This document shows positions 1-64,000 of a stretch of DNA of 64,000 bases, piece by piece. A program made the translations under genes and the position numbers. The stretch comes from Natronococcus sp. CG52 (GTDB lineage Archaea; Halobacteriota; Halobacteria; Halobacteriales; Natrialbaceae): contig NZ_CP099391.1 in the NCBI RefSeq assembly GCF_023913515.1, forward strand, positions 1,116,001 through 1,180,000, in the 5' to 3' direction. Under the pieces are notes generated by a model that was not told where the DNA came from, made no database searches, and saw nothing but the letters and a program-made list of their open reading frames with translations. How positions within the stretch are numbered: position 1 is the stretch's first letter; each line of letters starts with the position of its first letter.

Positions 1-1121
1 ACCCCGAGGAGATCGGCGTGGTCGCGTGGGGCACTCCCACGGTGCGGACCCGCGGCGAGACGATCGCGCAAGTGCTCGCGATGCTCGGCGTGGAGCCACG
101 GTGGACCGACGCCGGCCGGATCGACGACGTCGAACCGATCCCGCTCGAGGAACTCGATCGTCCGCGGATCGACGTGACGACGCGCGTCTCCGGGCTGTTC
201 CGGGACGCCTTCCCGGCCGCGGCAGGCGTCATCCACGACGCCGTGGATGCGGTCGTCGACCTCGACGAACCCCACGAGATGAACTACGTGAAGAAGCACG
301 TCGAGGAGGAGCAGGCGGAACTCGAGGCGGACGGGCTCGACGAATCGGACGCCCGGAAGGCCGCCAAACACCGCGTCTTCACCACGAAGCCCGGCGGCTA
401 CGGCGCCGGGACGAACAAGGCCGTCGACGAGGGCAACTGGGACGACCGATCCGACCTGGCGTCGGTCTACGTCCAGTGGGGCGGCTACGCGATGGGCTCC
501 CGCGGTCGGGTTTCCGACGCCCACGATGCCTTCGAGCGCCGCCTCTCGAGCGTGGACGCCACCGTCAAGATCGAGGACACGATGGAGCAGGACGAGTTCG
601 ACTCCTCGGACTGGTACGCCTTCCACGGCGGCTTCATCTCCGCGGTCTCCGAAATTTCGGGCGAGGAGCCCGCCTCCTACGTCGGCGACTCCTCGGACCC
701 GGACAACGTCGACGTCTACACGAACGAGGAGAAGGTCCGCAAGGCGATGCGTTCCCGGGTGCTGAATCCCGACTGGCTCGAGTCGATGGAGGAACACGGC
801 TACAAGGGTGCCGGGGACCTCTCGACGACCGTCGACGTGACGCTCGGCTGGGACGCGACGACCGGCGTCGTGAGCGGCACGCTCTGGGAAGACGTCGCCG
901 AGAAGTTCGCCTTCGACGAGGATCGACAGGGGTGGATGCGCGACGTCAACCCGTGGGCGCTCGAGTCCATCACGGACGCGCTGCTCGAGGCGATCGAGCG
1001 TGACCTGTGGGACGCCGACGCGGAGACGGTCGACCGACTGCGGGACCTGAACCTCGAGGTCGAGGGCGATCTCGAGGCGCGGTCGACCAACCCCGCGGTG
1101 GAGGTGACGAACGATGACTGA
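1..1121 (+). CDS. cobN: Cobaltochelatase large subunit CobN (C-terminal part, cut by window start)
   Basis: The reading frame is open from the first base, so only the last ~373 residues are present. This part matches the C-terminal region of CobN/magnesium-chelatase H-type proteins: the stretch around residues 130-160 (GYGAGTNKAVDEGNWDD, then SVYVQWGGYAMG) is typical of CobN, as is the later HGGFISAVSEISG segment. CobN inserts cobalt into the corrin ring with ATPase partners related to CobST or ChlID, none of which is visible here. It ends in an 8-base overlap with cbiC, so the two are very likely cotranscribed. A CbiX chelatase is also encoded downstream, so two chelatase types coexist. Confidence 0.93.
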   Translation, partial: PEEIGVVAWGTPTVRTRGETIAQVLAMLGVEPRWTDAGRIDDVEPIPLEELDRPRIDVTTRVSGLFRDAFPAAAGVIHDAVDAVVDLDEPHEMNYVKKHVEEEQAELEADGLDESDARKAAKHRVFTTKPGGYGAGTNKAVDEGNWDDRSDLASVYVQWGGYAMGSRGRVSDAHDAFERRLSSVDATVKIEDTMEQDEFDSSDWYAFHGGFISAVSEISGEEPASYVGDSSDPDNVDVYTNEEKVRKAMRSRVLNPDWLESMEEHGYKGAGDLSTTVDVTLGWDATTGVVSGTLWEDVAEKFAFDEDRQGWMRDVNPWALESITDALLEAIERDLWDADAETVDRLRDLNLEVEGDLEARSTNPAVEVTNDD

Positions 1122-1881
1122 CGGCGAGCAGACCTTCGAGGAGGAGTACGCCGATCTCGGCGCGACGACGCAGAACGCGATGGACATCGCGGAGACGAGC
1201 ATGGACATCGTCCGGCAGTTCGTCCCCGACGAGACGCTGGCCGACCGGATTCGACAGAAGTCGGTCCACTCGATGGGCGACATCGAGTTCCAACACTTGC
1301 TCGAGTTCACCGGCGGGGACGACCTCGGCGACGACGAGGACGCGCCGGTCCGCGCCGGCGCCCGCGCGGTGCTCGACGAGGCGACCATCGTGACGGACAT
1401 CACGATGTCCGAGGCCGGGATCACCGGCCGCGGCCACGACTGCGAGAAGCGCAAGGCGATCGGCAACGGCGCCGAACTCGCGAAGGAGACGGGGATGACC
1501 CGGACCGCCGCCTCGGTGCTCGAACTCGACAAGCGGGGCGTCTACGACGGCGCGATCGCCGTGATCGGAAACGCACCGACGGCGGCGTTCGCGCTCGCGG
1601 ACTGCGTCGAGAACGGCACCCGACCGGCCGCGATCGTCGCGACCCCCGTCGGCTTCGTCAAGGCCGAGGAGAGCCGCCAGCGCATCCGCGAGATCAGCGA
1701 GGCGTACGACGTCCCGGCCATCACCAACGTCGGCCGGCGCGGCGGCAGCGGACTCGCAGCCGCGCTGACGAACGAGCTGATCCACGTCGCGAAGGACGTT
1801 CGGACCGACGACCTCGAGTTGGATCTCACGGCCGAGACTCGAGCGGCAAACAGTAGTGACGGAGACGGCGAGGACCGATGA
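1114..1881 (+). CDS. cbiC: Cobalt-precorrin-8 methylmutase CbiC
   Basis: 255 residues, close to the family size plus a short acidic N-terminus. It moves the C11 methyl to C12, giving cobyrinate. Recognisable motifs are SVHSMGDIEFQHLL near residue 50 and TDITMSEAGI followed by a conserved KRKAIGNGAELAKE-type segment near residues 90-125; then APTAAFALADCVENG and the PVGFVKAEESR segment typical of CbiC/CobH. ATG is chosen because it overlaps the cobN stop by 8 bases. The stop overlaps the cbiE start (ATGA). Cytoplasmic enzyme; part of the cobN-cbiC-cbiE unit. Confidence 0.95.
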   Translation: MTDGEQTFEEEYADLGATTQNAMDIAETSMDIVRQFVPDETLADRIRQKSVHSMGDIEFQHLLEFTGGDDLGDDEDAPVRAGARAVLDEATIVTDITMSEAGITGRGHDCEKRKAIGNGAELAKETGMTRTAASVLELDKRGVYDGAIAVIGNAPTAAFALADCVENGTRPAAIVATPVGFVKAEESRQRIREISEAYDVPAITNVGRRGGSGLAAALTNELIHVAKDVRTDDLELDLTAETRAANSSDGDGEDR

Positions 1882-2765
1882 GCGGCGAGTACGACCTCGA
1901 CGCGGGGCCGGATCCGGCGACGTTCGCGGCGGGGAGTCCGGAGCGGGACGTCGACGAAGAGACCGACGAGCCGGTCTACGCCGTCGGCGTCGGTCCGGGG
2001 AACCTCGAGTACCTCACCCCTCGAGGCGAGCGAGCCATTCGGGAGGCCGACGTCGTCGTCGGCTTCACCACGGTCGTCGAGTTCGTCGAGGACCTGACGG
2101 ACGCCGACCTGCTGACCTGCGGCTACAGGGACGAGGCCGAGGCGCTCGAGGAGTTCGGCGAGCGCGTCGCCGCCGGCGAGTCGGGAACCGCCGTCGCGAT
2201 GGGCGATCCCAACCACTCCGGCTACCAGTTCGTCGGAAAGGTGCAGGACGCCGTCGAGCACGGCTCGACGAGCCCTGACTCGCACGCTCGTCAGGACGCC
2301 GGAAGACGCGACGCGTCTTCCGAGCCCTCGGTCGCTGGCGCTCCCGAGGATGCGGTCGAGCGTGCGGCCCCCGATCGGCCGGTCCGAATCGTCCCCGGAA
2401 TCTCGTCGCTCCAGATGGCCGCGAGTCGGGCCCGAACGCCGATGGAGGACGCCGAGTTCGTCACGCTCCACAAGAGCGGCGACCTCGCAGCCGACATGGA
2501 CCGCCTCGCCTCCGCCGTCCACGACCGGCACCTCCTCGTGTTGCCCCGGCCCTACGATCGGATGCCAGGCGATGTCGCCGCGTTCCTGCTCGAGAACGGT
2601 GCGGAGCCGGACCTCGAGGCGTTGGTACTCGAGAAGCTGACCCACGAGGACGAGGAGATTCATCGGTTCACGCTGGCCGAGCTATCGGAGCACGCCGGCG
2701 GGGACGGACGAGCGGAGACGCCGTTCTCCGATCTGGTGGTGCTCGCGGTGCGACAGCCGGTGTAA
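1878..2765 (+). CDS. cbiE: Cobalt-precorrin-7 C5-methyltransferase CbiE
   Basis: 295 residues, longer than the usual ~200-240 for CbiE. After an acidic extension of ~33 residues comes the SAM-methyltransferase start (YAVGVGPGNLEYLTPRGE) and later the GDPNHSGYQF and RIVPGISSLQMAASR motifs of the tetrapyrrole methylase fold. It methylates C5 of the corrin; in haloarchaea the C15 step and decarboxylation are done by the separate CbiT (encoded at 6626). Residues ~127-165, between the GDPN and PGISS motifs, are a Ser/Arg/Ala-rich in-frame insertion encoded by a palindrome-rich DNA patch (see finding). Last gene of the first block. Confidence 0.92.
   Translation: MSGEYDLDAGPDPATFAAGSPERDVDEETDEPVYAVGVGPGNLEYLTPRGERAIREADVVVGFTTVVEFVEDLTDADLLTCGYRDEAEALEEFGERVAAGESGTAVAMGDPNHSGYQFVGKVQDAVEHGSTSPDSHARQDAGRRDASSEPSVAGAPEDAVERAAPDRPVRIVPGISSLQMAASRARTPMEDAEFVTLHKSGDLAADMDRLASAVHDRHLLVLPRPYDRMPGDVAAFLLENGAEPDLEALVLEKLTHEDEEIHRFTLAELSEHAGGDGRAETPFSDLVVLAVRQPV
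2300..2322. repeat. Short perfect palindrome inside cbiE
   Basis: A 10-base arm CGGAAGACGC, a 3-base loop GAC and the exact reverse-complement arm. It sits in the part of cbiE that encodes an extra low-complexity segment. A related palindrome (arms CGGAAGACC/GGTCTTCCG) lies in cbiL at 8021-8041. Confidence 0.75.
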
Positions 2766-2793
2766 GTTTCACTGCCGCTCGACTCGGCTCGTG

Positions 2794-3090
2794 TTACCCG
2801 TTCGAAATCGGTTCGACGTGGAAGACGTAGTCGTCGTAGGCACCCTCGAGGTTCGCCGGACTCTCCTCGTCGGTGTGGTCCCGGCACAGGGCGGCTTCGG
2901 CCTCGACGGCACCCTTTCCGGTCTCCTCCTGGTATCGCTCGAGGACGACGAACTGCGCGCGTTCGTCGCAGCCGCGACGGTGGCACTCGCGTGTCGACCC
3001 CGGGACGTCGCCCCTCTGCTGGTCGCCACCGTCCGCATATTCTCGCTCCCCGTGGCTGCCCTGATTTCGGCGCTCTTGCTCGTCGGTCAT
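2794..3090 (-). CDS. Small acidic protein with a Cys/His zinc-binding pattern
   Basis: 98 residues. The first ~33 are polar and low complexity; the rest looks like a small zinc-binding domain with C36-x4-C41 and later C69-x2-H72 around a strand-like segment (AQFVVLERYQEE) and ending in a compact DYVFHVEPIS strand. I recognise it only as the kind of small haloarchaeal zinc protein of unknown function; I cannot name a family. It is convergent with cbiE (28 bases between stops) and may form a unit with the two minus-strand genes upstream (3205-3369 and 3437-4003). Confidence 0.75.
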   Translation of the reverse strand: MTDEQERRNQGSHGEREYADGGDQQRGDVPGSTRECHRRGCDERAQFVVLERYQEETGKGAVEAEAALCRDHTDEESPANLEGAYDDYVFHVEPISNG

Positions 3091-3204
3091 ATCGTGGTAG
3101 AGGGGAAGGGTCCGGATAACGCTGTGGCCGACGATCCCGGGTCCGACGGACGGTGTGCAGTCGACGAGCGGCGCCGCACCTGCGGCGAAAAGAACGGACC
3201 GTCG

Positions 3205-3369
3205 CTATTCGTCCTCGGTGTGTTCACGAAGGACCGTCGAAACGGTGTTGAGAACCTCTTCGATGGCGGCGGCGTTCGTCTTCCTGAGGTCGCCCTCCTG
3301 TGCCTCACTGAGGTGTCGAATCGCCTCCCGAAGGTGGTACTCGGTCCGGTCATCGGTTTCCTCAGTCAT
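3205..3369 (-). CDS. Small helical protein of 54 residues
   Basis: A 54-residue frame starting ATG at 3369 and ending TAG at 3205. The product starts MTEETDDRTEYHLREAIRHL and continues as two predicted amphipathic helices (residues ~10-25 and ~30-48) with an acidic tail HTEDE. Composition (acidic, GC3-rich codons) and position between two other minus-strand genes support a real gene. I do not recognise a family; an adaptor or small regulatory role would be a guess. Spacing to the DUF1802 gene upstream is 67 bases. Confidence 0.6.
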   Translation of the reverse strand: MTEETDDRTEYHLREAIRHLSEAQEGDLRKTNAAAIEEVLNTVSTVLREHTEDE

Positions 3370-3436
3370 GGGAACCAGCGGAGACGACGTAGCGGATTGC
3401 GTCTATTAAGTTCGTCGGTGGTTGCGGTCGACCCGA

Positions 3437-4003
3437 TTACTCGAGCGCGCTCCGGATCGCCGCCCGGCGCTCGGCGAAGGCCACGTCGTCCAGCACCGGC
3501 GTTGCCGACGCGCGATCGACCTCGACGTCGTCGACCAGTTCGATCCAGGCGCGACAGCCGCGGTACTCCCCTCGCTCCTCGACGAGCCGCGGCGACTCGA
3601 GTTCGGCGACCCGGAGCAACAGCACGCGCAGTTCGCCGTCCGGATCGTACTTCTCTCGCAGTCCGTCGGGGCTGTAGACGTAGTGTCGGGCGAGCGCCTC
3701 GAGGTCGTCGCTCGAGACACGGTACTCCTCGCGGACCTCTGCGACGGCACGGATCGGAACGCCGCCGTCGGGTTTGGTGCTCGACCGGTGGTAGTACGCC
3801 TCGCGGTCGGGCCGATAGCGGTCGGGCTCCTGGTGGCTGTAGGCCGGATAGAGGACGAACCGGTCGTCGATCGTACCCGGGTCGAGGGTCGGATGGCGAA
3901 CGAGCGCCGTCTGTGTACCGTCGGCGAGCGCGTTGACGACGCCGGCGCGTTCCTTCAGTGCGGGTATCGCAGCCGCGTCCGCGGCCTCCGTAGCTTCGCT
4001 CAC
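3437..4003 (-). CDS. DUF1802 family protein
   Basis: 188 residues. The order of motifs (ALKERAGVVNALADGTQTALVRH, then DRFVLYPAYSHQEPDRY, then a charged C-terminal half ending in RRAAIRSALE) fits DUF1802, a family of unknown function found in bacteria and archaea. There are no membrane segments or signal peptide, so it is probably cytoplasmic. It runs divergently from cbiA with ~107 bases between the two starts, so the intervening segment should hold both promoters. No clear link to corrin synthesis. Confidence 0.75.
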   Translation of the reverse strand: MSEATEAADAAAIPALKERAGVVNALADGTQTALVRHPTLDPGTIDDRFVLYPAYSHQEPDRYRPDREAYYHRSSTKPDGGVPIRAVAEVREEYRVSSDDLEALARHYVYSPDGLREKYDPDGELRVLLLRVAELESPRLVEERGEYRGCRAWIELVDDVEVDRASATPVLDDVAFAERRAAIRSALE

Positions 4004-4110
4004 GGTTGTCGTTCGAGCCGACGCGAGCGATCCCCAACTTGGTTTCCCTTCGCGCGGACGCGGCCGGCTACCACCGATGTCTTCAAGTCGCGGTGTTCGA
4101 ATCCCTACGC

Positions 4111-5418
4111 ATGAACGGGTTCGTCCTCGGCGGCGTCAGCTCCGGCGTCGGGAAGACCGTGGCGACGCTGTCGATCGTACAGGCGCTCGAGGACGCCGGA
4201 TACGCCGTCCAGCCCGCGAAGGCGGGACCGGACTTCATCGATCCGAGCCACCACGAGGCGATCGCGGGTCGACCATCTCGCACTCTCGATCTCTGGCTCT
4301 GCGGTGAGGAGGGCCTCCGCCGTAACTACGCACGCGGTGAGGGAGATATCTGCGTCGTCGAGGGAGTCATGGGCCTGTACGACGGCGACGGCTCGAGCAC
4401 GGCGATGGTCGCGGAGGCGCTCGACCTCCCGGTCGTCCTCGTCGTCGACGCGAAGGCCGGCATGGAGAGCGTCGCGGCGACGGCGCTGGGCTTTCGCGAG
4501 TACGCCGATGCGATCGGACGTGACGTCGACGTCGCGGGGATCGTCGCCCAGCGCGCCCACGGCGGCCGCCACGAGCAGGGAATCCGGGACGCGCTCCCCG
4601 ACGACCTCGAGTACTTCGGCCGGATCCCGCCCAACGGCGACCTCGAGATTCCCGACCGCCACCTCGGCCTCGAGATGGGCGAGGAGGCAGCACTCCCGCG
4701 AGAGGCGCTGCGAGAAGCGGCCGAGACGCTCGAGGCCGAACGGCTGGCCGCGGTCGCGAGCGAACCGCCGACCGCGGAACTGACGGACGCCGAATCGGAG
4801 CCGGTCGACGCTCGAATCGCCGTCGCCAGCGACGCGGCCTTCTGCTTCCGGTATCCGGCGACGATCGAACGGTTCCGCGAGCGGGCCGAACTGGTGACGT
4901 TCTCGCCCGTTTCCGGCGATCCGGTACCCGACTGCGACGGCGTCTACCTTCCCGGAGGGTACCCGGAACTGCACGTCGCCGACCTCGAGGCCGGCGGAAC
5001 CCTGTCGGAACTCGGCGAGCGCGCGATCGAGGGGCTGCCGGTGTTCGGCGAGTGCGGCGGCCTGATGGCCATGTCCCGGTCGCTGACGACCGCCGACGGC
5101 GAGCGCGGGGAGATGGCAGGCATCCTCCCGGCCGACGTGACCATGCACGACCGCTACCGGGCGCTCGATCACGCCGAACTCGAGGCGGTCGACGGGACGC
5201 TGACCGCCCGCGCCGGCGAGTCGATCCGCGGCCACGAGTTCCACTACTCGAGCGCGGACGTCGACGACGACGCCAGATTCGCCTTCGAAACCGTTCGCGG
5301 CGACGGCATCGACGGCGAACACGACGGGCTGGTCGAGCACGAGTCGCTCGGCACCTACGTCCACGTCCACCCCGAGAGCGGGGCGTTCAATCGGTTCCTC
5401 GAGGAGATACGTCGCTGA
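4111..5418 (+). CDS. cbiA: Cobyrinate a,c-diamide synthase CbiA
   Basis: 435 residues, normal for CbiA. It amidates the a and c side chains of (cobalt-)cobyrinate using glutamine and ATP. The N-terminal half is a dethiobiotin-synthetase-like ATPase with a P-loop near residues 5-15 (GGVSSGVGKTVA) and the family segment GPDFIDPSHH; the C-terminal half is a class I glutamine amidotransferase with the nucleophile Cys in VFGECGGLMAMS and later a HEFHYS motif. The frame is open upstream to a TTG at 4006, but ATG 4111 begins right at the conserved MNGFVLGGVSSG segment and is preferred. It stands alone between cbiE and cbiT. Confidence 0.95.
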   Translation: MNGFVLGGVSSGVGKTVATLSIVQALEDAGYAVQPAKAGPDFIDPSHHEAIAGRPSRTLDLWLCGEEGLRRNYARGEGDICVVEGVMGLYDGDGSSTAMVAEALDLPVVLVVDAKAGMESVAATALGFREYADAIGRDVDVAGIVAQRAHGGRHEQGIRDALPDDLEYFGRIPPNGDLEIPDRHLGLEMGEEAALPREALREAAETLEAERLAAVASEPPTAELTDAESEPVDARIAVASDAAFCFRYPATIERFRERAELVTFSPVSGDPVPDCDGVYLPGGYPELHVADLEAGGTLSELGERAIEGLPVFGECGGLMAMSRSLTTADGERGEMAGILPADVTMHDRYRALDHAELEAVDGTLTARAGESIRGHEFHYSSADVDDDARFAFETVRGDGIDGEHDGLVEHESLGTYVHVHPESGAFNRFLEEIRR

Positions 5419-5522
5419 CCGAGCCGACCGATCGCTATCGGGATGCCGACCGCGGAGCTGCCGCTTCGACCGAGATCGGTAGCGGCCTATCGTTTGATCG
5501 TTACGGAGCGAATGTAGGTGGT

Positions 5523-6446
5523 ATGGGAGGTGTCACGCCAGCAACCGTTATCCTGCCGACCACGGGGTGGAACGACGCTTGCGAGGAGGTCGCCGAACAG
5601 CTCCGACCGAGGGACGTACTCCTCGTCGTCTGCGACGGGCCGATCGAGTCGGTCGTCGAGCGCGTCGACGACTATCCCGACAACGTCAGGCTGGTCGTCG
5701 CCGGCGAGCCCGAGGGTTGTTCCGGGAAGGCGAACGCGATCGCGGCCGGGATGGAAGCGGCCGAAACCGATCGGATCGTCTGGACGGACGACGACTTTCA
5801 CCATCCGTCGGACTGGCTCGAGGGGTTGCGCGCCGATTACGACCGGCGCGGTCCGACCTCCGAGCTTCCGGTTTTCATCGGTCAGGACCCCCTCGCCGCG
5901 GTGCTCGAGCCGACGTACGCCATCAGCGGAACGCTCGCCGTCTACCTCGCGGACATTCCGTGGGGTGGATCTCTCGTCTTCGAACGCGTCGATCTCGACG
6001 ACGAGGCGGCGTTCCTCGCGGACCTTCGCCGAACGGTGAGCGACGACGGCCTCCTCATGGAGTACGTCGATTTCACGACCGTCAAGCGGACCCGACGCGT
6101 CGAAATCGGCGGCTCGATTCGCGATACGCTCGAAAATCAGGTCCGGTTCGCGCAGATCATCCGCCGACACGACCCGACGGGCACCGCCGTTCAGGCGGCC
6201 ATCGGAGCCGTACTGGCCGTCGGATGCGTCCTGTTTCCGCTCCCTGCGTTGACACTGACAACGTTTTGGATGGCCGGCGTCTACGCCGCGTTCGGCATTC
6301 GGCGGTGGACGTTCCTCGCGGCGTACCCGGTGGTGTTGGCGGCGATCCCCCTTCTGGTGTACGGGCTGACCCGCCACTCGTTCGTCTGGGGCGGCCGACG
6401 GTACCGGTGGGACGATAAGTTCGACGTCACCGTCGAATCCGAGTAG
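5523..6446 (+). CDS. Family-2/21-like glycosyltransferase with C-terminal membrane segments
   Basis: 307 residues. Residues 1-200 look like a GT-A glycosyltransferase: a nucleotide-binding start (ATVILPTTGWND), then RIVWTDDDFHHPSDWLEG with an acidic DDD metal-binding motif near residue 85, and PWGGSLVFERVD near 150. Residues ~225-290 contain two to three hydrophobic helices, followed by a GGRRYRW motif that resembles the (Q/R)xxRW signature of ceramide-glucosyltransferase-type GT21 enzymes. A membrane-bound transfer of a sugar to a lipid is likely; donor and acceptor are unknown. ATG 5523 is preferred to upstream in-frame codons because it starts at the first conserved strand. It separates cbiA from cbiT without obvious pathway link. 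Confidence 0.72.
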   Translation: MGGVTPATVILPTTGWNDACEEVAEQLRPRDVLLVVCDGPIESVVERVDDYPDNVRLVVAGEPEGCSGKANAIAAGMEAAETDRIVWTDDDFHHPSDWLEGLRADYDRRGPTSELPVFIGQDPLAAVLEPTYAISGTLAVYLADIPWGGSLVFERVDLDDEAAFLADLRRTVSDDGLLMEYVDFTTVKRTRRVEIGGSIRDTLENQVRFAQIIRRHDPTGTAVQAAIGAVLAVGCVLFPLPALTLTTFWMAGVYAAFGIRRWTFLAAYPVVLAAIPLLVYGLTRHSFVWGGRRYRWDDKFDVTVESE

Positions 6447-6548
6447 GCATCCGAAAGCGACTCGGCCGATTTCTCGAGCGGACTCCAGACGTATCGTCCA
6501 GTCGATCTGAAACTCCTGTCGGACTCTACAAGCTCTGTTTCTCTACTA

Positions 6549-6591
6549 CAACCAAAAATGGGCAATAGTACTTGATCTAACCCAACCAAAA
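6549..6591 (+). promoter_or_regulatory. Direct repeat CAACCAAAA pair upstream of cbiT
   Basis: Two exact 9-base copies at 6549-6557 and 6583-6591, 34 bases start to start, in an AT-rich gap of ~180 bases before the long cbiT operon. The downstream copy runs into ATTGTTTTAG, a reasonable TATA-box region ~30 bases before the ATG at 6626. Placement suggests a promoter with a bound regulator, but this is inferred from position only. Confidence 0.4.
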
Positions 6592-6625
6592 TTGTTTTAG
6601 TGGATGCGACAGTCATCCTCGGGTG

Positions 6626-7243
6626 ATGCCACCCATCGCGCTGCCACACGACGCGAAGGCCGGGCCGACCAAGCCGGAGGTCCGCGCCGTCGTCCTTTCG
6701 AAACTCGCGCTCACCGGGGACGACCACTTCGCGGAGGTCGGCTCCTGTACCGGCGCCGTCACGATCGAGGCCGCACAGCGGGTCGGCCGCGTCACCGCGC
6801 TCGAGCGGAAAGGCGAACGACTCGAGACGACCGAGAAGAACCTCGCCGCGAACGAGGACGCGGTTCGAGCCGACGTCGAACTTCGCAACGCGGAGGCGCC
6901 CGAGGGGCTGCCCGCAGACGCCGACGCGCTCTTCCTCGGCGGCAGCCGCAACTTCGAGGCCGTACTCGACCACGCCGCGGAGACGGGCGTCGACCGCATC
7001 GTGATGAACGTCTCCCGGATCGAGGTCGCCGGCAGGGCGACCGAGGCGTTCCGCGAGCGGGACCTGCTCGAGGACGTCGTCCAGTTCCAGGTGAGCCACG
7101 GCTACGAACTGGCCGGCGCGACGAGTTTCGACTCCGACAACCCGGTCTACATGCTGGTCGGCAGTGCGACGCCGGCGGGAGACGACGACGAAGATGGCGG
7201 CGCGACGGTCGCCGCAGGCGGAACCGGAGGGGTCGACGGGTGA
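6626..7243 (+). CDS. cbiT: Cobalt-precorrin-6B C15-methyltransferase (decarboxylating) CbiT
   Basis: 205 residues from ATG 6626 (an in-frame GTG lies one codon upstream). Class I SAM methyltransferase: the glycine-rich loop is FAEVGSCTGAVTIEAA near residue 35, then an acidic strand end at VTALERKGE, and FLGGSRNF near residue 110 typical of CbiT. It methylates C15 and decarboxylates the C12 acetate side chain. The Ala/Gly tail after residue ~190 is not conserved in the family. Its TGA overlaps the GTG start of cbiL, so translation is coupled. Confidence 0.93.
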   Translation: MPPIALPHDAKAGPTKPEVRAVVLSKLALTGDDHFAEVGSCTGAVTIEAAQRVGRVTALERKGERLETTEKNLAANEDAVRADVELRNAEAPEGLPADADALFLGGSRNFEAVLDHAAETGVDRIVMNVSRIEVAGRATEAFRERDLLEDVVQFQVSHGYELAGATSFDSDNPVYMLVGSATPAGDDDEDGGATVAAGGTGGVDG

Positions 7244-8118
7244 CCCTTTACGGCGTCGGACTCGGACCCGGCGAGGCCGACCTCGTGACGGTCCGCGGGA
7301 AACGGGTACTCGAGGAGGCCGACGTGGTCTACTCGCCGGGCCGACTCTCCCGGACCGTCGCGCTCGAGCACGTTTCCGAGGAGCGCATCGGGGATCTCGA
7401 CTTCCCGATGACGAAAGACGAGGAGAAGCTGCGAAGCGCGTGGAAGGAGGCTGCGGCGGAGATCGCACCGAACGCTCGCGACGGCGACGTCGCCTTCGTC
7501 ACGCTGGGCGATCCGAACGTCTACTCCACGTTCGGCCACCTGCGCCGGACGATCGACGCCTTCCACCCCGACGTGGACCTCGAGATCGTCCCCGGCGTCA
7601 GCGCCGTGACGGCGTTCGCGACCGCGCTGGACGTCGAGATCGAGGCCGGCGCGGGCCTCTCGCTTCGGGAGGCCGCGAACGGCCACAGCCCGACGGGGCC
7701 GGACCGGATGATCCTCTTCAAGGTCACCGACGCGCCGGCGACCCACGAGGGGCTCGTCGACGCCGGCTACGAGGTGACCTACGGCCGACGGCTGTTCATG
7801 GAACAGGGTGAGACCCTGGTGACGGACGACCCCGCGGAGATCGACGAGCGCGACTACTACACGCTGGCCTACGCCGAGAAGGCGGATCTCGAGGTCGAGC
7901 AGGCGACGGCGGCGTTCAGGACGGACGACGACGACGCGGACGGCAGTTCGAGCGGTGGGAAGTCGAACGGGAGCGAGCCGGTCGCCGACGGTGGTGAGCC
8001 GAGTGAAACGAGGCGAACGTCGGAAGACCCGCGGTCTTCCGGAAGTGACCGGAGCGCGGACCTCGAGCGCGCCGAGGGCTGCGAACACGGCGACTGCGGA
8101 GGACACGATCATGAGTGA
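7240..8118 (+). CDS. cbiL: Cobalt-factor II C20-methyltransferase CbiL
   Basis: 292 residues from GTG 7240, which overlaps the cbiT stop. Tetrapyrrole methylase motifs in order: LYGVGLGPGEADLVTVRG at the N-terminus, VVYSPGRLS, FVTLGDPNVYSTFGH near residue 90, and EIVPGVSAVTAFA near residue 115. It adds the C20 methyl that is later lost on ring contraction. The core ends near residue 225; the remaining ~65 residues are a Ser/Gly/Asp-rich tail containing a palindromic DNA insertion (8021-8041) and ending in CEHGDCGGHDHE, a Cys/His cluster that could bind metal. The stop overlaps the cbiF start. Confidence 0.93.
   Translation: MTLYGVGLGPGEADLVTVRGKRVLEEADVVYSPGRLSRTVALEHVSEERIGDLDFPMTKDEEKLRSAWKEAAAEIAPNARDGDVAFVTLGDPNVYSTFGHLRRTIDAFHPDVDLEIVPGVSAVTAFATALDVEIEAGAGLSLREAANGHSPTGPDRMILFKVTDAPATHEGLVDAGYEVTYGRRLFMEQGETLVTDDPAEIDERDYYTLAYAEKADLEVEQATAAFRTDDDDADGSSSGGKSNGSEPVADGGEPSETRRTSEDPRSSGSDRSADLERAEGCEHGDCGGHDHE
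8021..8041. repeat. Short perfect palindrome inside cbiL
   Basis: Arms CGGAAGACC and GGTCTTCCG around a 3-base CGC loop, located in the non-conserved tail of cbiL. It resembles the palindrome in cbiE (2300-2322): same outer arm CGGAAGAC/GTCTTCCG, different inner base pairs. Confidence 0.75.
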
Positions 8119-9031
8119 CGAGACGACGGAGACGGACGGCGGCACCGGGGAGAACGATCCGCAGGACGCGATCGACGCGCAGGGGGATCGCCGCCGGGAG
8201 GAACTGGACGATCGAATATTCGAGCACAGCGCCGGCGACGAACAGGAGGGGGTCCCGTTCGTCGGCGCCGGTCCCGGCAACCCGCGGCTGCTGACGGTCG
8301 CCGGGAAGGAGCTTCTCGAGGAGGCCGACCTCGTGGTCCACGCCGGCTCGCTGGTCAACAGCGAACTCCTGGACGAGTACTGCGACCACGCCGAACTCGT
8401 CAACTCCGTGGGGAAAGACCTCGAGGAGCTGATTCCCCTCATGCGGGACGCCTACGAGGAGGGCCAGAACGTGGTTCGGCTCCACAGCGGCGACCCCGCC
8501 ATCTACGGGGCGGCCCTCGAGCAGATGGACGCCTTAGAGTACGAGGGCGTCCCGACCCACTTCGTTCCGGGCGTCACCTCGGCGTTCGCGGCCAGCGCGA
8601 CGCTGCGGACGCAGCTGACGCTCAACGAGGTCTCGAACCACGTCGCGTTCACCCGGCCGCAGGGCAAGACTCTGAGCCCGGAGGAGGACCACATCTCCGA
8701 CTTCGTCGAGATGGGCGACGTGACGACCTGCATCTACCTCGGGACCCACGCGGTCCGGGACACGATGGATCGCCTGCTCGAGGACGGCCACGACCCCGAG
8801 ACGCCGGTCGCGGTGATCTACCACGCCTCCTGGCCGGACGAGGACGTCATCGTCGGCTCGATCGGCGACATCGCGGACAGGGTCGAGGAGGCGGGCTACC
8901 GCGCCTCGGCGCTGGTCGTCATCGGCGACGCCGTGACCGGCGCGGGCTACGAGCGATCCTACCTCTACGGCGACTGGGCCAATCGCGGTTCTTCGGGAAG
9001 TTCGGGCGAGACGGAGGCCAGCGATGACTGA
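8111..9031 (+). CDS. cbiF: Cobalt-precorrin-4 C11-methyltransferase CbiF
   Basis: 306 residues. After an acidic extension of ~45 residues, tetrapyrrole methylase motifs follow: PFVGAGPGNPRLLTVAGKE, then VVHAGSLVN, RLHSGDPAIYGA near residue 125, and THFVPGVTSAFAASATL near residue 150, a pattern specific to CbiF/CobM. It methylates C11 after ring contraction. ATG 8111 overlaps the cbiL stop; the open frame extends further upstream but only through the cbiL tail. A 207-base gap holding a hairpin element separates it from cbiG. Confidence 0.94.
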   Translation: MSDETTETDGGTGENDPQDAIDAQGDRRREELDDRIFEHSAGDEQEGVPFVGAGPGNPRLLTVAGKELLEEADLVVHAGSLVNSELLDEYCDHAELVNSVGKDLEELIPLMRDAYEEGQNVVRLHSGDPAIYGAALEQMDALEYEGVPTHFVPGVTSAFAASATLRTQLTLNEVSNHVAFTRPQGKTLSPEEDHISDFVEMGDVTTCIYLGTHAVRDTMDRLLEDGHDPETPVAVIYHASWPDEDVIVGSIGDIADRVEEAGYRASALVVIGDAVTGAGYERSYLYGDWANRGSSGSSGETEASDD

Positions 9032-9059
9032 GATGTGGCGTAGTCGATACCGCGAACAC

Positions 9060-9172
9060 GGTGAAAGCCCCTGCCTCGCTCGACCGGTTGCGACTCGCTG
9101 CGGTCCTCGCTCCGCTACGGTCCTTGCATCGCCTCACCGGATCGACCGAGGCAGCCCCTTTCAGTCCCACCC
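9060..9172 (+). repeat. Hairpin element, copy A (GAAAGCCCCTG...CAGCCCCTTTCA type)
   Basis: Starts GGTGAAAGCCCCTG and ends GCAGCCCCTTTCAGTCCCACC. Inside, an imperfect stem (9073-9088 with 9136-9152: GCCTCGCTCGACCGGT against ACCGGATCGACCGAGGC) encloses a loop containing GACTCGCTGCGG. It lies between cbiF and cbiG, interrupting an otherwise overlapping operon. Two further copies with the same end motifs but different stem sequences lie at 29543-29651 and 29679-29793. Confidence 0.7.
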
Positions 9173-9238
9173 GGTCGGTGGACTGATCGGGTCGATAGAA
9201 CGTGGACAGGACGATTTCGCTACGAGAGAGGTTTCACA

Positions 9239-10237
9239 ATGAGTTCAGGCAGCAAGAACGCGGACGGGACGGACGACTCGAGCACAGATTCGGACGGCGG
9301 ACACTGCTCCACGCCGGATTCGGACGGCGAGGTGGCCGAAGAGATCGCGATCGTCTCCTTCGGACGGAAGATGGACACCGCCGAGGAGATCAAAGCGGAG
9401 ATCGGCGATCGCTACGAGGCGATCGAGATCCTCGAGTACCACGGCGACGTCTTCGAGGAGCACTGGGGCGAGTACGACTGCTTCATCGGTCTGATGGCCT
9501 CGGGAATCGCGATGCGCAAGACGGCCCACCTGCTCGACGACAAGTGGGACGATCCCGCGATCTGCGTGGTCGACGAGGAACTGACGTGGGCCATCCCGAT
9601 CACGGGCGGTCACCACGGTGCGAACCAGGTCGCACAGGACCTGGCGACGATGGGTGCCGTGCCGGCGATGACGACCGCCTCCGAGGCCGCGGGCAAGCAG
9701 GGCGTCGAGTCCCGAGCGAAGGCGATGGACACCCACGTCGTCAACGGCGACTCGACCGTGAAGACGAACCTCGCCGTCCTCGACGACAACCTCGGTCCCG
9801 TCGCCCGTCTCGACGGACCGCGTGCGGTGCTCGTCGGCGACGACGTAACCGTTCTCAAACGCAACAAGGACGACGGCATCGTGCTCGGAACGGGCAGCGT
9901 CTCCGGGGCGAGCAAGGAGTCGTTCCTCGCCGCCTGGGAGGAAGCGCTCGAGGAGACGGAGTACGACTTCGACGACGTCGAGTTCGTCGGTACCGCGACC
10001 CGGAAGGAAGAGGAGGAGGGACTGCTTGAGGCAGCCCGGGAACTCGACCTCGGCGTCGTCGCCTTCGACAAGGAGACCCTGCTCGCACACGAGGGGCCGA
10101 CGCCCTCGAAGTCCAAGGAGTTGATCGGCTGGCCGGGCGTCTCCGAGGCCTCCGCCATCGCCGGCGGAGCCGAGCGGGAGCTGGTGCTCGAAAAGATCGG
10201 GTACGAGAACGAGGTTACGGTGGCGATCGGTCGATGA
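9239..10237 (+). CDS. cbiG: Cobalt-precorrin-5A hydrolase CbiG
   Basis: 332 residues. It opens the delta-lactone of cobalt-precorrin-5A and releases acetaldehyde. Residues 1-35 are a polar extension with GGHCS. The N-terminal CbiG domain follows (IAIVSFGRKMDTAEEI), then the conserved middle motif DCFIGLMASGIAMRK and PITGGHHGANQVAQDLA near residues 120-135. The C-terminal CbiG domain starts near residue 195 and has VGTATRKEEEEGL and LVVAFDKETLL-like segments plus SEASAIAGG. The stop overlaps the start of cbiH (ATGA). Confidence 0.94.
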   Translation: MSSGSKNADGTDDSSTDSDGGHCSTPDSDGEVAEEIAIVSFGRKMDTAEEIKAEIGDRYEAIEILEYHGDVFEEHWGEYDCFIGLMASGIAMRKTAHLLDDKWDDPAICVVDEELTWAIPITGGHHGANQVAQDLATMGAVPAMTTASEAAGKQGVESRAKAMDTHVVNGDSTVKTNLAVLDDNLGPVARLDGPRAVLVGDDVTVLKRNKDDGIVLGTGSVSGASKESFLAAWEEALEETEYDFDDVEFVGTATRKEEEEGLLEAARELDLGVVAFDKETLLAHEGPTPSKSKELIGWPGVSEASAIAGGAERELVLEKIGYENEVTVAIGR

Positions 10238-11130
10238 GTTCCGACGCCGAACCTGCGGAGACGAGTGCGAACGCCGACCCGACGACCGGGGGCACTCCCG
10301 ACGATCACGGGACCCTCTACGTCGTCGGCATCGGCCCCGGTCTGCCGGATCACATGACGGTGAAGGCCAAACGAGTTATCGAGTCCGCCGACGTCGTCAT
10401 CGCCTCGAGTCTCTATCAGACGTTCCTCCGGGACGACGGCACGCTCCCCTCCGAGGAACGGACCGACGACGAGGGTATCGCCACCCGCGAGGACGGCTTC
10501 GAACAGGAGATCGTTCGCTCAACGATGGGACGCCAGATCGAACTCGCTCAAGCGGCGTTCGACTTCGTCCGCGAGGGGAAAGACGTCGCCCACGTCTCCG
10601 GCGGCGACCCGTCGGTGTACGGTAAGTCCGACCTCGTCTTCAAAATGGCCGAGGAGGAGGACGCAACGGATGTGCCGATCGAGATCGTTCCCGGCCTAAC
10701 CGCAGCACTCGGCGGGTCAGCGAACGTCGGCGCGCCGCTGTGTAACGACTTCTGTACGATCTCGCTGTCGGACAAGTGGCGCGGCTGGGACGAGATCGAG
10801 GAGAAGCTGCGCGCGGCGGCGATCTCGGACTTCGTGATCGTCCTCTACAACTGCTGGCGCAACTACGAGCAGGCGGTCGAGATCGTCCGCGAGGAGCGGA
10901 CCGACGACGCCCGCGTGGCGATCGTCAACGACGCCGGCCGCGCCGACGCCGGCCGGAACGGCGAGAGCGAGTTCATCACCACGCTCGGCGAGGCCGCCGA
11001 CCACGACGACAGGGTGTCGGGGATGGGTACCTCGCTCATCATCGGCAACCACGAGACCGAGACCTGGAGCAACGACGACCGAACGTACCTCGTCACCCCC
11101 CGCGGCGGGCGTGACGTCGACGACTTCTAA
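10234..11130 (+). CDS. cbiH: Cobalt-factor III C17-methyltransferase CbiH (first copy)
   Basis: 298 residues. Tetrapyrrole methylase motifs: LYVVGIGPGLPDHMTVKAKR near residue 30, VVIASSLYQTFL, VAHVSGGDPSVYGKSDL near residue 120, EIVPGLTAALGGSANVGAPLCNDFCTISLSD-type region near residue 145 (the CNDF...SLSD order is characteristic of CbiH/CobJ), and VTPRGG at the end. It methylates C17 and drives ring contraction. The gene overlaps cbiG by 4 bases and is followed by a paralogue 12 bases downstream. Confidence 0.92.
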   Translation: MSSDAEPAETSANADPTTGGTPDDHGTLYVVGIGPGLPDHMTVKAKRVIESADVVIASSLYQTFLRDDGTLPSEERTDDEGIATREDGFEQEIVRSTMGRQIELAQAAFDFVREGKDVAHVSGGDPSVYGKSDLVFKMAEEEDATDVPIEIVPGLTAALGGSANVGAPLCNDFCTISLSDKWRGWDEIEEKLRAAAISDFVIVLYNCWRNYEQAVEIVREERTDDARVAIVNDAGRADAGRNGESEFITTLGEAADHDDRVSGMGTSLIIGNHETETWSNDDRTYLVTPRGGRDVDDF

Positions 11131-11142
11131 CGAGCCACAACC

Positions 11143-12147
11143 ATGAGTACGGATACCAATGCAGACACGGACGCCGAATCGAGTTCGAAGTGCGGCGCAT
11201 CGACGAGCGAAACCGAAACCGAACCTGAGACCGGGACGAACGCCTCCTCGGGATCGAAGTGCGGGGCCTCGAGTTCGTCGTCTTCCGGTTCCAAGTGCGG
11301 CGCGTCGAACTCCGACGACGAGAGCGACTCCCACGAGCAGGAGGTCGGCGCGACCGTCGCCGACTTCGACGCCGAGCCGGGACAGCTGACCGCCGTCGGG
11401 CTCGGTCCCGGCCACCCGGAGGGGATGACCGAGCGCGCCAAGACGGCGCTGCTCGAGGCCGACCACATCGTCGGCTACACGACGTACATCGAGCTGATTC
11501 CCGACGAGATCACCGAGCAGGCCGACGAGATCTACGACACGCCGATGTGCGGCGAGGTCTCCCGCACCGAGGAGTCGATCGACCGCACGCTCGCGGGCAA
11601 CGACGTCGCCATCGTCGGCAGCGGCGATCCCAACGTCTACGCGCTGGCCGGCCTCGCACTGGAGATCCTCGAGTCCAAGGGCGCGACCGCGTCGATGGTC
11701 GAGTTCGACGTCGTGCCGGGCGTCCCGGCCGCCCAGTCCTGCGCGGCGCGGCTGGGCGCGCCGCTGGTCAACGACACCGTCTCGGTTTCGCTGTCGGATC
11801 ACCTCGTCCCGATGCCCGAGATCGAGTCGCGGCTCCACTCCGTCGCGAGCGAGAACTTCACGATCACGGTCTACAACCCGTGGAGCCGCAAGCGCCGGGA
11901 GAACTTCCAGAAGTGTTGTGAGATCCTGCTGACTCACCGCGACGCCGACACGCCGGTCGGCATCGTCCACGGCGCCGGCCGCGAGGACGAACAGGTGATG
12001 ATCACCGAACTCGGCGAACTCGAGGAACTCGGCGAGAGCGAGATAATCGACATGACGACGACGATCGTCGTCGGCACCGAGGACACCTACGTCTGGGACG
12101 ACCGGATGGTCACGCCGCGGGGCTACGAGACGAAGTACGACTACTGA
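11143..12147 (+). CDS. CbiH-like precorrin C17-methyltransferase paralogue with Cys-tagged N-terminus
   Basis: 334 residues. The methylase part (from residue ~75) has LTAVGLGPGHPEGMT, VGYTTYIELIPDEI, IVGSGDPNVYALAG, VVPGVPAAQSCAARLGAPL and VTPRGYETKYDY, so it is clearly of the CbiH/CobJ type and closer to classical CbiH than the first copy. Residues 1-70 are a Ser/Thr/Asp/Glu-rich tail with three exact copies of SKCGAS at 15-20, 38-43 and 50-55, giving three evenly exposed cysteines. Which of the two copies performs C17 methylation is uncertain; in haloarchaea both usually occur together. Followed directly by the ferredoxin gene. Confidence 0.85.
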   Translation: MSTDTNADTDAESSSKCGASTSETETEPETGTNASSGSKCGASSSSSSGSKCGASNSDDESDSHEQEVGATVADFDAEPGQLTAVGLGPGHPEGMTERAKTALLEADHIVGYTTYIELIPDEITEQADEIYDTPMCGEVSRTEESIDRTLAGNDVAIVGSGDPNVYALAGLALEILESKGATASMVEFDVVPGVPAAQSCAARLGAPLVNDTVSVSLSDHLVPMPEIESRLHSVASENFTITVYNPWSRKRRENFQKCCEILLTHRDADTPVGIVHGAGREDEQVMITELGELEELGESEIIDMTTTIVVGTEDTYVWDDRMVTPRGYETKYDY

Positions 12148-12149
12148 TC

Positions 12150-12416
12150 ATGCCGGCCTACCGGATCACCATCGAGAAGGACGCCTGCGACGGCATCTTC
12201 GCCTGCCTGACCCGCGACCCGCGGTTCGTCGAGGGAGAGGACGGCCTCGCGACGATCGACCCCGACGCGGACCCCGTCTACGACTGCGAGGGCGACGTTA
12301 CGGATACCGAACAGCAGGTCGTCGCGACGTTCGACGACGACCGCATCGACGAGGCGAAGCAGGCCGCCGCGGCCTGTCCGACGGACGCGATTATCGTCGA
12401 AGAGGTGGACGAATGA
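12150..12416 (+). CDS. Ferredoxin of the cobalamin operon
   Basis: 88 residues with C13-x5-C19, C46 and a C76-P ligand in AAACPTDAIIVEE. The C-x5-C...CP layout is that of single-cluster [3Fe-4S] or incomplete [4Fe-4S] ferredoxins rather than the usual CxxCxxCxxxCP. It begins 2 bases after cbiH2 and overlaps the next gene by 4 bases (ATGA), so it is part of the operon. It probably supplies electrons to a redox step of the pathway, either Co(II) reduction or a precorrin-6A-type reduction; the partner is not known. Confidence 0.8.
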   Translation: MPAYRITIEKDACDGIFACLTRDPRFVEGEDGLATIDPDADPVYDCEGDVTDTEQQVVATFDDDRIDEAKQAAAACPTDAIIVEEVDE

Positions 12417-13132
12417 GCGAAGCTAACCCCTCGCTCGAGATCGAGGTTCCCGCGGATCCGCTCGGGGGCCACCCTGCGAGCGCGTACCTCTGGGGTCACG
12501 TCGCCGGCAGCGGCGACGTCGGCGATACCGGTATCGAGGTCGTTACCAACGACGAGACCTCCGCACAGGTGCTGGCGGCCGTCGCAGGCGGCGACGTCGA
12601 GCACGACACGAGCAGTCGCGACTACGCCCACGACACCTCGATCACCCGGACGGAGGACGAGTACACGCTCTCGATCGGCGGTGACGAAAGCGAGGGCGGT
12701 GAGAGCGATGGAAACGGCGCTACGGGGCTGCTCGGCCGCAGCAGTGCCCTCGGCCTCCCCGTCGACGGCCGCGGCAACTACCGCTTCGGAGCCTTCTCGA
12801 GCCACGACCGAGAACTGCTTCGGGGGCTACTCGAGGGCTGTGGCACGATCTGCTTCAAGTCCAAGAGCGGCACCGTCGGCATCTCGTTCGTCCACGACGA
12901 CCGGGACCTGCTCGAGCTAACCCGGGAGCTGATCGCCGACTGTCCGGTAGACGCACCCCTCGGCGAGCTTTCCGAGACCTCCTCCGGCGGCTACTGGTTC
13001 GGCGTCGACGACGACGCCGCACCCGCCTTCGGAACGTGGCTCTACGAGAACTGCGAGGAGACCGGCTGCTTCGCCCCGAGCCGCCGCCGAAAGCTCGAGC
13101 GAAGCCTCGAGCAGGCGGAGTCGTACGACTAG
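12413..13132 (+). CDS. Cobalamin-operon protein with two degenerate LAGLIDADG-like repeats
   Basis: 239 residues of unknown function, translationally coupled to the ferredoxin (4-base overlap). Two segments line up with the LAGLIDADG motif: LWGHVAGSG at residues 26-34 and LRGLLEGCG at 136-144. Each is followed by a strand with a hydrophobic-x-hydrophobic pattern and a V(T/H)(N/D)D(E/R) segment (IEVVTNDETSAQVL and ISFVHDDRDLLELT), as in the fold of homing endonucleases and WhiA. The catalytic Asp (eighth position) is Ser33 and Cys143, so nuclease activity is not expected. A non-conserved acidic linker (90-118) joins the halves. Possible roles: operon regulator, or an unassigned enzyme or scaffold of corrin synthesis; the fold reading is my inference. 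Confidence 0.7.
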   Translation: MSEANPSLEIEVPADPLGGHPASAYLWGHVAGSGDVGDTGIEVVTNDETSAQVLAAVAGGDVEHDTSSRDYAHDTSITRTEDEYTLSIGGDESEGGESDGNGATGLLGRSSALGLPVDGRGNYRFGAFSSHDRELLRGLLEGCGTICFKSKSGTVGISFVHDDRDLLELTRELIADCPVDAPLGELSETSSGGYWFGVDDDAAPAFGTWLYENCEETGCFAPSRRRKLERSLEQAESYD

Positions 13133-13164
13133 CGCACCACACCACGCGAATCGAGGACCCACCA

Positions 13165-14403
13165 ATGCATCACACGACCGACGCCGACTCCGGGACCGAC
13201 GCGCTCGCGGCCTTCGACGACGAGGCCGTTCTGCTGATCGGCCACGGCTCCAGGCGCGAGAAGTCGAACGAACAGGTGCGGGAACTGGCCGCCGACCTCG
13301 AGTCCCGGCTCGGGGTTCCGGTCGACGCCGCGTTCCTCGAACTCGCCGAGCCGTCGATCGACGAGGCGTTCGCCGAACTGGCGACGCTCGTCTCCCGGGT
13401 AACGGTCGTCCACTGCTCGCTGTTCGCCGCGAGCCACGTCAAGAACGACGTCCCGCTGGCAATCGAGCGGGGTCGCGCCGCGTACGATCTCGAGATCGAT
13501 AACGGCGCACACCTCGGGATCCATCCGGCGATCCTCGACCTGCTGGACGACCGGGCGGCCGCGGTCGAGCGAGAACTCGGCGTCGACCGCGAGCGCGACG
13601 ACGTCGCCGTCGTCGTCTGCGGCCGGGGCTCGAGCGATCCGGACGCCAACGGCGACGTGCACAAGCTGGCCCGATTACTTTACGAGGGTCGCGAGTTCGA
13701 CCGGGTCGAGGCGTCGTTCGTCGGCGTCACGGAACCGACGCTCGAGGACACCCTCCACGGGCTCTCGAAGCACCGCCCGGAGGCCGTCGTCGTCCTCCCG
13801 TACATGCTCGGCGACGGCGTCCTCACCCAGCGGATCCGGGACTGGACGGCCGACTTCGACGACGAGTATCCCTACGCCGACGCGCTGGCCGGGGACCCGC
13901 TCGGCACGGACTCGCGGCTGCTCGACGTCTTCGCCGATCGCTGGCAGGAAGCGCGGACGGAAAGCGTCGAGATGTCCTGTGACACGTGCAAGTACAAGGT
14001 CGACCTCGAGGGCTACGAGGAGGACGTCGGCGGCGCGCGAGCCATGCTCCGCGCGCTGGCTCACCGGGATGCACACGCCGACCGCGAGGCAGTCGACGAC
14101 GAGCCCCACAGCCACGACGCGCCGGGAAAGCACGTTTCGGTCTGTACGAACCGGACCTGCGCCGACACGGGTTCTCCCGCGGTGCTCGAGCGACTCCGTC
14201 AGGAGGCTCGCGACTCCGACCACTGCGACGCGCGCATCACGCGCTCGTCGTGTCTCGGGCGCTGCGGCGACGGGCCGATGGTCGCCGTCTACCCCGACGG
14301 CGTCTGGTACGGCGATGTCGGCGCGGACGACGCCGAGCGAATCGTCGCCGACCACCTCGACAGGGACCGCGTCGTCAGCGACCTCGTCGATCAGATCCTG
14401 TAG
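13165..14403 (+). CDS. cbiX: Sirohydrochlorin cobaltochelatase CbiX fused to a [2Fe-2S] thioredoxin-like ferredoxin
   Basis: 412 residues. Residues ~20-265 form two CbiX-type chelatase halves, with the metal-site His in LLIGHGSRREKSNEQ and another in VHCSLFAASHVKNDVP; the second half begins at VAVVVCGRGSSDPDAN. Then come C272-x2-C275, a His-rich linker (HAHAD, EPHSHD) and a C-terminal domain with C327-x4-C332 and C363-x3-C367 (SSCLGRCGDGPMVAVYPDGVWYGDV), the ligand pattern of thioredoxin-like [2Fe-2S] ferredoxins. It inserts cobalt early (anaerobic route). The frame is open upstream to 13036, but ATG 13165 is the first start beyond the previous gene. Confidence 0.93.
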   Translation: MHHTTDADSGTDALAAFDDEAVLLIGHGSRREKSNEQVRELAADLESRLGVPVDAAFLELAEPSIDEAFAELATLVSRVTVVHCSLFAASHVKNDVPLAIERGRAAYDLEIDNGAHLGIHPAILDLLDDRAAAVERELGVDRERDDVAVVVCGRGSSDPDANGDVHKLARLLYEGREFDRVEASFVGVTEPTLEDTLHGLSKHRPEAVVVLPYMLGDGVLTQRIRDWTADFDDEYPYADALAGDPLGTDSRLLDVFADRWQEARTESVEMSCDTCKYKVDLEGYEEDVGGARAMLRALAHRDAHADREAVDDEPHSHDAPGKHVSVCTNRTCADTGSPAVLERLRQEARDSDHCDARITRSSCLGRCGDGPMVAVYPDGVWYGDVGADDAERIVADHLDRDRVVSDLVDQIL

Positions 14404-14459
14404 CGTAGTACCGTGCGGCAACCGACCGATCACCATCCGACCAACGACAACGAATCACT

Positions 14460-14831
14460 ATGAGCTGTCACGAGATAGAAGCGGTACGACTCGGACTGAT
14501 GAACGTCCTCGGCGTCGGGGACCGGAGCACCCGCGAACACGCGGAGAAGGAACTCGAGGGACACCTCGAGGGGCCGATCGAAGGCCTCGCCGAGGCCGAG
14601 AGTCTCTCCGGGATCGAACGCCACCTGGACGCCGCGCTGGTCGATCTCGAGGAGGAGGTCGCGGCGATGGACGCGGACGACCCCGAGTACGATTACACGC
14701 GAGGGCGTCTCCTCGAGGTACGAAACGCCGAACGGGCGATCCAGCGCCTGCGCGTCCAGGGCGAGAGCGTCGTCGACGGACTCGGCGAGTCCCACGACGC
14801 GCTCCACGAGACGTTCCCCGTAGAGGAGTAA
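14460..14831 (+). CDS. DUF3209 family protein of the cobalamin cluster
   Basis: 123 residues, predicted nearly all helical, starting MSCHEIEAVRLGLMNVLG. The MSCHEIEA-LRLGLM start and a four-helix pattern fit DUF3209, a family that often lies beside cobalamin genes. No membrane segment. The Cys3-His4 pair at the very N-terminus could be a metal ligand, though this is speculative. It begins 56 bases after cbiX and ends 2 bases before the propeller gene. Confidence 0.75.
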   Translation: MSCHEIEAVRLGLMNVLGVGDRSTREHAEKELEGHLEGPIEGLAEAESLSGIERHLDAALVDLEEEVAAMDADDPEYDYTRGRLLEVRNAERAIQRLRVQGESVVDGLGESHDALHETFPVEE

Positions 14832-14833
14832 GT

Positions 14834-16114
14834 ATGGCAGAGGCAGACACCAAGCACGAACGGGATGCAGCGTTTCGACGGCACCCCCTCGGCGAAATCG
14901 AGAGCGCCCGCAGCCGACACATGTGGACTCGGTCGGCCGTCCACGCGACCGACGACGCCGTCGTCACCGGCCAGTGGAACGGGTCGGTAACGTCGTTCGA
15001 TGCCAACTCGCTCGAGCCTCGGTGGTCCGTCGAGCATCCGGATCACCCGGTCGGGATCGCGACGATCGGAAACGGCGATGACGGAAGCGAGGACACGGTG
15101 GTCGTCGCCGGACGCGGCGAGACGGGATCGATCGCGGCTCTCGACTTCGAGACGGGCGAGACCCGCTGGCGCTACGAGGCGGCCGAAGACGTCGGAACTC
15201 CGGTCAAGGACTCCGTCTTCTACCTGCCCTACGTCGTCGCGCTCGAGACCGACGGTGGAGCGGACGACGACCGACTGTACGCGGCGGCCCGCCGCTACGA
15301 GCGCGACGGTGAAACGCGGCGGTGGTACAGCACGGTCCTCGCGTTCGACGCGGACGGGACGGTCCGCTGGCGCTACGAGACGGACGCCTCACCCATCGCA
15401 CTCGACCTGAGCGACGACGGCGAACGGCTGGCGGTCGGCTACAACCGCTGTATGGGCGAGCACGACAACGGACTGGTCGTTCTCGAGGCCGACACCGGAG
15501 ACCTCGCGTGGACCTGGGACCCCGGAACCGAAGGCGACCGCCGCGTCGGCGACGTCTCGTTCGACGGCGACTCGATCGCGGTCTCGAGTCACGGCGACAA
15601 GCGGGGCTACCTGCTCGGACCCGGCGGCGCCGAGCGGTGGGCCGTCGATCTGGCAGTCAAGACCGAGATCGACGGCGAGACGCTGTACGCCTACCCGAAC
15701 CACGCGTACGCGAACGATGGGCGGGTCGTGTTCGTCACGGGGAACACCTACGCCGAAGGGAGCCGCGAGACGGAGAGCCGGCATCCGAACGAGCACCGGA
15801 TCGCCGCCTTCGACGACGGCGGTGACGTTCTCTGGGACGCAGCAGCAGAGGGGTTCGTCCACGAACTCGCGACCGACGGTGCGACGGTCGTCGCTCCCTG
15901 CGCGCAGAACTTCCGGGTGCGGAACCCCGACGCGCACGCGATCCGCTGGTTCGACCTCGAGGACGGAACCGTCGGACGGAAACGGCTCGAGGGGATCGCC
16001 ACCGGTGCGTCGGTCGACGGCGGGACGGTCGCGGCGATCGAGGAACCCGTCGCGTATCACGACGGAGACGTGACACACGGCGAGTACGCGGTCGTCCTCG
16101 GATGCCCCGAGTAG
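14834..16114 (+). CDS. PQQ/BamB-like beta-propeller protein, last gene of the cobalamin operon
   Basis: 426 residues without a signal peptide or membrane segment, so probably cytoplasmic. Repeating blades are visible as A-DFETGETRWRYE, FDADGTVRWRYET, LEADTGDLAWTWDP, GGAERWAVDLA and FDDGGDVLWDA: about seven repeats of the PQQ-type (W-motif) propeller. One Cys (C205) in YNRCMGEHDNG and a near-terminal VLGCPE stand out. No enzymatic residues can be named. Being 2 bases behind DUF3209 at the end of the cbi operon suggests a binding or scaffolding role in corrin synthesis. Confidence 0.72.
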   Translation: MAEADTKHERDAAFRRHPLGEIESARSRHMWTRSAVHATDDAVVTGQWNGSVTSFDANSLEPRWSVEHPDHPVGIATIGNGDDGSEDTVVVAGRGETGSIAALDFETGETRWRYEAAEDVGTPVKDSVFYLPYVVALETDGGADDDRLYAAARRYERDGETRRWYSTVLAFDADGTVRWRYETDASPIALDLSDDGERLAVGYNRCMGEHDNGLVVLEADTGDLAWTWDPGTEGDRRVGDVSFDGDSIAVSSHGDKRGYLLGPGGAERWAVDLAVKTEIDGETLYAYPNHAYANDGRVVFVTGNTYAEGSRETESRHPNEHRIAAFDDGGDVLWDAAAEGFVHELATDGATVVAPCAQNFRVRNPDAHAIRWFDLEDGTVGRKRLEGIATGASVDGGTVAAIEEPVAYHDGDVTHGEYAVVLGCPE

Positions 16115-16242
16115 CCGACCTCGAGTTCTGACGGATCGACGTTCCGGTAGTTCTCGATTCTTGAATTAGTGGACTGCTGTTGAACGGTCGCATACGCAAG
16201 GCAAACCACCACAACGGACACTCTCGTGTGTTCTGTCGAATA

Positions 16243-17274
16243 ATGACTGGGAGGCGAGAACCTGGCGGATCGGAAGAACGTTCGGATCCCGCATCGGTCG
16301 GATCTGGTTCAGGTCCGCTACGAACGGACGAGGACGAGACTCGAGAGGAACGCCGGATACTGACGGACGGAGGAGAGGTACAGGAAGAAGTCGAAGACAG
16401 CGAAGAAGCCGAGGAGGAACCAGACGAAGAAGCCGAAACGGAGGACGAAGAGACTGAAGAGGACGAGGAATCCGAGGAGGAACCAGACGAGACAGACGAG
16501 GAGGCCGAAGAGGACGAGGAAGCTGAAGCTGAAGACGAGGAAGCCGAAGAGGACGAGGAAGCCGAAGCTGAAGACGAAGACGAGGAAGCCGAAGCTGAAG
16601 ACGAAGACGAGGAAGCCGAAGCTGAAGCTGAAGACGAGGAAGCTGAAGAGGGGGAAGAAACCAGCGAGCACGTCGAGGACGCGGAAGACGTCTACGAGGG
16701 CGACGACACCTCGAACGTGTTGCACCTCGACCTCGACGGGCTCTTCCTCGATCTGCTCGGCCTCGAGGTCAACCTGAATCCGGTCACGCTCGACGTGTCG
16801 GCTCGACCGGGCGAGGGAAATCTGGTCGGAAACCTGCTGTCGGCAGTCACCGGACTGCTCGACGGCTCGCAGGCGCTTCTGGGCGGCGTCAAGTCGCTGC
16901 TCGAGAAGCCCAAGGAGGCGATCAGTTCGGTGCTGGGCAAGTCCAAGGAAGCGCTTACGTCTCTGGTGAGCAAGCCCCGCGAGTTCGTCAGCGAACTGCT
17001 CGGTGGCGACGAGGGTGAGGAAGAGGAAGCCGAGGACGAAGGAGACGAAAGCGAGGAGGACGGCGAGGGCCGGATCGCCTCCGGACTCGGTTCGGCAAAG
17101 GACCGAATCGCCTCCGCGCTCGGCTCGATGAAGGAGAGCCTCCGCGGACTCCTCCCGAGCTTACCCGTCGAGGAGTTCGTCGCGACGGTGGTCCGGGAAA
17201 TCCTCCAGGCACTGATCGAACAGCTTGAGCCGGACGAAGAGACTCCCGAAGAAACGTCGCAGTCTGAAGCATAA
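16243..17274 (+). CDS. Acidic-cassette protein 1: poly-acidic tract plus conserved hydrophobic domain
   Basis: 343 residues from ATG 16243 (a TTG lies in frame at 16180). Layout: polar N-terminus 1-45; an almost pure Glu/Asp/Ala tract 46-156 encoded by GAA/GAC/GAG repeats including a 27-base tandem unit; a conserved domain 157-208 that reads VLHLDLDGLFLDLLGLEV, then VTLDVSARPGEGNLVGNLLS; amphipathic helices 209-255; a second acidic run 256-276; more amphipathic helices 277-328. Sequences like the 157-208 domain also occur, from memory, in bacterial proteins of unknown function. No signal peptide or full membrane helix is clear. It starts a four-gene run with tight spacing. Function unknown; association with membrane or polymer is a guess. 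Confidence 0.8.
   Translation: MTGRREPGGSEERSDPASVGSGSGPLRTDEDETREERRILTDGGEVQEEVEDSEEAEEEPDEEAETEDEETEEDEESEEEPDETDEEAEEDEEAEAEDEEAEEDEEAEAEDEDEEAEAEDEDEEAEAEAEDEEAEEGEETSEHVEDAEDVYEGDDTSNVLHLDLDGLFLDLLGLEVNLNPVTLDVSARPGEGNLVGNLLSAVTGLLDGSQALLGGVKSLLEKPKEAISSVLGKSKEALTSLVSKPREFVSELLGGDEGEEEEAEDEGDESEEDGEGRIASGLGSAKDRIASALGSMKESLRGLLPSLPVEEFVATVVREILQALIEQLEPDEETPEETSQSEA
16555..16608 (+). repeat. 27-base tandem repeat in the acidic tract
   Basis: Two exact adjacent 27-base copies (each encoding EEAEAEDED, frame-preserving), flanked by diverged partial copies from about 16500 to 16650. GAA codons dominate here, unlike the GAG/GAC preference elsewhere, and local G+C falls. Slippage within such repeats would change tract length without breaking the frame. 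Confidence 0.8.
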
Positions 17275-17276
17275 CA

Positions 17277-17744
17277 ATGAGTGAAGAATCTAAATCCCTG
17301 ACACAGCAGATCGACTACGAAAAGATCACCGAGAACCTCGAACTCGAGGAACTCATCGAGGGGACCCAGTGGGAGGGCGAGATCGACGAGGACGAGCCAC
17401 TCGGCGAGACCCTCGGCGGACTGATCGGCGCGGTCATCGGCCGAAAGATCGGTGAAAGTCTCGGGAAAACTATCGGCGGACTCGTCGTCGAGGAGCTGCT
17501 CAGTCCCGGCAAGGACGAAGACGAGGAAGACGAAAGCGAGGGTGAGGACGAGGCGGAAGCTGAGGACGAGGACGAAGAAGACGAAAGCGAAGATGAGGAA
17601 GCGGAGGGCGACGACGGAGCCGACGAGTCCGAGAGCGAGGAGTCGGACTCGGACGAGAGCGACGACGAAGCCGACGGGGCGGACGACGAATCCGAAAGCG
17701 AGAACTCCGTAGAGGACGAAGACGAGGACGAGGGTGGAGACTAG
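17277..17744 (+). CDS. Acidic-cassette protein 2: glycine-zipper segment with acidic tail
   Basis: 155 residues, starting 2 bases after the previous stop. Residues 5-40 form charged helices; residues 47-69 read GGLIGAVIGRKIGESLGKTI, a glycine-zipper pattern (small residue every fourth position) able to pack tightly into helical pairs or insert in a membrane; residues 79-155 are almost entirely Asp/Glu/Ser/Ala. No catalytic motif. The zipper closely resembles that in the next gene, so the two products may assemble with each other. Function unknown. Confidence 0.78.
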   Translation: MSEESKSLTQQIDYEKITENLELEELIEGTQWEGEIDEDEPLGETLGGLIGAVIGRKIGESLGKTIGGLVVEELLSPGKDEDEEDESEGEDEAEAEDEDEEDESEDEEAEGDDGADESESEESDSDESDDEADGADDESESENSVEDEDEDEGGD

Positions 17745-17789
17745 CCATGCAACCGAGTTCTCTCGTACGACCGGCTCGAGGTGGAGCCG

Positions 17790-18488
17790 ATGAGTGAGGA
17801 CTCCGGACTGAAAGAAATGGTCACCGACGAGGTCACCGAACAGGTCGACGTCGCGGATCTGCTCGGCGACGGCAGTCTCAAGGACAATCTCGACGGCGGC
17901 GACGTCGGTGCGGCCGTCGGTCGCAAGTTCGGCGAGCAATTCGGACGCGAGATCGGCGCCCAGATCGGCGGAGAGATTCAGGCAACGCTCAAACAGGGTA
18001 TCGAGGAGGGCAAGAACCTCCGCGAAATCCTCTCGGAACTCGTGTCGGCGATTCGGACGGCGATCACCGAGGCGATCAGCAGCGTCGTCGGCGAGGACGC
18101 CCTCTCGTCGGTGGCCGGCAGCCTCACCGACGGCGAATCGGAAGAAGCCGAGGAAGCCGAAGATGAGGAAGCCGAGGAGGAGGACGAAACCGAGGCCGAA
18201 GACGAGCAGGAGACCGAAGCCGAGGAAGAAGACGAAGCGGCCGACTCCGCGGAGGAACCCGACGAGCCGTCCGTCGAGGAACTCGAGGATCTCCGACGCG
18301 GGACGCTCGAGGACTTCCTGGGCGTAATGTCGTACCAGGACCTGCAGTCGGTCGCCAAGGACGTCGGCGTCAAAGCGAACCTCAGCCGCGAGGAAATGAC
18401 CGAACAGATCATCGAGACGGTTGCGGACGAGAAGGGCGACGAGTCCGACGGGGACGACGGAAACGAGGCGGAAGCCGAGTCGGCGTAA
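17790..18488 (+). CDS. Acidic-cassette protein 3: glycine zipper, acidic linker and SAP/Rho-N-like tail
   Basis: 232 residues from ATG 17790 (a GTG at 17781 is in frame). Residues 38-61 are a glycine zipper (VGAAVGRKFGEQFGREIGAQ); 62-113 amphipathic helices; 114-160 an acidic linker; 161-213 a compact helical unit with LEDFLGVMSYQDLQSVAKDV and NLSREEMTEQIIE, the helix-turn-helix rhythm of SAP or Rho N-terminal domains, which often bind nucleic acid. That combination of a self-packing segment with a possible nucleic-acid-binding tail is unusual. 45 bases follow the previous gene; 42 precede the next. Confidence 0.76.
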   Translation: MSEDSGLKEMVTDEVTEQVDVADLLGDGSLKDNLDGGDVGAAVGRKFGEQFGREIGAQIGGEIQATLKQGIEEGKNLREILSELVSAIRTAITEAISSVVGEDALSSVAGSLTDGESEEAEEAEDEEAEEEDETEAEDEQETEAEEEDEAADSAEEPDEPSVEELEDLRRGTLEDFLGVMSYQDLQSVAKDVGVKANLSREEMTEQIIETVADEKGDESDGDDGNEAEAESA

Positions 18489-18530
18489 CCCTCTCGACTA
18501 CTCCGACCACCACCGAAACGGTATCGAACC

Positions 18531-19334
18531 ATGACCGAACAACTCCACGACCGAATCACGGAACTCCTGGACGCAGCTAGCACCGAAAGCGGCTCGCTAG
18601 CGGTTCCGGACGAAAACGACGGCGATGACCGCGAACTTCTCAAACTCGCCGACGAGGCGGCCGACATCATCGAGTCGACCGACCCCGGCGAACTGCTCGA
18701 GGCGGTCGGCCTCGGAACGCTTTCTGACGGGACCGAGCCCGAGACGCTCCCGGAGGCGATCACCAAGGGCGAACCGGAGCACGTCGAGGAGCTCCAGCGA
18801 CTGGTACGCCTCGCGAGGCTCACAGATCGGTCGGAGGAGGACGAACTCGAGGACGTGATCGACGAACTTCGAGAGACGACAACTGAGGAGGACGAGACGA
18901 TGACGGAGGATACCGACGACGAAACCGACGAGACCGACGAGGCCGAACGGGACTCGACGAGCGATGACGAAGCCGGCGGTGAGGCGGGCGAGGATGCGAC
19001 CGGCGAACTCGAGGACCGCCTTCGGTCGGCGATGAGTTCGTCGTTCGAGGAGTTCGGCGACGAGATCGAATCGATGAAAGACCGGCTCGAGGAGGCGACC
19101 GCCTCGGACGACGAGAGCGACGCCGGCGAACACGACGAGGAAGAGGAGGACGGAGAAGGCGAGACCGGGGAAGGAGACGACGATGACGGCGGACTCCTCG
19201 GATCCGGCGACGGAGGTGGACTCGGCGGCTCGAGCGGCTCGTCTCGCCACTCGACGATGGCGCCGCCGCCCTCCGAACGGGCGGATATGCGGGCGGTGAA
19301 GCGACACTCGACGATGCCGAAGAAGAACGAGTAG
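18531..19334 (+). CDS. Acidic-cassette protein 4: helical acidic protein with basic RHSTM tail
   Basis: 267 residues. Residues 1-115 are predicted helices (LHDRITELLDAASTE, DEAADIIESTDPGELLEAVG, EELQRLVRLARLTDR); 116-150 and 180-225 are acidic linkers around an amphipathic segment (RLRSAMSSSFEEFGDEIESM); 226-240 Gly/Ser-rich; the last 27 residues switch to basic and carry two RHSTM motifs (RHSTMAPPPSERADM and VKRHSTMPKKNE). A positively charged tail at the end of an otherwise very acidic protein may bind the acidic partners or a membrane. Function unknown. Last of the four-gene run. Confidence 0.76.
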   Translation: MTEQLHDRITELLDAASTESGSLAVPDENDGDDRELLKLADEAADIIESTDPGELLEAVGLGTLSDGTEPETLPEAITKGEPEHVEELQRLVRLARLTDRSEEDELEDVIDELRETTTEEDETMTEDTDDETDETDEAERDSTSDDEAGGEAGEDATGELEDRLRSAMSSSFEEFGDEIESMKDRLEEATASDDESDAGEHDEEEEDGEGETGEGDDDDGGLLGSGDGGGLGGSSGSSRHSTMAPPPSERADMRAVKRHSTMPKKNE

Positions 19335-19442
19335 TCGCGGCGACCCGGAATCGGATCAGGGCCGCCCCGATCGGCGGTCCGCGTTCAATTTGCAGGCTGG
19401 GGCACGCTGAAGCCTTATTCGGGCAGCCGTGGACGGGTCCGT

Positions 19443-19922
19443 ATGCTGACCCACGTGAGCGAAACGCAGGTGCGAGAGTGGCTGGACGACACGGCGATCA
19501 GTACCGTAACTCGTCACAGTGACGAGGAGACCGCGTTCAACTTCCAGGTCGAACTCTCACAGCTCCCGGTACACGTTATCAAAGAAACCGAGTTCGGGCC
19601 GGTCCGGATCGTCGGCCGGAGCGGATTCGACACTGACGCAGCCAGAACCCTGCTCCGGGACGACCAGCGCCGCAGCGAACTGCTCCAGTACGTCGGACCG
19701 ATGCTCGCCGCGACGCCGGGGTTCTACACGTTTCTCGACGAGGAGGAGACGTCCTGCGAACTGCGGGACGCGGAGACGATTCAGGTCGAGTACCGCATCT
19801 ATCCGGACGGAGCGAGCCAGCAGACACTGATGGACGGTATTATGTCGATCGCAACGAGTATGCGGTATATCCAGAACGTCATCGCAGCGGTGTCGGCTCG
19901 AGATCCGGTCACCGACGAGTGA
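19443..19922 (+). CDS. DUF2299-like protein
   Basis: 159 residues, alpha/beta, no signal or membrane segment. It begins with a short helical region (VREWLDDTAIS) followed by alternating strands (FNFQVELSQLPVHVIKE, GPVRIVGRSGFD) and a helical end (IMSIATSMRYIQNVIAAVS). Size and layout resemble DUF2299, a family of unknown function in archaea that resembles type III secretion chaperone folds; this match is from general appearance, not a specific motif. It lies 108 bases after the acidic cassette and could belong to it. Confidence 0.55.
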   Translation: MLTHVSETQVREWLDDTAISTVTRHSDEETAFNFQVELSQLPVHVIKETEFGPVRIVGRSGFDTDAARTLLRDDQRRSELLQYVGPMLAATPGFYTFLDEEETSCELRDAETIQVEYRIYPDGASQQTLMDGIMSIATSMRYIQNVIAAVSARDPVTDE

Positions 19923-19989
19923 CGACTCGGTCGGCCCAGTAGCAACGACTGGGTGTAACTCTTTGCTGGGGTGGCCCGTAGGTCCGCGT

Positions 19990-20418
19990 ATGTACGACTC
20001 GCTTCTCGTCGCGACGGACGGCAGCGACGCCGCGGTGCTGGCCACAGAGCATGCGATCGGTCTCGCGGAACGGCTCGACGCAACCCTCGAGGGAATCGCC
20101 GTCGTCGAGACGCGGACGGCCTACGACAACCACATCGTCGATCCGGACGAGACCGAACGGCGGCTTCGAGAGCGCGCCGAGGCGTCGCTGGCCCGACTCG
20201 AGGAGGCGGTCGACGACGCCGGGATCCCCGTCGAGACGGTTCTCCGCGCCGGCGTTCCACACGAGGAGATCGTCGCCTACGCGGACGAACGCGACGTCGA
20301 CGCCATCGTCGTCGGTTCTCGAGGCCGTTCGGGGTTCAAGCGCGCGCTGCTCGGCAGTACGGTCGACGGGGTCACCAGACTCGCGACGCGGCCGGTGCTG
20401 GTCGTCGGGGACGGGTGA
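19990..20418 (+). CDS. Universal stress protein (UspA family)
   Basis: 142 residues. Starts MYDSLLVATDGSDAA with the conserved Asp; the ATP-binding signature G-2x-G-9x-G-(S/T) is complete in VVGSRGRSGFKRALLGSTVDGV. It is therefore likely an ATP-binding Usp. ATG 19990 is chosen over the upstream in-frame start at 19963 because the family begins exactly there. Neighbours do not suggest a specific role. Confidence 0.93.
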   Translation: MYDSLLVATDGSDAAVLATEHAIGLAERLDATLEGIAVVETRTAYDNHIVDPDETERRLRERAEASLARLEEAVDDAGIPVETVLRAGVPHEEIVAYADERDVDAIVVGSRGRSGFKRALLGSTVDGVTRLATRPVLVVGDG

Positions 20419-20454
20419 GAGGTTTTATTTCTTCTCCGAGTCCTCTTTCGACAG

Positions 20455-21537
20455 ATGCACGACTGGATCGACACCTACGAGGAGCGGGACTGGCAGACCA
20501 CGGAGGACGGAACCGTCCGCTACGCACTGATCGGACTCGGCTGGTGGACGGTCGACGTCGCTATCCCGGCCATCGAATCTTCGGACCTCGGCAAGGTTTC
20601 GGTGCTGGTGAGCAGTTCGACCGAGAAGGCAGCGGATATCGCCGAGGAGAACGGGGTCGAGCACGGGATCAGCTACGATCAGTTCCACGGCGGGGAGGCC
20701 AGCGACGCCTACGACGCCGTCTACATCGGCACCCCGAACGCGTTCCACCTCGAGTACGCCGAGACGGCCGCGGAACTGGGGAAGGCAGTCCTCTGTGAGA
20801 AGCCGATGGAGGCGACGGTCGACCGCGCCGAGCAGATGGTCGAGACCTGCGAGGACGAGAACGTCCCCCTGATGGTCGCCTATCGAATGCAGACGGAACC
20901 GGCCGTTCGGCGAGCGCGGGAGCTCGTCGAATCGGGCTTCATCGGCGACCCCGTCAGCGTCTACGGCGCCAACAGTCAGCCGCTACTCGAGATGATCCCC
21001 GACCACGATCAGTGGCGGCTCGATCCGGATATCACGGGGTACGGGACGTCGGTGATGGACCTCGGAATCTACTCGATCAACACCGCTCGATACCTGCTCC
21101 GGCGGGATCCGGTCACCGTCCACTCGCAGATGACCTCACACCACGAGGCGTTCGACGACGTGCCGGACGAACGGGCGTCGTCGACGCTGCTGTTCGAGGA
21201 CGACGTCCACATGATCTCGACTGCGAGCCAGCGCGCCCACGAGGATACGCACCTGAAGGTCACCGGGACCGAGGGAACGATCGAACTCGATCCGGCGTTT
21301 CACGGCGAGGCCGCGCTGCGACTCTCCCGCGGAGAGCTCTCCGTCGACGTCGAACACGGGACGTTCGACGCGGAGCAGGAAGTACGGGAAGTGTTCGACT
21401 ACTTCGCGGACCGCGTACTCACGGACGGTGAAATCTATCCCGACGGTCGGCACGGACTCGTCGACATGCGGGTCATCGAGGCGATCCACCGGGCTGCCGA
21501 CGAGGGTGAGCCGGTCGACCTCTATAGTACCGACTGA
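20455..21537 (+). CDS. Gfo/Idh/MocA oxidoreductase, D-xylose 1-dehydrogenase-like
   Basis: 360 residues. The NAD(P)-binding Rossmann start is VRYALIGLGWWTVDVAIPAI (residues ~22-41), then the EKPM motif (VLCEKPMEATV, residues ~122-132) containing the active-site Lys, and a C-terminal alpha/beta domain with DPDITGYGTSVMDLGIYSIN. GWW in the glycine loop and the overall sequence resemble the haloarchaeal xylose dehydrogenase that starts oxidative pentose breakdown; glucose-fructose oxidoreductase activity is an alternative. Single gene, no other pentose genes are visible here. Confidence 0.85.
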   Translation: MHDWIDTYEERDWQTTEDGTVRYALIGLGWWTVDVAIPAIESSDLGKVSVLVSSSTEKAADIAEENGVEHGISYDQFHGGEASDAYDAVYIGTPNAFHLEYAETAAELGKAVLCEKPMEATVDRAEQMVETCEDENVPLMVAYRMQTEPAVRRARELVESGFIGDPVSVYGANSQPLLEMIPDHDQWRLDPDITGYGTSVMDLGIYSINTARYLLRRDPVTVHSQMTSHHEAFDDVPDERASSTLLFEDDVHMISTASQRAHEDTHLKVTGTEGTIELDPAFHGEAALRLSRGELSVDVEHGTFDAEQEVREVFDYFADRVLTDGEIYPDGRHGLVDMRVIEAIHRAADEGEPVDLYSTD

Positions 21538-22179
21538 AACGGTTTCCACACCGATCGCACGGACCGCGGTTCTCGCCCGTCGGACTCCGAACCGCGCTCC
21601 CGTCGTGCGATCGGGTGTGCACTGACGTTCAGTGGCTACTACAGCTGTCCTGTCGGCCACTTCTGCGACTTTCGACCAGTTCGAGTCCCCGCTCGAGGAG
21701 TCAATCGATCGCCTGCGACCGTCGCAGTTGACCTGACTCGATCGACGAACATCTCGAAAGACGAGTGACTAGCATCGGCTGGAATAGATGTACCAACCGT
21801 ATACACTAGTCTGAATACGTATGTGTGGGTGATCTGTAGATCTCTCCTGTCGGTTCTTCCCTTTTCGAGACGGGTAATTCTCGCATCTATCGACCGCTGA
21901 TTGTTGACAGACTTGTCCACTGAGTCCCTTTGAGGGCGCCCACTCCGCACCTTTCGGAAAAATTGCGGTGTATCAATGTTCCGCCGTTTGCGCCGTTCGA
22001 GCGGACTGTCAGTTAATCGTTCGACCAAGTCTGTTGCTTCACTACCTATTTGATATCTTTTGCTTCCGGATACGTATCGGAGTTCTGATTAATATCTGAT
22101 CGGTACTGTTCGTCCGTCTCGGAGCATCGGCAAACTATTGTAAGAAAAATACATATGGAACCGCGGTCTCGAGAACTGT
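21538..22179. other. AT-rich intergenic island (~640 bases)
   Basis: Markedly lower G+C than the surroundings. On the minus strand a continuous frame near 22045-21640 gives a basic protein-like sequence (LVERLTDSPLERRKRRNIDT...) but with atypical codons, no good start and no family I recognise; it could be a decayed mobile-element or foreign gene remnant. The last ~35 bases contain AAATACATAT, a plausible TATA element for the amidohydrolase gene. Confidence 0.35.
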
Positions 22180-23049
22180 ATGGGTTCTCCACCGGTGCTC
22201 GACGAACCGCGGGCGATCGATACGCACGCGCATCAGCCGACCAGCGAATTCCTCCACGACGCCGGCGGGCAGATGATGGAGGACGCCGCCGACCGGTTCG
22301 GCGCCGACCTCGAGACCGACACCTACGAGAACATGATCGCGGAGTATCTCGAGGCCGGCGTCGGACGGGCCGTGCTGCTCGGCTGGGACGCCGAGACGAA
22401 TACCGGCAATCCGCCGGTTCCGAACGACTACGTCGCCGACGTTCGCGACGAGTACGCGGATTTCTTCGTCGGGTTCGGCTCCGTCGATCCGCTCAAAGAG
22501 GACTGCGTTGAGGAGGCGATTCGCTGCGTCGAGGACCTCGACCTCAGCGGATTCAAGTTCCAGCAGATCGCACAGGGGTTCGATCCGTCCGACCCCGAAC
22601 ACGAGGAGCTCTGGGCGACGATCGAGGACCTCGGCGTTCCGGTCGTGTTCCACGGCGGGAACTCGACGCTCGGCGCGTGCTCGCCCGGCGGCCGCGGCCT
22701 GAAGATCAAGTACGGTAATCCGATGCTGATCGACGACGTGGCTGCCGAGTACCCCGACCTGCAGATCCTCATCGCCCATCCCGCCTATCCCTGGGAGAAA
22801 GAACAGCTCGCCATCTGCCAGCAGAAGGGGAACGTCTACATGGACCTCTCTGGGTGGATGCCTCGGTATATCGACGATCAGGTGCTCCACTACGCGAAGT
22901 CGCTCCTCTCGGACAAGGTGATGTTCGGCACCGATTACCCGATGCTCGAGCCAGGGCCGTGGCTCGAGCAGTTCGCCGAACTGGGCTTCGACGAGGAGAT
23001 TCAACGCAAAATCCTCTGGGAGAACGCGGAGGAGTTCCTCGACCTGTAA
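22180..23049 (+). CDS. Amidohydrolase-family (ACMSD-type) metal-dependent hydrolase or decarboxylase
   Basis: 289 residues. The metal-binding HxH is in AIDTHAHQPTSEF (residues ~14-18), a further His in VFHGGNSTLG, another in ILIAHPAYPW, and the catalytic Asp in MFGTDYPMLEPG near residue 250. This set belongs to the amidohydrolase_2 group (aminocarboxymuconate semialdehyde decarboxylase, 4-oxalomesaconate hydratase and relatives). Substrate unknown. It is divergent in setting from the IclR regulator, which probably controls it together with the genes that follow. Confidence 0.83.
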   Translation: MGSPPVLDEPRAIDTHAHQPTSEFLHDAGGQMMEDAADRFGADLETDTYENMIAEYLEAGVGRAVLLGWDAETNTGNPPVPNDYVADVRDEYADFFVGFGSVDPLKEDCVEEAIRCVEDLDLSGFKFQQIAQGFDPSDPEHEELWATIEDLGVPVVFHGGNSTLGACSPGGRGLKIKYGNPMLIDDVAAEYPDLQILIAHPAYPWEKEQLAICQQKGNVYMDLSGWMPRYIDDQVLHYAKSLLSDKVMFGTDYPMLEPGPWLEQFAELGFDEEIQRKILWENAEEFLDL

Positions 23050-23311
23050 GGCCTCCCTCACAGACCGTACGCGTTCCGTACCGTTCCCTCTCCGTTCGAG
23101 CCACGGGAACGATGATTGAGCGAGAATTTCGACGGAGTATCGGTCGCATACGCGTAACCGTTCCCAATACATTACAGAGGTATGTTTGTAATACTGATCG
23201 AGAGAAGTCGATAATCTCGCGCGGAAGGCGATTCAGCCGCCGATTACGCGAATTTCGAGTGTTCGAATAACACGAACAGATACTCGTCTCGTTGTAGCCC
23301 GATCGCGACAG

Positions 23312-24079
23312 CTACGAGTGAGCGAGGTTGATCTCGACCTCGTTAGTCGCGCCCAGCAGCAGCGTCGGAAGTTCCTCGGCCAACGCCGTCTCGCGCAATC
23401 GGTTGGCCGGTCCCGCGACGCTGATCGCTCCGATCGCCGTTCCCGACTGGTTTCTGATCGGCGCGCCGACGGCGTGCACGCCGCGGACCGACTCCTCGCG
23501 GTTGAACGCGTATCCTCTCTCGCGAATCTCCTCGAGTTGTTCGTTCAGTTCGTCGCGGTCGGTGATCGTCTGGGACGTCTTCGCGGCGAGTCCGTGCTCG
23601 GCCACGACCTCGTCGACCCGCTCGTCAGGGAGATGAGCGAGGATAGCCTTGCCGGCGGCGAACTGGTGAAGCGGCGTTCGCTTTCCGATCCGGGCGTGCG
23701 TCTTCACGGAGTGGCGGCCCTCGGCGCCGTAGATGTGGACGCCCATCCCGTGCTCCTCGATGACGCACCAGACCTTCTCGTCGGTTTCGGCGGCGAGTTC
23801 GTCCACCTTGGGTTTGACGACGTCGAACAGCGGATGGCGGTTACGCACGTGAATTCCGTAATCCAGAAACCACGTGCTGATTCGGTAGCTGTTCCCCTCC
23901 TGGAGCAGGAGCCCGCGCGCCTCGAGGGTCTTCACGTGCCGGTGAACCGTGCTCTTCGCGAGTCCGAGTTCGTCGGCGATTTCGGTGATCCCGGCGCCGT
24001 CCCGGCGCTTGAGAACGTCGACAATCTCGAAGGCCGTATCGACGGTTTCGACCGGTCTGTGTCTCGAGTCGTTTGCCAT
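23312..24079 (-). CDS. IclR-family transcriptional regulator
   Basis: 255 residues from ATG 24079 (the open frame begins 24 codons earlier without family similarity). N-terminal winged helix (TVDTAFEIVDVLKRRDGAGITEIADELGLAKSTVHRHVKTLE, residues ~10-52 in outline) and C-terminal GAF-like ligand domain with FAAGKAILAHLPDE and ESVRGVHAVGAPIRN. IclR proteins usually regulate catabolism of aromatic or sugar acids in response to a small ligand. It sits between the amidohydrolase and the VOC/EthD/TPP genes and is the likely regulator of this group. Confidence 0.92.
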   Translation of the reverse strand: MANDSRHRPVETVDTAFEIVDVLKRRDGAGITEIADELGLAKSTVHRHVKTLEARGLLLQEGNSYRISTWFLDYGIHVRNRHPLFDVVKPKVDELAAETDEKVWCVIEEHGMGVHIYGAEGRHSVKTHARIGKRTPLHQFAAGKAILAHLPDERVDEVVAEHGLAAKTSQTITDRDELNEQLEEIRERGYAFNREESVRGVHAVGAPIRNQSGTAIGAISVAGPANRLRETALAEELPTLLLGATNEVEINLAHS

Positions 24080-24197
24080 ATCCTCACAGAGAGAGCGAAC
24101 TGGCAAAAACGTTGTTCCCGCTGTTCGAACGAGACTCGACTTCGTTCGCACACTTCGAACGATGAGGCAGGAGTTTCGGCGTTTTAGCCGAATCTCG

Positions 24198-24662
24198 TTA
24201 GAGCGGATTACCGTCTACGAACAGTCGAGTTCCCGCCGCCCGCGTCTGAGCGTAGCCGTCCTCGTACTCCATCAGCTGGAACAGCGCGCCGGTCGGATTG
24301 CTCGGGGGAAGAAACGCCTCTTTCCAGTGGTCGAACTCGACGCGATCGACGACGGAGACCTCCTGCGCCTCCAGTGCGTCGATAGCGGCGTCGAGGTCGG
24401 CGACCTCGAGCGTAACGTGGTGGAGGCCGGGTCCGTTTCGCTCGAGGAAGTCGGTCAGAAAGGAGTCGGCACCCGCCGGTGCGATGAGTTCGAGTCGAGA
24501 GGCGCCGCCCAGGACGTACGTCGCCCAGGTGAACGTTCCGTACTCGCCGCGTTCCTCGTGGATCTTCTCGCAGCCGAGCGCGAACAGCAGTCCCTCGGCG
24601 TCCTCGATCGACTCGACGGCGATACCCACGTGATCGACCCGGATCGCTGGCATCTCGGTCAT
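24198..24662 (-). CDS. VOC/glyoxalase superfamily protein
   Basis: 154 residues from ATG 24662. Two beta-alpha-beta-beta-beta repeats: the first begins IRVDHVGIAVESIEDAE, the second LHHVTLEVADLDAAIDAL. His in VDHVGIAV and HHVTLEV and the Glu in FQLMEY-type and LELIAP positions fit the metal ligands of methylmalonyl-CoA epimerase-like enzymes. The exact reaction is unknown. Divergent from the EthD-TPP pair with ~118 bases between starts, and next to the IclR gene on the same strand. Confidence 0.85.
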   Translation of the reverse strand: MTEMPAIRVDHVGIAVESIEDAEGLLFALGCEKIHEERGEYGTFTWATYVLGGASRLELIAPAGADSFLTDFLERNGPGLHHVTLEVADLDAAIDALEAQEVSVVDRVEFDHWKEAFLPPSNPTGALFQLMEYEDGYAQTRAAGTRLFVDGNPL

Positions 24663-24780
24663 AGTTCCTGGGCCGTGCGCATCGACCATAGGCATTTGGA
24701 ACGCGCAAACACGAGCCGCGGTAAACGGCAACAGGGTGCACCGACAGAACAAAGTCGGGGGAGGTCAACAGTGCAGTCGT

Positions 24781-25101
24781 ATGATAAAAATGGTCCAGAC
24801 TCTCGTCCGGGAGGACGAGTACGGCCACGAGGAGTTCGTCGACTGGTGGCGGGGAGACCACGCGGAACTCGCACGCGAACTTCCGGGACTGCAGCGCTAC
24901 AGCACATCCGTCCCGACGAACCCCGACGCTGCCGAGTACGACGGCGTCCTCGAACTCTCCTTCGAGAGCGCGGCGGCGCTCGACGAGGCCTTCGAATCCG
25001 AGGTCGGGCGGGAGGTCCGGGCCGACGCGTCCGACTACGTCGACTTCGGCGCCGGGTCGCGGATGATCGTCGAAGAAACGGTTCACGTCGACGAGGGATG
25101 A
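24781..25101 (+). CDS. EthD-domain protein
   Basis: 106 residues, a ferredoxin-like alpha+beta fold. Motifs: MIKMVQTLVREDEYGHEEF, then WWRGDHAELARELPGLQRY with the conserved His and the LPGL segment of EthD proteins, and the end RMIVEETVHV. EthD domains often act in dimeric hydratases, monooxygenases or in degradation of ethers and polyketide-like compounds. It overlaps the TPP enzyme gene by 4 bases, so the two products probably act together. Confidence 0.85.
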   Translation: MIKMVQTLVREDEYGHEEFVDWWRGDHAELARELPGLQRYSTSVPTNPDAAEYDGVLELSFESAAALDEAFESEVGREVRADASDYVDFGAGSRMIVEETVHVDEG

Positions 25102-26795
25102 CGACGACGGCCGCTGCACTCGTCGATACCCTCGAGGAACTCGGCGTCGAGTACGTCTTCGGGTATCCCGGCGGGCGCGTGATCGAGTTGCTCGAGCACC
25201 TCCCGGAGTCGGAGGTGGACCTCGTTCGCCCGCGCGACGAGCGCGAGGCGAGCGTCATGGCGGAAATGCACGGTCGACTCACCGGCACGCCCGGGGTGCT
25301 CGCCGGCCAGGGGCCGTGGATCGGTAGCCTGGGGATGATCGGCCAGATGGAGGCTCGACTCTCCTCGTCGCCGATGGTCGTGCTCACGGAGGCCTCGGAG
25401 CGCGGCGAGTACTCGACGCTGGCACCGTACCAGCAGGCTCGAGGCGACTACGGCGGGTTCAGCCTGCCGAGCATCTTAGACGGCGTGACCAAGGAGTGGT
25501 GGTTCCCGCGCACGCCGATCGAAACCGTCCGATCGACACAGCTGGCCTTCAAACACGCCGTCGCCGACCGTCCCGGCCCGACCGCGATCATCCTGGACGG
25601 CGACGCGATCACCGCCGACGTTCCCGACGATCCGACGCCGCCCGCCTGGGACGCGCGCGAACAGACCCGGACCTGGGACGCCGCGCCGACGGCCGCGGAC
25701 GTCGCGAAAGCGGTCGAGGCGCTCGAGGCCGCCGACCGGCCGGTGATCGTCGCGGGCAACGGCGTCCACGCCGCGCAGGCCTACGACCAGCTCACGGCAG
25801 TGGCCGACGCCTACGACTGCGCCGTCGTCACCTCGTACCTCGGCAAATCGACGTACCCCGAGACCGACGACCGCGCCGCGGGAGTCGTGGGTTCGTTCGG
25901 CCACGAGGGCGCGAACCGGGTCGTCAGCGAGGCCGACGCGCTGCTGGTCGTCGGCTGCCGGCTGAACCCGATGGACACCAACTGGCAGGCCCCCGACTTC
26001 ATCCGTCCCGACGAGCAGACGATCGTCCACGCCGATATCGACACCCGCAACGCCGGTTGGGTCTACCCCGCGGACGTGGGACTGATCGGCGACGCGACGG
26101 AGAGCCTCGAGGCGCTCGCCGAGACCGGCGGCGCCTCGAACGAGTGGGCGCTCGAGCGCGCGGCGGAGGCTCGAGAGTGGTTCACAGCTCCCGACTGCGA
26201 GAGCGACGCGTCGCCGATCAAGCCCCAGCGCGCGGCGAAAGAGATCGAAGCGGTCGTCGACGACGAGACCATCGTCACCGCCGACTCCGGGAACAACCGG
26301 TTCTGGCTGCTGTACTACCTCCGGACGCCGGCCGTCCGCACCTACTTCGGGAGCGGCGGCGTCGGCGGGATGGGGTGGGCGAACCCGGCCGCGGTGTCGG
26401 CGGCGCTGACGACGGGCAAGGACGTGATCGCGGTCGCCGGCGACGGCGGCTTCGCGATGACGATGAACAGCGTTGAAACGGCGGTCGAGTACGGCGTCGC
26501 GCCGACGTTCGTCGTGCTCAACGACACCAGCCTCGGGATGGTCCGTCAGATGCAACACGAGGACGGCGATATCGCCGGCGTCGAGTTCCACGACACCGAC
26601 TTCGTGAAGGTCGCCGAGGCGTTCGGCGCGGTCGGGACGCGCGTGACCGCGCCCGACGAGTTCGCCGACGCGCTCGCGGAGGGGAAGGCCGCTGACACTC
26701 CACACGTCATCGACGTCCGGATCGACCGCGAGGAGGACATGGCCGAGTCGCTCGCCTCCTCGTTCTACGAGTCGGTCGGGGGGCTCCACGAGTGA
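25098..26795 (+). CDS. Thiamine-pyrophosphate enzyme of the acetolactate synthase/benzoylformate decarboxylase group
   Basis: 565 residues, normal length. N-terminal PYR domain with the likely catalytic Glu in PRDEREASVMAEMHGRL; central domain ~190-330 (PVIVAGNGVHAAQAYDQL); C-terminal PP domain with the TPP motif GDGGFAMTMNSVETA...VVLND (residues ~445-475). It lyses or forms C-C bonds next to a carbonyl; typical acetolactate synthase features (FAD-loop residues, regulatory subunit) are not evident, so a 2-oxoacid decarboxylase or an aldehyde-transferring lyase is more likely. Coupled to EthD; an NAD epimerase follows 80 bases downstream. Confidence 0.85.
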   Translation: MTTTAAALVDTLEELGVEYVFGYPGGRVIELLEHLPESEVDLVRPRDEREASVMAEMHGRLTGTPGVLAGQGPWIGSLGMIGQMEARLSSSPMVVLTEASERGEYSTLAPYQQARGDYGGFSLPSILDGVTKEWWFPRTPIETVRSTQLAFKHAVADRPGPTAIILDGDAITADVPDDPTPPAWDAREQTRTWDAAPTAADVAKAVEALEAADRPVIVAGNGVHAAQAYDQLTAVADAYDCAVVTSYLGKSTYPETDDRAAGVVGSFGHEGANRVVSEADALLVVGCRLNPMDTNWQAPDFIRPDEQTIVHADIDTRNAGWVYPADVGLIGDATESLEALAETGGASNEWALERAAEAREWFTAPDCESDASPIKPQRAAKEIEAVVDDETIVTADSGNNRFWLLYYLRTPAVRTYFGSGGVGGMGWANPAAVSAALTTGKDVIAVAGDGGFAMTMNSVETAVEYGVAPTFVVLNDTSLGMVRQMQHEDGDIAGVEFHDTDFVKVAEAFGAVGTRVTAPDEFADALAEGKAADTPHVIDVRIDREEDMAESLASSFYESVGGLHE

Positions 26796-26875
26796 CGACG
26801 ACACCCGACGACCGCCCACGCGGACGATCCGAACGATCACAACCTATACGTGACTGATCCGCACACTACTCAGAC

Positions 26876-27844
26876 ATGAACGACGACAACGCGACCGTAC
26901 TGGTAACCGGCGGAACCGGCTTCATCGGTTCCTACGTGGTACAGGATCTGCTCGAGCACGGCCACGACGTCGTGGCCTACGACCTCTCGACGGACACCAA
27001 AATTCTCGAGAACCTCGGCGTCACCGACGACGTCGAGGTGCGACGGGGCGACGTTTCCGAGTCGACCGACGTCATTCGTGCGGTCAAGGAGACGGACTCG
27101 ACGCATATCATCCACCTCGCGGCGCTGCTGACGACGACCGCCCGGGAGAACCCGCGTGCGGCGGCCGACGTGAACGTCATGGGCACGAACAACGTCTTCG
27201 AGGCGGCCCGCACGCTCGACGACCAGGTCGAGCGCGTCGCGTGGGCCTCCTCGGCGGCGGCGTACGCGCCGCCGCACAACTACGACGCGGAGTGGGTCGA
27301 CGAGGACGAACTCGTCTATCCCGATACGCTGTACGGCGCGACCAAGGAGTACAACGAACACCAGGCCCGGGTCTACCACGAGGACTACGGACTGGACCAC
27401 GTCGCGCTCCGGCCGACGGTCGCCTACGGCCCGTACCGCGAGACCGGAGGCTCGGCCTTCCTCGCGAACATCATCGAAAAGCCCGCGCTCGGCGAGCCCT
27501 ACAGCGTCGAGTACGGCGACCAGGAGATCGACTGGCAACACGTCGAGGACATCGCCCAGGCGTTCCGGAAGGCGGCCTTTACGCCGTCGTCGGCGCTGAC
27601 CCAGCGCGTCTACAACGTCCGCGGCGTGCTGGCGACGGTTCGAGAGGCCGCCGAGGCCGTCGAATCCGTCATGCCCGACGCCGACATCGACGTCTCAGAC
27701 GAGGGTGAACTCCCCTGGACCCAGAACCTCGACATGACGAAGGCCCAGGAGGACCTCGGCTACGAACCCGAGTACGACCTCGAATCCGGCTTCCGGAAGT
27801 ACATCAACGTACTGCGCGAGGAGGAGGGGCTCGAGCCCGTCTGA
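26876..27844 (+). CDS. NAD-dependent epimerase/dehydratase (extended SDR)
   Basis: 322 residues. Rossmann motif VLVTGGTGFIGSYVVQDLL (TGxxGxxG), HLAALLTTTA, and the catalytic YxxxK in YGATKEYNEHQA near residue 153, followed by RPTVAYGPYR. This is the extended short-chain dehydrogenase family (sugar epimerases and dehydratases). The substrate is unknown; the neighbourhood suggests a hydroxy-acid or sugar-like intermediate of the TPP-enzyme pathway. A promoter before 26876 is possible (TATACGTGACTG region at ~26844). Confidence 0.88.
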   Translation: MNDDNATVLVTGGTGFIGSYVVQDLLEHGHDVVAYDLSTDTKILENLGVTDDVEVRRGDVSESTDVIRAVKETDSTHIIHLAALLTTTARENPRAAADVNVMGTNNVFEAARTLDDQVERVAWASSAAAYAPPHNYDAEWVDEDELVYPDTLYGATKEYNEHQARVYHEDYGLDHVALRPTVAYGPYRETGGSAFLANIIEKPALGEPYSVEYGDQEIDWQHVEDIAQAFRKAAFTPSSALTQRVYNVRGVLATVREAAEAVESVMPDADIDVSDEGELPWTQNLDMTKAQEDLGYEPEYDLESGFRKYINVLREEEGLEPV

Positions 27845-27868
27845 ACCCCGAAAACCGTCGCCCGATTC

Positions 27869-28099
27869 TCAGTCGGGCGCGTCGACCGGCCCGTCCTTCC
27901 GCTCGAGAATCCGGTGGATCTCGTCTCCCTCGAGGAGATCGATCAGGTCTTCGTCGCCGTTCCGGTAGGCCTCGAGTTCCGTCTCGCTCAGGTACTGTTC
28001 GATCTCGTCGTCCTCGAGGAGCGACTCGAGGGTGTCGTCGATGTCTTCCGGATCGTATCCTGGTACTGGCACGCGGTACCGTACGACGCAGAGAACCAT
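27869..28099 (-). CDS. Small acidic protein, 76 residues
   Basis: 76 residues beginning MVLCVVRYRVPVPGYDPEDI and ending KDGPVDAPD. A short strand-like start is followed by helical, very acidic sequence (DTLESLLEDDEIEQYLSETELEAY in part). No recognised family. It is convergent with the epimerase gene and divergent from the M24 gene with ~76 bases between the starts. Halophile-like composition and codon use make it plausible, but it could be a chance frame. Confidence 0.5.
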   Translation of the reverse strand: MVLCVVRYRVPVPGYDPEDIDDTLESLLEDDEIEQYLSETELEAYRNGDEDLIDLLEGDEIHRILERKDGPVDAPD

Positions 28100-28175
28100 A
28101 TACGATGGCCATGGACGCGGACCGTCGCTCGCCGACAGCGGTACGATTTAGTAGGTTCCCCTGATACGCCAGCAC

Positions 28176-29450
28176 ATGACGTTCCACGAGCGCGATTACA
28201 TGGAGGGCACGCTCGGCACGCAGGCCGTCGACTGGGAGGAGCGAATCAACACCCGGCGGCTGCGGACCGAGCGCAAGGAAAAGGCGCTCTCTCGACTCCG
28301 GGATACCGATCTCGGCGCGATGTTGCTCGTCTCGGATCCGAACATCCGGTACGTGACGGGGCTTGCGATGACCGGCGGCAGCGGCGCGGACCACTACACG
28401 CTGCTGACCGAGAACGGCGATATCGTCCACTGGGACACCGCCGACCACGCGAGCAACCAGCGGGCGAACTGTCCCTGGCTTCACGACATCCGGTACGCCT
28501 GCCCGGGCCTCGGGAACGTGCCGCGGGCCTCGGGCAGCGCGTCGGCGCGGCAGTTCCTGCTGTCGACGATGGCCGAGACCGTCCACGAGGCGATGGAGGA
28601 GTACGGCGTCGCCGACGAGAAACTGGGGATCGACGTCGGCAATCAGGGGCTTCTCGAGGCCTTTGCGGACCGCAGCGTCGAGGTCGATCCCGAGACGGCC
28701 CAGTCGGTGATGGAGGACGCCCGCAAGACCAAGACCGAAGACGAGATCGAGTGCCTGCGGCAGGTCGCCGCGATCTGCGAGGCCGGCTTCCAGACGATCA
28801 AAGACGCCGCGAAGCCGGGGATGCGAGAGAACGAGGTGTGGGGCGAGGCCGTCAACGAACTGTGGCGCCACGGTGCCTTCGTCGGCGGCGGCTACCTCAC
28901 CTCGGGGCCGAACACCTGGCCGAAACACCAGGCCAACACGACCGACCGGATGATCCGCCCGAACGACCTCGTCTACGCCGACTTCTACAACATCGGCTAC
29001 CTCGGCTACCGGTCGTGTTATTACCGCACCTTCTCGATGGGCGAACCGACGGATGAACAGCGGGAGGCCTACGAGACCGCGCGAGACAACCTCTACGACG
29101 TGCTCGAGCGGATCGAACCCGGCGCGACGACCGACGAGATCGCGCAGGGCTTTCCCGATATGGAAGGCGAGCACGCCGACTACTACGACGCGGACGAACA
29201 CTGGCAGCTGACGACGAACCACTGGGCGCACGGGCTGGGACTCCAGCTGTACGAGGTGCCGCTGATCTGGCGGGGACTCTCGCCGGAGCACCCCATCGAG
29301 ATCGAGGAGGGGATGACGATGGCCGTCGAGACCCAGGAACCTGCGGGTCGGCAGGGCGTCCGCGTCGAGGAGATGGTCGTCGTCCGCGAGAACGGCGTCG
29401 AGATCCTGAGCGAGTGGCCCGTCGAGGAGATCACCGTTATCGATCACTGA
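28176..29450 (+). CDS. M24-fold (Xaa-Pro peptidase/DddP-like) protein with one altered metal ligand
   Basis: 424 residues: creatinase/prolidase N-terminal domain (LGAMLLVSDPNIRYVTGLAM) and C-terminal pita-bread domain from ~185. Metal ligands visible: D269 in VYADFYN, His in WAHGLGLQLYE, Glu in VETQEP and Glu in VEEMVVV. The second Asp, normally in an SDxxRTF motif, is C281 in RSCYYRTF, so the standard dinuclear site is changed. The family includes peptidases, creatinase and the DMSP lyase DddP; this member may not be a peptidase. It belongs to the 22180-30952 catabolic group. Confidence 0.82.
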   Translation: MTFHERDYMEGTLGTQAVDWEERINTRRLRTERKEKALSRLRDTDLGAMLLVSDPNIRYVTGLAMTGGSGADHYTLLTENGDIVHWDTADHASNQRANCPWLHDIRYACPGLGNVPRASGSASARQFLLSTMAETVHEAMEEYGVADEKLGIDVGNQGLLEAFADRSVEVDPETAQSVMEDARKTKTEDEIECLRQVAAICEAGFQTIKDAAKPGMRENEVWGEAVNELWRHGAFVGGGYLTSGPNTWPKHQANTTDRMIRPNDLVYADFYNIGYLGYRSCYYRTFSMGEPTDEQREAYETARDNLYDVLERIEPGATTDEIAQGFPDMEGEHADYYDADEHWQLTTNHWAHGLGLQLYEVPLIWRGLSPEHPIEIEEGMTMAVETQEPAGRQGVRVEEMVVVRENGVEILSEWPVEEITVIDH

Positions 29451-29542
29451 CCGCTCGAGTCCACAGGAGGATTCTGCCGGTCGCTATGACTCGATCGTCG
29501 TGGAAGAGGAAGCAGTGATTGTGCCTTACCGACACGGAACCA

Positions 29543-29651
29543 TTGAAAACACCTGACACCGTCCAGTCGAGGGACTCGTTGCGCGCTCCCTTCGGTCGCG
29601 TGCTTACGTCGTCCTCTTCCCGGACGGTGCCAGCCCCTTTCATTCCCACCC
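29543..29651 (+). repeat. Hairpin element, copy B1
   Basis: Begins TTGAAAACACCTG and ends CAGCCCCTTTCATTCCCACCC. Its stem is CACCGTCC (29557-29564) with GGACGGTG (29622-29629), different in sequence from copies A and B2 but fully paired. The loop carries GGGACTCGTTGCGCGC and TGCTTACGTC, shared with copy B2. Confidence 0.68.
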
Positions 29652-29678
29652 GCGGTGGCCTGCCCGATCAGCCGATAC

Positions 29679-29793
29679 GGGCGGGAATGAAAGGGGCTGC
29701 CGCGGTGGACGAACCCGGCCGACGTAAGCACCGCAGGACGAAGTCCGAGGCGCGCAGCGAGTCCTGGGAGTCCACCGTAGCAGGGGCTTTCGT
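29679..29793 (-). repeat. Hairpin element, copy B2 (inverted relative to B1)
   Basis: Read on the minus strand it begins ACGAAAGCCCCTGC and ends GGCAGCCCCTTTCATTCCCGCCC (23 in full; key part CAGCCCCTTTCA). Its stem pairs 29703-29710 (CGGTGGAC) with 29770-29777 (GTCCACCG). With B1 it forms a larger palindrome: 29632-29652 matches the reverse complement of 29678-29698 at 20 of 21 positions. Confidence 0.68.
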
Positions 29794-29899
29794 GGTGTTT
29801 CCAACGATGGTAGTACAACAGAACAGATATCAACTTATGCTAAAGCTGGCTAATAGCTGGTTCGCCAACCATTAAGCCGATTCCGCGTGTACCGGGAGT

Positions 29900-30952
29900 A
29901 TGAAACTCGGGACTGGTCTGTTCACCGCCCAGCGGCGGCCCGGCGACGACCGCGAGCCGAGCGACCTGTACGACGAGATTCTGACGCTGACCCGCGAGAT
30001 CGAGGACGCGGGCCTGGACAGCGCGTGGGTCTCCGAACATCACTTCGAAGCAGACGGCTACCTCTCCGGGACGATGCCCGCGCTGGGGGCGATGGCCGCC
30101 GAGAGCGACGACCTCGAGATCGGGAGCTGCGTCGCCCTCGGCCCGCTGTACGACCCGATCCGGCTCGCCGAGGACGCGGCGACGGTCGACCTGCTCTCGG
30201 ACGGCCGACTCACCCTCGGACTCGCCATCGGCTCGAACCCGCGGGAGTTCGACGTCTTCGGCGTCCCGCGCGAGGAGCGCGCCGAGCGTCTCACGGATCT
30301 CGTCCCGTTCCTCCGCGGCGCCTGGAGCGAGGGCCCCCTCGAGTACGACTCCGAATTCCACGACGTGCCGGCGGACGTCTCAATCACCCCGAAGCCGACC
30401 GACGGGAACGTGCCGGTCATGCTCGGCGGCGCGGCCAAACCCGCGGTCCGCCGAGCGGCGCGAACTGCGGACGGCTGGTGCGCCCCCTCGGCGCTGTCAC
30501 TCGAGGGCGTCAGGAAACGGGTCGAGGACATTCACCGGGTCCGCGAGGAAGAGGGCCTCGAGGACGTTGACGAGAATCCGTCGTCAGCCCGTGAGACCTC
30601 GTCTCACGATGACTTTACGATCTACGTTCTCCAGCACGGCTGGGTCGGCGACTCCCGCGAGGATGCCTGGGAGGCGATGCGCGACGGCTACTTCTACCTC
30701 CAGCGCCGGTACGCGGAGATCTTCTCCGGCGAATCGGTGGACGAACTCGAGGACGAACGCAAGCGGGAGCTGAAAGAGCAGGCGATCTTCGGCACGCCCG
30801 ACCAGGTCGTCGACGAACTCGAGACCTACCGCGAGGCCCTCGGCGACGACGTGCACTTCATCCTCCGGACGTACTACCCCGGCGTCGACGCTGACGAGAC
30901 GGTCGACTGCGTCCACCGGCTCGGCGACGAGGTTGCGCCCGAACTCCGGTAA
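29900..30952 (+). CDS. LLM-class (luciferase-like) flavin-dependent oxidoreductase
   Basis: 350 residues. Bacterial-luciferase-like TIM barrel: start MKLGTGLFTAQRRPGDD, then LDSAWVSEHHFEADGY near residue 38, LGPLYDPIRLAEDAATVDLLSDGRL region near residue 95 (LSDGRL is a family hallmark) and VPVMLGGAAKPAVRRAAR near residue 175. Such enzymes use FMN or F420 for oxidation or monooxygenation; haloarchaea have F420, so either is possible. It likely acts on the unknown substrate of the 22180-30952 group. An insert at ~230 (SSARETSSHDD) is not typical. Confidence 0.85.
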   Translation: MKLGTGLFTAQRRPGDDREPSDLYDEILTLTREIEDAGLDSAWVSEHHFEADGYLSGTMPALGAMAAESDDLEIGSCVALGPLYDPIRLAEDAATVDLLSDGRLTLGLAIGSNPREFDVFGVPREERAERLTDLVPFLRGAWSEGPLEYDSEFHDVPADVSITPKPTDGNVPVMLGGAAKPAVRRAARTADGWCAPSALSLEGVRKRVEDIHRVREEEGLEDVDENPSSARETSSHDDFTIYVLQHGWVGDSREDAWEAMRDGYFYLQRRYAEIFSGESVDELEDERKRELKEQAIFGTPDQVVDELETYREALGDDVHFILRTYYPGVDADETVDCVHRLGDEVAPELR

Positions 30953-30979
30953 CTCGAGCTAAATTCCGACAGAACGATT

Positions 30980-31408
30980 CTATCCCGTCTTGTACACGCC
31001 GCGGGCGTCCGCGATCAGCGTTCCGACGGCGTCGCCGTCTCCACGGGACTCCGTCGGAGTCTCGCCGTCGTCCGCGGCGTAGACCTCGACGTCGACGGTC
31101 CCGACGTCGCTGCCACAGCGCACGACGTCGGCCTCCGCGTAGAGGTCGCCCGTTCCGGCCGACAGGTAGTCGATCCGCATGTCGATCGTCGGGACCGGTT
31201 GATCCACCAGCGAGACCAGCGCCGCGCCGCCGACGGTGTCCGCCAGCGTGAACGTGACGCCGCCGTGGGCCATCAGCTGATCCTCGTTCCACGAGAGGTC
31301 CTCGGTCATCTCGAGGCGACCCTCGGCGTGACCGTCGGCACACTCGGTGACCTCGATTCCCAGCAGGGACGCGAAGGGCATCCCCTCGAAGAACGCTTCG
31401 GTGTCCAT
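30980..31408 (-). CDS. PaaI-type hotdog-fold thioesterase
   Basis: 142 residues. Hotdog fold with the active-site region DQLMAHGGVTFTLADTVGGAAL (HGG near residues 48-50 and the Asp in ADT), preceded by FASLLGIEVTE. It hydrolyses acyl-CoA esters, in the paa context probably phenylacetyl- or ring-hydroxylated phenylacetyl-CoA, relieving CoA trapping. An insert of Gly/Asp-rich residues near 115-125 is non-conserved. It lies downstream of paaK on the same strand with ~66 bases between. Confidence 0.85.
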   Translation of the reverse strand: MDTEAFFEGMPFASLLGIEVTECADGHAEGRLEMTEDLSWNEDQLMAHGGVTFTLADTVGGAALVSLVDQPVPTIDMRIDYLSAGTGDLYAEADVVRCGSDVGTVDVEVYAADDGETPTESRGDGDAVGTLIADARGVYKTG

Positions 31409-31474
31409 GCAACACGGTGACGCACGAACGGTAATAAAAGTAGCAGGTGGGTCGTGATTCCCGTCGCGAGCGCG

Positions 31475-32758
31475 TCAGCGATGATCGTAGACGCGTTTGA
31501 CCTTCCCCACTTCCGTCCGTTCGATCGTCCCGTACTCGACCAACTCGAGCGCGTCGGGCCGGAACGACAGCGCGTTCTGCAACCGCTCGAGGACCGCCTC
31601 GCGAAGTCCCTCGCGGTCGCCGTCGAACGCCTCCGTCAGTTCGACCGTCAACTCGAGCGTATCCATCTCGCCCTCGCGGAAGAGGTCCACGCGGTAGTAG
31701 GGGGCAACCGCGTCGAACTCGAGAACGACGTCCTCGATCTGGCTGGGGTACAAATTCACGCCGCGAACGATGAGCAGGTCGTCGGCGCGGCCCGTGACGC
31801 TGTCCATCCGAACCATCGTCCGGCCGCAGGCACACTCCTCGTACGTGAGCGTCGTGAGGTCTCCCGTCCGGTAGCGCAGGACCGGCAGGGCTTCCTTCGA
31901 GAGCGACGTCAGGACGAGTTCGCCCTCCTCGCCCTCCGGGAGCGGCTCGCCGGTCTGCGGATCGACGATTTCGGGGTAGAAGTGATCCTCCCAGATGTGC
32001 ATCCCGTCCTGGGCTTCGTGACACTCGACGGCGACGCCGGGACCGATCAGTTCGGAGAGTCCGTAGTTTTCGATTCCGGTCGCGTCGAGTCGCTCCTCGA
32101 TCTCCTCGCGCATCGGCTCCGTGCAGGGTTCGGCGCCGTAGAGCACCGTCGAGACCGGCAACCCGCGAGGATCGACGCCCATCTCTTCGGCCGTCTCGGC
32201 GAAGTAGAGGGCGTACGACGGCGTACACCCGATGGCGTCGCTCTCGAGGTCGCGTGCGAGATCAACCTGTCGCTGGGTGTTGCCGCTGCCCGACGGGATC
32301 ACCGTCGCGCCGAGCGCTTCGGCGCCGCCGTGAAAGCCGAGTCCGCCCGTAAAGAGGCCGTAGCCGTAGGCGTTCTGAAAGGTATCGCCCGATTCGATCC
32401 CCGCCGCAGCCATCGAGCGAGCCATCACGTCGCGCCATAGCTCGAGATCGCTCTCGGTGTAGCCGACGATCTTGGGTTTCCCCGTGGTCCCGGAGGACGC
32501 GTGAACGCGCCGGATCTCGTCGTCGTCGACGGCGAAGAGGCCGTCGGGGTACTCGGCGCGGAAGTCCTCCTTCGTCGTGAACGGTAGTTTCTCGACGTCG
32601 TCAATGCTCTCGATATCTTCCGGCGAGACGCCAGCGTCGTCCAACCGCTGTCGGTAGAGCTCGACGTTCTCGTAGGCGTGCTCGACGGTATCGCGGAGCC
32701 GTTCGGACTGCAGCTCCCGCAGTTCGTCGCGAGATGCACGTTCGATACTCTCCACCAT
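31475..32758 (-). CDS. paaK: Phenylacetate-CoA ligase PaaK (copy 1)
   Basis: 427 residues, typical. Converts phenylacetate, ATP and CoA to phenylacetyl-CoA. Motifs: FTTKEDFRAEYPDGLF near residue 62, the AMP-binding loop HASSGTTGKPKIVGYT near residue 88, YGAEPCTEPMREEIE, the YGLSELIGPGVAVEC segment, and the C-terminal RGVNLYPSQIEDVV with the final Lys in TEVGKVKRVYDHR. A second copy (42508-43794) is very similar, with near-identical DNA tracts. Located between a thioesterase and the paaD zinc-ribbon gene, on the same strand as paaABCD. Confidence 0.95.
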   Translation of the reverse strand: MVESIERASRDELRELQSERLRDTVEHAYENVELYRQRLDDAGVSPEDIESIDDVEKLPFTTKEDFRAEYPDGLFAVDDDEIRRVHASSGTTGKPKIVGYTESDLELWRDVMARSMAAAGIESGDTFQNAYGYGLFTGGLGFHGGAEALGATVIPSGSGNTQRQVDLARDLESDAIGCTPSYALYFAETAEEMGVDPRGLPVSTVLYGAEPCTEPMREEIEERLDATGIENYGLSELIGPGVAVECHEAQDGMHIWEDHFYPEIVDPQTGEPLPEGEEGELVLTSLSKEALPVLRYRTGDLTTLTYEECACGRTMVRMDSVTGRADDLLIVRGVNLYPSQIEDVVLEFDAVAPYYRVDLFREGEMDTLELTVELTEAFDGDREGLREAVLERLQNALSFRPDALELVEYGTIERTEVGKVKRVYDHR

Positions 32759-32846
32759 GGGTTCGTACTCGTATACACGGAACAGAGTGTCAAAGCTCTT
32801 GGTCCATTCGTCACTCTCACGGAAGATAGTCGGTCGACGGACCGTC

Positions 32847-33014
32847 CTACTCGAACTTCTCGAACGGCTGCTCGCAGGCGTTACAGTAGTGCATCGACCG
32901 GCAGAGCGACGGCCCCTTCGGGTGCTCGCGGACGGTGTTGGTCGACTCGCAGTAGGGGCACTCCGCGCCCGCCGCGTCGCCGCTGGTCGTCACGCTGGGA
33001 TCGGGTTTTCTCAT
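32847..33014 (-). CDS. Separate PaaD zinc-ribbon domain protein (55 residues)
   Basis: 55 residues from ATG 33014. Starts MRKPDPSVTTSG and contains C19-x2-C22 (ECPYCES) and later C-x5-C-x2-C (CRSMHYCNACEQPFEKFE), a zinc-ribbon matching the C-terminal domain of bacterial PaaD. In bacteria this is one protein with the DUF59 domain; here it is a separate gene overlapping the DUF59 gene by 4 bases. It presumably completes PaaD for maturation of the oxygenase diiron or Fe-S partner. Confidence 0.85.
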   Translation of the reverse strand: MRKPDPSVTTSGDAAGAECPYCESTNTVREHPKGPSLCRSMHYCNACEQPFEKFE

Positions 33015-33430
33015 ATGCTTAGCCCGAACTCCCGCAGATCCTCCTTCCCCGGTTCGGTCACCATCTCGACGGTCCACTCCGGACTCCAGACGAGTCGCAG
33101 TTCCGCGTCCTCGACGCCCTCGACCGCGGCGGCCGCCTCCTCGACCTGGTCCGTGAGCATGTCTCGAGCCGGACAGCCCGAGTAGGTGAGCGTCATGTCG
33201 ACGGTCGCGACGCCGTCCTCGACGCTGACGCCGTAGATCAGCCCCAGGTCGACGATGCTGATCGGCATCTCGGGGTCCTCGATCTCGTAGAGGGCGTCCC
33301 ACACGTCGGTCTCGAGGCCGGTCGCGTCCTCGCCGGTCGCGGGAAGGTCGTCGGCACCCTCACCCTCGCGGTAGTCGGTGTACGCGCAGGGCGCGGCGTC
33401 GGTCTCGGAGTCCGGAGTGTTGCTGCTCAT
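33011..33430 (-). CDS. paaD: PaaD DUF59/MIP18-domain protein
   Basis: 139 residues from ATG 33430. The DUF59 core reads ALYEIEDPEMPISIVDLGLIYG, then VDMTLTYSGCPARDMLTDQV with the conserved Cys of this Fe-S-assembly family. Bacterial PaaD has this domain joined to a zinc ribbon; here the ribbon is the next gene. It assists maturation of the PaaABC ring-1,2-epoxidase. The start is preferred because it overlaps paaC by 4 bases. Confidence 0.9.
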   Translation of the reverse strand: MSSNTPDSETDAAPCAYTDYREGEGADDLPATGEDATGLETDVWDALYEIEDPEMPISIVDLGLIYGVSVEDGVATVDMTLTYSGCPARDMLTDQVEEAAAAVEGVEDAELRLVWSPEWTVEMVTEPGKEDLREFGLSI

Positions 33431-34287
33431 TCTGGTTTGTCCATGATTTTGGTCGTCTCGCTGCGCCCGAGTTCGCGGTAGGTGCGGGTAAACTCGTCGT
33501 AGAGGTCGAACCACGCGTCGGTGTGCGAGCCGTCCCGTCCGCGCTCCTCGGGGAGCATCTCCTCGGTGATCTCGAACGTCTCGTCGTCCACCTGCGCGTC
33601 GACCGGCAGTTCGAGGTCGAGCGATTCGAGGTAGGGAACGACGTTCGAGAGCCACTCCTCGCCCAGCTCCTCGAGGGTCGCGTCGCGAAGCCCGAGGTCG
33701 ACGATATCGGCCTCGACGTTCGGATCGACCGGCTCGAAGATAGTGAGTGCGTACGGGAACAGCCGGTCGAGCGCGTCCTGCAGGCGCTCGTGGCCCTCGT
33801 CGCCGTCGGCGAGCCGTTCCAGCCAGCTCTGGGCGTGCTCTAAGTGGTACCCCTCCTCGCTCCGGATCTTGCCGACGCGGTCGGCAATCTTCGGGTACGT
33901 CGACTCCTCGAGCGCCTCGAGGCGAAGCTTTTCGGCGACGTCGTAGAGGTACGACCGAAGGATCGGGTCGGCCCAGTCACCGTCCTCGAACGGGAGTTCG
34001 ACGAGCGTGCTGTGGCGGAAGTCCGCAGGGTCGCGCTCGTACACCAGATCCTGCTCCTCGAAGCCGAGGTCCCCCAGGACGTCGTACCACAGGCGAGCGT
34101 GACCGAGTTCGTCCTGGGCATTGTTCGCCAGCGCGAGGTCGGACTCGAGGCTGGGTGCCCGGACCTGCCACTCGGTGTACCGTTCGGCCAGCACGAACTC
34201 GTCGTCGCCCAGCCGCTTCAGCAGGGTCTCGAGGGCGTCGCGTTCGCGCCCGTCGAGTTCGTCGGGATTCTCGAGGGACGCCGCCAT
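33427..34287 (-). CDS. paaC: 1,2-phenylacetyl-CoA epoxidase subunit PaaC
   Basis: 286 residues. Ferritin-like helical protein with NNAQDELGHARLWYDVLGDLG near residue 40 and an IRSEEGYHLEHAQSWLERLA segment near residue 140. In the bacterial complex PaaC is the structural, catalytically inactive partner of PaaA. It overlaps paaB by one base and paaD by 4, forming the unit paaA-paaB-paaC-paaD-zinc ribbon-paaK. Confidence 0.93.
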   Translation of the reverse strand: MAASLENPDELDGRERDALETLLKRLGDDEFVLAERYTEWQVRAPSLESDLALANNAQDELGHARLWYDVLGDLGFEEQDLVYERDPADFRHSTLVELPFEDGDWADPILRSYLYDVAEKLRLEALEESTYPKIADRVGKIRSEEGYHLEHAQSWLERLADGDEGHERLQDALDRLFPYALTIFEPVDPNVEADIVDLGLRDATLEELGEEWLSNVVPYLESLDLELPVDAQVDDETFEITEEMLPEERGRDGSHTDAWFDLYDEFTRTYRELGRSETTKIMDKPE

Positions 34288-34604
34288 CAGTCGTCACCCC
34301 GCTGTCTCTCGGCGGTGGCCTGCTCGCCTTCGGATTCGACGACTTCGCGTGCGTCCTCGCCGGTGGTGTTGTACGCGGTCGCCCACCGGTAAGCCTTGTC
34401 GGTCGTCCCGCCGAAGGCGACGTCGTCCGCGTCGATCTCGCCGATTTCATCCCTGGGGACGACCCAGAGGCTGTTGGTCGGCTTACGGCGGCCGTGCTGT
34501 ACGGCCGCGAACTGCTTCGCCATCTCGCGGTCCGGCGCGTGGACGTTTCCACAGTGGGCGTGGTAGCCTCCGGTTTTCTCCTGCCGGAACACTTCCCAGA
34601 TCAT
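34287..34604 (-). CDS. paaB: 1,2-phenylacetyl-CoA epoxidase subunit PaaB
   Basis: 105 residues, the usual PaaB size. It starts MIWEVFRQEKTGGYHAHCGN and contains MAKQFAAVQHGRRKPTNSLWVVPRDEI, a pattern specific to PaaB. In bacteria PaaB bridges PaaAC subcomplexes. An acidic tail (ESEGEQATAERQRGDD) is halophile-like. Two bases separate it from paaA. Confidence 0.93.
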   Translation of the reverse strand: MIWEVFRQEKTGGYHAHCGNVHAPDREMAKQFAAVQHGRRKPTNSLWVVPRDEIGEIDADDVAFGGTTDKAYRWATAYNTTGEDAREVVESEGEQATAERQRGDD

Positions 34605-34606
34605 GG

Positions 34607-35548
34607 TCAGTCGGCCGCCTGCGGCGCGTGGCCGCCGGCGGCTACGGTGTCGCTCTCGATCGTGTCACGAACCCACTGCACCGCCTCCTGTGCGGCCTTC
34701 CGGCCGTTGATCTGCTCGAGACCCGGCTCGTAGTCGTTCTTCGCGATCGTGAAGAACTCGTCCCAGTCGAGGTCGTCCTCCTCGACCTCGTAAGTGCCGT
34801 CGTCTCGCTCGCGAATGCGCGGCTCGTCGGGGATCTCGAGGCCGTACTTCCGCGCTTTCGGAATGTACTGATCGAGGAAGGCGTTGCGCAGCGCGTCGTT
34901 GGACTGCTGTTTCAGCCCGACCGAGGCCGCGAAGTCGTGGTGCGTGCTCTTGTCGTCGGTCGGCCCGAAGAACTGGATGATGCGGGGCCACCACTCCTCG
35001 AAGGCCTCCTGGGTCATCTGCTGTTCCTTGCGCGAGCCCGTCATAAGCTCTTTGAGGATGTCCTCGCCGTGTTTGACGTGGAACCCCTCCTCGAAGCAGA
35101 CCTTGTCCATCGCGTGGGCGTAGGGCTCCCAGCTGGTCCGTCGGAGCGTCGCCTGCCGGCGCATCGCAGCCCCGTCGACGAAGAAGGCGATCATCGGCGT
35201 CTCGACCCAGTCGTTCATCTCGTAGTGGAAACAGTTGAGGAACTTCCCGTCGCCGTTGGCGAGGTCGCCTAACATCTCTTCGCGGGTCTTGACTCCGAGC
35301 GACTCCGCCGCCCGGTAGAGCAACTGGCCGTGCCCGATCTCGTCCTGTACTTTCGCCGAGAACGCCAGCTTTCGGTCGATGCTCGGCGACTGCCGGATGA
35401 ACGGTCGCTCGAGATACGCACCCATGATCTCGCTGTTCGCGTGGAACTCGATCATCCGAGTCGCCGCCTTCCGGTACTCCTCCGGAAGGTCGTCCGCGGG
35501 GCTGAACTCCCGCGGCCCCGCGCGTTCTTTGACTGTGTCCAGGTCCAT
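34607..35548 (-). CDS. paaA: 1,2-phenylacetyl-CoA epoxidase catalytic subunit PaaA
   Basis: 313 residues. Diiron ferritin-like oxygenase: first Glu/His ligands in FSAKVQDEIGHGQLLYRAAE (DExxH) near residue 70 and a second pair in the EEGFHVKHGEDIL region near residue 155. It epoxidises the ring of phenylacetyl-CoA with O2. First gene of the paaABCD unit; divergent from the HTH_10 regulator across a 99-base intergenic region. No paaE reductase gene is in the unit. Confidence 0.95.
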   Translation of the reverse strand: MDLDTVKERAGPREFSPADDLPEEYRKAATRMIEFHANSEIMGAYLERPFIRQSPSIDRKLAFSAKVQDEIGHGQLLYRAAESLGVKTREEMLGDLANGDGKFLNCFHYEMNDWVETPMIAFFVDGAAMRRQATLRRTSWEPYAHAMDKVCFEEGFHVKHGEDILKELMTGSRKEQQMTQEAFEEWWPRIIQFFGPTDDKSTHHDFAASVGLKQQSNDALRNAFLDQYIPKARKYGLEIPDEPRIRERDDGTYEVEEDDLDWDEFFTIAKNDYEPGLEQINGRKAAQEAVQWVRDTIESDTVAAGGHAPQAAD

Positions 35549-35647
35549 GGTCTCATTATAAACTACGACAGTTACGTCCTTAGCAGTTGACCGCCATATA
35601 ACTTGGTTTTAAATACGGGCGGCGCGTGGGGTAATCCATAGTTCGAC
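35549..35647. promoter_or_regulatory. Divergent promoter region between paaA and the HTH_10 regulator
   Basis: 99 AT-rich bases. TATA-like elements: TTTTAAATA at ~35606-35614 (34 bases before the regulator ATG at 35648) and, for the minus strand, TTATAT at ~35597-35602 about 50 bases before paaA. The layout suggests the regulator controls both directions. Inferred from position and base composition only. Confidence 0.45.
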
Positions 35648-36286
35648 ATGATCGACGAGTGTCTCGCCGTGGAGTTCAGGGTCCGAAACGACGACTGTCC
35701 GCTCTCGGAGGCGACGCGAGCGGTCGACGTCGAAATCGACGCCCGGGCGCCACAGCGACGCAGCGACGGCTACGACCTCCTCCAGTTCAGTTCGCCGACT
35801 GCCGACTCGCTCACGGACGTCCTCGATAACGACGATCGAATCTCGTACCTCCACGTCTCGAGAACCGACGGCCGCTCGCGGTACCGGTGCCTGTCGAAAC
35901 AGCCCTGTGTCGTCCGTCGGCTGATCGACGGCGGACTCATAGTCGAGACCCTGCGCTACCGCGACGGTGCGGCGATGATCTTCGGTGCGGTCGTCGGGCG
36001 CGACGTCCTCAAGGGGGTCATGGAAGCCGCCGGCGAGACCGTCGGCGTCAAACTCGAGCGGGTTTACCCCCTCCAGTCGGAGGCAACGGAGTCGCCCGGC
36101 CAGCGGTGGGATCTCACGCCGGCCCAGGAGGAGTGCATCCGGACGGCTCTCGAGATCGGGTACTTCGAGATCCCGCGACAGGCCAGTTCCGAGGCGGTCG
36201 CCGACGAACTGGGGATCAGCAAGTCGGCGTTTCTCGAGCGGCTCCGCCGCGCCGAGGCGTCGCTGTTCCGACAGATGTTCCGCTAG
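35648..36286 (+). CDS. HTH_10 (bacterio-opsin activator type) regulator, probable regulator of the paa genes
   Basis: 212 residues. Residues ~1-150 form the haloarchaeal Bat-type sensor domain (DLLQFSSPTADSLTDVLDN, MIFGAVVGRDVLKGVMEAAG); the C-terminal HTH_10 reads LTPAQEECIRTALEIGYFEI, then SSEAVADELGISKSAFLERL, the typical end of this family. It lies directly opposite paaA and next to a PaaI thioesterase, so control of phenylacetate catabolism is likely; the ligand (perhaps an aryl-CoA) is unknown. Confidence 0.88.
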   Translation: MIDECLAVEFRVRNDDCPLSEATRAVDVEIDARAPQRRSDGYDLLQFSSPTADSLTDVLDNDDRISYLHVSRTDGRSRYRCLSKQPCVVRRLIDGGLIVETLRYRDGAAMIFGAVVGRDVLKGVMEAAGETVGVKLERVYPLQSEATESPGQRWDLTPAQEECIRTALEIGYFEIPRQASSEAVADELGISKSAFLERLRRAEASLFRQMFR

Positions 36287-36318
36287 ATATATCCACTCGG
36301 AAGCCGCTGTGCCAAGGT

Positions 36319-36705
36319 ATGACGGACCAGATTCGACAGCACGTCGAGGACGACGCCTACTGCGAGACGCTCGGAATCGAACTCCGCTCGCTGGAACCGG
36401 GGCTGGCGCGGACTCGACTCGAGGTCACCGACGATCTGACGAACTTCCACGGCACCCCTCACGGAGGGGCGATCTACTCGCTGGCCGATGCGGCGTTCGC
36501 CGCCGCGTCGAACTCCCGCGGAGAGACGGCAGTCGCGCTCGAGACGAACATCTCGTACCTCGAGGCGGTCGACGTCGGGACCGAACTCACCGCGACGGCG
36601 ACGGAGACCCACGAGTCGGGCCGGACCGCCGAGTACCAGGTCGTCGTCACCGACGAGGACGAAGAACGGATCGCGACGTTTCGCGGACGGGTCTACAAAC
36701 CGTGA
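36319..36705 (+). CDS. paaI: PaaI-type hotdog thioesterase (second copy)
   Basis: 128 residues. Active-site signature NFHGTPHGGAIYSLADAAFA (HGG near residues 50-52 with the Asp in ADAAF) is closer to classical PaaI than the gene at 30980. It hydrolyses hydroxyphenylacetyl-CoA-type esters. It starts 32 bases after the regulator on the same strand, probably cotranscribed, and is convergent with livF. Confidence 0.9.
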   Translation: MTDQIRQHVEDDAYCETLGIELRSLEPGLARTRLEVTDDLTNFHGTPHGGAIYSLADAAFAAASNSRGETAVALETNISYLEAVDVGTELTATATETHESGRTAEYQVVVTDEDEERIATFRGRVYKP

Positions 36706-36713
36706 GGAGCTGA

Positions 36714-37436
36714 TCAGGCGGTGACGCCGAGGTATCTGTCGAGGATCTCCTCGTCGTCCTCGAGTTCGGCGGACGTCCCCTCGTAGACGATCTCGCCCTG
36801 GTTGATGAGGTAGTTCCGGTCGGCGAGTTCGAGACAGACGTGGACGTTCTGCTCGACCAGCAGGACGGTGATGCCCCGCTCGTTGAGGTCCTCGACGATG
36901 TCCATCACGTCCCGGACGATGTAGGGGGCGAGCCCCTCCGTCGGTTCGTCGAGCAGGATGAGGTCGGCGCCGCCGACGAGTGCGCGCGCGATGGCGAGCA
37001 TCTGTTGTTCGCCGCCCGAGAGCGACGAGCCGGGATTCGAGGCCCGCTCCTGCAGATTCTCGAACATCTCGAGCGCCTCCCCCACCGAGAGGGAATCGAC
37101 GTCCGGCGACCCGCCGTAGTCGGCGAGTTCGAGGTTCTCCTTCACGGTGAGCTCCGGGAAGATCCGGCGCTCCTCCGGCACGAGCGCGAGCCCCCGTTGA
37201 ACGGTCTCCGTGGCCTCGAGAGCCGTGATATCCGTGCCGCGATAGGTAACGGTCCCGCTCGTCGGGGTGAGGATGCCGACGATGGAGCGCAGCGTCGTCG
37301 TCTTGCCGGCCCCGTTGCGGCCGACCAGCGAGACGACCTCGCCCTCGCCGACCGACAGCGACAGGTCCCGAAGTACCCGGGTCTCGCCGTACCCCGCGTC
37401 GACGTTCTCGAGGTCGAGCAGCGGATCGGCGCTCAT
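36714..37436 (-). CDS. livF: ABC transporter ATP-binding protein LivF
   Basis: 240 residues from ATG 37436. Walker A GRNGAGKTTTLRS near residue 40, ABC signature LSGGEQQMLAIARAL near residue 140, Walker B LILLDEPTEGLAP, then the switch His region VLLVEQNVHVC. Size and motifs match LivF of the branched-chain amino-acid type (HAAT family). It overlaps livG by 4 bases. With the paa genes beside it, the cargo may be an aromatic acid rather than an amino acid. Confidence 0.93.
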   Translation of the reverse strand: MSADPLLDLENVDAGYGETRVLRDLSLSVGEGEVVSLVGRNGAGKTTTLRSIVGILTPTSGTVTYRGTDITALEATETVQRGLALVPEERRIFPELTVKENLELADYGGSPDVDSLSVGEALEMFENLQERASNPGSSLSGGEQQMLAIARALVGGADLILLDEPTEGLAPYIVRDVMDIVEDLNERGITVLLVEQNVHVCLELADRNYLINQGEIVYEGTSAELEDDEEILDRYLGVTA

Positions 37437-38233
37437 TCGACCATCCCTCCGAGGTAGGCGTCCTGTACGTCTCGGTTCTCGGCGATCTCCTCCGGCGTCC
37501 CCTCCGCGAGGATCTCGCCCCGGTTCAACACGGTGATGCGGTCTGAGAGTTCCATGACGAGTTCGATATCGTGTTCGATGAGCAACAGCGTCTGGTCGAC
37601 CAGCACGTCCTCGATCAGTTCGATCGTTCCCTGCGTCTCCTCGACGCTCATGCCGGCCGTCGGTTCGTCGAACAGCACCAGATCGGGATCGGTCGCGAGG
37701 ACGACGCCGATCTCGAGCCGCCGCTTGTCGCCGTAGGCGAGCGCGCTCGCCGTCTCGTCGGCGACGTCGAGGAGGCCGATCTGCTGAAGGACGTGATCCG
37801 TCCGTTCGTTCATCTCGTCGTACCGATCGGTCGGTTTGAACAGCGACTCGAGGAAGTTGTAGCGATCTCGGTTGATCGACTGGGCGGCCAGCCGAACGTT
37901 TTCGCGGACGGTGAGCCCGCCAAAAATATTCGAGATCTGGAACGATCGTCCCATCCCCAGTCGAACCCGTTCGGCGGGCGAGCGGCCGGAGACCTCCTCG
38001 CCGTCGAAGTAGATCGAACCGTCCGTAATCGGTAACGCGCCGGTGATCAGGTTGAACAGCGTGGTCTTGCCGGCGCCGTTCGGACCGATGATGCTCCGGA
38101 ACTCCCTCTGCTCGACGGTCAGATCGATCCGGTCGATGGCCGTAAACTGACCGAACTGCTTGACCAACCCCTCCGTTCGAAGGATCGTACGGTCGTCGGA
38201 CCGTCGGTCGGCTGCTGACGTTTCCATCGCCAT
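37433..38233 (-). CDS. livG: ABC transporter ATP-binding protein LivG
   Basis: 266 residues. Walker A GPNGAGKTTLFNLI near residue 50, a family-specific RTFQ-like region here GMGRSFQISNIFGGLTV, signature LAYGDKRRLEIGVVLATDP, Walker B LVLFDEPTAGMS, and IEHDIELVMEL. Typical LivG. Its ATG overlaps the stop of the fused permease gene by one base, and livF follows with a 4-base overlap, so the liv genes form one operon. Confidence 0.93.
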   Translation of the reverse strand: MAMETSAADRRSDDRTILRTEGLVKQFGQFTAIDRIDLTVEQREFRSIIGPNGAGKTTLFNLITGALPITDGSIYFDGEEVSGRSPAERVRLGMGRSFQISNIFGGLTVRENVRLAAQSINRDRYNFLESLFKPTDRYDEMNERTDHVLQQIGLLDVADETASALAYGDKRRLEIGVVLATDPDLVLFDEPTAGMSVEETQGTIELIEDVLVDQTLLLIEHDIELVMELSDRITVLNRGEILAEGTPEEIAENRDVQDAYLGGMVE

Positions 38234-40200
38234 CAGTCGTCACCTCTGACGCTCGAGTCGTCGGACACGGGTTTCGGCCCCGGACCCGACCCGCCGGTCA
38301 GGTAGGGCGCGAGCTGACCCGGTAGCGAGACCAGCCCTTGCGGGAGGAAGATGACGAACAGGACGAAGATCGTCCCGAGCACCAGCCGCCACCGAGCGGT
38401 GAATCCGGTGAGGACCTCCTCGAGGCCGAAGAAGACGGCCGAACCGATGATCGGCCCGTAGAGCGTCCCCATTCCGCCGAGGATGACCATAACGATCACC
38501 TCGCCGGAGTGCAGCCAGTAGGCGAACGACGGCGTCGCGTACCCCGAGTTGAGCGTGAACAACGCCCCGGCCAGCCCGGCTAACGCGCCGCTGATGACGA
38601 ACGCACGACGCTTGTAGATCGTCGTCCTGTAGCCGATGAACGTGGCCCGCTGCTCGTTCTCGCGGATGGACTTCAGAACGGTTCCGAACGGGGAGTTGAG
38701 CATCCGTCGGGTGAGCAGGAACGAGACGACGAGCGCCGCCAGTGCGACGTAGTAGAACAGCGACTGACCGGTTAGCGCCACCGGACCGACGAAGACGCCG
38801 ATGTCGGAGAGACTGACGCCCATCCCGGCGAGTCCGTAGTACGTCGACATGCCGAACAGCCCCTCGGATCCGCCGGTAACGTCGAGCCGGTACAGCATGT
38901 TGTAGAAGAGCTCGGCGAAGGCGAGGGTGATCATCGCGAAGTAGACTCCCGAGACGCGGATCGAGAGGTAGCCGACGATCCACGCGATCGCGGCGGAGAT
39001 GACGATCGCGAGTCCGACCGCAACGAACGCGGACTGGCTCACGTGCGACAGCGTGATCGCGACCGCGTACGCGCCGAGTCCGTAGAACAGGGCGTGACCG
39101 AGCGACACCAGCCCGGTGTATCCCATCACGAAGTCCAGACTGAGGGCGAACAGCCCCCAGATGATGATCTCGACCATGAACGTGACGGCGTACGCCGAGT
39201 ACAGCGTGCCCGCTCCGAGGGGAATCAGCGCGAGCAAACCGACCATCGCGAGTCCCAGTCGTCTCCGGGTCTGCGATTCGAGTATCCCGCCGCCGGAGCC
39301 GGTGAGGAGTTCACCGCTTCCCTCCCCTTCGTGCGTTTCGGTCCCGAACAGCCCGTGTGGACGGAGCAGGAGCACCGCGATCATCAGCAGGAAGATCACC
39401 ATCCCCTCGAAGATCGGCGCGTACGTCCGCAGCAGCGTCTGGATGAGTCCGACGAGGAGCCCGACGACGACGGCGCCCTTGAAGCTACCGAGCCCGCCGA
39501 TGACGACGATGACGAACGCCGGAATGATGACGGACATTCCCATTCCGGGACTGACCGTCTGGTACCCCCCGAGGATGATCCCGGCGACTGCGGCGAGGGC
39601 CGCGCCGCCGCCGAAGACGAGCGAATAGTACCGATCGATGTCGATTCCGAGGTTCCGGACCATCTGCCTGTCCTGCGACCCCGCGCGGATGATCAGTCCG
39701 TACCTGGTGTATTCGAGCATCGCCCAGACGGCAAACGCCATGACGCTGCCGAAGACGATGATGAACATGTTGTACACGCTGGCGTTGAGTCCGAAGACGC
39801 CGACCGTCCCCGACAGCGCCGCGGGGACGGCGAGGCTGACGTTCCCCGTCCCCCAGACGAGGTATATCAGGTCGTTTATCACCAGCACGAGGCCGAACGT
39901 GAGCAGGATGTGATAGAGCGGGTTCCTGCCGTACAGCGGTTGGACCGTGTACCGTTCGATCGCGACCCCGATGACGCCGACCAGAAGCGGAGCGACGAAC
40001 AACGCGATCAGGAACCCGGTACCACCGAACGGAACGACCAGCGCCAGCGCGAAGTACGCACCGAGCGCGAACAGTTCCCCGTGGGCGAAGTTGATAACGT
40101 GCATGACGCCGAAAATGACCGAGAGCCCGGCGGCCAGCAGCACGTAGACGATGCCGATCGTCAGGCCATCGAACAGCGCCTGTGGAAGTCCTCCGACCAT
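38233..40200 (-). CDS. Fused LivH-LivM permease of a branched-chain-type ABC transporter
   Basis: 655 residues. Residues 1-~290 are LivH (start MVGGLPQALFDGLTIGIVYV, EYTRYGLIIRAGSQDRQMVR coupling loop, FVIVVIGGLGSFKGAVVVG). Residues ~293-318 are a hydrophilic Gly/Glu linker (ETHEGEGSGELLTGSGGG). Residues ~320-640 are LivM (FALSLDFVMGYTGLVSLGHA, the RENEQRATFIGY coupling loop, and VIVMVILGGMGTLYGPIIGS). Normally two genes. The fused form supplies both membrane halves of the importer. Cargo is unproven; neighbouring paa genes favour phenylacetate or another aromatic acid. Confidence 0.92.
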   Translation of the reverse strand: MVGGLPQALFDGLTIGIVYVLLAAGLSVIFGVMHVINFAHGELFALGAYFALALVVPFGGTGFLIALFVAPLLVGVIGVAIERYTVQPLYGRNPLYHILLTFGLVLVINDLIYLVWGTGNVSLAVPAALSGTVGVFGLNASVYNMFIIVFGSVMAFAVWAMLEYTRYGLIIRAGSQDRQMVRNLGIDIDRYYSLVFGGGAALAAVAGIILGGYQTVSPGMGMSVIIPAFVIVVIGGLGSFKGAVVVGLLVGLIQTLLRTYAPIFEGMVIFLLMIAVLLLRPHGLFGTETHEGEGSGELLTGSGGGILESQTRRRLGLAMVGLLALIPLGAGTLYSAYAVTFMVEIIIWGLFALSLDFVMGYTGLVSLGHALFYGLGAYAVAITLSHVSQSAFVAVGLAIVISAAIAWIVGYLSIRVSGVYFAMITLAFAELFYNMLYRLDVTGGSEGLFGMSTYYGLAGMGVSLSDIGVFVGPVALTGQSLFYYVALAALVVSFLLTRRMLNSPFGTVLKSIRENEQRATFIGYRTTIYKRRAFVISGALAGLAGALFTLNSGYATPSFAYWLHSGEVIVMVILGGMGTLYGPIIGSAVFFGLEEVLTGFTARWRLVLGTIFVLFVIFLPQGLVSLPGQLAPYLTGGSGPGPKPVSDDSSVRGDD

Positions 40201-40230
40201 TGTTATAGGAATCGTCGCCTCGTGTGCTCG

Positions 40231-41493
40231 TTACAGGTCACAGCCCGTCTCCTCGCAGTCCGGTGCGGCGTCCGCTCCGGAGAGCTCCGTCAGGAGTTCG
40301 ACGTCGGCGAGTTCGCCGTCGTCCGGTTCGATGCACTCGCCCATCCAGACGGGATTCATCGCCTGGTGATCGCACTCCCTGAACTCGTTCGGGCCGAAGA
40401 TGGTGTCGTGTTCCATCCCCGAGAGCGTCTCTCCGACCTCCGTCGGGTCGTCCGATCCGGCCTCGCGGATCCCGTTCGCGACCATCCGGATCGACTCGTA
40501 GCCGACGCGAGAGAAGTTGTCCGGCGAGTCGTCGTACTCGCCTTCGTAGGCTTCGACGAACTCCTGGTTGTCGCCGGTCTCGATGTCGGGGATGTACCGG
40601 ACGCCGCTGTAAGTGTTGTACGCTCCCTCTCCGGCACCGGCCCGTACGGCCCGAAACGAGCCGGTGGTCGTCACGATCGGAATCTCGTCCTGTAGCCCGC
40701 GTGCGCCGGCCTGTGAGAGGAAGATCGCGAGGTCGGCCCCGGTCATCCCCACGATGAGCGCATCGGCCTCGTCGCTCGCGTCGGCAATCTGGCTGACGAA
40801 CGCCTCGAAGTCCGTCGAACCCGGATCAGAACGGGTGACGCCGATCTGCTCGTAGGAGTCGCTGATCGACTCCATTCGCGTCTCGACCTCGTTCAGGACC
40901 GATTGGCCGTAGGCGTAGTCCGCGATGTGATAGACGATCCGATCGCCGAACTCGTCAGCGGTCCACTGGGCCATCACCTCCGCGATCTGTGCCGTGTTCG
41001 TCTCGAACCGGAACACGTACTCGTTGCAGTTCTCCCCCGTGATCGAGACGTCCGCCGCACCCGGCGTGTAGAGAACCTCGTTCTCCGCGGCGAAGTCGTT
41101 GATCGCCAGCGCCGCCGAACTCGAGATGCAGCCGGTGATGAACCGTGCCTCGTCGGACTGGACCGCCTCCTGGGCTCGCTGTGTCGCTGTCGCCGGATCG
41201 AGCTGCGTGTCGTACTCGCTGTACTCGATCTCGAACTCGTACTCGTCGCTCTCGTTGATCTGCTGGATCGCGAGTTCGGTCCCCCGGTGTCGCTCTTTGG
41301 CGAGATCGCTGAACTCACCCGTGAACGGCTCGAGGACGCCGAACTGGACCGTCTCGAATTCCCCGTCACCATCGTCTATCTCGTTCGGATCTCCCACACA
41401 GCCGGCCAGACCGGTCAGTCCGGCAACGCCCCCTGCCGTGACGGCTCTGAGAATGTGCCGTCTACTCCCACGGTGTTTGCCATCTCTACTCAT
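40231..41493 (-). CDS. Substrate-binding protein of the branched-chain-type ABC transporter (LivK family, Tat lipoprotein)
   Basis: 420 residues from ATG 41493. The N-terminus has a twin-arginine signal (GSRRHILRAVTAGG) and a lipobox LAGC near residue 31, so it is exported folded and lipid-anchored. The periplasmic-binding fold type I follows: VQFGVLEPFTGEFSDLAKER, ITGCISSSAALAIND, VYHIADYAYGQSVLNE, DADALIVGMTGADLAIFL-like. It is the extracellular receptor for the LivFGHM system, 30 bases upstream of the permease gene. An alternative cargo is an amino acid; the paa neighbourhood suggests an aromatic acid. Confidence 0.9.
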   Translation of the reverse strand: MSRDGKHRGSRRHILRAVTAGGVAGLTGLAGCVGDPNEIDDGDGEFETVQFGVLEPFTGEFSDLAKERHRGTELAIQQINESDEYEFEIEYSEYDTQLDPATATQRAQEAVQSDEARFITGCISSSAALAINDFAAENEVLYTPGAADVSITGENCNEYVFRFETNTAQIAEVMAQWTADEFGDRIVYHIADYAYGQSVLNEVETRMESISDSYEQIGVTRSDPGSTDFEAFVSQIADASDEADALIVGMTGADLAIFLSQAGARGLQDEIPIVTTTGSFRAVRAGAGEGAYNTYSGVRYIPDIETGDNQEFVEAYEGEYDDSPDNFSRVGYESIRMVANGIREAGSDDPTEVGETLSGMEHDTIFGPNEFRECDHQAMNPVWMGECIEPDDGELADVELLTELSGADAAPDCEETGCDL

Positions 41494-41560
41494 AGACTCA
41501 GTTGAGTACAGTAGATCATAAAAACCGATACCCCTATATGGGGGTTTTATATTATAATTC
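41494..41560 (-). promoter_or_regulatory. Promoter region of the liv operon with a CCCCTATATGGGG palindrome
   Basis: On the minus strand a TATA-like TTATAATATAAAA lies ~50-65 bases before the livK ATG and TTTTTATG ~26 bases before it, so one or two start sites are possible. Between them, on the plus strand at 41530-41544, ACCCCTATATGGGGGT is an interrupted palindrome positioned where a repressor or activator could bind. Inferred from sequence. Confidence 0.45.
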
Positions 41561-41805
41561 GCCACGGCGCTGATACTGTTGAATGGAGAAACCGCCGCTA
41601 TTCGGCCTTTGTGCGGCCGTTTCATCGGACCGAGAACGATCACTAAAAAACGAGTTGTCGATTCGGTGATCGTCACTCGGCGTTCGCTCCCGGTCGTGCT
41701 GTCGTCTCTCTCCTCGGGCCGCAGTCGCAGGGGTGCTTCGCAGCGGCGGTCGAGGGTACTGTATTCACCCCGGAAATTATGGTGATCGGACACGGTCGAC
41801 ACAGT
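41561..41805. other. Intergenic region between livK and a UspA gene
   Basis: About 245 bases (312 with the promoter region above). No credible gene; short frames lack a start or family match. The last 30 bases (CGGAAATTATGGTGATCGG) contain AATTATGG, a weak TATA-like element for the UspA gene at 41806. Confidence 0.4.
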
Positions 41806-42201
41806 ATGTATCGAGTACTGGTCGCGCTCGACACCGACAGGAGCCGGGCGATGGCACAGGCAGCCATGGTGAAGTCGCTTCCGGCCGCAACCGAAGCGGT
41901 GTCGGCGATTCTCGCCCACGTGTTCCAGGAGAATCCGGAGGGACAATCGACACCGCAACTCGAGGGTGTCCGCCACGCGGCGGACGCGTTCGACGAGGGC
42001 GGCGTCGATTACGAGTACTACGAAACGAGCGGCGATCCGGCGAGCGAAATCATCCGGGCCGCCGACGAACGGGACGTCGATCTGATCTGTCTCTCGGGTC
42101 GCAAGCGGACGCCGACGGGGAAAGTCATCTTCGGCAGCGTGACCCAATCCGTCATTCTCGGTACCGACAGACCGGTCGTCACCGTCAGCCCCGAGCAGTA
42201 G
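41806..42201 (+). CDS. Universal stress protein (UspA family)
   Basis: 131 residues from ATG 41806 (the in-frame start at 41779 adds nine non-family residues). Starts MYRVLVALDTDRSRAMAQAA; the ATP-motif region is SGRKRTPTGKVIFGSVTQSVI, partly conserved with the final GS. Divergent from the liv operon and before the second paaK. Role probably in stress or nutrient signalling; ATP binding is likely but not certain because the first Gly spacing differs. Confidence 0.85.
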   Translation: MYRVLVALDTDRSRAMAQAAMVKSLPAATEAVSAILAHVFQENPEGQSTPQLEGVRHAADAFDEGGVDYEYYETSGDPASEIIRAADERDVDLICLSGRKRTPTGKVIFGSVTQSVILGTDRPVVTVSPEQ

Positions 42202-42501
42202 TCGCCGCTTGCGGTTCTCCCGCGACGTTCACCGGACTGCTTTCAACCGGTAGCAGTCGACCGGCTCCGGAAAGGTCACGAGGCCCTCGTGCTGGACGTC
42301 GACACCGAAAACGAACGCGCGATCCACGTTGACCGGCGAACGGACTTCGAGACGGTCGAACCGCGCGGTAGCGACCTCCGGATGCGACTCCCGTTCGACG
42401 AGCCGATCGCCGAGGCGGTCCAGCTACCGCCGTCCGAGATTCCATCGAGCGCGGGCGGTCGTGAGCCCCATTATTTTTGGTGTATGAATTCGGAGTGAGG
42501 T
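42202..42501 (+). pseudogene. Possible gene fragment before paaK2
   Basis: Between the UspA gene and paaK2 a frame running ~42238-42498 reads like coding sequence (VAVDRLRKGHEALVLDVDT, then HVDRRTDFETVEPRGSDLRM) with halophile composition but has only an internal GTG (42289) as start and ends in a non-coding-like segment (PHYFWCMNSE). It could be a truncated gene or a small gene of 69 residues. No family recognised. The end of this segment (CCCATTATTTTTGGTG) looks like the paaK2 promoter. Confidence 0.3.
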
Positions 42502-42507
42502 ATGAGG

Positions 42508-43794
42508 ATGAGTTACAATCAGATCGAGGAAGCCCCTCGAGACGAACTCCGCGAGCTCCAGACCGAACGACTCCGCGAGACGGTGCGAGCCGCCTACGAG
42601 AACGTCGAGTACTACCGGGAAGCGCTCGACGAGGTGGGGGTCTCGCCGGACGACATTCGATCGCTCGAGGACGTCGAGAAACTGCCGTTCACGACGAAGG
42701 AGGACTTCCGCGCCGAGTACCCCGACGGCCTCTTCGCCGTCGACGACGACCAGATCGTCCGCATTCACGCGTCCTCCGGGACCACCGGGAAGCCCAAGAT
42801 CGTCTCCTACACGCAGGGAGACATCGACGTGTGGAGCGAGGTCGTCGCCCGCTCGCTGGTCGCCGCCGGAACCGAACCCGGGGACACCGTCCAGAACGGC
42901 TACGGCTACGGCCTCTTTACGGGTGGACTCGGGCTTCACTACGGGATCGAAGAGATGGGTGCGACGGTCATCCCGATCGGCGGCGGACAGACCCAGCGAC
43001 AGGTCGAACTCCTCGAGGACCTCGAGAGCGACGTCCTGAGCTGTACGCCCTCGTACTCGCTGTACCTCGCGGAGACCGCCCAGGAGATGGGCGTCGACCT
43101 CCGCGAGCTTCCGGTGTCGACGGTGCTTTTCGGCGCGGAGCCGTGTACGGACCCGATGCGCGAGGAGATCGAGGAACGACTCGGCGTGACCGGGATCGAC
43201 ATCTACGGGCTCTCGGAGATCATCGGTCCGGGCGTCTCGAACGAGTGCCACGAGGCACAGGACGGCCTGCACATCTGGGAAGATCACTTCTATCCCGAGG
43301 TCGTCGATCCCCAGACCGGCGACCCCCTGCCCGAGGGCGAAGAGGGAGAACTCGTGTTGACGACGCTGACCAAGGAGGCCCTGCCGGTCCTGCGCTACCG
43401 GACGGGAGACCTCACGTCGCTCACCTCCGAGACGTGCGAGTGCGGTCGAACGATGGTCCGGATGGACAACGTGACCGGTCGCGCCGACGACCTGCTCATC
43501 GTTCGCGGCGTCAACCTCTATCCCAGCGAGATCGAGGACGTCGTCCTCGAGTTCGACGCGGTCGCCCCCTACTACCGGATCGACCTCTCCCGGGAGGACG
43601 AACTGGATCGGATGGAGCTCACGATCGAGCGCGAGGAGGAGTTCGGTGGCGACCTCGAGGCCCTGCGAGATCGAGTTCTCACGCGACTCTCGAACGTGCT
43701 CTCGTTCACGCCGGACGAACTGACGATCGCCGACCCCGGCGGCATCGAGCGAACCGAGGTCGGGAAAGTCAAACGAGTGTACGATCACCGGTAG
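42508..43794 (+). CDS. paaK: Phenylacetate-CoA ligase PaaK (copy 2)
   Basis: 428 residues from ATG 42508 (ATG 42502 is two codons earlier). Same motif order as copy 1: FTTKEDFRAEYPDGLF, HASSGTTGKPKIVSYT, FGAEPCTDPMREEIEERL, YGLSEIIGPGVSNECHE and RGVNLYPSEIEDVV, ending VGKVKRVYDHR. It probably activates phenylacetate or a related aryl acid (such as hydroxyphenylacetate); which copy handles which acid cannot be seen. Followed by maoC-like, ferredoxin and enoyl-CoA hydratase genes, all consistent with ring-cleavage-side steps. Confidence 0.95.
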   Translation: MSYNQIEEAPRDELRELQTERLRETVRAAYENVEYYREALDEVGVSPDDIRSLEDVEKLPFTTKEDFRAEYPDGLFAVDDDQIVRIHASSGTTGKPKIVSYTQGDIDVWSEVVARSLVAAGTEPGDTVQNGYGYGLFTGGLGLHYGIEEMGATVIPIGGGQTQRQVELLEDLESDVLSCTPSYSLYLAETAQEMGVDLRELPVSTVLFGAEPCTDPMREEIEERLGVTGIDIYGLSEIIGPGVSNECHEAQDGLHIWEDHFYPEVVDPQTGDPLPEGEEGELVLTTLTKEALPVLRYRTGDLTSLTSETCECGRTMVRMDNVTGRADDLLIVRGVNLYPSEIEDVVLEFDAVAPYYRIDLSREDELDRMELTIEREEEFGGDLEALRDRVLTRLSNVLSFTPDELTIADPGGIERTEVGKVKRVYDHR

Positions 43795-43967
43795 CGGGCG
43801 ATCACCGTTCGAGGTGGAGACCGGAGTTCGGTTCGCGGCAGCGAGACGGCCGACGGTGTACCGATCAGTGACCGCTGTGGCTCGGCGGATCGACGTGCCG
43901 TCGTTCCCCGTGCCCGCTCCCGATTTCCGAAGTAAATTATTTATGCTGCGATTTTGATGACTACCCC

Positions 43968-44429
43968 ATGGCATACAGTTACGAGCCGCACTACTTCGAG
44001 GACTTCGAGGAGGGCCAGACCTTCGAGAGCGTCGGCCGAACGGTGACCGAGGCCGACTTCGTCGTGCACTCGGCGCTCTCCGGCGACTGGACGGAACTGC
44101 ACACGAACAAGGAGTACGCGGAGGACGGCCCCTTCGGCGAGCGGATCGCCCACGGGCCGATGACGTTCGTCCAGGCGACGGGCTTCGTCTATCGCACCGG
44201 GATCGTCGAGCGGACCGCGTTCGCGTTCCTCGGGATGAACTACATGGACCTGCCGAACCCCGTCCACATCGGCGACACGCTCTCGCTCGACATCGAGGTC
44301 ACCGAAACGAAGGACATCGGGAGCCGCGACGACGCGGGGCTGGTCGTTCTCGACACCGAAATGACCAACCAGGACGACACCGTCGTCTTCCAGGGCGACA
44401 TGAAGTTCCTCATCAAGACGAAAGAGTAG
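43968..44429 (+). CDS. MaoC-family dehydratase
   Basis: 153 residues. Hotdog fold with FEDFEEGQTFESVGRTVTEADF and the hydratase signature around HTNKEYAEDGPFGERIAHGPMTF (Asp near 52 and His near 62; HGPMTF). MaoC proteins hydrate trans-2-enoyl-CoA or act as 2-enoyl-CoA hydratases; in bacteria the PaaZ/MaoC group helps open the oxepin ring product. Here a separate MaoC domain could provide the hydratase part; the aldehyde dehydrogenase part is not in the window. ATTTATGC at ~43940 is a plausible promoter. Confidence 0.85.
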   Translation: MAYSYEPHYFEDFEEGQTFESVGRTVTEADFVVHSALSGDWTELHTNKEYAEDGPFGERIAHGPMTFVQATGFVYRTGIVERTAFAFLGMNYMDLPNPVHIGDTLSLDIEVTETKDIGSRDDAGLVVLDTEMTNQDDTVVFQGDMKFLIKTKE

Positions 44430-44448
44430 CCGGTCGGTCCCGCCGCGT

Positions 44449-44784
44449 TCACTCGGTCGTCTTCTCGTCGATTTTGTGTCCCCAGTACCCCGGGTGTTGC
44501 TCGACGACGAGATCGTTCTCGATCGTCACCTGACACGAGAGCCGGAGTCCGGCGTCCGGACGGTGCGGCGGCAGCGTGAGACGGCGGCGTTCCTTGCTCG
44601 TCGGTTCGTCGACTTCTCCCTCGACGATTTCCACGGCACAGGTCCCGCACATCGCGTTTCCGCGGCAGTTCATCAACCGCGCCTTTCCGTTGTGGGGAGG
44701 GAGGCCGGCGTCCAGAAGCGTCCGACGGAGGTTGTCACCGGTGTCGGCCTCGATCGTTTCGCCCTCGAATTCGACCGTTGGCAT
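44449..44784 (-). CDS. [2Fe-2S] plant-type ferredoxin next to the paa genes
   Basis: 111 residues from ATG 44784. Cluster ligands are visible in the order C-x5-C-x2-C (NCRGNAMCGTCAVEIVEG) and a last Cys in LRLSCQVTIENDL, the plant-type pattern. The start is short of the ORF beginning because MPTVEFEGETIEAD is the first beta strand. Bacterial PaaE is a reductase with a plant-type [2Fe-2S] domain; no PaaE is present here, so this ferredoxin could deliver electrons to PaaABC. Convergent with the MaoC gene (19 bases between stops). Confidence 0.88.
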   Translation of the reverse strand: MPTVEFEGETIEADTGDNLRRTLLDAGLPPHNGKARLMNCRGNAMCGTCAVEIVEGEVDEPTSKERRRLTLPPHRPDAGLRLSCQVTIENDLVVEQHPGYWGHKIDEKTTE

Positions 44785-44870
44785 GCGTGATACTAGCACG
44801 ACGACGTACAAATACCTCCGACCTATTCGGTTCGGCGTAGTTCTAAGTGGGAACGCGGTCCATCTCCGCT

Positions 44871-45635
44871 ATGCAGACGCGTACCGAGGACTCCGTCCTG
44901 TATCTCACGTTCGACAGACCCGGCGCTCGAAACGCGTTTACCGAAGACGTTGCCCGCGACCTCGCGCACGAACTCGAGGAACTCGATCCGTCGGCGCTCG
45001 ACGCGGTAGTCCTCACCGGAGCGGGCGATGCGTTCAGCGCCGGGGGTGACATCGAGGCGATGGCCGAGCGCGACGAGACGGCGGCGGAGGCCTACGACCG
45101 CGTCCGCGCGACGCTCGGCCTGGTCGCCGAACGGATCCTGACCGCTCCGGTCCCGGTCGTCGCGAAGGTCAACGGCGACGCGGTCGGGGCCGGCCTCTCG
45201 GTGGTCGCCGCCGCGGACTTCGCCTACGCCGCGGACTCCGCCCGGTTCGGCGCGTCGTTCATCAACGTCGGACTCGTGCCGGATCTGGGCGGGACGGTGA
45301 CGCTCCCTCGACTCGTCGGCCTGCGGACGGCGAAGGAACTGGTGTTCACCGGCCGACTCGTCGACGCCGCGGAAGCCGAGGCCCTCGACCTCGTCAACGA
45401 GACGGTCCCCGACGAGGGTCTCGACGCGCGAGTCGCCGACCTCCTCGAGACGCTCGCATCCAAACCGACCGCAAACGTCGACCTGGCGAAGCGGGCGATC
45501 CACGAGAACCTCGGTCAGTCGTGGCGCGACGGCCTCGAGCGGGAAGCGCACTTCCAGTCGCTGGCGTACGGAACGCCGGCCCACACTGAGGGTGTCGATG
45601 CCTTCCTGGAAGGACGGTCGCCGAAGTTCGACTGA
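44871..45635 (+). CDS. Enoyl-CoA hydratase/isomerase (PaaF/PaaG type)
   Basis: 254 residues from ATG 44871. Crotonase fold: oxyanion-hole strand GAGDAFSAGGDIEAM near residue 55 and VVAKVNGDAVGAGLSVVAA near residue 100, followed by FGASFINVGLVPDLGGTVTLP with the Glu-to-Asp position (PDLGG) near residue 140. In bacteria PaaG isomerises the epoxide to the oxepin and PaaF hydrates the later enoyl-CoA; this copy could be either. Divergent from the ferredoxin with 86 bases between starts. Confidence 0.88.
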   Translation: MQTRTEDSVLYLTFDRPGARNAFTEDVARDLAHELEELDPSALDAVVLTGAGDAFSAGGDIEAMAERDETAAEAYDRVRATLGLVAERILTAPVPVVAKVNGDAVGAGLSVVAAADFAYAADSARFGASFINVGLVPDLGGTVTLPRLVGLRTAKELVFTGRLVDAAEAEALDLVNETVPDEGLDARVADLLETLASKPTANVDLAKRAIHENLGQSWRDGLEREAHFQSLAYGTPAHTEGVDAFLEGRSPKFD

Positions 45636-46081
45636 CGTTTGGATCGCGCTCTCTCGAGACGAATCGCTTCGAGACTAGATCGGATGTGACATCTGACTGT
45701 TTTCTAGTCCTATAAGAATACGTATAATAGCTGGGCGGCAAGTGTCTTTCACCAAATAACCGCTTCTACGCGTTCTGCTAGCTGACCACGGCGAATTGGA
45801 GAGTAACTCGAAGACCGGTTCGAATAGAAGATGGAATCCCAGAGCCTGCAGATAACGGTTTATCGGCTCGTCTGTATCCGTATTGGCGAACCGTTCGATG
45901 AGATCGTCGATATGTAACCACCATTATTCTTTATAGTATCTCAAAACGATAGCTCGGGGTGCTACACCGCTCACCAGAGGTTGGTGGCAGCCCGGCTCGA
46001 AACCGACGACCGCTCCGCTGGAACTGGACTGCATGAATGCGAGCCGAACATTTACCTCTGCGCTCGGTGTGGATAACTGGT
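45636..46081. other. AT-rich intergenic island between the paa and acetate regions
   Basis: About 445 bases of low G+C. A minus-strand frame from ~45920 to 45675 without a start codon gives a protein-like text (IDDLIERFANTDTDEP, LQALGFHLLFEPVFELL) of unknown origin, perhaps a decayed mobile-element or foreign gene. The part nearest 46082 (CATTTACCTCTGCG) has a TATA-like element for the Usp-like gene. Confidence 0.35.
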
Positions 46082-46570
46082 ATGTCACTGCTCGTCCCCT
46101 TCGACGGATCACCCCTCGCAGTGAAGGCCCTCGAGCGGGCCTCGACGTTCGGCGACTTCCTCGAGGAGGAGGTCGTCGTGCTGACGGTCGTTCCGGACGA
46201 CGACGAGTACGCTCGCGCCCGGAGCTGGATCACCGAGGGCGAACCGTTCGACCCCGAAACGATTGCCGAAGGGATGCAATCCCGCGTCGCGGACGTCGAT
46301 CCGGAGGCGACGTTCCGGGTCGAACGCGTCACCTGCGACGAACCGACCGCGACGGCGACGATAAACGTGGTCCGCGAGATCCGCCGCGTGGCAGGCGAGG
46401 TGGGGGCAAGCGTCGTCTTCATCGGGTCGGAAAACGCGGGATCCGTGATCTCTCCGCAGTCAAGCGTCGGCAGCCCCGTCGCGAACGACCAGCGGTACGA
46501 CGTCTACGTCGTCCGTCAGTCCGAGCGAGAATCCGGCGAGATCACCGACGTCGATTCGATGTCGTCGTAG
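46082..46570 (+). CDS. Universal stress protein-like protein without the usual ATP motif
   Basis: 162 residues. Alpha/beta fold with start MSLLVPFDGSPLAVKALERA matching Usp proteins. In place of the G-2x-G-9x-G-(S/T) signature it has FIGSENAGSVISPQSSVGSPVAND, so ATP binding is doubtful. Insert of charged residues in the middle (DDDEYARARSWITEGEP). It precedes acs1 (174 bases) and may belong to the acetate cluster; UspA proteins recur around all energy-metabolism genes in this window. Confidence 0.78.
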   Translation: MSLLVPFDGSPLAVKALERASTFGDFLEEEVVVLTVVPDDDEYARARSWITEGEPFDPETIAEGMQSRVADVDPEATFRVERVTCDEPTATATINVVREIRRVAGEVGASVVFIGSENAGSVISPQSSVGSPVANDQRYDVYVVRQSERESGEITDVDSMSS

Positions 46571-46743
46571 CGCCACCGGTTGCCCAGCGCGACGGACGAA
46601 CCGACGTCATCCACCGATACGTCCCCTCGTTCGACCGATTACCGTCTCCGGTCGAGCACCGGTACTGCTCGCCGGGAGCGATCCCGATGGGCCGTGTTCG
46701 GAGGAACGTTTATTCCGCTAAGCACCCTCGAGTCGAATAGGAC

Positions 46744-48720
<1,977 letters not shown>

Positions 48721-48850
48721 TCCCGTTTCGGATTTCCAAGCAGGACGAAACGGCCTACTGACCAACACCATCCACCACTGATGGGATTTTCCTTCAGATC
48801 CCCGACCGATGCCGACACAGTTATTTTCGTGAATTCAAAATAGGCGAAAC

Positions 48851-51160
48851 GTGAGCCTCGAGGAGTCCGAGCCGTCGGAGTCGTTCGAATCGTCGGAGCC
48901 GTCCGAACCGGCCGAACCGTCGGTGTTGTCCCGCCAGCAGTACGAGTCGCTCCTCGACGCCGCCGAGACGTACCGCGAGGCGCTCGTCGTTCGCTGCTGT
49001 GGCGACGTCGGACTGCGTCCGAGCGAGATCGCGCGTCTCAGCACCGACGCCATCGACCAGGTGCAGACCGAGCCACCTCGATACCTTCTCCGGCTTCCCG
49101 CCGGTGAGGACGGCAATCGTCGAACCGCCTACCTCCCGACGGCCGTCGAACGAAAGCTGCGCCGATACGCGCGAAGCAACGGCCTGTCTAGCGACGAGCC
49201 GATCTTTTCCGTGACGCCGCGGCGCCTCCAGATGCTCGTCGCCGACGTCGCCGAGCGGGCCGGCGACCTGTTCGACGACCCGGTTCTCGAGGCCGTCTCG
49301 ACGAGCGACCTCCGCCGGTACTTCGCCCACACCGCACTCGTCGACCACGACGTCAACCCGCGAGTCGTCAAGACCGTCGGCGGCTGGCGGAGTTTCGAGG
49401 CTCTCGAGTCCTACCTTTCGGAACCGACCGACGCGGAGATCGTCGACGCCTTCGCCACGATCGAAACGGGATCCGGGAATCGATTTCCGGCGGAGCGAGA
49501 CGTGAGCGACGAGAGCGTCGTTCGGTCGCTGCTCGCCGCGAGCGACCGATATGCGCTGGTCCGACTCGACGCGGACGGCTACGTCGAACGCTGGAACCGG
49601 AGCGCCGAGTCGATCTTCGGCTACCGGGCGGGCGAGATCGTCGGCACGCACGTCTCCGCGTTCTACGACGACGACGCGGTCGAGCGCGGCGCGCCCGAAC
49701 GAACGCTGTCACGGGCGCTCGAGGAGTCGGGGTACGAAGACAGCGGCTGGCGGGTTCGAAGGGACGGCTCGCAGTTCCGCGCGACGGAGGTCGTCACGCC
49801 GCTTCGCGACGAGGCGCGCGAGATCCGCGGCTTCGCCCTCCTCGTTCGGGACGTCTCGACCCAGTACGAACGACTCGAGGGGCTCCGCTCGGCCCGCGAC
49901 GACCTCGACCGACTCTACGGCGTTGCCGAGCGCCATCGGGCCGTAACGGATGCTCTGCTCGAGGCGACGGGCCACGGCGAAGCCGAGACGGCGACCTGTA
50001 CGGAACTGACCGAGGGGTCGGCGTACGACGTCGCCTGGATCGATCGAACGGCCCACGCGGATCGCCGCCGGGAGTGGCGGACCGCGAGCGGACTCGAGCA
50101 CGACCAGATCGATCGGCTCGTTCCCGAGGAGTGGCCGGAACCGCAGCCCCGGGCGTCTTTCGGGTCCGGTTCGGTGACCGACGAGGAACGCGGGACCGCT
50201 CCAACCCCCCTCGATTCCACCGCGGACGACGCAGTGGTGACTGAATCGCAGTCGGTGACGGTCGCGAGCGACGTTCGAGCGGGGTTCGACGACGGAGACG
50301 GGACCTTCGAAGGTCACGTCGCGACGGTGCCGCTGTGCTACGGTGACACCGTCTACGGCACGCTCTCGGTCGCGACCGAGCGATCGAACGCGTTCGACGG
50401 AGCCGAACGCGCGTGGCTCGAGACGATCGGCAGTCAGGTCGGCTACGCCATCGCGGCGATCCGCCGGCGCAATCTCCTGCTGTCCGACCGGGTGGTCGAG
50501 CTCGAGTTCACCTGTCGCGACGAGGGGTCGTTCTTCGTCGACGCAACCCGTCGGCTCGGGTGCCGGTTCGAACTCGACTCGCTCGTCCCGCTCTCGGAGT
50601 CGACGCAGCTGTACTACGTCCGTCTCGAGGGCGCCTCGCCGGCCGACGTCTTCGAACTCGCCGACGTGGACCCGGGGATCGACGACTGTCGGTTGATCGA
50701 GACCTACGAGGACGCCTGTCGAATCGAGTTCGTCGTCGAGGGCTCCTCGCCGACGCTGACGCTCACCGAGTACGCCGTTACCGTCCGGGAGGCGGTCTTC
50801 GAGGACGGCACCGCGACGATCACGGCCGAGTGTGCGGCGGACGCCGACCTTCGGACGATCGTCTCCGGACTGCGATCGGCCTTCCCGGACTCCGAACTCG
50901 TCGGAAAACGCGAGGCCGAGCGGGCCGTACAGACCGGCCGGGAGTTTCGAGAAGGGCTCGAGGAACGACTCACCGACCGCCAGGAGGCCGCGCTCAGGGC
51001 GGCCTACTCCGGGGGGTACTACGACTGGCCCCGCGAGAGCACGGCCGAGGAGATCGCGGACGCGATGGGTGTCTCGTCGCCGACGCTGCACAGTCACCTT
51101 CGCAAGGGACAACACGAGTTGCTTCGGACGTTCTTCGACGATCCGTCGACCGACGAGTGA
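48851..51160 (+). CDS. Integrase-like/PAS/GAF/HTH_10 (Bat-type) regulator
   Basis: 769 residues from GTG 48851. Residues ~29-190 resemble a tyrosine recombinase catalytic domain: R56 in GLRPSEIARL, S152-D-L-R155 (HxxR with the His lost), W179 in VGGW and Y188 in LESYL. Residues ~227-340 are a PAS domain (RLDADGYVERWNRSAESIFGY), ~350-545 a GAF-type domain, ~550-700 the Bat-type sensor domain, and the last ~65 residues the HTH_10 (LTDRQEAALRAAYSGGYYDW). It lies between the two acs genes and is likely to regulate acetate or energy metabolism. An integrase-like start on a Bat protein is unusual. Confidence 0.9.
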   Translation: MSLEESEPSESFESSEPSEPAEPSVLSRQQYESLLDAAETYREALVVRCCGDVGLRPSEIARLSTDAIDQVQTEPPRYLLRLPAGEDGNRRTAYLPTAVERKLRRYARSNGLSSDEPIFSVTPRRLQMLVADVAERAGDLFDDPVLEAVSTSDLRRYFAHTALVDHDVNPRVVKTVGGWRSFEALESYLSEPTDAEIVDAFATIETGSGNRFPAERDVSDESVVRSLLAASDRYALVRLDADGYVERWNRSAESIFGYRAGEIVGTHVSAFYDDDAVERGAPERTLSRALEESGYEDSGWRVRRDGSQFRATEVVTPLRDEAREIRGFALLVRDVSTQYERLEGLRSARDDLDRLYGVAERHRAVTDALLEATGHGEAETATCTELTEGSAYDVAWIDRTAHADRRREWRTASGLEHDQIDRLVPEEWPEPQPRASFGSGSVTDEERGTAPTPLDSTADDAVVTESQSVTVASDVRAGFDDGDGTFEGHVATVPLCYGDTVYGTLSVATERSNAFDGAERAWLETIGSQVGYAIAAIRRRNLLLSDRVVELEFTCRDEGSFFVDATRRLGCRFELDSLVPLSESTQLYYVRLEGASPADVFELADVDPGIDDCRLIETYEDACRIEFVVEGSSPTLTLTEYAVTVREAVFEDGTATITAECAADADLRTIVSGLRSAFPDSELVGKREAERAVQTGREFREGLEERLTDRQEAALRAAYSGGYYDWPRESTAEEIADAMGVSSPTLHSHLRKGQHELLRTFFDDPSTDE

Positions 51161-51460
51161 GGGGCCGATTTCCTCGCCGGATGGCTCGCTCGGGTTCGAC
51201 GATCGGCGTGATTCGGGACGACGAGAGGCTAGCGGTCTAGGCTCGGGCCGTTCTCCAGCCGTCGAGCGATCGTCGACGCCCCGATCGGTCTCGTTTCGGT
51301 ACCGTCGGCGTCGCGAGACCGTCCGTAAATCGGTGATAAACCGGTCGCTTCCGGGATCAAATGTCAAATAGGTATCAACGCAGCTTCCGGTAGATGGCCG
51401 CCGTTTTGTACACCTAGAGGGAGGCTTTACTATGACGGTTGTTCATTGAGTGGTTGTACC
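51161..51460. other. Intergenic region upstream of acs2
   Basis: 300 bases. No gene seen. The stretch 51340-51460 is AT-richer (AATAGGTATCAACG, GGCTTTACTATGACGG) and holds the likely acs2 promoter (TTTACTATG ~35 bases before ATG 51461). Confidence 0.5.
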
Positions 51461-53437
51461 ATGACAGAGGACGACGTCAATCTCGAGGCACGGCTCGAGC
51501 AACAGGACACGTTCGAGCCGTCCGAGTCGTTCGTCGAGCAGGCGAACGTCACGGACGAGGGGATTTACGAGGAGTTCGAGGAGAACTGGCCCGAGTGCTG
51601 GGAACAGGCAGCCGACTTGCTCTCGTGGGACCGGGAGTACGACACCGTCCTCGAGGACGGGAACGCGCCGTTCTACGAGTGGTTCACCGACGGGGAGCTC
51701 AACGCGTCCTACAACTGTCTGGACCGGCACGTAGCGGAGGGAACCGAGGACCGCACCGCGATCAAGTGGGAGGGTGAATTGGGCGAGACTCGCACCTACA
51801 CCTACAGCGAGCTCTTAGAGGAGGTCGAGGCCTTCGCCGCGACGCTCCTGGAACTCGGGGTCGAGGAGGACGACGTCGTCACGCTCTACATGCCGATGAT
51901 TCCCGAGTTGCCGGTCGCGATGCTCGCGTGTGCCCGCATCGGTGCGCCCCACTCGGTCGTCTTCGCCGGTTTCTCCGCGGACGCGCTCGCGACGCGGATG
52001 AACTCGGCGGACAGCGAGTACCTCGTCACCTGCGACGGCTACTACCGCCGCGGCGACGCGCTCGACCACATCTCGAAGGCCAACGAGGGTCTCGCCGACG
52101 TCGACCACGAGGTCTCCGACGTCGTCGTCGTCGACCGACTGGGCGACGACCTCGAGCACTCCCTCGAGGACGGTCAGCACGACTACGACGAACTGGTCGA
52201 CGAGCAGGAGGGCGCCTCGGTCGACCCCGTCTCTCGGGACGCCGAAGATATGCTGTTCCTGATGTACACGTCGGGGACGACGGGCCAGCCGAAGGGCGTC
52301 AAACACACGACCGGCGGCTACCTGGCGTACACGGCCTGGACCAGCCACGCCGTCCTGGACCTCGAGCCCGACGACACCTACTGGTGTTCGGCCGACATCG
52401 GCTGGATCACGGGCCACTCCTACATCGTCTACGGGCCGCTCGCGCTCGGGACGACGTCGGTCATGTACGAGGGGACGCCGGACTACCCCGAGAAGGATCG
52501 GCTGTGGGAGATCATCGAGCGCGAGGAGGTCGACGTCTTCTACACGGCGCCGACGGCGATCCGCGCGTTCATGAAGTGGGGCAAGGAGTACCCCGCCCGG
52601 CACGACCTCTCCTCGCTGCGCCTGCTCGGGACCGTCGGCGAGCCGATCAATCCGCGCGCGTGGAAGTGGTACTACAAACACATCGGTAACGAGGAGTGCC
52701 CGATCGTCGACACCTGGTGGCAGACCGAAACCGGCGGCATGATGATCACGACGTTACCCGGGATCAACACCATGAAACCGGGCACCGCCGGACCGCCGCT
52801 GCCGGGCATCAACGCACAGGTCGTCGACGCACAGGGTGAGGAGGTCGGTCCCGGGAAAGCCGGCTACGTCACCGTCGACAAGCCGTGGCCCGGGATGCTC
52901 CGCACGCTGTACAAGAACGACGAGCGGTTCCTCGACGAGTACTGGCGCGAGTACTCCGACGAGGACGCCGACGAGTGGGTGTACTTCCCCGAGGACGGCG
53001 CGAAGATCGACGACGACGGCTACATTACCATCCTCGGCCGGGTCGACGACGTCATCAACGTCTCCGGACACCGCCTGGGAACGATGGAGATCGAGTCCGC
53101 GATCGTCGGCGTCGAGGGCGTCGCCGAAGCCGCGGTCGTCGGCGGCGACCACGACGTCAAGGGTGAGGCGGTCTACGCCTACGTGATCCCCGAGGACGGC
53201 TACGAGGGCGGCGACGAATTCGCGGACGAGATCGTCGACGGCGTCGTCGACGCCATCGGTCCGATCGCGAAGCCCGAGGAGGTCGTCTTCACCGACGAGC
53301 TCCCGAAGACTCGCTCGGGCAAGATCATGCGTCGACTGCTCGAGGACATCGCGAGCGGAAACGAGCTCGGAAACACCTCGACGCTTCGGAATCCCGAAGT
53401 CGTCGACGAGATTGCAGAGCAGGTACAGGGCGACTGA
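51461..53437 (+). CDS. acs: Acetyl-CoA synthetase (acs copy 2)
   Basis: 658 residues from ATG 51461 (the open frame starts five codons earlier). Same motif set as copy 1: LMYTSGTTGQPKGVKHTTGG, ADIGWITGHSYIVYGPL, WWQTETGGM, INVSGHRLGTMEIES with the normal SGHR, and LPKTRSGKIMRRLL. The loop region YFPEDGAKIDDDG differs from the usual FTGDGA. Two DNA stretches are almost identical to copy 1 (see finding). Followed by the small symporter subunit, so acetate uptake and activation are coupled. Confidence 0.95.
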   Translation: MTEDDVNLEARLEQQDTFEPSESFVEQANVTDEGIYEEFEENWPECWEQAADLLSWDREYDTVLEDGNAPFYEWFTDGELNASYNCLDRHVAEGTEDRTAIKWEGELGETRTYTYSELLEEVEAFAATLLELGVEEDDVVTLYMPMIPELPVAMLACARIGAPHSVVFAGFSADALATRMNSADSEYLVTCDGYYRRGDALDHISKANEGLADVDHEVSDVVVVDRLGDDLEHSLEDGQHDYDELVDEQEGASVDPVSRDAEDMLFLMYTSGTTGQPKGVKHTTGGYLAYTAWTSHAVLDLEPDDTYWCSADIGWITGHSYIVYGPLALGTTSVMYEGTPDYPEKDRLWEIIEREEVDVFYTAPTAIRAFMKWGKEYPARHDLSSLRLLGTVGEPINPRAWKWYYKHIGNEECPIVDTWWQTETGGMMITTLPGINTMKPGTAGPPLPGINAQVVDAQGEEVGPGKAGYVTVDKPWPGMLRTLYKNDERFLDEYWREYSDEDADEWVYFPEDGAKIDDDGYITILGRVDDVINVSGHRLGTMEIESAIVGVEGVAEAAVVGGDHDVKGEAVYAYVIPEDGYEGGDEFADEIVDGVVDAIGPIAKPEEVVFTDELPKTRSGKIMRRLLEDIASGNELGNTSTLRNPEVVDEIAEQVQGD

Positions 53438-53495
53438 GCCGGCCGCATTCTTTCATCGGCAGACAGATGACGGCCACAAACGCGAACCCGATAAT

Positions 53496-54041
53496 ATGAC
53501 AGACAATACCAGCCAAGACCCGGACCGAACCGCCGAAACGGACGGCAGCGTGACGTCCGAAACGATCCACGAGGTCGAGGAGAATAGCACCTCGGATGAA
53601 AACCAACGCGATTCGACGAAAAACTCCCGTGAAGTGGCGACCGACGGCGGGATGAGCGACGTGGAGCGAGAAAAACAAATCGAATACCTCGACGTCGAAA
53701 TCAACCTGTTGAAGCCGGCAACCCCGTTTATGCGGGATCACCTGCGAGTCATCTGGCTCGGCTTTGCAATCTGGGTGTTGACGACGTTCGGACCGATCAC
53801 GGCGACTCGTCTTGCACCCGGCGTGATGACGAGCCAGATGCCGGTTCTCAGCTTTCCGTTACACTACTTCCTGATCGCGATTGTTGGCCCATCGGCGGCG
53901 CTGATCCTCTCGGTGTGGTACGCACGCAAGCGCGACCGGATCGACGAGAAGTACGGGATCGAACAGCCGACGGCCGCGTCGGAGACGACCGAAACGGCTC
54001 CGGATGACGCGGCGGCAACCGATGGAGGGAGCCGGGAATGA
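53496..54041 (+). CDS. DUF4212 small subunit of a sodium:solute symporter
   Basis: 181 residues from ATG 53496. Residues 1-75 are polar, low complexity and not conserved; then LRVIWLGFAIWVLTTFGPI and LSFPLHYFLIAIVGPSAALI form two membrane helices typical of DUF4212 proteins, which partner with VC_2705-type symporters. The C-terminus is soluble (YARKRDRIDEKYGIEQ). Its stop overlaps the symporter start (ATGATG), so both are coexpressed. Confidence 0.9.
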   Translation: MTDNTSQDPDRTAETDGSVTSETIHEVEENSTSDENQRDSTKNSREVATDGGMSDVEREKQIEYLDVEINLLKPATPFMRDHLRVIWLGFAIWVLTTFGPITATRLAPGVMTSQMPVLSFPLHYFLIAIVGPSAALILSVWYARKRDRIDEKYGIEQPTAASETTETAPDDAAATDGGSRE

Positions 54042-55723
54042 TGGATCTTTACGTTCCGCTACAGGCGAGTGAAGAGCTGCTTCCGGAGGGACTCGACATC
54101 TCGTTCAAGCTGGTCCCGGCAATCATCGTCGTCGGGATGATGCTGACGTTCCTCGCGGCTGGATTCCTGTACAAGGTCGCCGATACGGACGACATGTGGG
54201 TTGCCGGTCGTTCGATCGGGAACCTCGAGAACGGGATGGCGATCGGTGCCAACTGGATGTCGGCCGCATCGTACCTCGGGATGGCGGCCCTGATCGCGCT
54301 TTCGGGCGTCTACGGGCTGGCGTTCGTCGTCGGCTGGACGACGGGCTACTTCGTCCTGTTGATCTTCATGGCCGCGCAGATGCGCCGGTTCGGCAAGTAC
54401 ACCGCGCCGGACTTCGTCGGCGATCGCTTCAATTCCGACGCCGCGCGTGCCATCGCAGCGATCACGACGTTCCTCATCGGATTCGTCTACGCGCTCGGGC
54501 AGGCTCGCGGGATGGGACTGGTCGGCATGTACATCCTCGGCGACTGGTCGGCGGCGACCGGTGGCGCACTGAGCGCCTACCAGGTGATGATGGTGGTCTT
54601 CATGATCGTCACCATCGCCTACCTGACGCTTTCGGGGATGCTCGGTGCGACCAAGAACATGGTCTTGCAGTACGTTATTCTCATCGGCGCGTTCCTGCTG
54701 GGACTGCTCGCCACCGGCTGGGCGGGAGGTTACTCGACGATTCTCCCACAACTCGAGTACGGACAGCTGATTACCCAACTCGACTCGGAGTTCTCTGACC
54801 CGTTCGCGGGTGGGAGCTACTACCTGTGGATCGCGACGTGTTTCAGCCTGGTCTTCGGGACGTGTGGACTCCCGCACGTGCTGGTCAGGTTCTACACGGT
54901 TCAAAACGAGCGGGTGGCCCGCTGGTCGTGTACCTGGGGGCTGTTCTTCATCGCGCTGCTCTACCTGAGTGCCCCCGCGTTCGCCGCGTTCGGGACGGCG
55001 CTGTACGGTGAAGAGATCGGTGCCGTGTACGGCGAGAACGGGATGACCGGTGCAGCCGGTGACGTCATCGTCGTGTTGGCATCGCAACTCGCAGGATTAC
55101 CGACGTGGTTCGTCGGCATCGTCGCGGCGGGCGGTATCGCCGCTGCGGTCGCGACGACGGCCGGCCTGTTCATCGCTGCATCGTCGGCGATCTCCCACGA
55201 CATCTACGCGAACATCATCAACGAGGACGCGACGCAGCACCAGCAGGTGCTCGTCGGTCGTCTGAGTATCATCGCGATCGGCGTGCTCACGATCATCTTC
55301 GCGCTTAACCCGTCGGCACCGGTCGCCGCGCTCGTGTCGTTCGCGTTCTCGCTGGCCGCGATCGTGCTGTTCCCGATGTTCTTCCTCGGACTCTGGTGGG
55401 AGAATACGAACCGGCCGGGCGCGCTCGCCGGAATGACGAGCGGACTGATAATCTGGCTCATCCCGATGTTCAACGAAGGTCACTTCGGCCCCGGCTTTGG
55501 CGTCGAGTGGCTCGCGACCTGGATGCCGGCCATCGGCTCCGGCCTCATCGGCGTGCCTATCGTCTTCGCCATTACCATCGTCGTCTCGCTGGTCACCGAC
55601 GAGCCGCCGCTGGAGACGAAACAGATGGTTCGACAGTGTCACAGCCCCGAACCGATGCCGAGAGACAAGACCGCGGCGGACGTCGTCGCCGAAAAGAACG
55701 GACGCGCCCCTGCGGACGACTGA
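54038..55723 (+). CDS. Sodium:solute symporter (VC_2705 type, acetate permease-like)
   Basis: 561 residues with about 13-14 hydrophobic helices (for example FKLVPAIIVVGMMLTFLAA, AAITTFLIGFVYALGQARG, LVFGTCGLPHVLVRFYTV). Sequence hallmarks of the SSF family: VAGRSIGNLENG and the GANWMSAASYLGMAALIAL segment near residue 65. With DUF4212 it makes the two-part transporter found near acs genes; the likely substrate is acetate or a related monocarboxylate, driven by Na+. Cytoplasmic tail includes KQMVRQCHSPEPMPRDKT. Confidence 0.93.
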   Translation: MMDLYVPLQASEELLPEGLDISFKLVPAIIVVGMMLTFLAAGFLYKVADTDDMWVAGRSIGNLENGMAIGANWMSAASYLGMAALIALSGVYGLAFVVGWTTGYFVLLIFMAAQMRRFGKYTAPDFVGDRFNSDAARAIAAITTFLIGFVYALGQARGMGLVGMYILGDWSAATGGALSAYQVMMVVFMIVTIAYLTLSGMLGATKNMVLQYVILIGAFLLGLLATGWAGGYSTILPQLEYGQLITQLDSEFSDPFAGGSYYLWIATCFSLVFGTCGLPHVLVRFYTVQNERVARWSCTWGLFFIALLYLSAPAFAAFGTALYGEEIGAVYGENGMTGAAGDVIVVLASQLAGLPTWFVGIVAAGGIAAAVATTAGLFIAASSAISHDIYANIINEDATQHQQVLVGRLSIIAIGVLTIIFALNPSAPVAALVSFAFSLAAIVLFPMFFLGLWWENTNRPGALAGMTSGLIIWLIPMFNEGHFGPGFGVEWLATWMPAIGSGLIGVPIVFAITIVVSLVTDEPPLETKQMVRQCHSPEPMPRDKTAADVVAEKNGRAPADD

Positions 55724-55726
55724 ACT

Positions 55727-56212
55727 ATGTACGAACGAATACTCGTCCCCACGGACGGAAGCAACGTCGCGGAATTCGCGGTCGACAGCGCGGTCGATCT
55801 CGCCGAAAAGTACGGCGCCGAAGTCCACGCGCTGTACGTCGCCGATACCGACGCGGTCGCGTACAGTCTCGGTACAGAGCAGGTCGACCGCATTCGGCAG
55901 GGCGACTTCCAGGGTATGACGGAGTTGCGCGACGACGCCGAGAGCGCGACCGAATACGTCAAAGAGCAGGCGGAGGGCCGCAGTCTGACCGTCGTCGAAC
56001 GCCACGCCGGCGGACAACCGCACCGAATGATCGCCGACTACGCCGAAGACAACGACATCGACCTTATCGTCATGGGGAGCCACGGTCGGTCCGGAGTCCG
56101 ACGCGCACTGCTCGGCAGCGTCACCGAGCGCGTGCTGCGCTCGACGCACACTCCCGTGCTGGTCGTCGACTACGAGGACAGCGACGACCGAACCGCTAAC
56201 GCACAAGACTGA
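55727..56212 (+). CDS. Universal stress protein (UspA family), symporter-linked
   Basis: 161 residues, 3 bases after the symporter stop. Starts MYERILVPTDGSNVAE; complete ATP-binding motif VMGSHGRSGVRRALLGSVTERVL. UspA domains commonly accompany VC_2705-type transporters and may regulate them. Probably coexpressed with DUF4212 and the symporter. Confidence 0.93.
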   Translation: MYERILVPTDGSNVAEFAVDSAVDLAEKYGAEVHALYVADTDAVAYSLGTEQVDRIRQGDFQGMTELRDDAESATEYVKEQAEGRSLTVVERHAGGQPHRMIADYAEDNDIDLIVMGSHGRSGVRRALLGSVTERVLRSTHTPVLVVDYEDSDDRTANAQD

Positions 56213-56279
56213 CGTATTACCGATTCTTTTCTCACAGTATGAAACGATCACCGTCGGCACAGTCGCGAGGACCCGCGCG

Positions 56280-56510
56280 ATGAGCCTCGCCGACCGCTTT
56301 CGCGAGCACGTCAGCGAAAATCAGACCGGAATGCTCTACGATCTGATGTTCGCCGTCGCCTGGGTCGGCCTCGTGAGCATCCTCTTCGATTTCGTCTTCA
56401 CCGACGCACCAACGTGGGCGTTCTACATGTTCCTGCTCGCGGGGATCCCGGCTTACTTCGGGTTCTTCTTCTCGCTCGAGATGGCGAAACAACAGCAACG
56501 TCAACGGTGA
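56280..56510 (+). CDS. Small two-helix membrane protein
   Basis: 76 residues: a basic amphipathic start (SLADRFREHVSENQTGMLYD), then two membrane helices (LMFAVAWVGLVSILFDFVF and WAFYMFLLAGIPAYFGFFF) and a Gln/Arg-rich end (AKQQQRQR). Haloarchaeal protein of unknown function. Lies 67 bases after the UspA gene, so it could be part of the transport operon. Confidence 0.75.
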   Translation: MSLADRFREHVSENQTGMLYDLMFAVAWVGLVSILFDFVFTDAPTWAFYMFLLAGIPAYFGFFFSLEMAKQQQRQR

Positions 56511-56621
56511 CGGTGACGGCGGCTTCGCCTGTAGGGCCGATCGTTCGCCGACTCGAGTGAGAGGCGGCGGTGATCACACGCCGTCGGCGAAGGGCAGGGG
56601 ACCACCGTTCGACTCGAGTCG

Positions 56622-56846
56622 CTAGTCGTTCTCGGCGGCGGCGAGATATCGCTGTCTGAGACGGAAAGAGAGGATGCTCGCGCCACCGAAGATGATCGGG
56701 AGTGCGACGTCGCCCGGCGACCCCGAAAGCGCTGGAAGCACGCTCATTCCGGCCATCATCGCGAAGAGGAGCGACAAGAGTCCGGTGATCGGAGCGCCGA
56801 ATCCGTCCGGAAACACCGACGCCTTTCCGTTTGATTCGTTGCTCAT
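56622..56846 (-). CDS. Small membrane protein, 74 residues
   Basis: Residues 1-15 are polar (MSNESNGKASVFPDG), then two hydrophobic helices (FGAPITGLLSLLFAMMAGMS and VALPIIFGGASILSFRLRQ), and a short tail. No family recognised; possibly a holin-like or subunit protein. Isolated gene on the minus strand between the acetate cluster and the cupin gene. Confidence 0.7.
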   Translation of the reverse strand: MSNESNGKASVFPDGFGAPITGLLSLLFAMMAGMSVLPALSGSPGDVALPIIFGGASILSFRLRQRYLAAAEND

Positions 56847-57068
56847 ACGGAGCCCTTCGAACCGCGGTCGCTAATAGCTACGCTTCGCCGGCTCTCGATC
56901 GCTCGAGATCGCGCTACGCGTCGCCGGTCGTCGACGGCAGGCCGCCGGGACGCGGGAGCGGCCGATACTACAGCCGCGTACTCGACGGTTCGATCGCGGG
57001 TGTTCTCGAGGGCGCGTCGGACGAGCGAGCCTGCCGCCGTTCCGGGTGAGCCGGCGCGTCGGCTTTGG

Positions 57069-57560
57069 TTACGACTCGCGTTCGTCTTCCTCCCAGTACG
57101 ACGTCTCGTCGTCGATGCGGTAGTAGCCCTCGAACGTCCGTTCGTCGCGGCCGCCCGGCGGCGAACCGACGTAGAGGCCGAACTTGCCCATTTCGGGGTA
57201 GATAGTGACGTCCGGCTCGTTCATCGTCGAGATCGCCAGGTATCGAAGCGCGTCCTCGCTATCGTTGACGACCCGGTGGCCGCCGCTTTCGTCCGCAGGC
57301 AGGGTCACGAAGTCGCCGGCCGTCAGCGGTTCCTCGCCGTTTGCGGCTCGGAGGAGTCCGTCGCCGGACAGGACGTACAGCGCCTCCTCGTTCGCCGTGT
57401 GATAGTGGTAGGGCCACGACCGCATCCCCGGTGAGAGTTCGTAGAGGCTACAGCCGAGATCGGACGCGCCGACGGCACTCGAGAGTTCCTTTCGGCGGAA
57501 CGCCGTTTCCTGCCGGTCGTACTCCGTCCAGTCGACGGCCGAGTCGTTGACCTTTTCCAT
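57069..57560 (-). CDS. Cupin-domain protein
   Basis: 163 residues. Two-strand cupin core: MRSWPYHYHTANEEALYVLSG with HxH-x4-E-like ligands (H61, H63 and E68 region) and a second motif DEDALRYLAIS... with VVNDSEDALRYLA near residue 110. Metal-binding single-domain cupin, possibly an isomerase or sugar-binding enzyme; substrate unknown. Not in an operon; a 240-base gap separates it from trm56. Confidence 0.82.
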   Translation of the reverse strand: MEKVNDSAVDWTEYDRQETAFRRKELSSAVGASDLGCSLYELSPGMRSWPYHYHTANEEALYVLSGDGLLRAANGEEPLTAGDFVTLPADESGGHRVVNDSEDALRYLAISTMNEPDVTIYPEMGKFGLYVGSPPGGRDERTFEGYYRIDDETSYWEEDERES

Positions 57561-57802
57561 GCGATGAGATCACGTGGTTGGGCTAAATAACAGTTATCGG
57601 GCACTGATTGCAGGCCGAACGTCGACACCTCTAGTAGTCGCTGAAAATCAATGCACAGCCGTCGTGCGATCGGTGTGTAAATCGGTTTAGTTGGTACTAT
57701 AATGCGCGCAGCACTGACTCGGAACGAGCGACGCTGCAGGCGATTAGCCACCGCTGGACCGAAAGCGAAACCCCCTAACCTCGCCCGGGAGTGCACTCGA
57801 GC

Positions 57803-58345
57803 ATGCACGACGATAGCGAGGTCGCCGTCCTCCGGCTCGGCCACCGTCCCGGCCGCGACGAACGGATGACGACCCACGTCGGACTGACGGCGCGGGCGCT
57901 CGGGGCCGACCGCGTCTGGTTTCCCGACAACGCCGGCCAGTCGCTCGAGACCGTCGAAGACATCACGAATCGGTTCGGCGGCCCGTTCGAGGTCGAACTC
58001 ACGGACGCTCCGAAGGCGCTCATCCGCGACTGGGAGGGCCGAATCGTCCACCTCACGATGTACGGCGAGCGGATTCAGGACGTCGAGACGGAGATCCGCA
58101 CGACACGGGAGAGCGAGCCGCTGCTGGTCGTCGTCGGCTCCGAGAAGGTCCCCTTCGACGTCTACGAGGCCGCGGACTGGAACGTCGGCGTCACCAACCA
58201 GCCCCACTCCGAGGTGGCCGGACTGGCGGTCTTTCTCGACCGCCTGTTCGAGGGGCGCGAACTCGAGCGGGAGTGGGAAGACGCCGACCGCGAGGTGATT
58301 CCGACGGAGACGGGCAAGCGCGTGGAACCGGCCGACGAGGAGTGA
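57803..58345 (+). CDS. tRNA (cytidine(56)-2'-O)-methyltransferase Trm56
   Basis: 180 residues from ATG 57803 (GTG 57791 is in frame four codons earlier). SPOUT-fold aTrm56: starts VAVLRLGHRPGRDERMTTHV, has the LTARALGADRVWF segment, KALIRDWEGRIVHLTMYGER, and the knot motif LLVVVGSEKVPFDVYEAADWNVGVTNQPHSEVAGLAVFL (first part VVGSEKVP, then TNQPHSEVA). It 2'-O-methylates C56 in the T-loop of archaeal tRNAs. Single gene. Confidence 0.95.
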   Translation: MHDDSEVAVLRLGHRPGRDERMTTHVGLTARALGADRVWFPDNAGQSLETVEDITNRFGGPFEVELTDAPKALIRDWEGRIVHLTMYGERIQDVETEIRTTRESEPLLVVVGSEKVPFDVYEAADWNVGVTNQPHSEVAGLAVFLDRLFEGRELEREWEDADREVIPTETGKRVEPADEE

Positions 58346-58673
58346 GGGTGGGATCCGCAGATTCGGACGCAGACCGCAGTCGACCTTCCGCGCCGTTCGA
58401 ACTTCCTTCTCGAGTTCTCTGACAGTACTCGAAAGCGACGATCATACAGAGAGAACCCGGTCCCCACGAGATAGTGCAGTATCTTCCTCGCACCGTAAAC
58501 CATCTCCGGGTTCAGGGAGTGTGGGAATAAATATACCGTATCTAACCACATGCGTGGCAGAACTAATTCTATCATCTCCTGTACCCACACACACAAACGC
58601 TTCTAAACTGTATAGGTCAAAACAAACTCGATTCTGTTACCGACGCGAAATTATATACGTAAGTTTCAGTGTC
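58346..58673. other. AT-rich intergenic region before the ligase pseudogene
   Basis: About 330 bases, lower in G+C, with no recognisable gene or tRNA. Contains ATAAATATACCG-type AT runs (~58528) that could be promoters of the now-decayed gene. Confidence 0.4.
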
Positions 58674-58679
58674 ATCACT

Positions 58680-59218
58680 ATAGAACTGGCTGACGCCGAT
58701 CCGGCGGCGCGCGACGGAAACGTCGCACGACTCTTCGAGGAAACTGCAGCCTACCGCGGGAACGCGCTGGCGATGAGACACCAGGACGAGCGGACGACTC
58801 ACGCCGAGTTGCGTGAGCGGACGGCGGCGTTCGCGGGCGGACTTCAGGACCTCGGTCTCGAGCCCGGCGATTGAATGCTGGTCTTCCTGCCGAACTGTCC
58901 GCAGTTCCTCGTGGCGGCCCTCGGCGCGTTCAGAGCCGGCGTCGTGTTCTCTCCGGTGAATCCGCAGTACAAACGCCGGGAAGTCGCGTATCAGCTCGAG
59001 GGTACGGAGGCGACGGTGATCGTCACGCATTCGTCGCTTCAACGGATCGTCGACGAGGCCCGTGAGGGGGCAGGCTGGAGCCGGACGTCGTCACCGTCCC
59101 GAGCGAACACGCGGAGCGCGACGGACGATATCGCGTTCGTCGACGCTCTCCCGCGGACGACCAGCGGGAAGTAAAGAAGTACGAACTCCTCGAGGACGAC
59201 GAGTCGTCGCCGGCGTGA
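58680..59218 (+). pseudogene. Decayed AMP-dependent acyl-CoA synthetase
   Basis: N-terminal ligase sequence is clear (LADADPAARDGNVARLFEET, then LRERTAAFAGGLQDLGLEPGD), then an in-frame TGA at 58872-58874 where the family has Arg (CGA to TGA fits a single transition), then MLVFLPNCPQFLVAALGAFR and SPVNPQYKRREVAYQLEG. After residue ~60 of this second part the sequence jumps from AREGAGWSR to IAFVDALPRTTSGK, the C-terminal Lys loop: most of the ~500-residue enzyme is deleted. A one-base loss after GK shifts the frame; in the other frame VKKYELLEDDESSPA follows to a stop at 59216. The expected ATG is ATA at 58680. Confidence 0.9.
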
Positions 59219-59257
59219 ACCGGCGACACGGCTGGAAGCCACGCCGCGCTCAAAAGA

Positions 59258-59264
59258 CTTAATG
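59258..59264 (+). promoter_or_regulatory. TATA-like element of tfe
   Basis: CTTAATG ~27-30 bases before ATG 59289, preceded by CAAAAGA as a possible BRE. Spacing fits a leaderless or short-leader haloarchaeal transcript. Confidence 0.45.
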
Positions 59265-59288
59265 GGTGCATGGCGTTACGTGTAGGCA

Positions 59289-59813
59289 ATGGCTTTTGAG
59301 GACCTGCTCGAGGATCCGGTCATCCAGAAGTACTTGCACGAGCTGGTCGGTCCCACGGGGATGCCCGTCGCGGCGGCGCCGCCGGACGGGGAAGTGACCG
59401 ACGAGGAGCTTGCGGAGGAACTGGACCTCGAGTTGAACGACGTGCGGCGCGCGCTGTTCATTCTCTACGAGAACGATCTCGCCGGCTACCGGCGGCTGCG
59501 CGACGAGGATTCGGGCTGGTTGACGTACCTCTGGACCTTCGAGTACGACAACATCCCGGAGAACCTAGAGGAGGAGATGTACCGGCTCCACGACGCGCTC
59601 GAGGACCGCCGGGAGTACGAGCGAAACCACGAGTTCTACCTCTGTGAGATCTGCTCGATCCGCTTCGAGTTCGGCGAGGCGATGGACTTCGGCTTCGAGT
59701 GTCCGGAGTGCGGTTCGCCGGTCGAATCGATGGACAACGACCGACTCGTCAACTCGATGGACGACCGCCTCGACGCGCTCGAGGACGAACTCAACATCGA
59801 CGCGGACGCCTGA
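59289..59813 (+). CDS. tfe: Transcription initiation factor TFE (alpha subunit)
   Basis: 174 residues. N-terminal extended winged helix (FEDLLEDPVIQKYLHELVG, then TDEELAEELDLELNDVRRALFILYEN) and C-terminal zinc ribbon with C-x2-C (LCEICSIRFEF) and C-x2-C (FECPECGSPVES). It stabilises the open promoter complex with TBP, TFB and RNA polymerase. It overlaps the DUF2110 gene by one base; this pairing is common in haloarchaea. Upstream is the pseudogene. Confidence 0.96.
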   Translation: MAFEDLLEDPVIQKYLHELVGPTGMPVAAAPPDGEVTDEELAEELDLELNDVRRALFILYENDLAGYRRLRDEDSGWLTYLWTFEYDNIPENLEEEMYRLHDALEDRREYERNHEFYLCEICSIRFEFGEAMDFGFECPECGSPVESMDNDRLVNSMDDRLDALEDELNIDADA

Positions 59814-60487
59814 TGGTCGTACTCGCAACCAAACTCTACGTCGAGGGAGACGCCCGCCAGCGCTCGCTCGACTCGCTGCGGTCGCTCGTCGACAACGAGA
59901 TCGGCGAACTCGACGTCGAGTTCGACCTCGACGTTCGCGACGACGACTTCCCCGAAGTCACCCTCGAGGGCGAAGACGCCACCGTCGCGGGGAACGTCCT
60001 CCGCGAGGAGTTCGGCGAAATCGTTCCCGAACTCGAGGCCGGCGAGACCTACGTCGGGACGCTCGAGTCCTGGGACGAGGACGGATTCGTCCTCGACGCC
60101 GGACAGCCCGTGCGGATCCCCGTAGACGAACTCGGACTCGGTCCCGGTTCGCCCACCCAGATCCGCGAGCGGTACGGACTCGTCCAGCACCTGCCGCTGC
60201 AGTTCGTCTACGAGAGCGAGGACGACCCCTCTCGGCTGGCCGACGAGGAGCAGGATCGACTCTACGAGTGGAGTCGCGGCGACGGTCGGCTCAACGTCAA
60301 CAGCGCGACGCGCGCGGAGGTACGGGCGACGCTCAACCGCGCCGGCCACGCCCAGGACTACGTCACCGTCGAACGGCTCGGTCTGCTCGAGCAGAGCGTG
60401 ATCTGCACCGAAGGGACCGATCCGCCGGGTCTGCTGGCGAGCGTCGGCGAGTATCTCCCCGCAGAACTGCGGTGTGTCGTTCCGTGA
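59813..60487 (+). CDS. DUF2110 family protein
   Basis: 224 residues from ATG 59813, overlapping the tfe stop. Alpha/beta with a start VVLATKLYVEGDARQRSLDS and a central domain DFPEVTLEGEDATVAGNVLREE; later GQPVRIPVDELGLGPGSPTQ and a C-terminal helical part with NVNSATRAEVRATLNRAGH. DUF2110 is an archaeal family of unknown function often beside tfe, so a link to transcription is possible but unproven. No signal peptide. Confidence 0.88.
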   Translation: MVVLATKLYVEGDARQRSLDSLRSLVDNEIGELDVEFDLDVRDDDFPEVTLEGEDATVAGNVLREEFGEIVPELEAGETYVGTLESWDEDGFVLDAGQPVRIPVDELGLGPGSPTQIRERYGLVQHLPLQFVYESEDDPSRLADEEQDRLYEWSRGDGRLNVNSATRAEVRATLNRAGHAQDYVTVERLGLLEQSVICTEGTDPPGLLASVGEYLPAELRCVVP

Positions 60488-60488
60488 C

Positions 60489-61259
60489 ATGAACCGACGG
60501 CTCGTTCTCGCAGTGATCGCGGTCGCGCTGCTGACGTCGTTAGCGGGCTGTTCGATGATCTTCGGCGGCATCTCCGACGAGGAACTCGACCGCGAGCAGG
60601 AGTACGACGATCTTCACGAGAGCGACGCCGATGTCGCCGTCGACATCGACAGCGGGAGCATGATCGGGGGCGGCGAGTTCCGCGCGGTCTACGATCTCAA
60701 CGAAACCGAGGAGCTGTCGCTGTACCGCTCGAACTTCTACCGCGAGCAGGCACTGGACATCCACAGCGTCCGGTACTGGTACCCCAACGGAACCGAAGTG
60801 ACGGGCTCCGACCTCGAGGTCGATCAGGGCCGCTCGAGCACCGAGGTCCGCGTCCCGGACGGGAACGGCACGCTCGCGTTCTCGGGTAGCGCCGGCAGCA
60901 GAACGTTCCAGCTCCCGGCGTACGTCGAGGGATCCTACGAGGTGACGACACCCGAAGGCTACCGGACCACGAACTTCCTGTTCGGTGACGTCAACCCGGG
61001 CGGCTACGAACGAGAGATCGTCGACGACCAGGAACGGCTGGCGTGGAACGACGTCGACAGCACGATCTCGCTGCGATACTACGTCGCCAGGGACATTCCG
61101 ATCTTCGTCGGTCTCGTCGGCACCGTCGTCGCGCTCGGCGGGGTCGGGATCGCGTACTACTACCGGAAGGTCAAACAGCTCCGGGAGCAGCGCGAGGAAC
61201 TGGGGCTCGACGTCGACATCGAGGACGATTCGGACGACGGCCCACCGGGATTCAACTAA
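60489..61259 (+). CDS. DUF5803 family membrane-anchored lipoprotein
   Basis: 256 residues from ATG 60489. Residues 1-22 form a signal with lipobox LAGC (VALLTSLAGCSMIFGG). An acidic extracellular domain (~25-190) follows with strands such as IDSGSMIGGGEFRAVYDLN; near the C-terminus IPIFVGLVGTVVALGGVGIAYYYR is one membrane helix followed by a coiled basic stretch (KVKQLREQREELGLD). Haloarchaeal family of unknown function; two bases after DUF2110, so likely cotranscribed with tfe. Confidence 0.85.
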   Translation: MNRRLVLAVIAVALLTSLAGCSMIFGGISDEELDREQEYDDLHESDADVAVDIDSGSMIGGGEFRAVYDLNETEELSLYRSNFYREQALDIHSVRYWYPNGTEVTGSDLEVDQGRSSTEVRVPDGNGTLAFSGSAGSRTFQLPAYVEGSYEVTTPEGYRTTNFLFGDVNPGGYEREIVDDQERLAWNDVDSTISLRYYVARDIPIFVGLVGTVVALGGVGIAYYYRKVKQLREQREELGLDVDIEDDSDDGPPGFN

Positions 61260-61283
61260 GTCGCGCAGCTCTTCTACCGCTAC

Positions 61284-61748
61284 TTAGCTGTTGATCGCGC
61301 GTTCGTCGAGCCAGACCACTTCCTCGCCGGCGAGCTCGAGGCGGCCCTTGACGAACCGAGTCGTCGTCGCGGTCCGTGGCGGTTCGAGCGCGCTCGTCCG
61401 GACGGTTCTCGCGGCGTCGACGTCGTCAACGAGCCAGCCGCGATGCGTCCCGTCCTCGTCCGTCTCGGCGAAGACGAGCAACTGAGGTTCGTCGACTCGA
61501 GCGGTAGTACGCAGCGCCGAGGTAAGGATCCGCGCGAGATCGGCGACGCGAACGCGCTCACCGGCGACGGTCACCGTGCCGGCGTTCCACGGATCCGACG
61601 TCCCCTCGAGAGAGCGGTCGTTCGTCACACCGAGGACGGAAGCGACGGCGTCGACGGCGACGGCGTACTGGTTCTCCGCGAGCGTGAAGGTGAGAAGCTT
61701 CGTCGTCTCGCCGTCGGACCCGTCGTTACGGTTCTGCGACGCGGTCAT
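61284..61748 (-). CDS. cheW: Chemotaxis adaptor CheW (first copy, minus strand)
   Basis: 154 residues. CheW SH3-like domains: LLTFTLAENQYAVAVDAVAS (residues ~17-36), GTVTVAGERVRVADLARILT, and the end ELAGEEVVWLDERAI. The N-terminal ~15 residues are polar. CheW couples the receptor to CheA. Transcribed away from the second cheW gene; the 154-base gap between them should hold both promoters. Confidence 0.9.
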   Translation of the reverse strand: MTASQNRNDGSDGETTKLLTFTLAENQYAVAVDAVASVLGVTNDRSLEGTSDPWNAGTVTVAGERVRVADLARILTSALRTTARVDEPQLLVFAETDEDGTHRGWLVDDVDAARTVRTSALEPPRTATTTRFVKGRLELAGEEVVWLDERAINS

Positions 61749-61902
61749 CTACTACGAACACGCGTCAACGGAGAAAAATAAAGGTTCCGAAGCGGATTAT
61801 TTCCGAAAGCGCGCCGATCAGTTCGTCCCGAGAATTATCGAATTCAGTGAAAGACACGAGAGTCAACGTTTTACCGCTGGACTGTGAGTTGAAACCAGGA
61901 AC
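61749..61902. promoter_or_regulatory. Divergent promoter region of two cheW genes
   Basis: 154 bases. Minus-strand TATA-like TTTATTTTT at ~61776-61785 lies ~30 bases before ATG 61748; plus-strand GTTTTACC at ~61869-61876 lies ~30 bases before ATG 61903. Inferred from position and base composition. Confidence 0.4.
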
Positions 61903-62634
61903 ATGGCCCCGGAACTCCCTGAAAAGCTCCTCGGTATCGACATCGACGACGCGGACGATCGGCGGTCCGGGAAACCGGACGATGCGGCGGACGAAACTGT
62001 CGAACTCGAGCGCTTCGTGTTCTTCCACGTCGGTGAACACCGACTCGCGTGTCCCGTCGACGAGGTGAAGACGATTACGGCGGTACCGAACGAGATGACG
62101 CGGGTCCCGCGGGCGCCGGCAGCGATCGAGGGACTGACAGATCTTCGGGGGGAGATCACTGCCGTAATCGATCCCCAGGTGCACTTCCCCACTACCGAGG
62201 AAGGTCGTGGGCGGGAACGACTGCTGGTCTTCGACCGGCCGTCGGACGAGCAGGCGGCGGCGGTCCGTGCCGACGACGTCCGCGGCGTCGACCCCGTTCC
62301 GAAATCGAACGTTCTCGACGCGGATGCGGTCGAGGATCGACCCGTCTCGGGTGACGCGCTCGAACACCCGGTGGTCGATGCGATTCTCGAGCGCGAACGC
62401 GAACCGGAGTTCGGCACCCGGCGTGGTAGCCCCGCGACGGAGACGGTCGATACCGATATCGACGTCACCGTCGGGACGGGAGACGAGGCCACACTCACAG
62501 CGCCCGACGAACAGCGCGCTCCCGGCGCTGACTCAGAGGGCGAGTTCCCCGCCGAAAACGACGTGACTGTCATCGAGGCGACACCGCTACTCGACGTCGA
62601 AAAACTGCTGTTAGCGTCCGGTCACATCAGATAA
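61903..62634 (+). CDS. cheW: Chemotaxis adaptor CheW (second copy)
   Basis: 243 residues, longer than usual CheW (about 150-170). Residues ~33-100 are a CheW domain start (RFVFFHVGEHRLACPVDEVK, then VPRAPAAIEGLTDLRGEITAV); ~100-160 complete the fold (IDPQVHFPTTEEGRGRERLL, RADDVRGVDPVPKSN). Residues 165-230 are an acidic, low-complexity insert (TETVDTDIDVTVGTGDEAT) before a last conserved strand IEATPLLDVEKLLL. Connects receptors to CheA. Starts the plus-strand chemotaxis genes; cheY follows after 134 bases. Confidence 0.88.
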   Translation: MAPELPEKLLGIDIDDADDRRSGKPDDAADETVELERFVFFHVGEHRLACPVDEVKTITAVPNEMTRVPRAPAAIEGLTDLRGEITAVIDPQVHFPTTEEGRGRERLLVFDRPSDEQAAAVRADDVRGVDPVPKSNVLDADAVEDRPVSGDALEHPVVDAILEREREPEFGTRRGSPATETVDTDIDVTVGTGDEATLTAPDEQRAPGADSEGEFPAENDVTVIEATPLLDVEKLLLASGHIR

Positions 62635-62768
62635 GCCGATCTATTATATCCCACTTTTAGCGCCCAGTTCTCGGTTTCTCACCGATCCCCGACGTTTATC
62701 ACAACTGATAACCGAGAGACAGCATTTATGGTAGTTGTATCGCAACCAGGGGGATGGTGTACTACTGA

Positions 62769-63131
62769 ATGTCGACAGGGGTGCTCATCGTGGACGACTC
62801 TCATTTTATGCGCAATCTCCTCCAGCAGATACTCGAGCAGGAGTACCATATCCTCGCAGAGGCGTCCAACGGTGCCGAAGCCGTCAAACTGTACAAGGAG
62901 TACGAACCCGACATCGTCATGATGGACATCGTGATGCCGAAGTGTAACGGCATCAAGGCGACCGCGGCGATCAAGAAGATCGACCCGGATGCCCGCGTCA
63001 TCATGTGTACGAGCGTCGGCCAGCGTGAAAAGATGAAACTCGCCGTCAAGGCGGGAGCGGACGGATACGTGACGAAACCGTTCGAGGAACCAAGCGTCAG
63101 AAAAGCGCTTTCGGACGTCATCGCGGCATGA
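62769..63131 (+). CDS. cheY: Chemotaxis response regulator CheY
   Basis: 120 residues. Receiver fold: acidic pair D9-D10 (LIVDDSHFMRNLL), phosphoacceptor D53 (IVMMDIVMPKCNGIK), T81 (MCTSVGQ) and K103 (TKPFEEPS), all typical. It signals to the archaeal flagellar (archaellum) motor. The gene overlaps cheB by 4 bases. AGCATTTATGG at 62721-62731 is a plausible promoter ~40 bases upstream. Confidence 0.95.
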   Translation: MSTGVLIVDDSHFMRNLLQQILEQEYHILAEASNGAEAVKLYKEYEPDIVMMDIVMPKCNGIKATAAIKKIDPDARVIMCTSVGQREKMKLAVKAGADGYVTKPFEEPSVRKALSDVIAA

Positions 63132-64000
63132 CGCGCGTACTCGTTGTCGACGACTCCCGGTTCATGCGAACGGTCATCGACAACGCGCTTACGGAGGCCG
63201 GCTACGAGGTACAGACGGCGACGAACGGTGCGGACGCCGTCGACGCCGTCGCCGAGTACGATCCGGACGTCGTGACGATGGACGTGCAGATGCCCGGTCT
63301 CGACGGTATCGACGCGGTCGAACGGATTATGACGGCGAATCCGACCGTCGTTCTCATGCTCAGCGCCTACACGGAGCGCGGCGCCGAGGCGACGCTGGAC
63401 GCACTCGAGCGCGGTGCCGCCGGATTCGTCCACAAACCCGACGGCTCCGGTTCGAGAAACGTCGCCCACCTCGCCGACGAGGTGGTCGAACGGGTCGGCG
63501 AACTCGCGGACGCGGACGTCTCCTCGCTCGCACTTGCGCGCGTGTCGGCGACCGCTCACGCGACGCGGTCCGAGCGATCGGGTCGACGGGCTACCGCGGC
63601 GACGGCGGTTTCGGCGACGGGTTCGACGGAGACGATCACCGAGTCGCAGCCACGGCCGGAACGACGTTCCGGAGCGCGATTCGGCGTCCCCGGAAACGAG
63701 GTCGAGGTCGATGCCGAGATAGCGGCGAACGAGGCGGCGACAGACGAGTTCGTGTCGAACCCGACGATCGTTCTCGGGGCGTCGACCGGCGGTCCGAAGA
63801 TTATCGAACGGACGTTCGAACGGTTACCGATCGAACTCGGTGCGAAACTGCTCGTCGTCCAGCACATGCCGGCGGGATTCACCGGCCGCTTCGCGGCCCG
63901 TCTCGACTCGCGAAGCGAGTACGACGTCCGAGAGGCCGGAGACGGCGACCGTCTTCGAGCCGGTGAGGCGGTGATCGCACCAGGCGATCACCACCTCGAG
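63128..64000 (+). CDS. cheB: Chemotaxis methylesterase CheB (cut by window end)
   Basis: 291 residues present, running off the window. N-terminal receiver with VLVVDDSRFMRTVID, phosphoacceptor in VTMDVQMPGLDGIDA and the KP motif VHKPDGSG. A ~55-residue Thr/Arg-rich linker joins it to the methylesterase: the catalytic Ser in GASTGGPKIIERTFERLP and His in VVQHMPAGFTGRFAAR are visible; the Asp lies beyond the end. It removes methyl groups from receptor glutamates for adaptation. Confidence 0.93.
   Translation, partial: MTRVLVVDDSRFMRTVIDNALTEAGYEVQTATNGADAVDAVAEYDPDVVTMDVQMPGLDGIDAVERIMTANPTVVLMLSAYTERGAEATLDALERGAAGFVHKPDGSGSRNVAHLADEVVERVGELADADVSSLALARVSATAHATRSERSGRRATAATAVSATGSTETITESQPRPERRSGARFGVPGNEVEVDAEIAANEAATDEFVSNPTIVLGASTGGPKIIERTFERLPIELGAKLLVVQHMPAGFTGRFAARLDSRSEYDVREAGDGDRLRAGEAVIAPGDHHLE

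What the first reader, a model, noticed from the sequence alone, without database searches (positions are those of the whole stretch)
12413..13132. Catalytically dead LAGLIDADG-like protein embedded in the cobalamin operon
Two halves of the 239-residue product carry LWGHVAGSG and LRGLLEGCG, which align position by position with LAGLIDADG, each followed by similar strand-helix patterns. The Asp needed for DNA cleavage is Ser or Cys in both. The gene is coupled by ATGA to a ferredoxin and followed by cbiX. This suggests a homing-endonuclease fold recruited as an operon regulator (compare WhiA), or as an unassigned enzyme or scaffold. No cbiJ (precorrin-6A reductase) or cbiD is visible in this window.
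Basis: partly seen in the sequence, partly recalled or inferred. Interest (0 to 1): 0.75.

Follow-up and report, generated by a model that had tools for sequence, protein, structure and literature searches.

The report
Retired DNA-cutter fold in B12 operon
A gene of unknown function inside the vitamin B12 operon of salt-loving archaea turns out to have the shape of a DNA-cutting homing endonuclease that can no longer cut; it is tied to a small iron-sulphur protein and is found in nearly every haloarchaeon that makes the corrin ring, except mainly those that live without oxygen.

Summary
Window 12413-13132 encodes a 239-aa protein, the apparent orthologue of unassigned HVO_B0055. AlphaFold2 gives a confident fold (pLDDT 86.6), and the 43 best PDB matches are all LAGLIDADG proteins, WhiA first. 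Pfam LAGLIDADG_3 hits both halves in different homologues, just below cut-off. In 108 homologues motif 2 never has the catalytic acid (Cys in 107). Motif 1 keeps Asp in 23, so 'dead in both' fits this clade, not the whole family. An invariant C143-x3-C147 pair replaces the acid. The gene occurs in 145 of 150 haloarchaea with CbiG and 0 of 142 without; its start overlaps the ferredoxin stop in 73 of 76 loci. Two points weaken the regulator reading: saddle strands poor in Lys/Arg, and the operon's one conserved cis-element is equally conserved where the gene is absent. Four genomes (three lacking COX1; one the anaerobe Halodesulfurarchaeum) carry a minimal operon without ferredoxin, this gene, DUF3209, PQQ protein or CbiX's 2Fe-2S domain, and still lack CbiD and CbiJ. 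That argues against it being the missing CbiD/CbiJ. Best guess: a domesticated, non-cutting ferredoxin partner in redox or metal handling near cobalt insertion. Fold: solid. Function: inference.

The parts
12413..13132 (+). LAGLIDADG-fold protein, 239 aa, apparent orthologue of HVO_B0055 (unassigned, cobalamin cluster)
   Evidence: literature status (PMC8305020)
12488..12514 (+). Motif 1, residues 26-34 LWGHVAGSG; position 8 is Ser33 (Asp in 23 of 108 homologues)
12818..12844 (+). Motif 2, residues 136-144 LRGLLEGCG; position 8 is Cys143 (107 of 108)
12839..12853 (+). C143-x3-C147, conserved Cys pair replacing the catalytic acid of motif 2 and in the following strand
   Evidence: C143 107/108, C147 108/108
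12150..12416 (+). Ferredoxin (Fer4_15), 88 aa, apparent orthologue of HVO_B0056; stop overlaps start of the LAGLIDADG gene (ATGA)
13165..14403 (+). CbiX cobaltochelatase with C-terminal thioredoxin-like 2Fe-2S domain (about 14125-14349)
14460..14831 (+). DUF3209 protein (PF11483), absent from the minimal operons
14831..16114 (+). PQQ-repeat beta-propeller protein, absent from the minimal operons (start approximate)
6577..6599 (+). Conserved cis-element CTANNNCAANCNNNATTGTTTT upstream of cbiT; present with and without the LAGLIDADG gene
6623..7243 (+). cbiT
7240..8118 (+). cbiL
8105..9031 (+). cbiF (start approximate)
9239..10237 (+). cbiG
10234..11130 (+). cbiH1 (candidate C1 methyltransferase in PMC8305020)
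11143..12147 (+). cbiH2, with a Cys-rich CGA-repeat N-terminal tail

Best explanation
The protein is a domesticated, non-cutting LAGLIDADG-fold protein (shown by fold, profiles and loss of the catalytic acids). It works as the dedicated partner of the ferredoxin encoded just before it (inferred from conserved translational coupling and joint absence). Both belong to an accessory module of the haloarchaeal cobalt-early corrin pathway, together with DUF3209, the PQQ protein and the 2Fe-2S domain of CbiX. I infer that the module serves redox or metal handling at or near cobalt insertion, for instance keeping cobalt, a chelatase cluster or a tetrapyrrole intermediate reduced when the pathway runs in air. 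The conserved C143-x3-C147 pair, placed where the endonuclease kept its metal-binding acid, is the likely working site. Shown: fold, lost acids, Cys conservation, tie to CbiG, coupling, joint absence. Inferred: the partnership, the redox role and the step.
For: Fold and family. Cysteine pair. Tie to corrin synthesis: in 145 of 150 CbiG-positive and 0 of 142 CbiG-negative genomes, inside the cbi cluster in all but one of the loci annotated. Start overlaps the ferredoxin stop in 73 of 76 loci. Minimal operons (G125, G129, G222, G324) lack ferredoxin, this gene, DUF3209, PQQ and the CbiX 2Fe-2S domain together. COX1 is absent from 4 of 292 genomes; the 3 of these that have CbiG all carry the minimal operon (Fisher P 1.8e-5 for absence of the gene). 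G129's contig length, 2,085,946 bp, equals that of the anaerobic sulphur respirer Halodesulfurarchaeum formicicum HSR6 (PMC5437934). In G080 the gene is replaced by a second cbiX between ferredoxin and cbiX. Halobacterium makes cobalamin aerobically with the anaerobic branch (PMC3403918).
Against: The minimal operons form one clade in the CbiG tree, so joint absence is essentially one evolutionary event and the link to anaerobes rests on two host lineages. One COX1-positive genome (G324) carries the minimal operon and G080, also COX1-positive, lost only this gene, so it is not strictly needed in air.
Confidence: 0.42

Rival explanations
1. A WhiA-like transcription regulator of the cbi operon that binds DNA through the LAGLIDADG saddle, perhaps sensing redox state through the Cys pair or the ferredoxin.
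For: Best PDB match is WhiA; WhiA works with the Fe-S protein WhiB (PMC4850268); LAGLIDADG proteins read long, near-unique sites and the cbi cis-element is long and occurs once or twice per genome; C-terminal R224 and K227 are invariant.
Against: The cis-element is as conserved in 5 of 5 genomes lacking the gene (13-15 of 15 positions). Saddle strands hold 7% Lys+Arg and 17% Asp+Glu against 12-16% and 10-12% in haloarchaeal LAGLIDADG enzymes. No HTH; no WhiA family hit in 25 members.
Confidence: 0.2
2. It fills one of the two pathway gaps, CbiJ-type reduction of cobalt-precorrin-6A (with the ferredoxin as donor) or CbiD-type C1 methylation.
For: CbiD and CbiJ are each found in 0 of 194 haloarchaea, and PMC8305020 names the cluster's four unassigned genes as candidates; near-perfect co-occurrence with CbiG; adjacent ferredoxin.
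Against: All four unassigned genes are absent from the minimal operons, whose genomes still lack CbiD and CbiJ and show no replacement gene in the cluster. G080 lost only this gene. No nucleotide-, flavin- or SAM-binding family hit.
Confidence: 0.15
3. A structural scaffold that organises the corrin enzymes or delivers intermediates, with the Cys pair only stabilising the fold.
For: Fixed place amid the cbi enzymes; many invariant aromatic and glycine residues.
Against: Conservation of both cysteines at the former active centre is stronger than fold stability would seem to require; specific coupling to a ferredoxin.
Confidence: 0.18
4. A decaying or mobile homing endonuclease caught in the operon.
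For: Fold and motif remnants.
Against: One fixed position in the operon across the class, strong conservation and no second acid in any homologue examined.
Confidence: 0.01

Closest known systems
WhiA / DUF199 (3hyi, 8dy7)
   Same: Two-fold LAGLIDADG domain without nuclease role; top PDB structural match; its partner WhiB is a Fe-S protein
   Different: WhiA has a C-terminal HTH and is a bacterial transcription factor; here no HTH, archaeal, in a biosynthetic operon, with a Cys pair at motif 2
LAGLIDADG homing endonucleases (I-DmoI, I-Tsp061I, haloarchaeal intein-type domains; PF14528)
   Same: Fold, both motif positions, C-terminal helix register
   Different: Never both catalytic acids; fixed operon gene, not mobile; saddle poor in Lys/Arg
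HVO_B0055 of Haloferax volcanii (PMC8305020)
   Same: Apparent orthologue by cluster position; listed there as function unassigned
   Different: No fold or mechanism was given in the text read
AhbA/AhbB sirohaem decarboxylase (title in the reference list of PMC7242693)
   Different: Different fold and reaction; function proven there, not here

Membership tests
LAGLIDADG fold superfamily | Two alpha-beta-beta-alpha-beta-beta halves, each led by a LAGLIDADG helix | tested here: met
   element order H21-33 E E H E E / H125-143 E E H E H; first 43 PDB matches all LAGLIDADG
LAGLIDADG fold superfamily | Significant sequence-profile relation | tested here: met
   Pfam scores in individual members are just below the gathering cut-off
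Active LAGLIDADG homing endonuclease | Acidic residue at position 8 of both motifs | tested here: not met
   motif 2 is Cys in 107 of 108; motif 1 Asp in 23 of 108
Active LAGLIDADG homing endonuclease | Mobile, inserted in intron or intein at varying sites | tested here: not met
   the same place in the cbi operon in all but one locus
WhiA | C-terminal helix-turn-helix domain | tested here: not met
   no WhiA family hit; the protein ends with one helix 222-238
WhiA | Sequence-specific DNA binding | not testable with these tools
   only indirect evidence against
CbiJ/CobK (PF02571) and CbiD (PF01888) | Family profile match | tested here: not met

The most novel reading that the evidence does not exclude
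A LAGLIDADG fold turned from cutting DNA to small-molecule chemistry: a ferredoxin-coupled redox or metal protein of B12 synthesis with a C-x3-C site at the former nuclease centre. It would be the first LAGLIDADG protein known to me with a role outside nucleic acids, and part of an add-on that lets the 'anaerobic' corrin pathway run in air.
Probability: 0.3. Interest if true: 0.85.

Novelty: new variant of a known kind. Interest (0 to 1): 0.62.

Why it matters
Haloarchaea make B12 by the cobalt-early ('anaerobic') route while mostly living in air, and two of its steps have no known enzyme. This gives a fold to one of the four unassigned cluster genes and shows that a natural minimal operon lacks all four. 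That argues against looking for CbiD and CbiJ among them, and proposes instead an accessory redox module linked to aerobic life. It also adds to the domesticated LAGLIDADG proteins beyond WhiA, in an archaeal biosynthetic operon. A single deletion in Haloferax volcanii can test it.

Tried and rejected
Single-sequence Pfam and NCBIfam scans and a profile search of PDB sequences gave nothing; the relation shows only with homologues, profiles and structure. A literature search for LAGLIDADG with cobalamin and haloarchaea gave no paper; HVO_B0055 is named in one held paper. I expected the conserved cbi cis-element to support the regulator reading; it did not, because genomes without the gene keep it. 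Gap-filling as CbiD/CbiJ was favoured at first and lowered after the minimal operons were read. H73 as a metal ligand with the Cys pair was considered, but no coordinates were available to test it. In-frame TGA flags in a few homologues were checked in two of the flagged genomes (L128, L129): both have an uninterrupted ORF.

Full report
WHAT IS THERE. Window 12413-13132 (+) encodes a 239-aa protein between a ferredoxin gene (12150-12416) and cbiX (from about 13165), inside cbiT-L-F-G-H1-H2-fdx-[this]-cbiX-DUF3209-PQQ. By sequence alone it matches no Pfam or NCBIfam family. From the cluster layout it is the counterpart of HVO_B0055, one of four genes listed as unassigned in the Haloferax volcanii cobalamin cluster, where two pathway gaps (EC 2.1.1.195, CbiD; EC 1.3.1.106, CbiJ) remain open (PMC8305020).

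FOLD. Foldseek against PDB: WhiA 3hyi first (E 4.5e-6), then I-DmoI, I-Tsp061I and the bI3 maturase; the first 43 entries are all LAGLIDADG proteins. The viral library again gave LAGLIDADG and intein-type proteins. Pfam LAGLIDADG_3 is matched by 13 of 25 homologues, best E 2.5e-4, in the first half of some and the second half of others, always slightly under the curated cut-off in the members examined. hhalign against haloarchaeal LAGLIDADG endonuclease domains, taken by a PF14528 search, aligned 181 columns from residue 19 to 231 (P 1.1e-4). Its formal probability is only 56%; the two endonuclease subgroups alone gave P 0.005 and 0.023, and shuffled controls against those subgroups reached 0.047 at best. 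Together the fold is secure.

ACTIVE SITE. Across 108 homologues position 8 of motif 1 is Ser in 71, Asp in 23, Asn in 9, Gly in 3 and Ala in 2; position 8 of motif 2 is Cys in 107. No homologue examined has both acids. C143 and C147 are conserved in 107 and 108 of 108; W27, G28, H73, G138, E141, G144, G156, S158, F196, Y211, R224 and K227 are invariant. The nuclease is gone and something else at the same place is under strong constraint.

DISTRIBUTION. In one draw of 292 haloarchaeal genomes the gene is in 145, CbiG in 150, and every carrier has CbiG (Fisher P about 1e-78, not corrected for kinship). In a phylum-wide sample all hits are in the same order. CbiD and CbiJ are in 0 of 194 haloarchaea each, while the same searches ring in control genomes. 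Of 78 loci annotated, all but one (L115, a divergent 198-aa copy next to cation-efflux genes) have cbi genes around the gene. Its start overlaps the ferredoxin stop in 73 of 76.

THE EXCEPTIONS ARE THE MOST TELLING. Five CbiG genomes lack the gene. G080 keeps the rest of the operon but has a second cbiX exactly where the gene should be. G125, G129, G222 and G324 have a minimal operon, cbiT-L-F-G-H1-H2-X, with no ferredoxin, LAGLIDADG gene, DUF3209 or PQQ gene, a CbiX without its 2Fe-2S domain and a CbiH2 without its Cys-rich tail. They still lack CbiD and CbiJ and show no substitute gene in the cluster. COX1 is missing from only four of the 292 genomes (G125, G129, G195, G222); the three of these that have CbiG all carry the minimal operon. 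G129's contig is 2,085,946 bp, the published size of Halodesulfurarchaeum formicicum HSR6, an anaerobic sulphur respirer. Caution: the minimal operons form one clade in a CbiG tree although their hosts belong to three families, so this is one operon type shared by a few hosts, and G324 is COX1-positive.

REGULATOR OR NOT. Upstream of cbiT lies a strongly conserved element, CTANNNCAANCNNNATTGTTTT, at about -45 (window 6577-6599). It is present in 60 of 60 carriers and 5 of 5 non-carriers (13-15 of 15 positions; shuffled maximum 12) and occurs once or twice per genome in nearly all of the genomes searched. Since it persists without the gene, another factor must read it at least there. The predicted DNA-facing strands hold 7% Lys+Arg and 17% Asp+Glu; comparable segments of haloarchaeal LAGLIDADG enzymes hold 12-16% and 10-12% (segments of the comparators were chosen by eye). 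Both points lower the regulator reading without excluding it.

MECHANISM. I commit to a ferredoxin partner within an accessory redox or metal-handling module near the CbiX step, used by haloarchaea that run the cobalt-early pathway in air (Halobacterium is reported to make cobalamin aerobically, PMC3403918). Shown: fold, lost acids, conserved Cys pair, co-occurrence with CbiG, coupling with the ferredoxin, joint absence of the module. Inferred: physical partnership, redox or metal chemistry, the step, and the link to oxygen. Probability about 0.42.

KNOWN OR NEW. The gene and its unassigned status are known; I found no report of its fold (the supplement of PMC8305020 was not readable here, so the authors may discuss it there). 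It is a new variant of a known kind, a domesticated LAGLIDADG protein, in a new setting.

Noticed in passing
window 6577-6599: Deeply conserved cis-element upstream of cbiT, near-unique in each genome searched and independent of the LAGLIDADG gene; its reader is unknown.
   Followed up: partly
window 11143-11400 and 14125-14349: Cys-rich CGA-repeat tail on CbiH2 and 2Fe-2S domain on CbiX; both are missing from the minimal operons. CbiL also ends in a Cys/His-rich tail.
   Followed up: partly
L134:9703-10644: In G080 a second cbiX occupies the place of the LAGLIDADG gene between ferredoxin and cbiX.
   Followed up: partly
L135, L136, L137, L138: Minimal cbi operon type shared by hosts of three families, forming one clade in the CbiG tree, which suggests horizontal transfer of the operon.
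   Followed up: partly
L115:5826-6422: Divergent 198-aa homologue in G142 outside the cbi cluster, next to a rhodanese-like gene and cation-efflux genes.
   Followed up: no
window 16180-19334: Run of highly acidic, low-complexity proteins just after the B12 operon.
   Followed up: no
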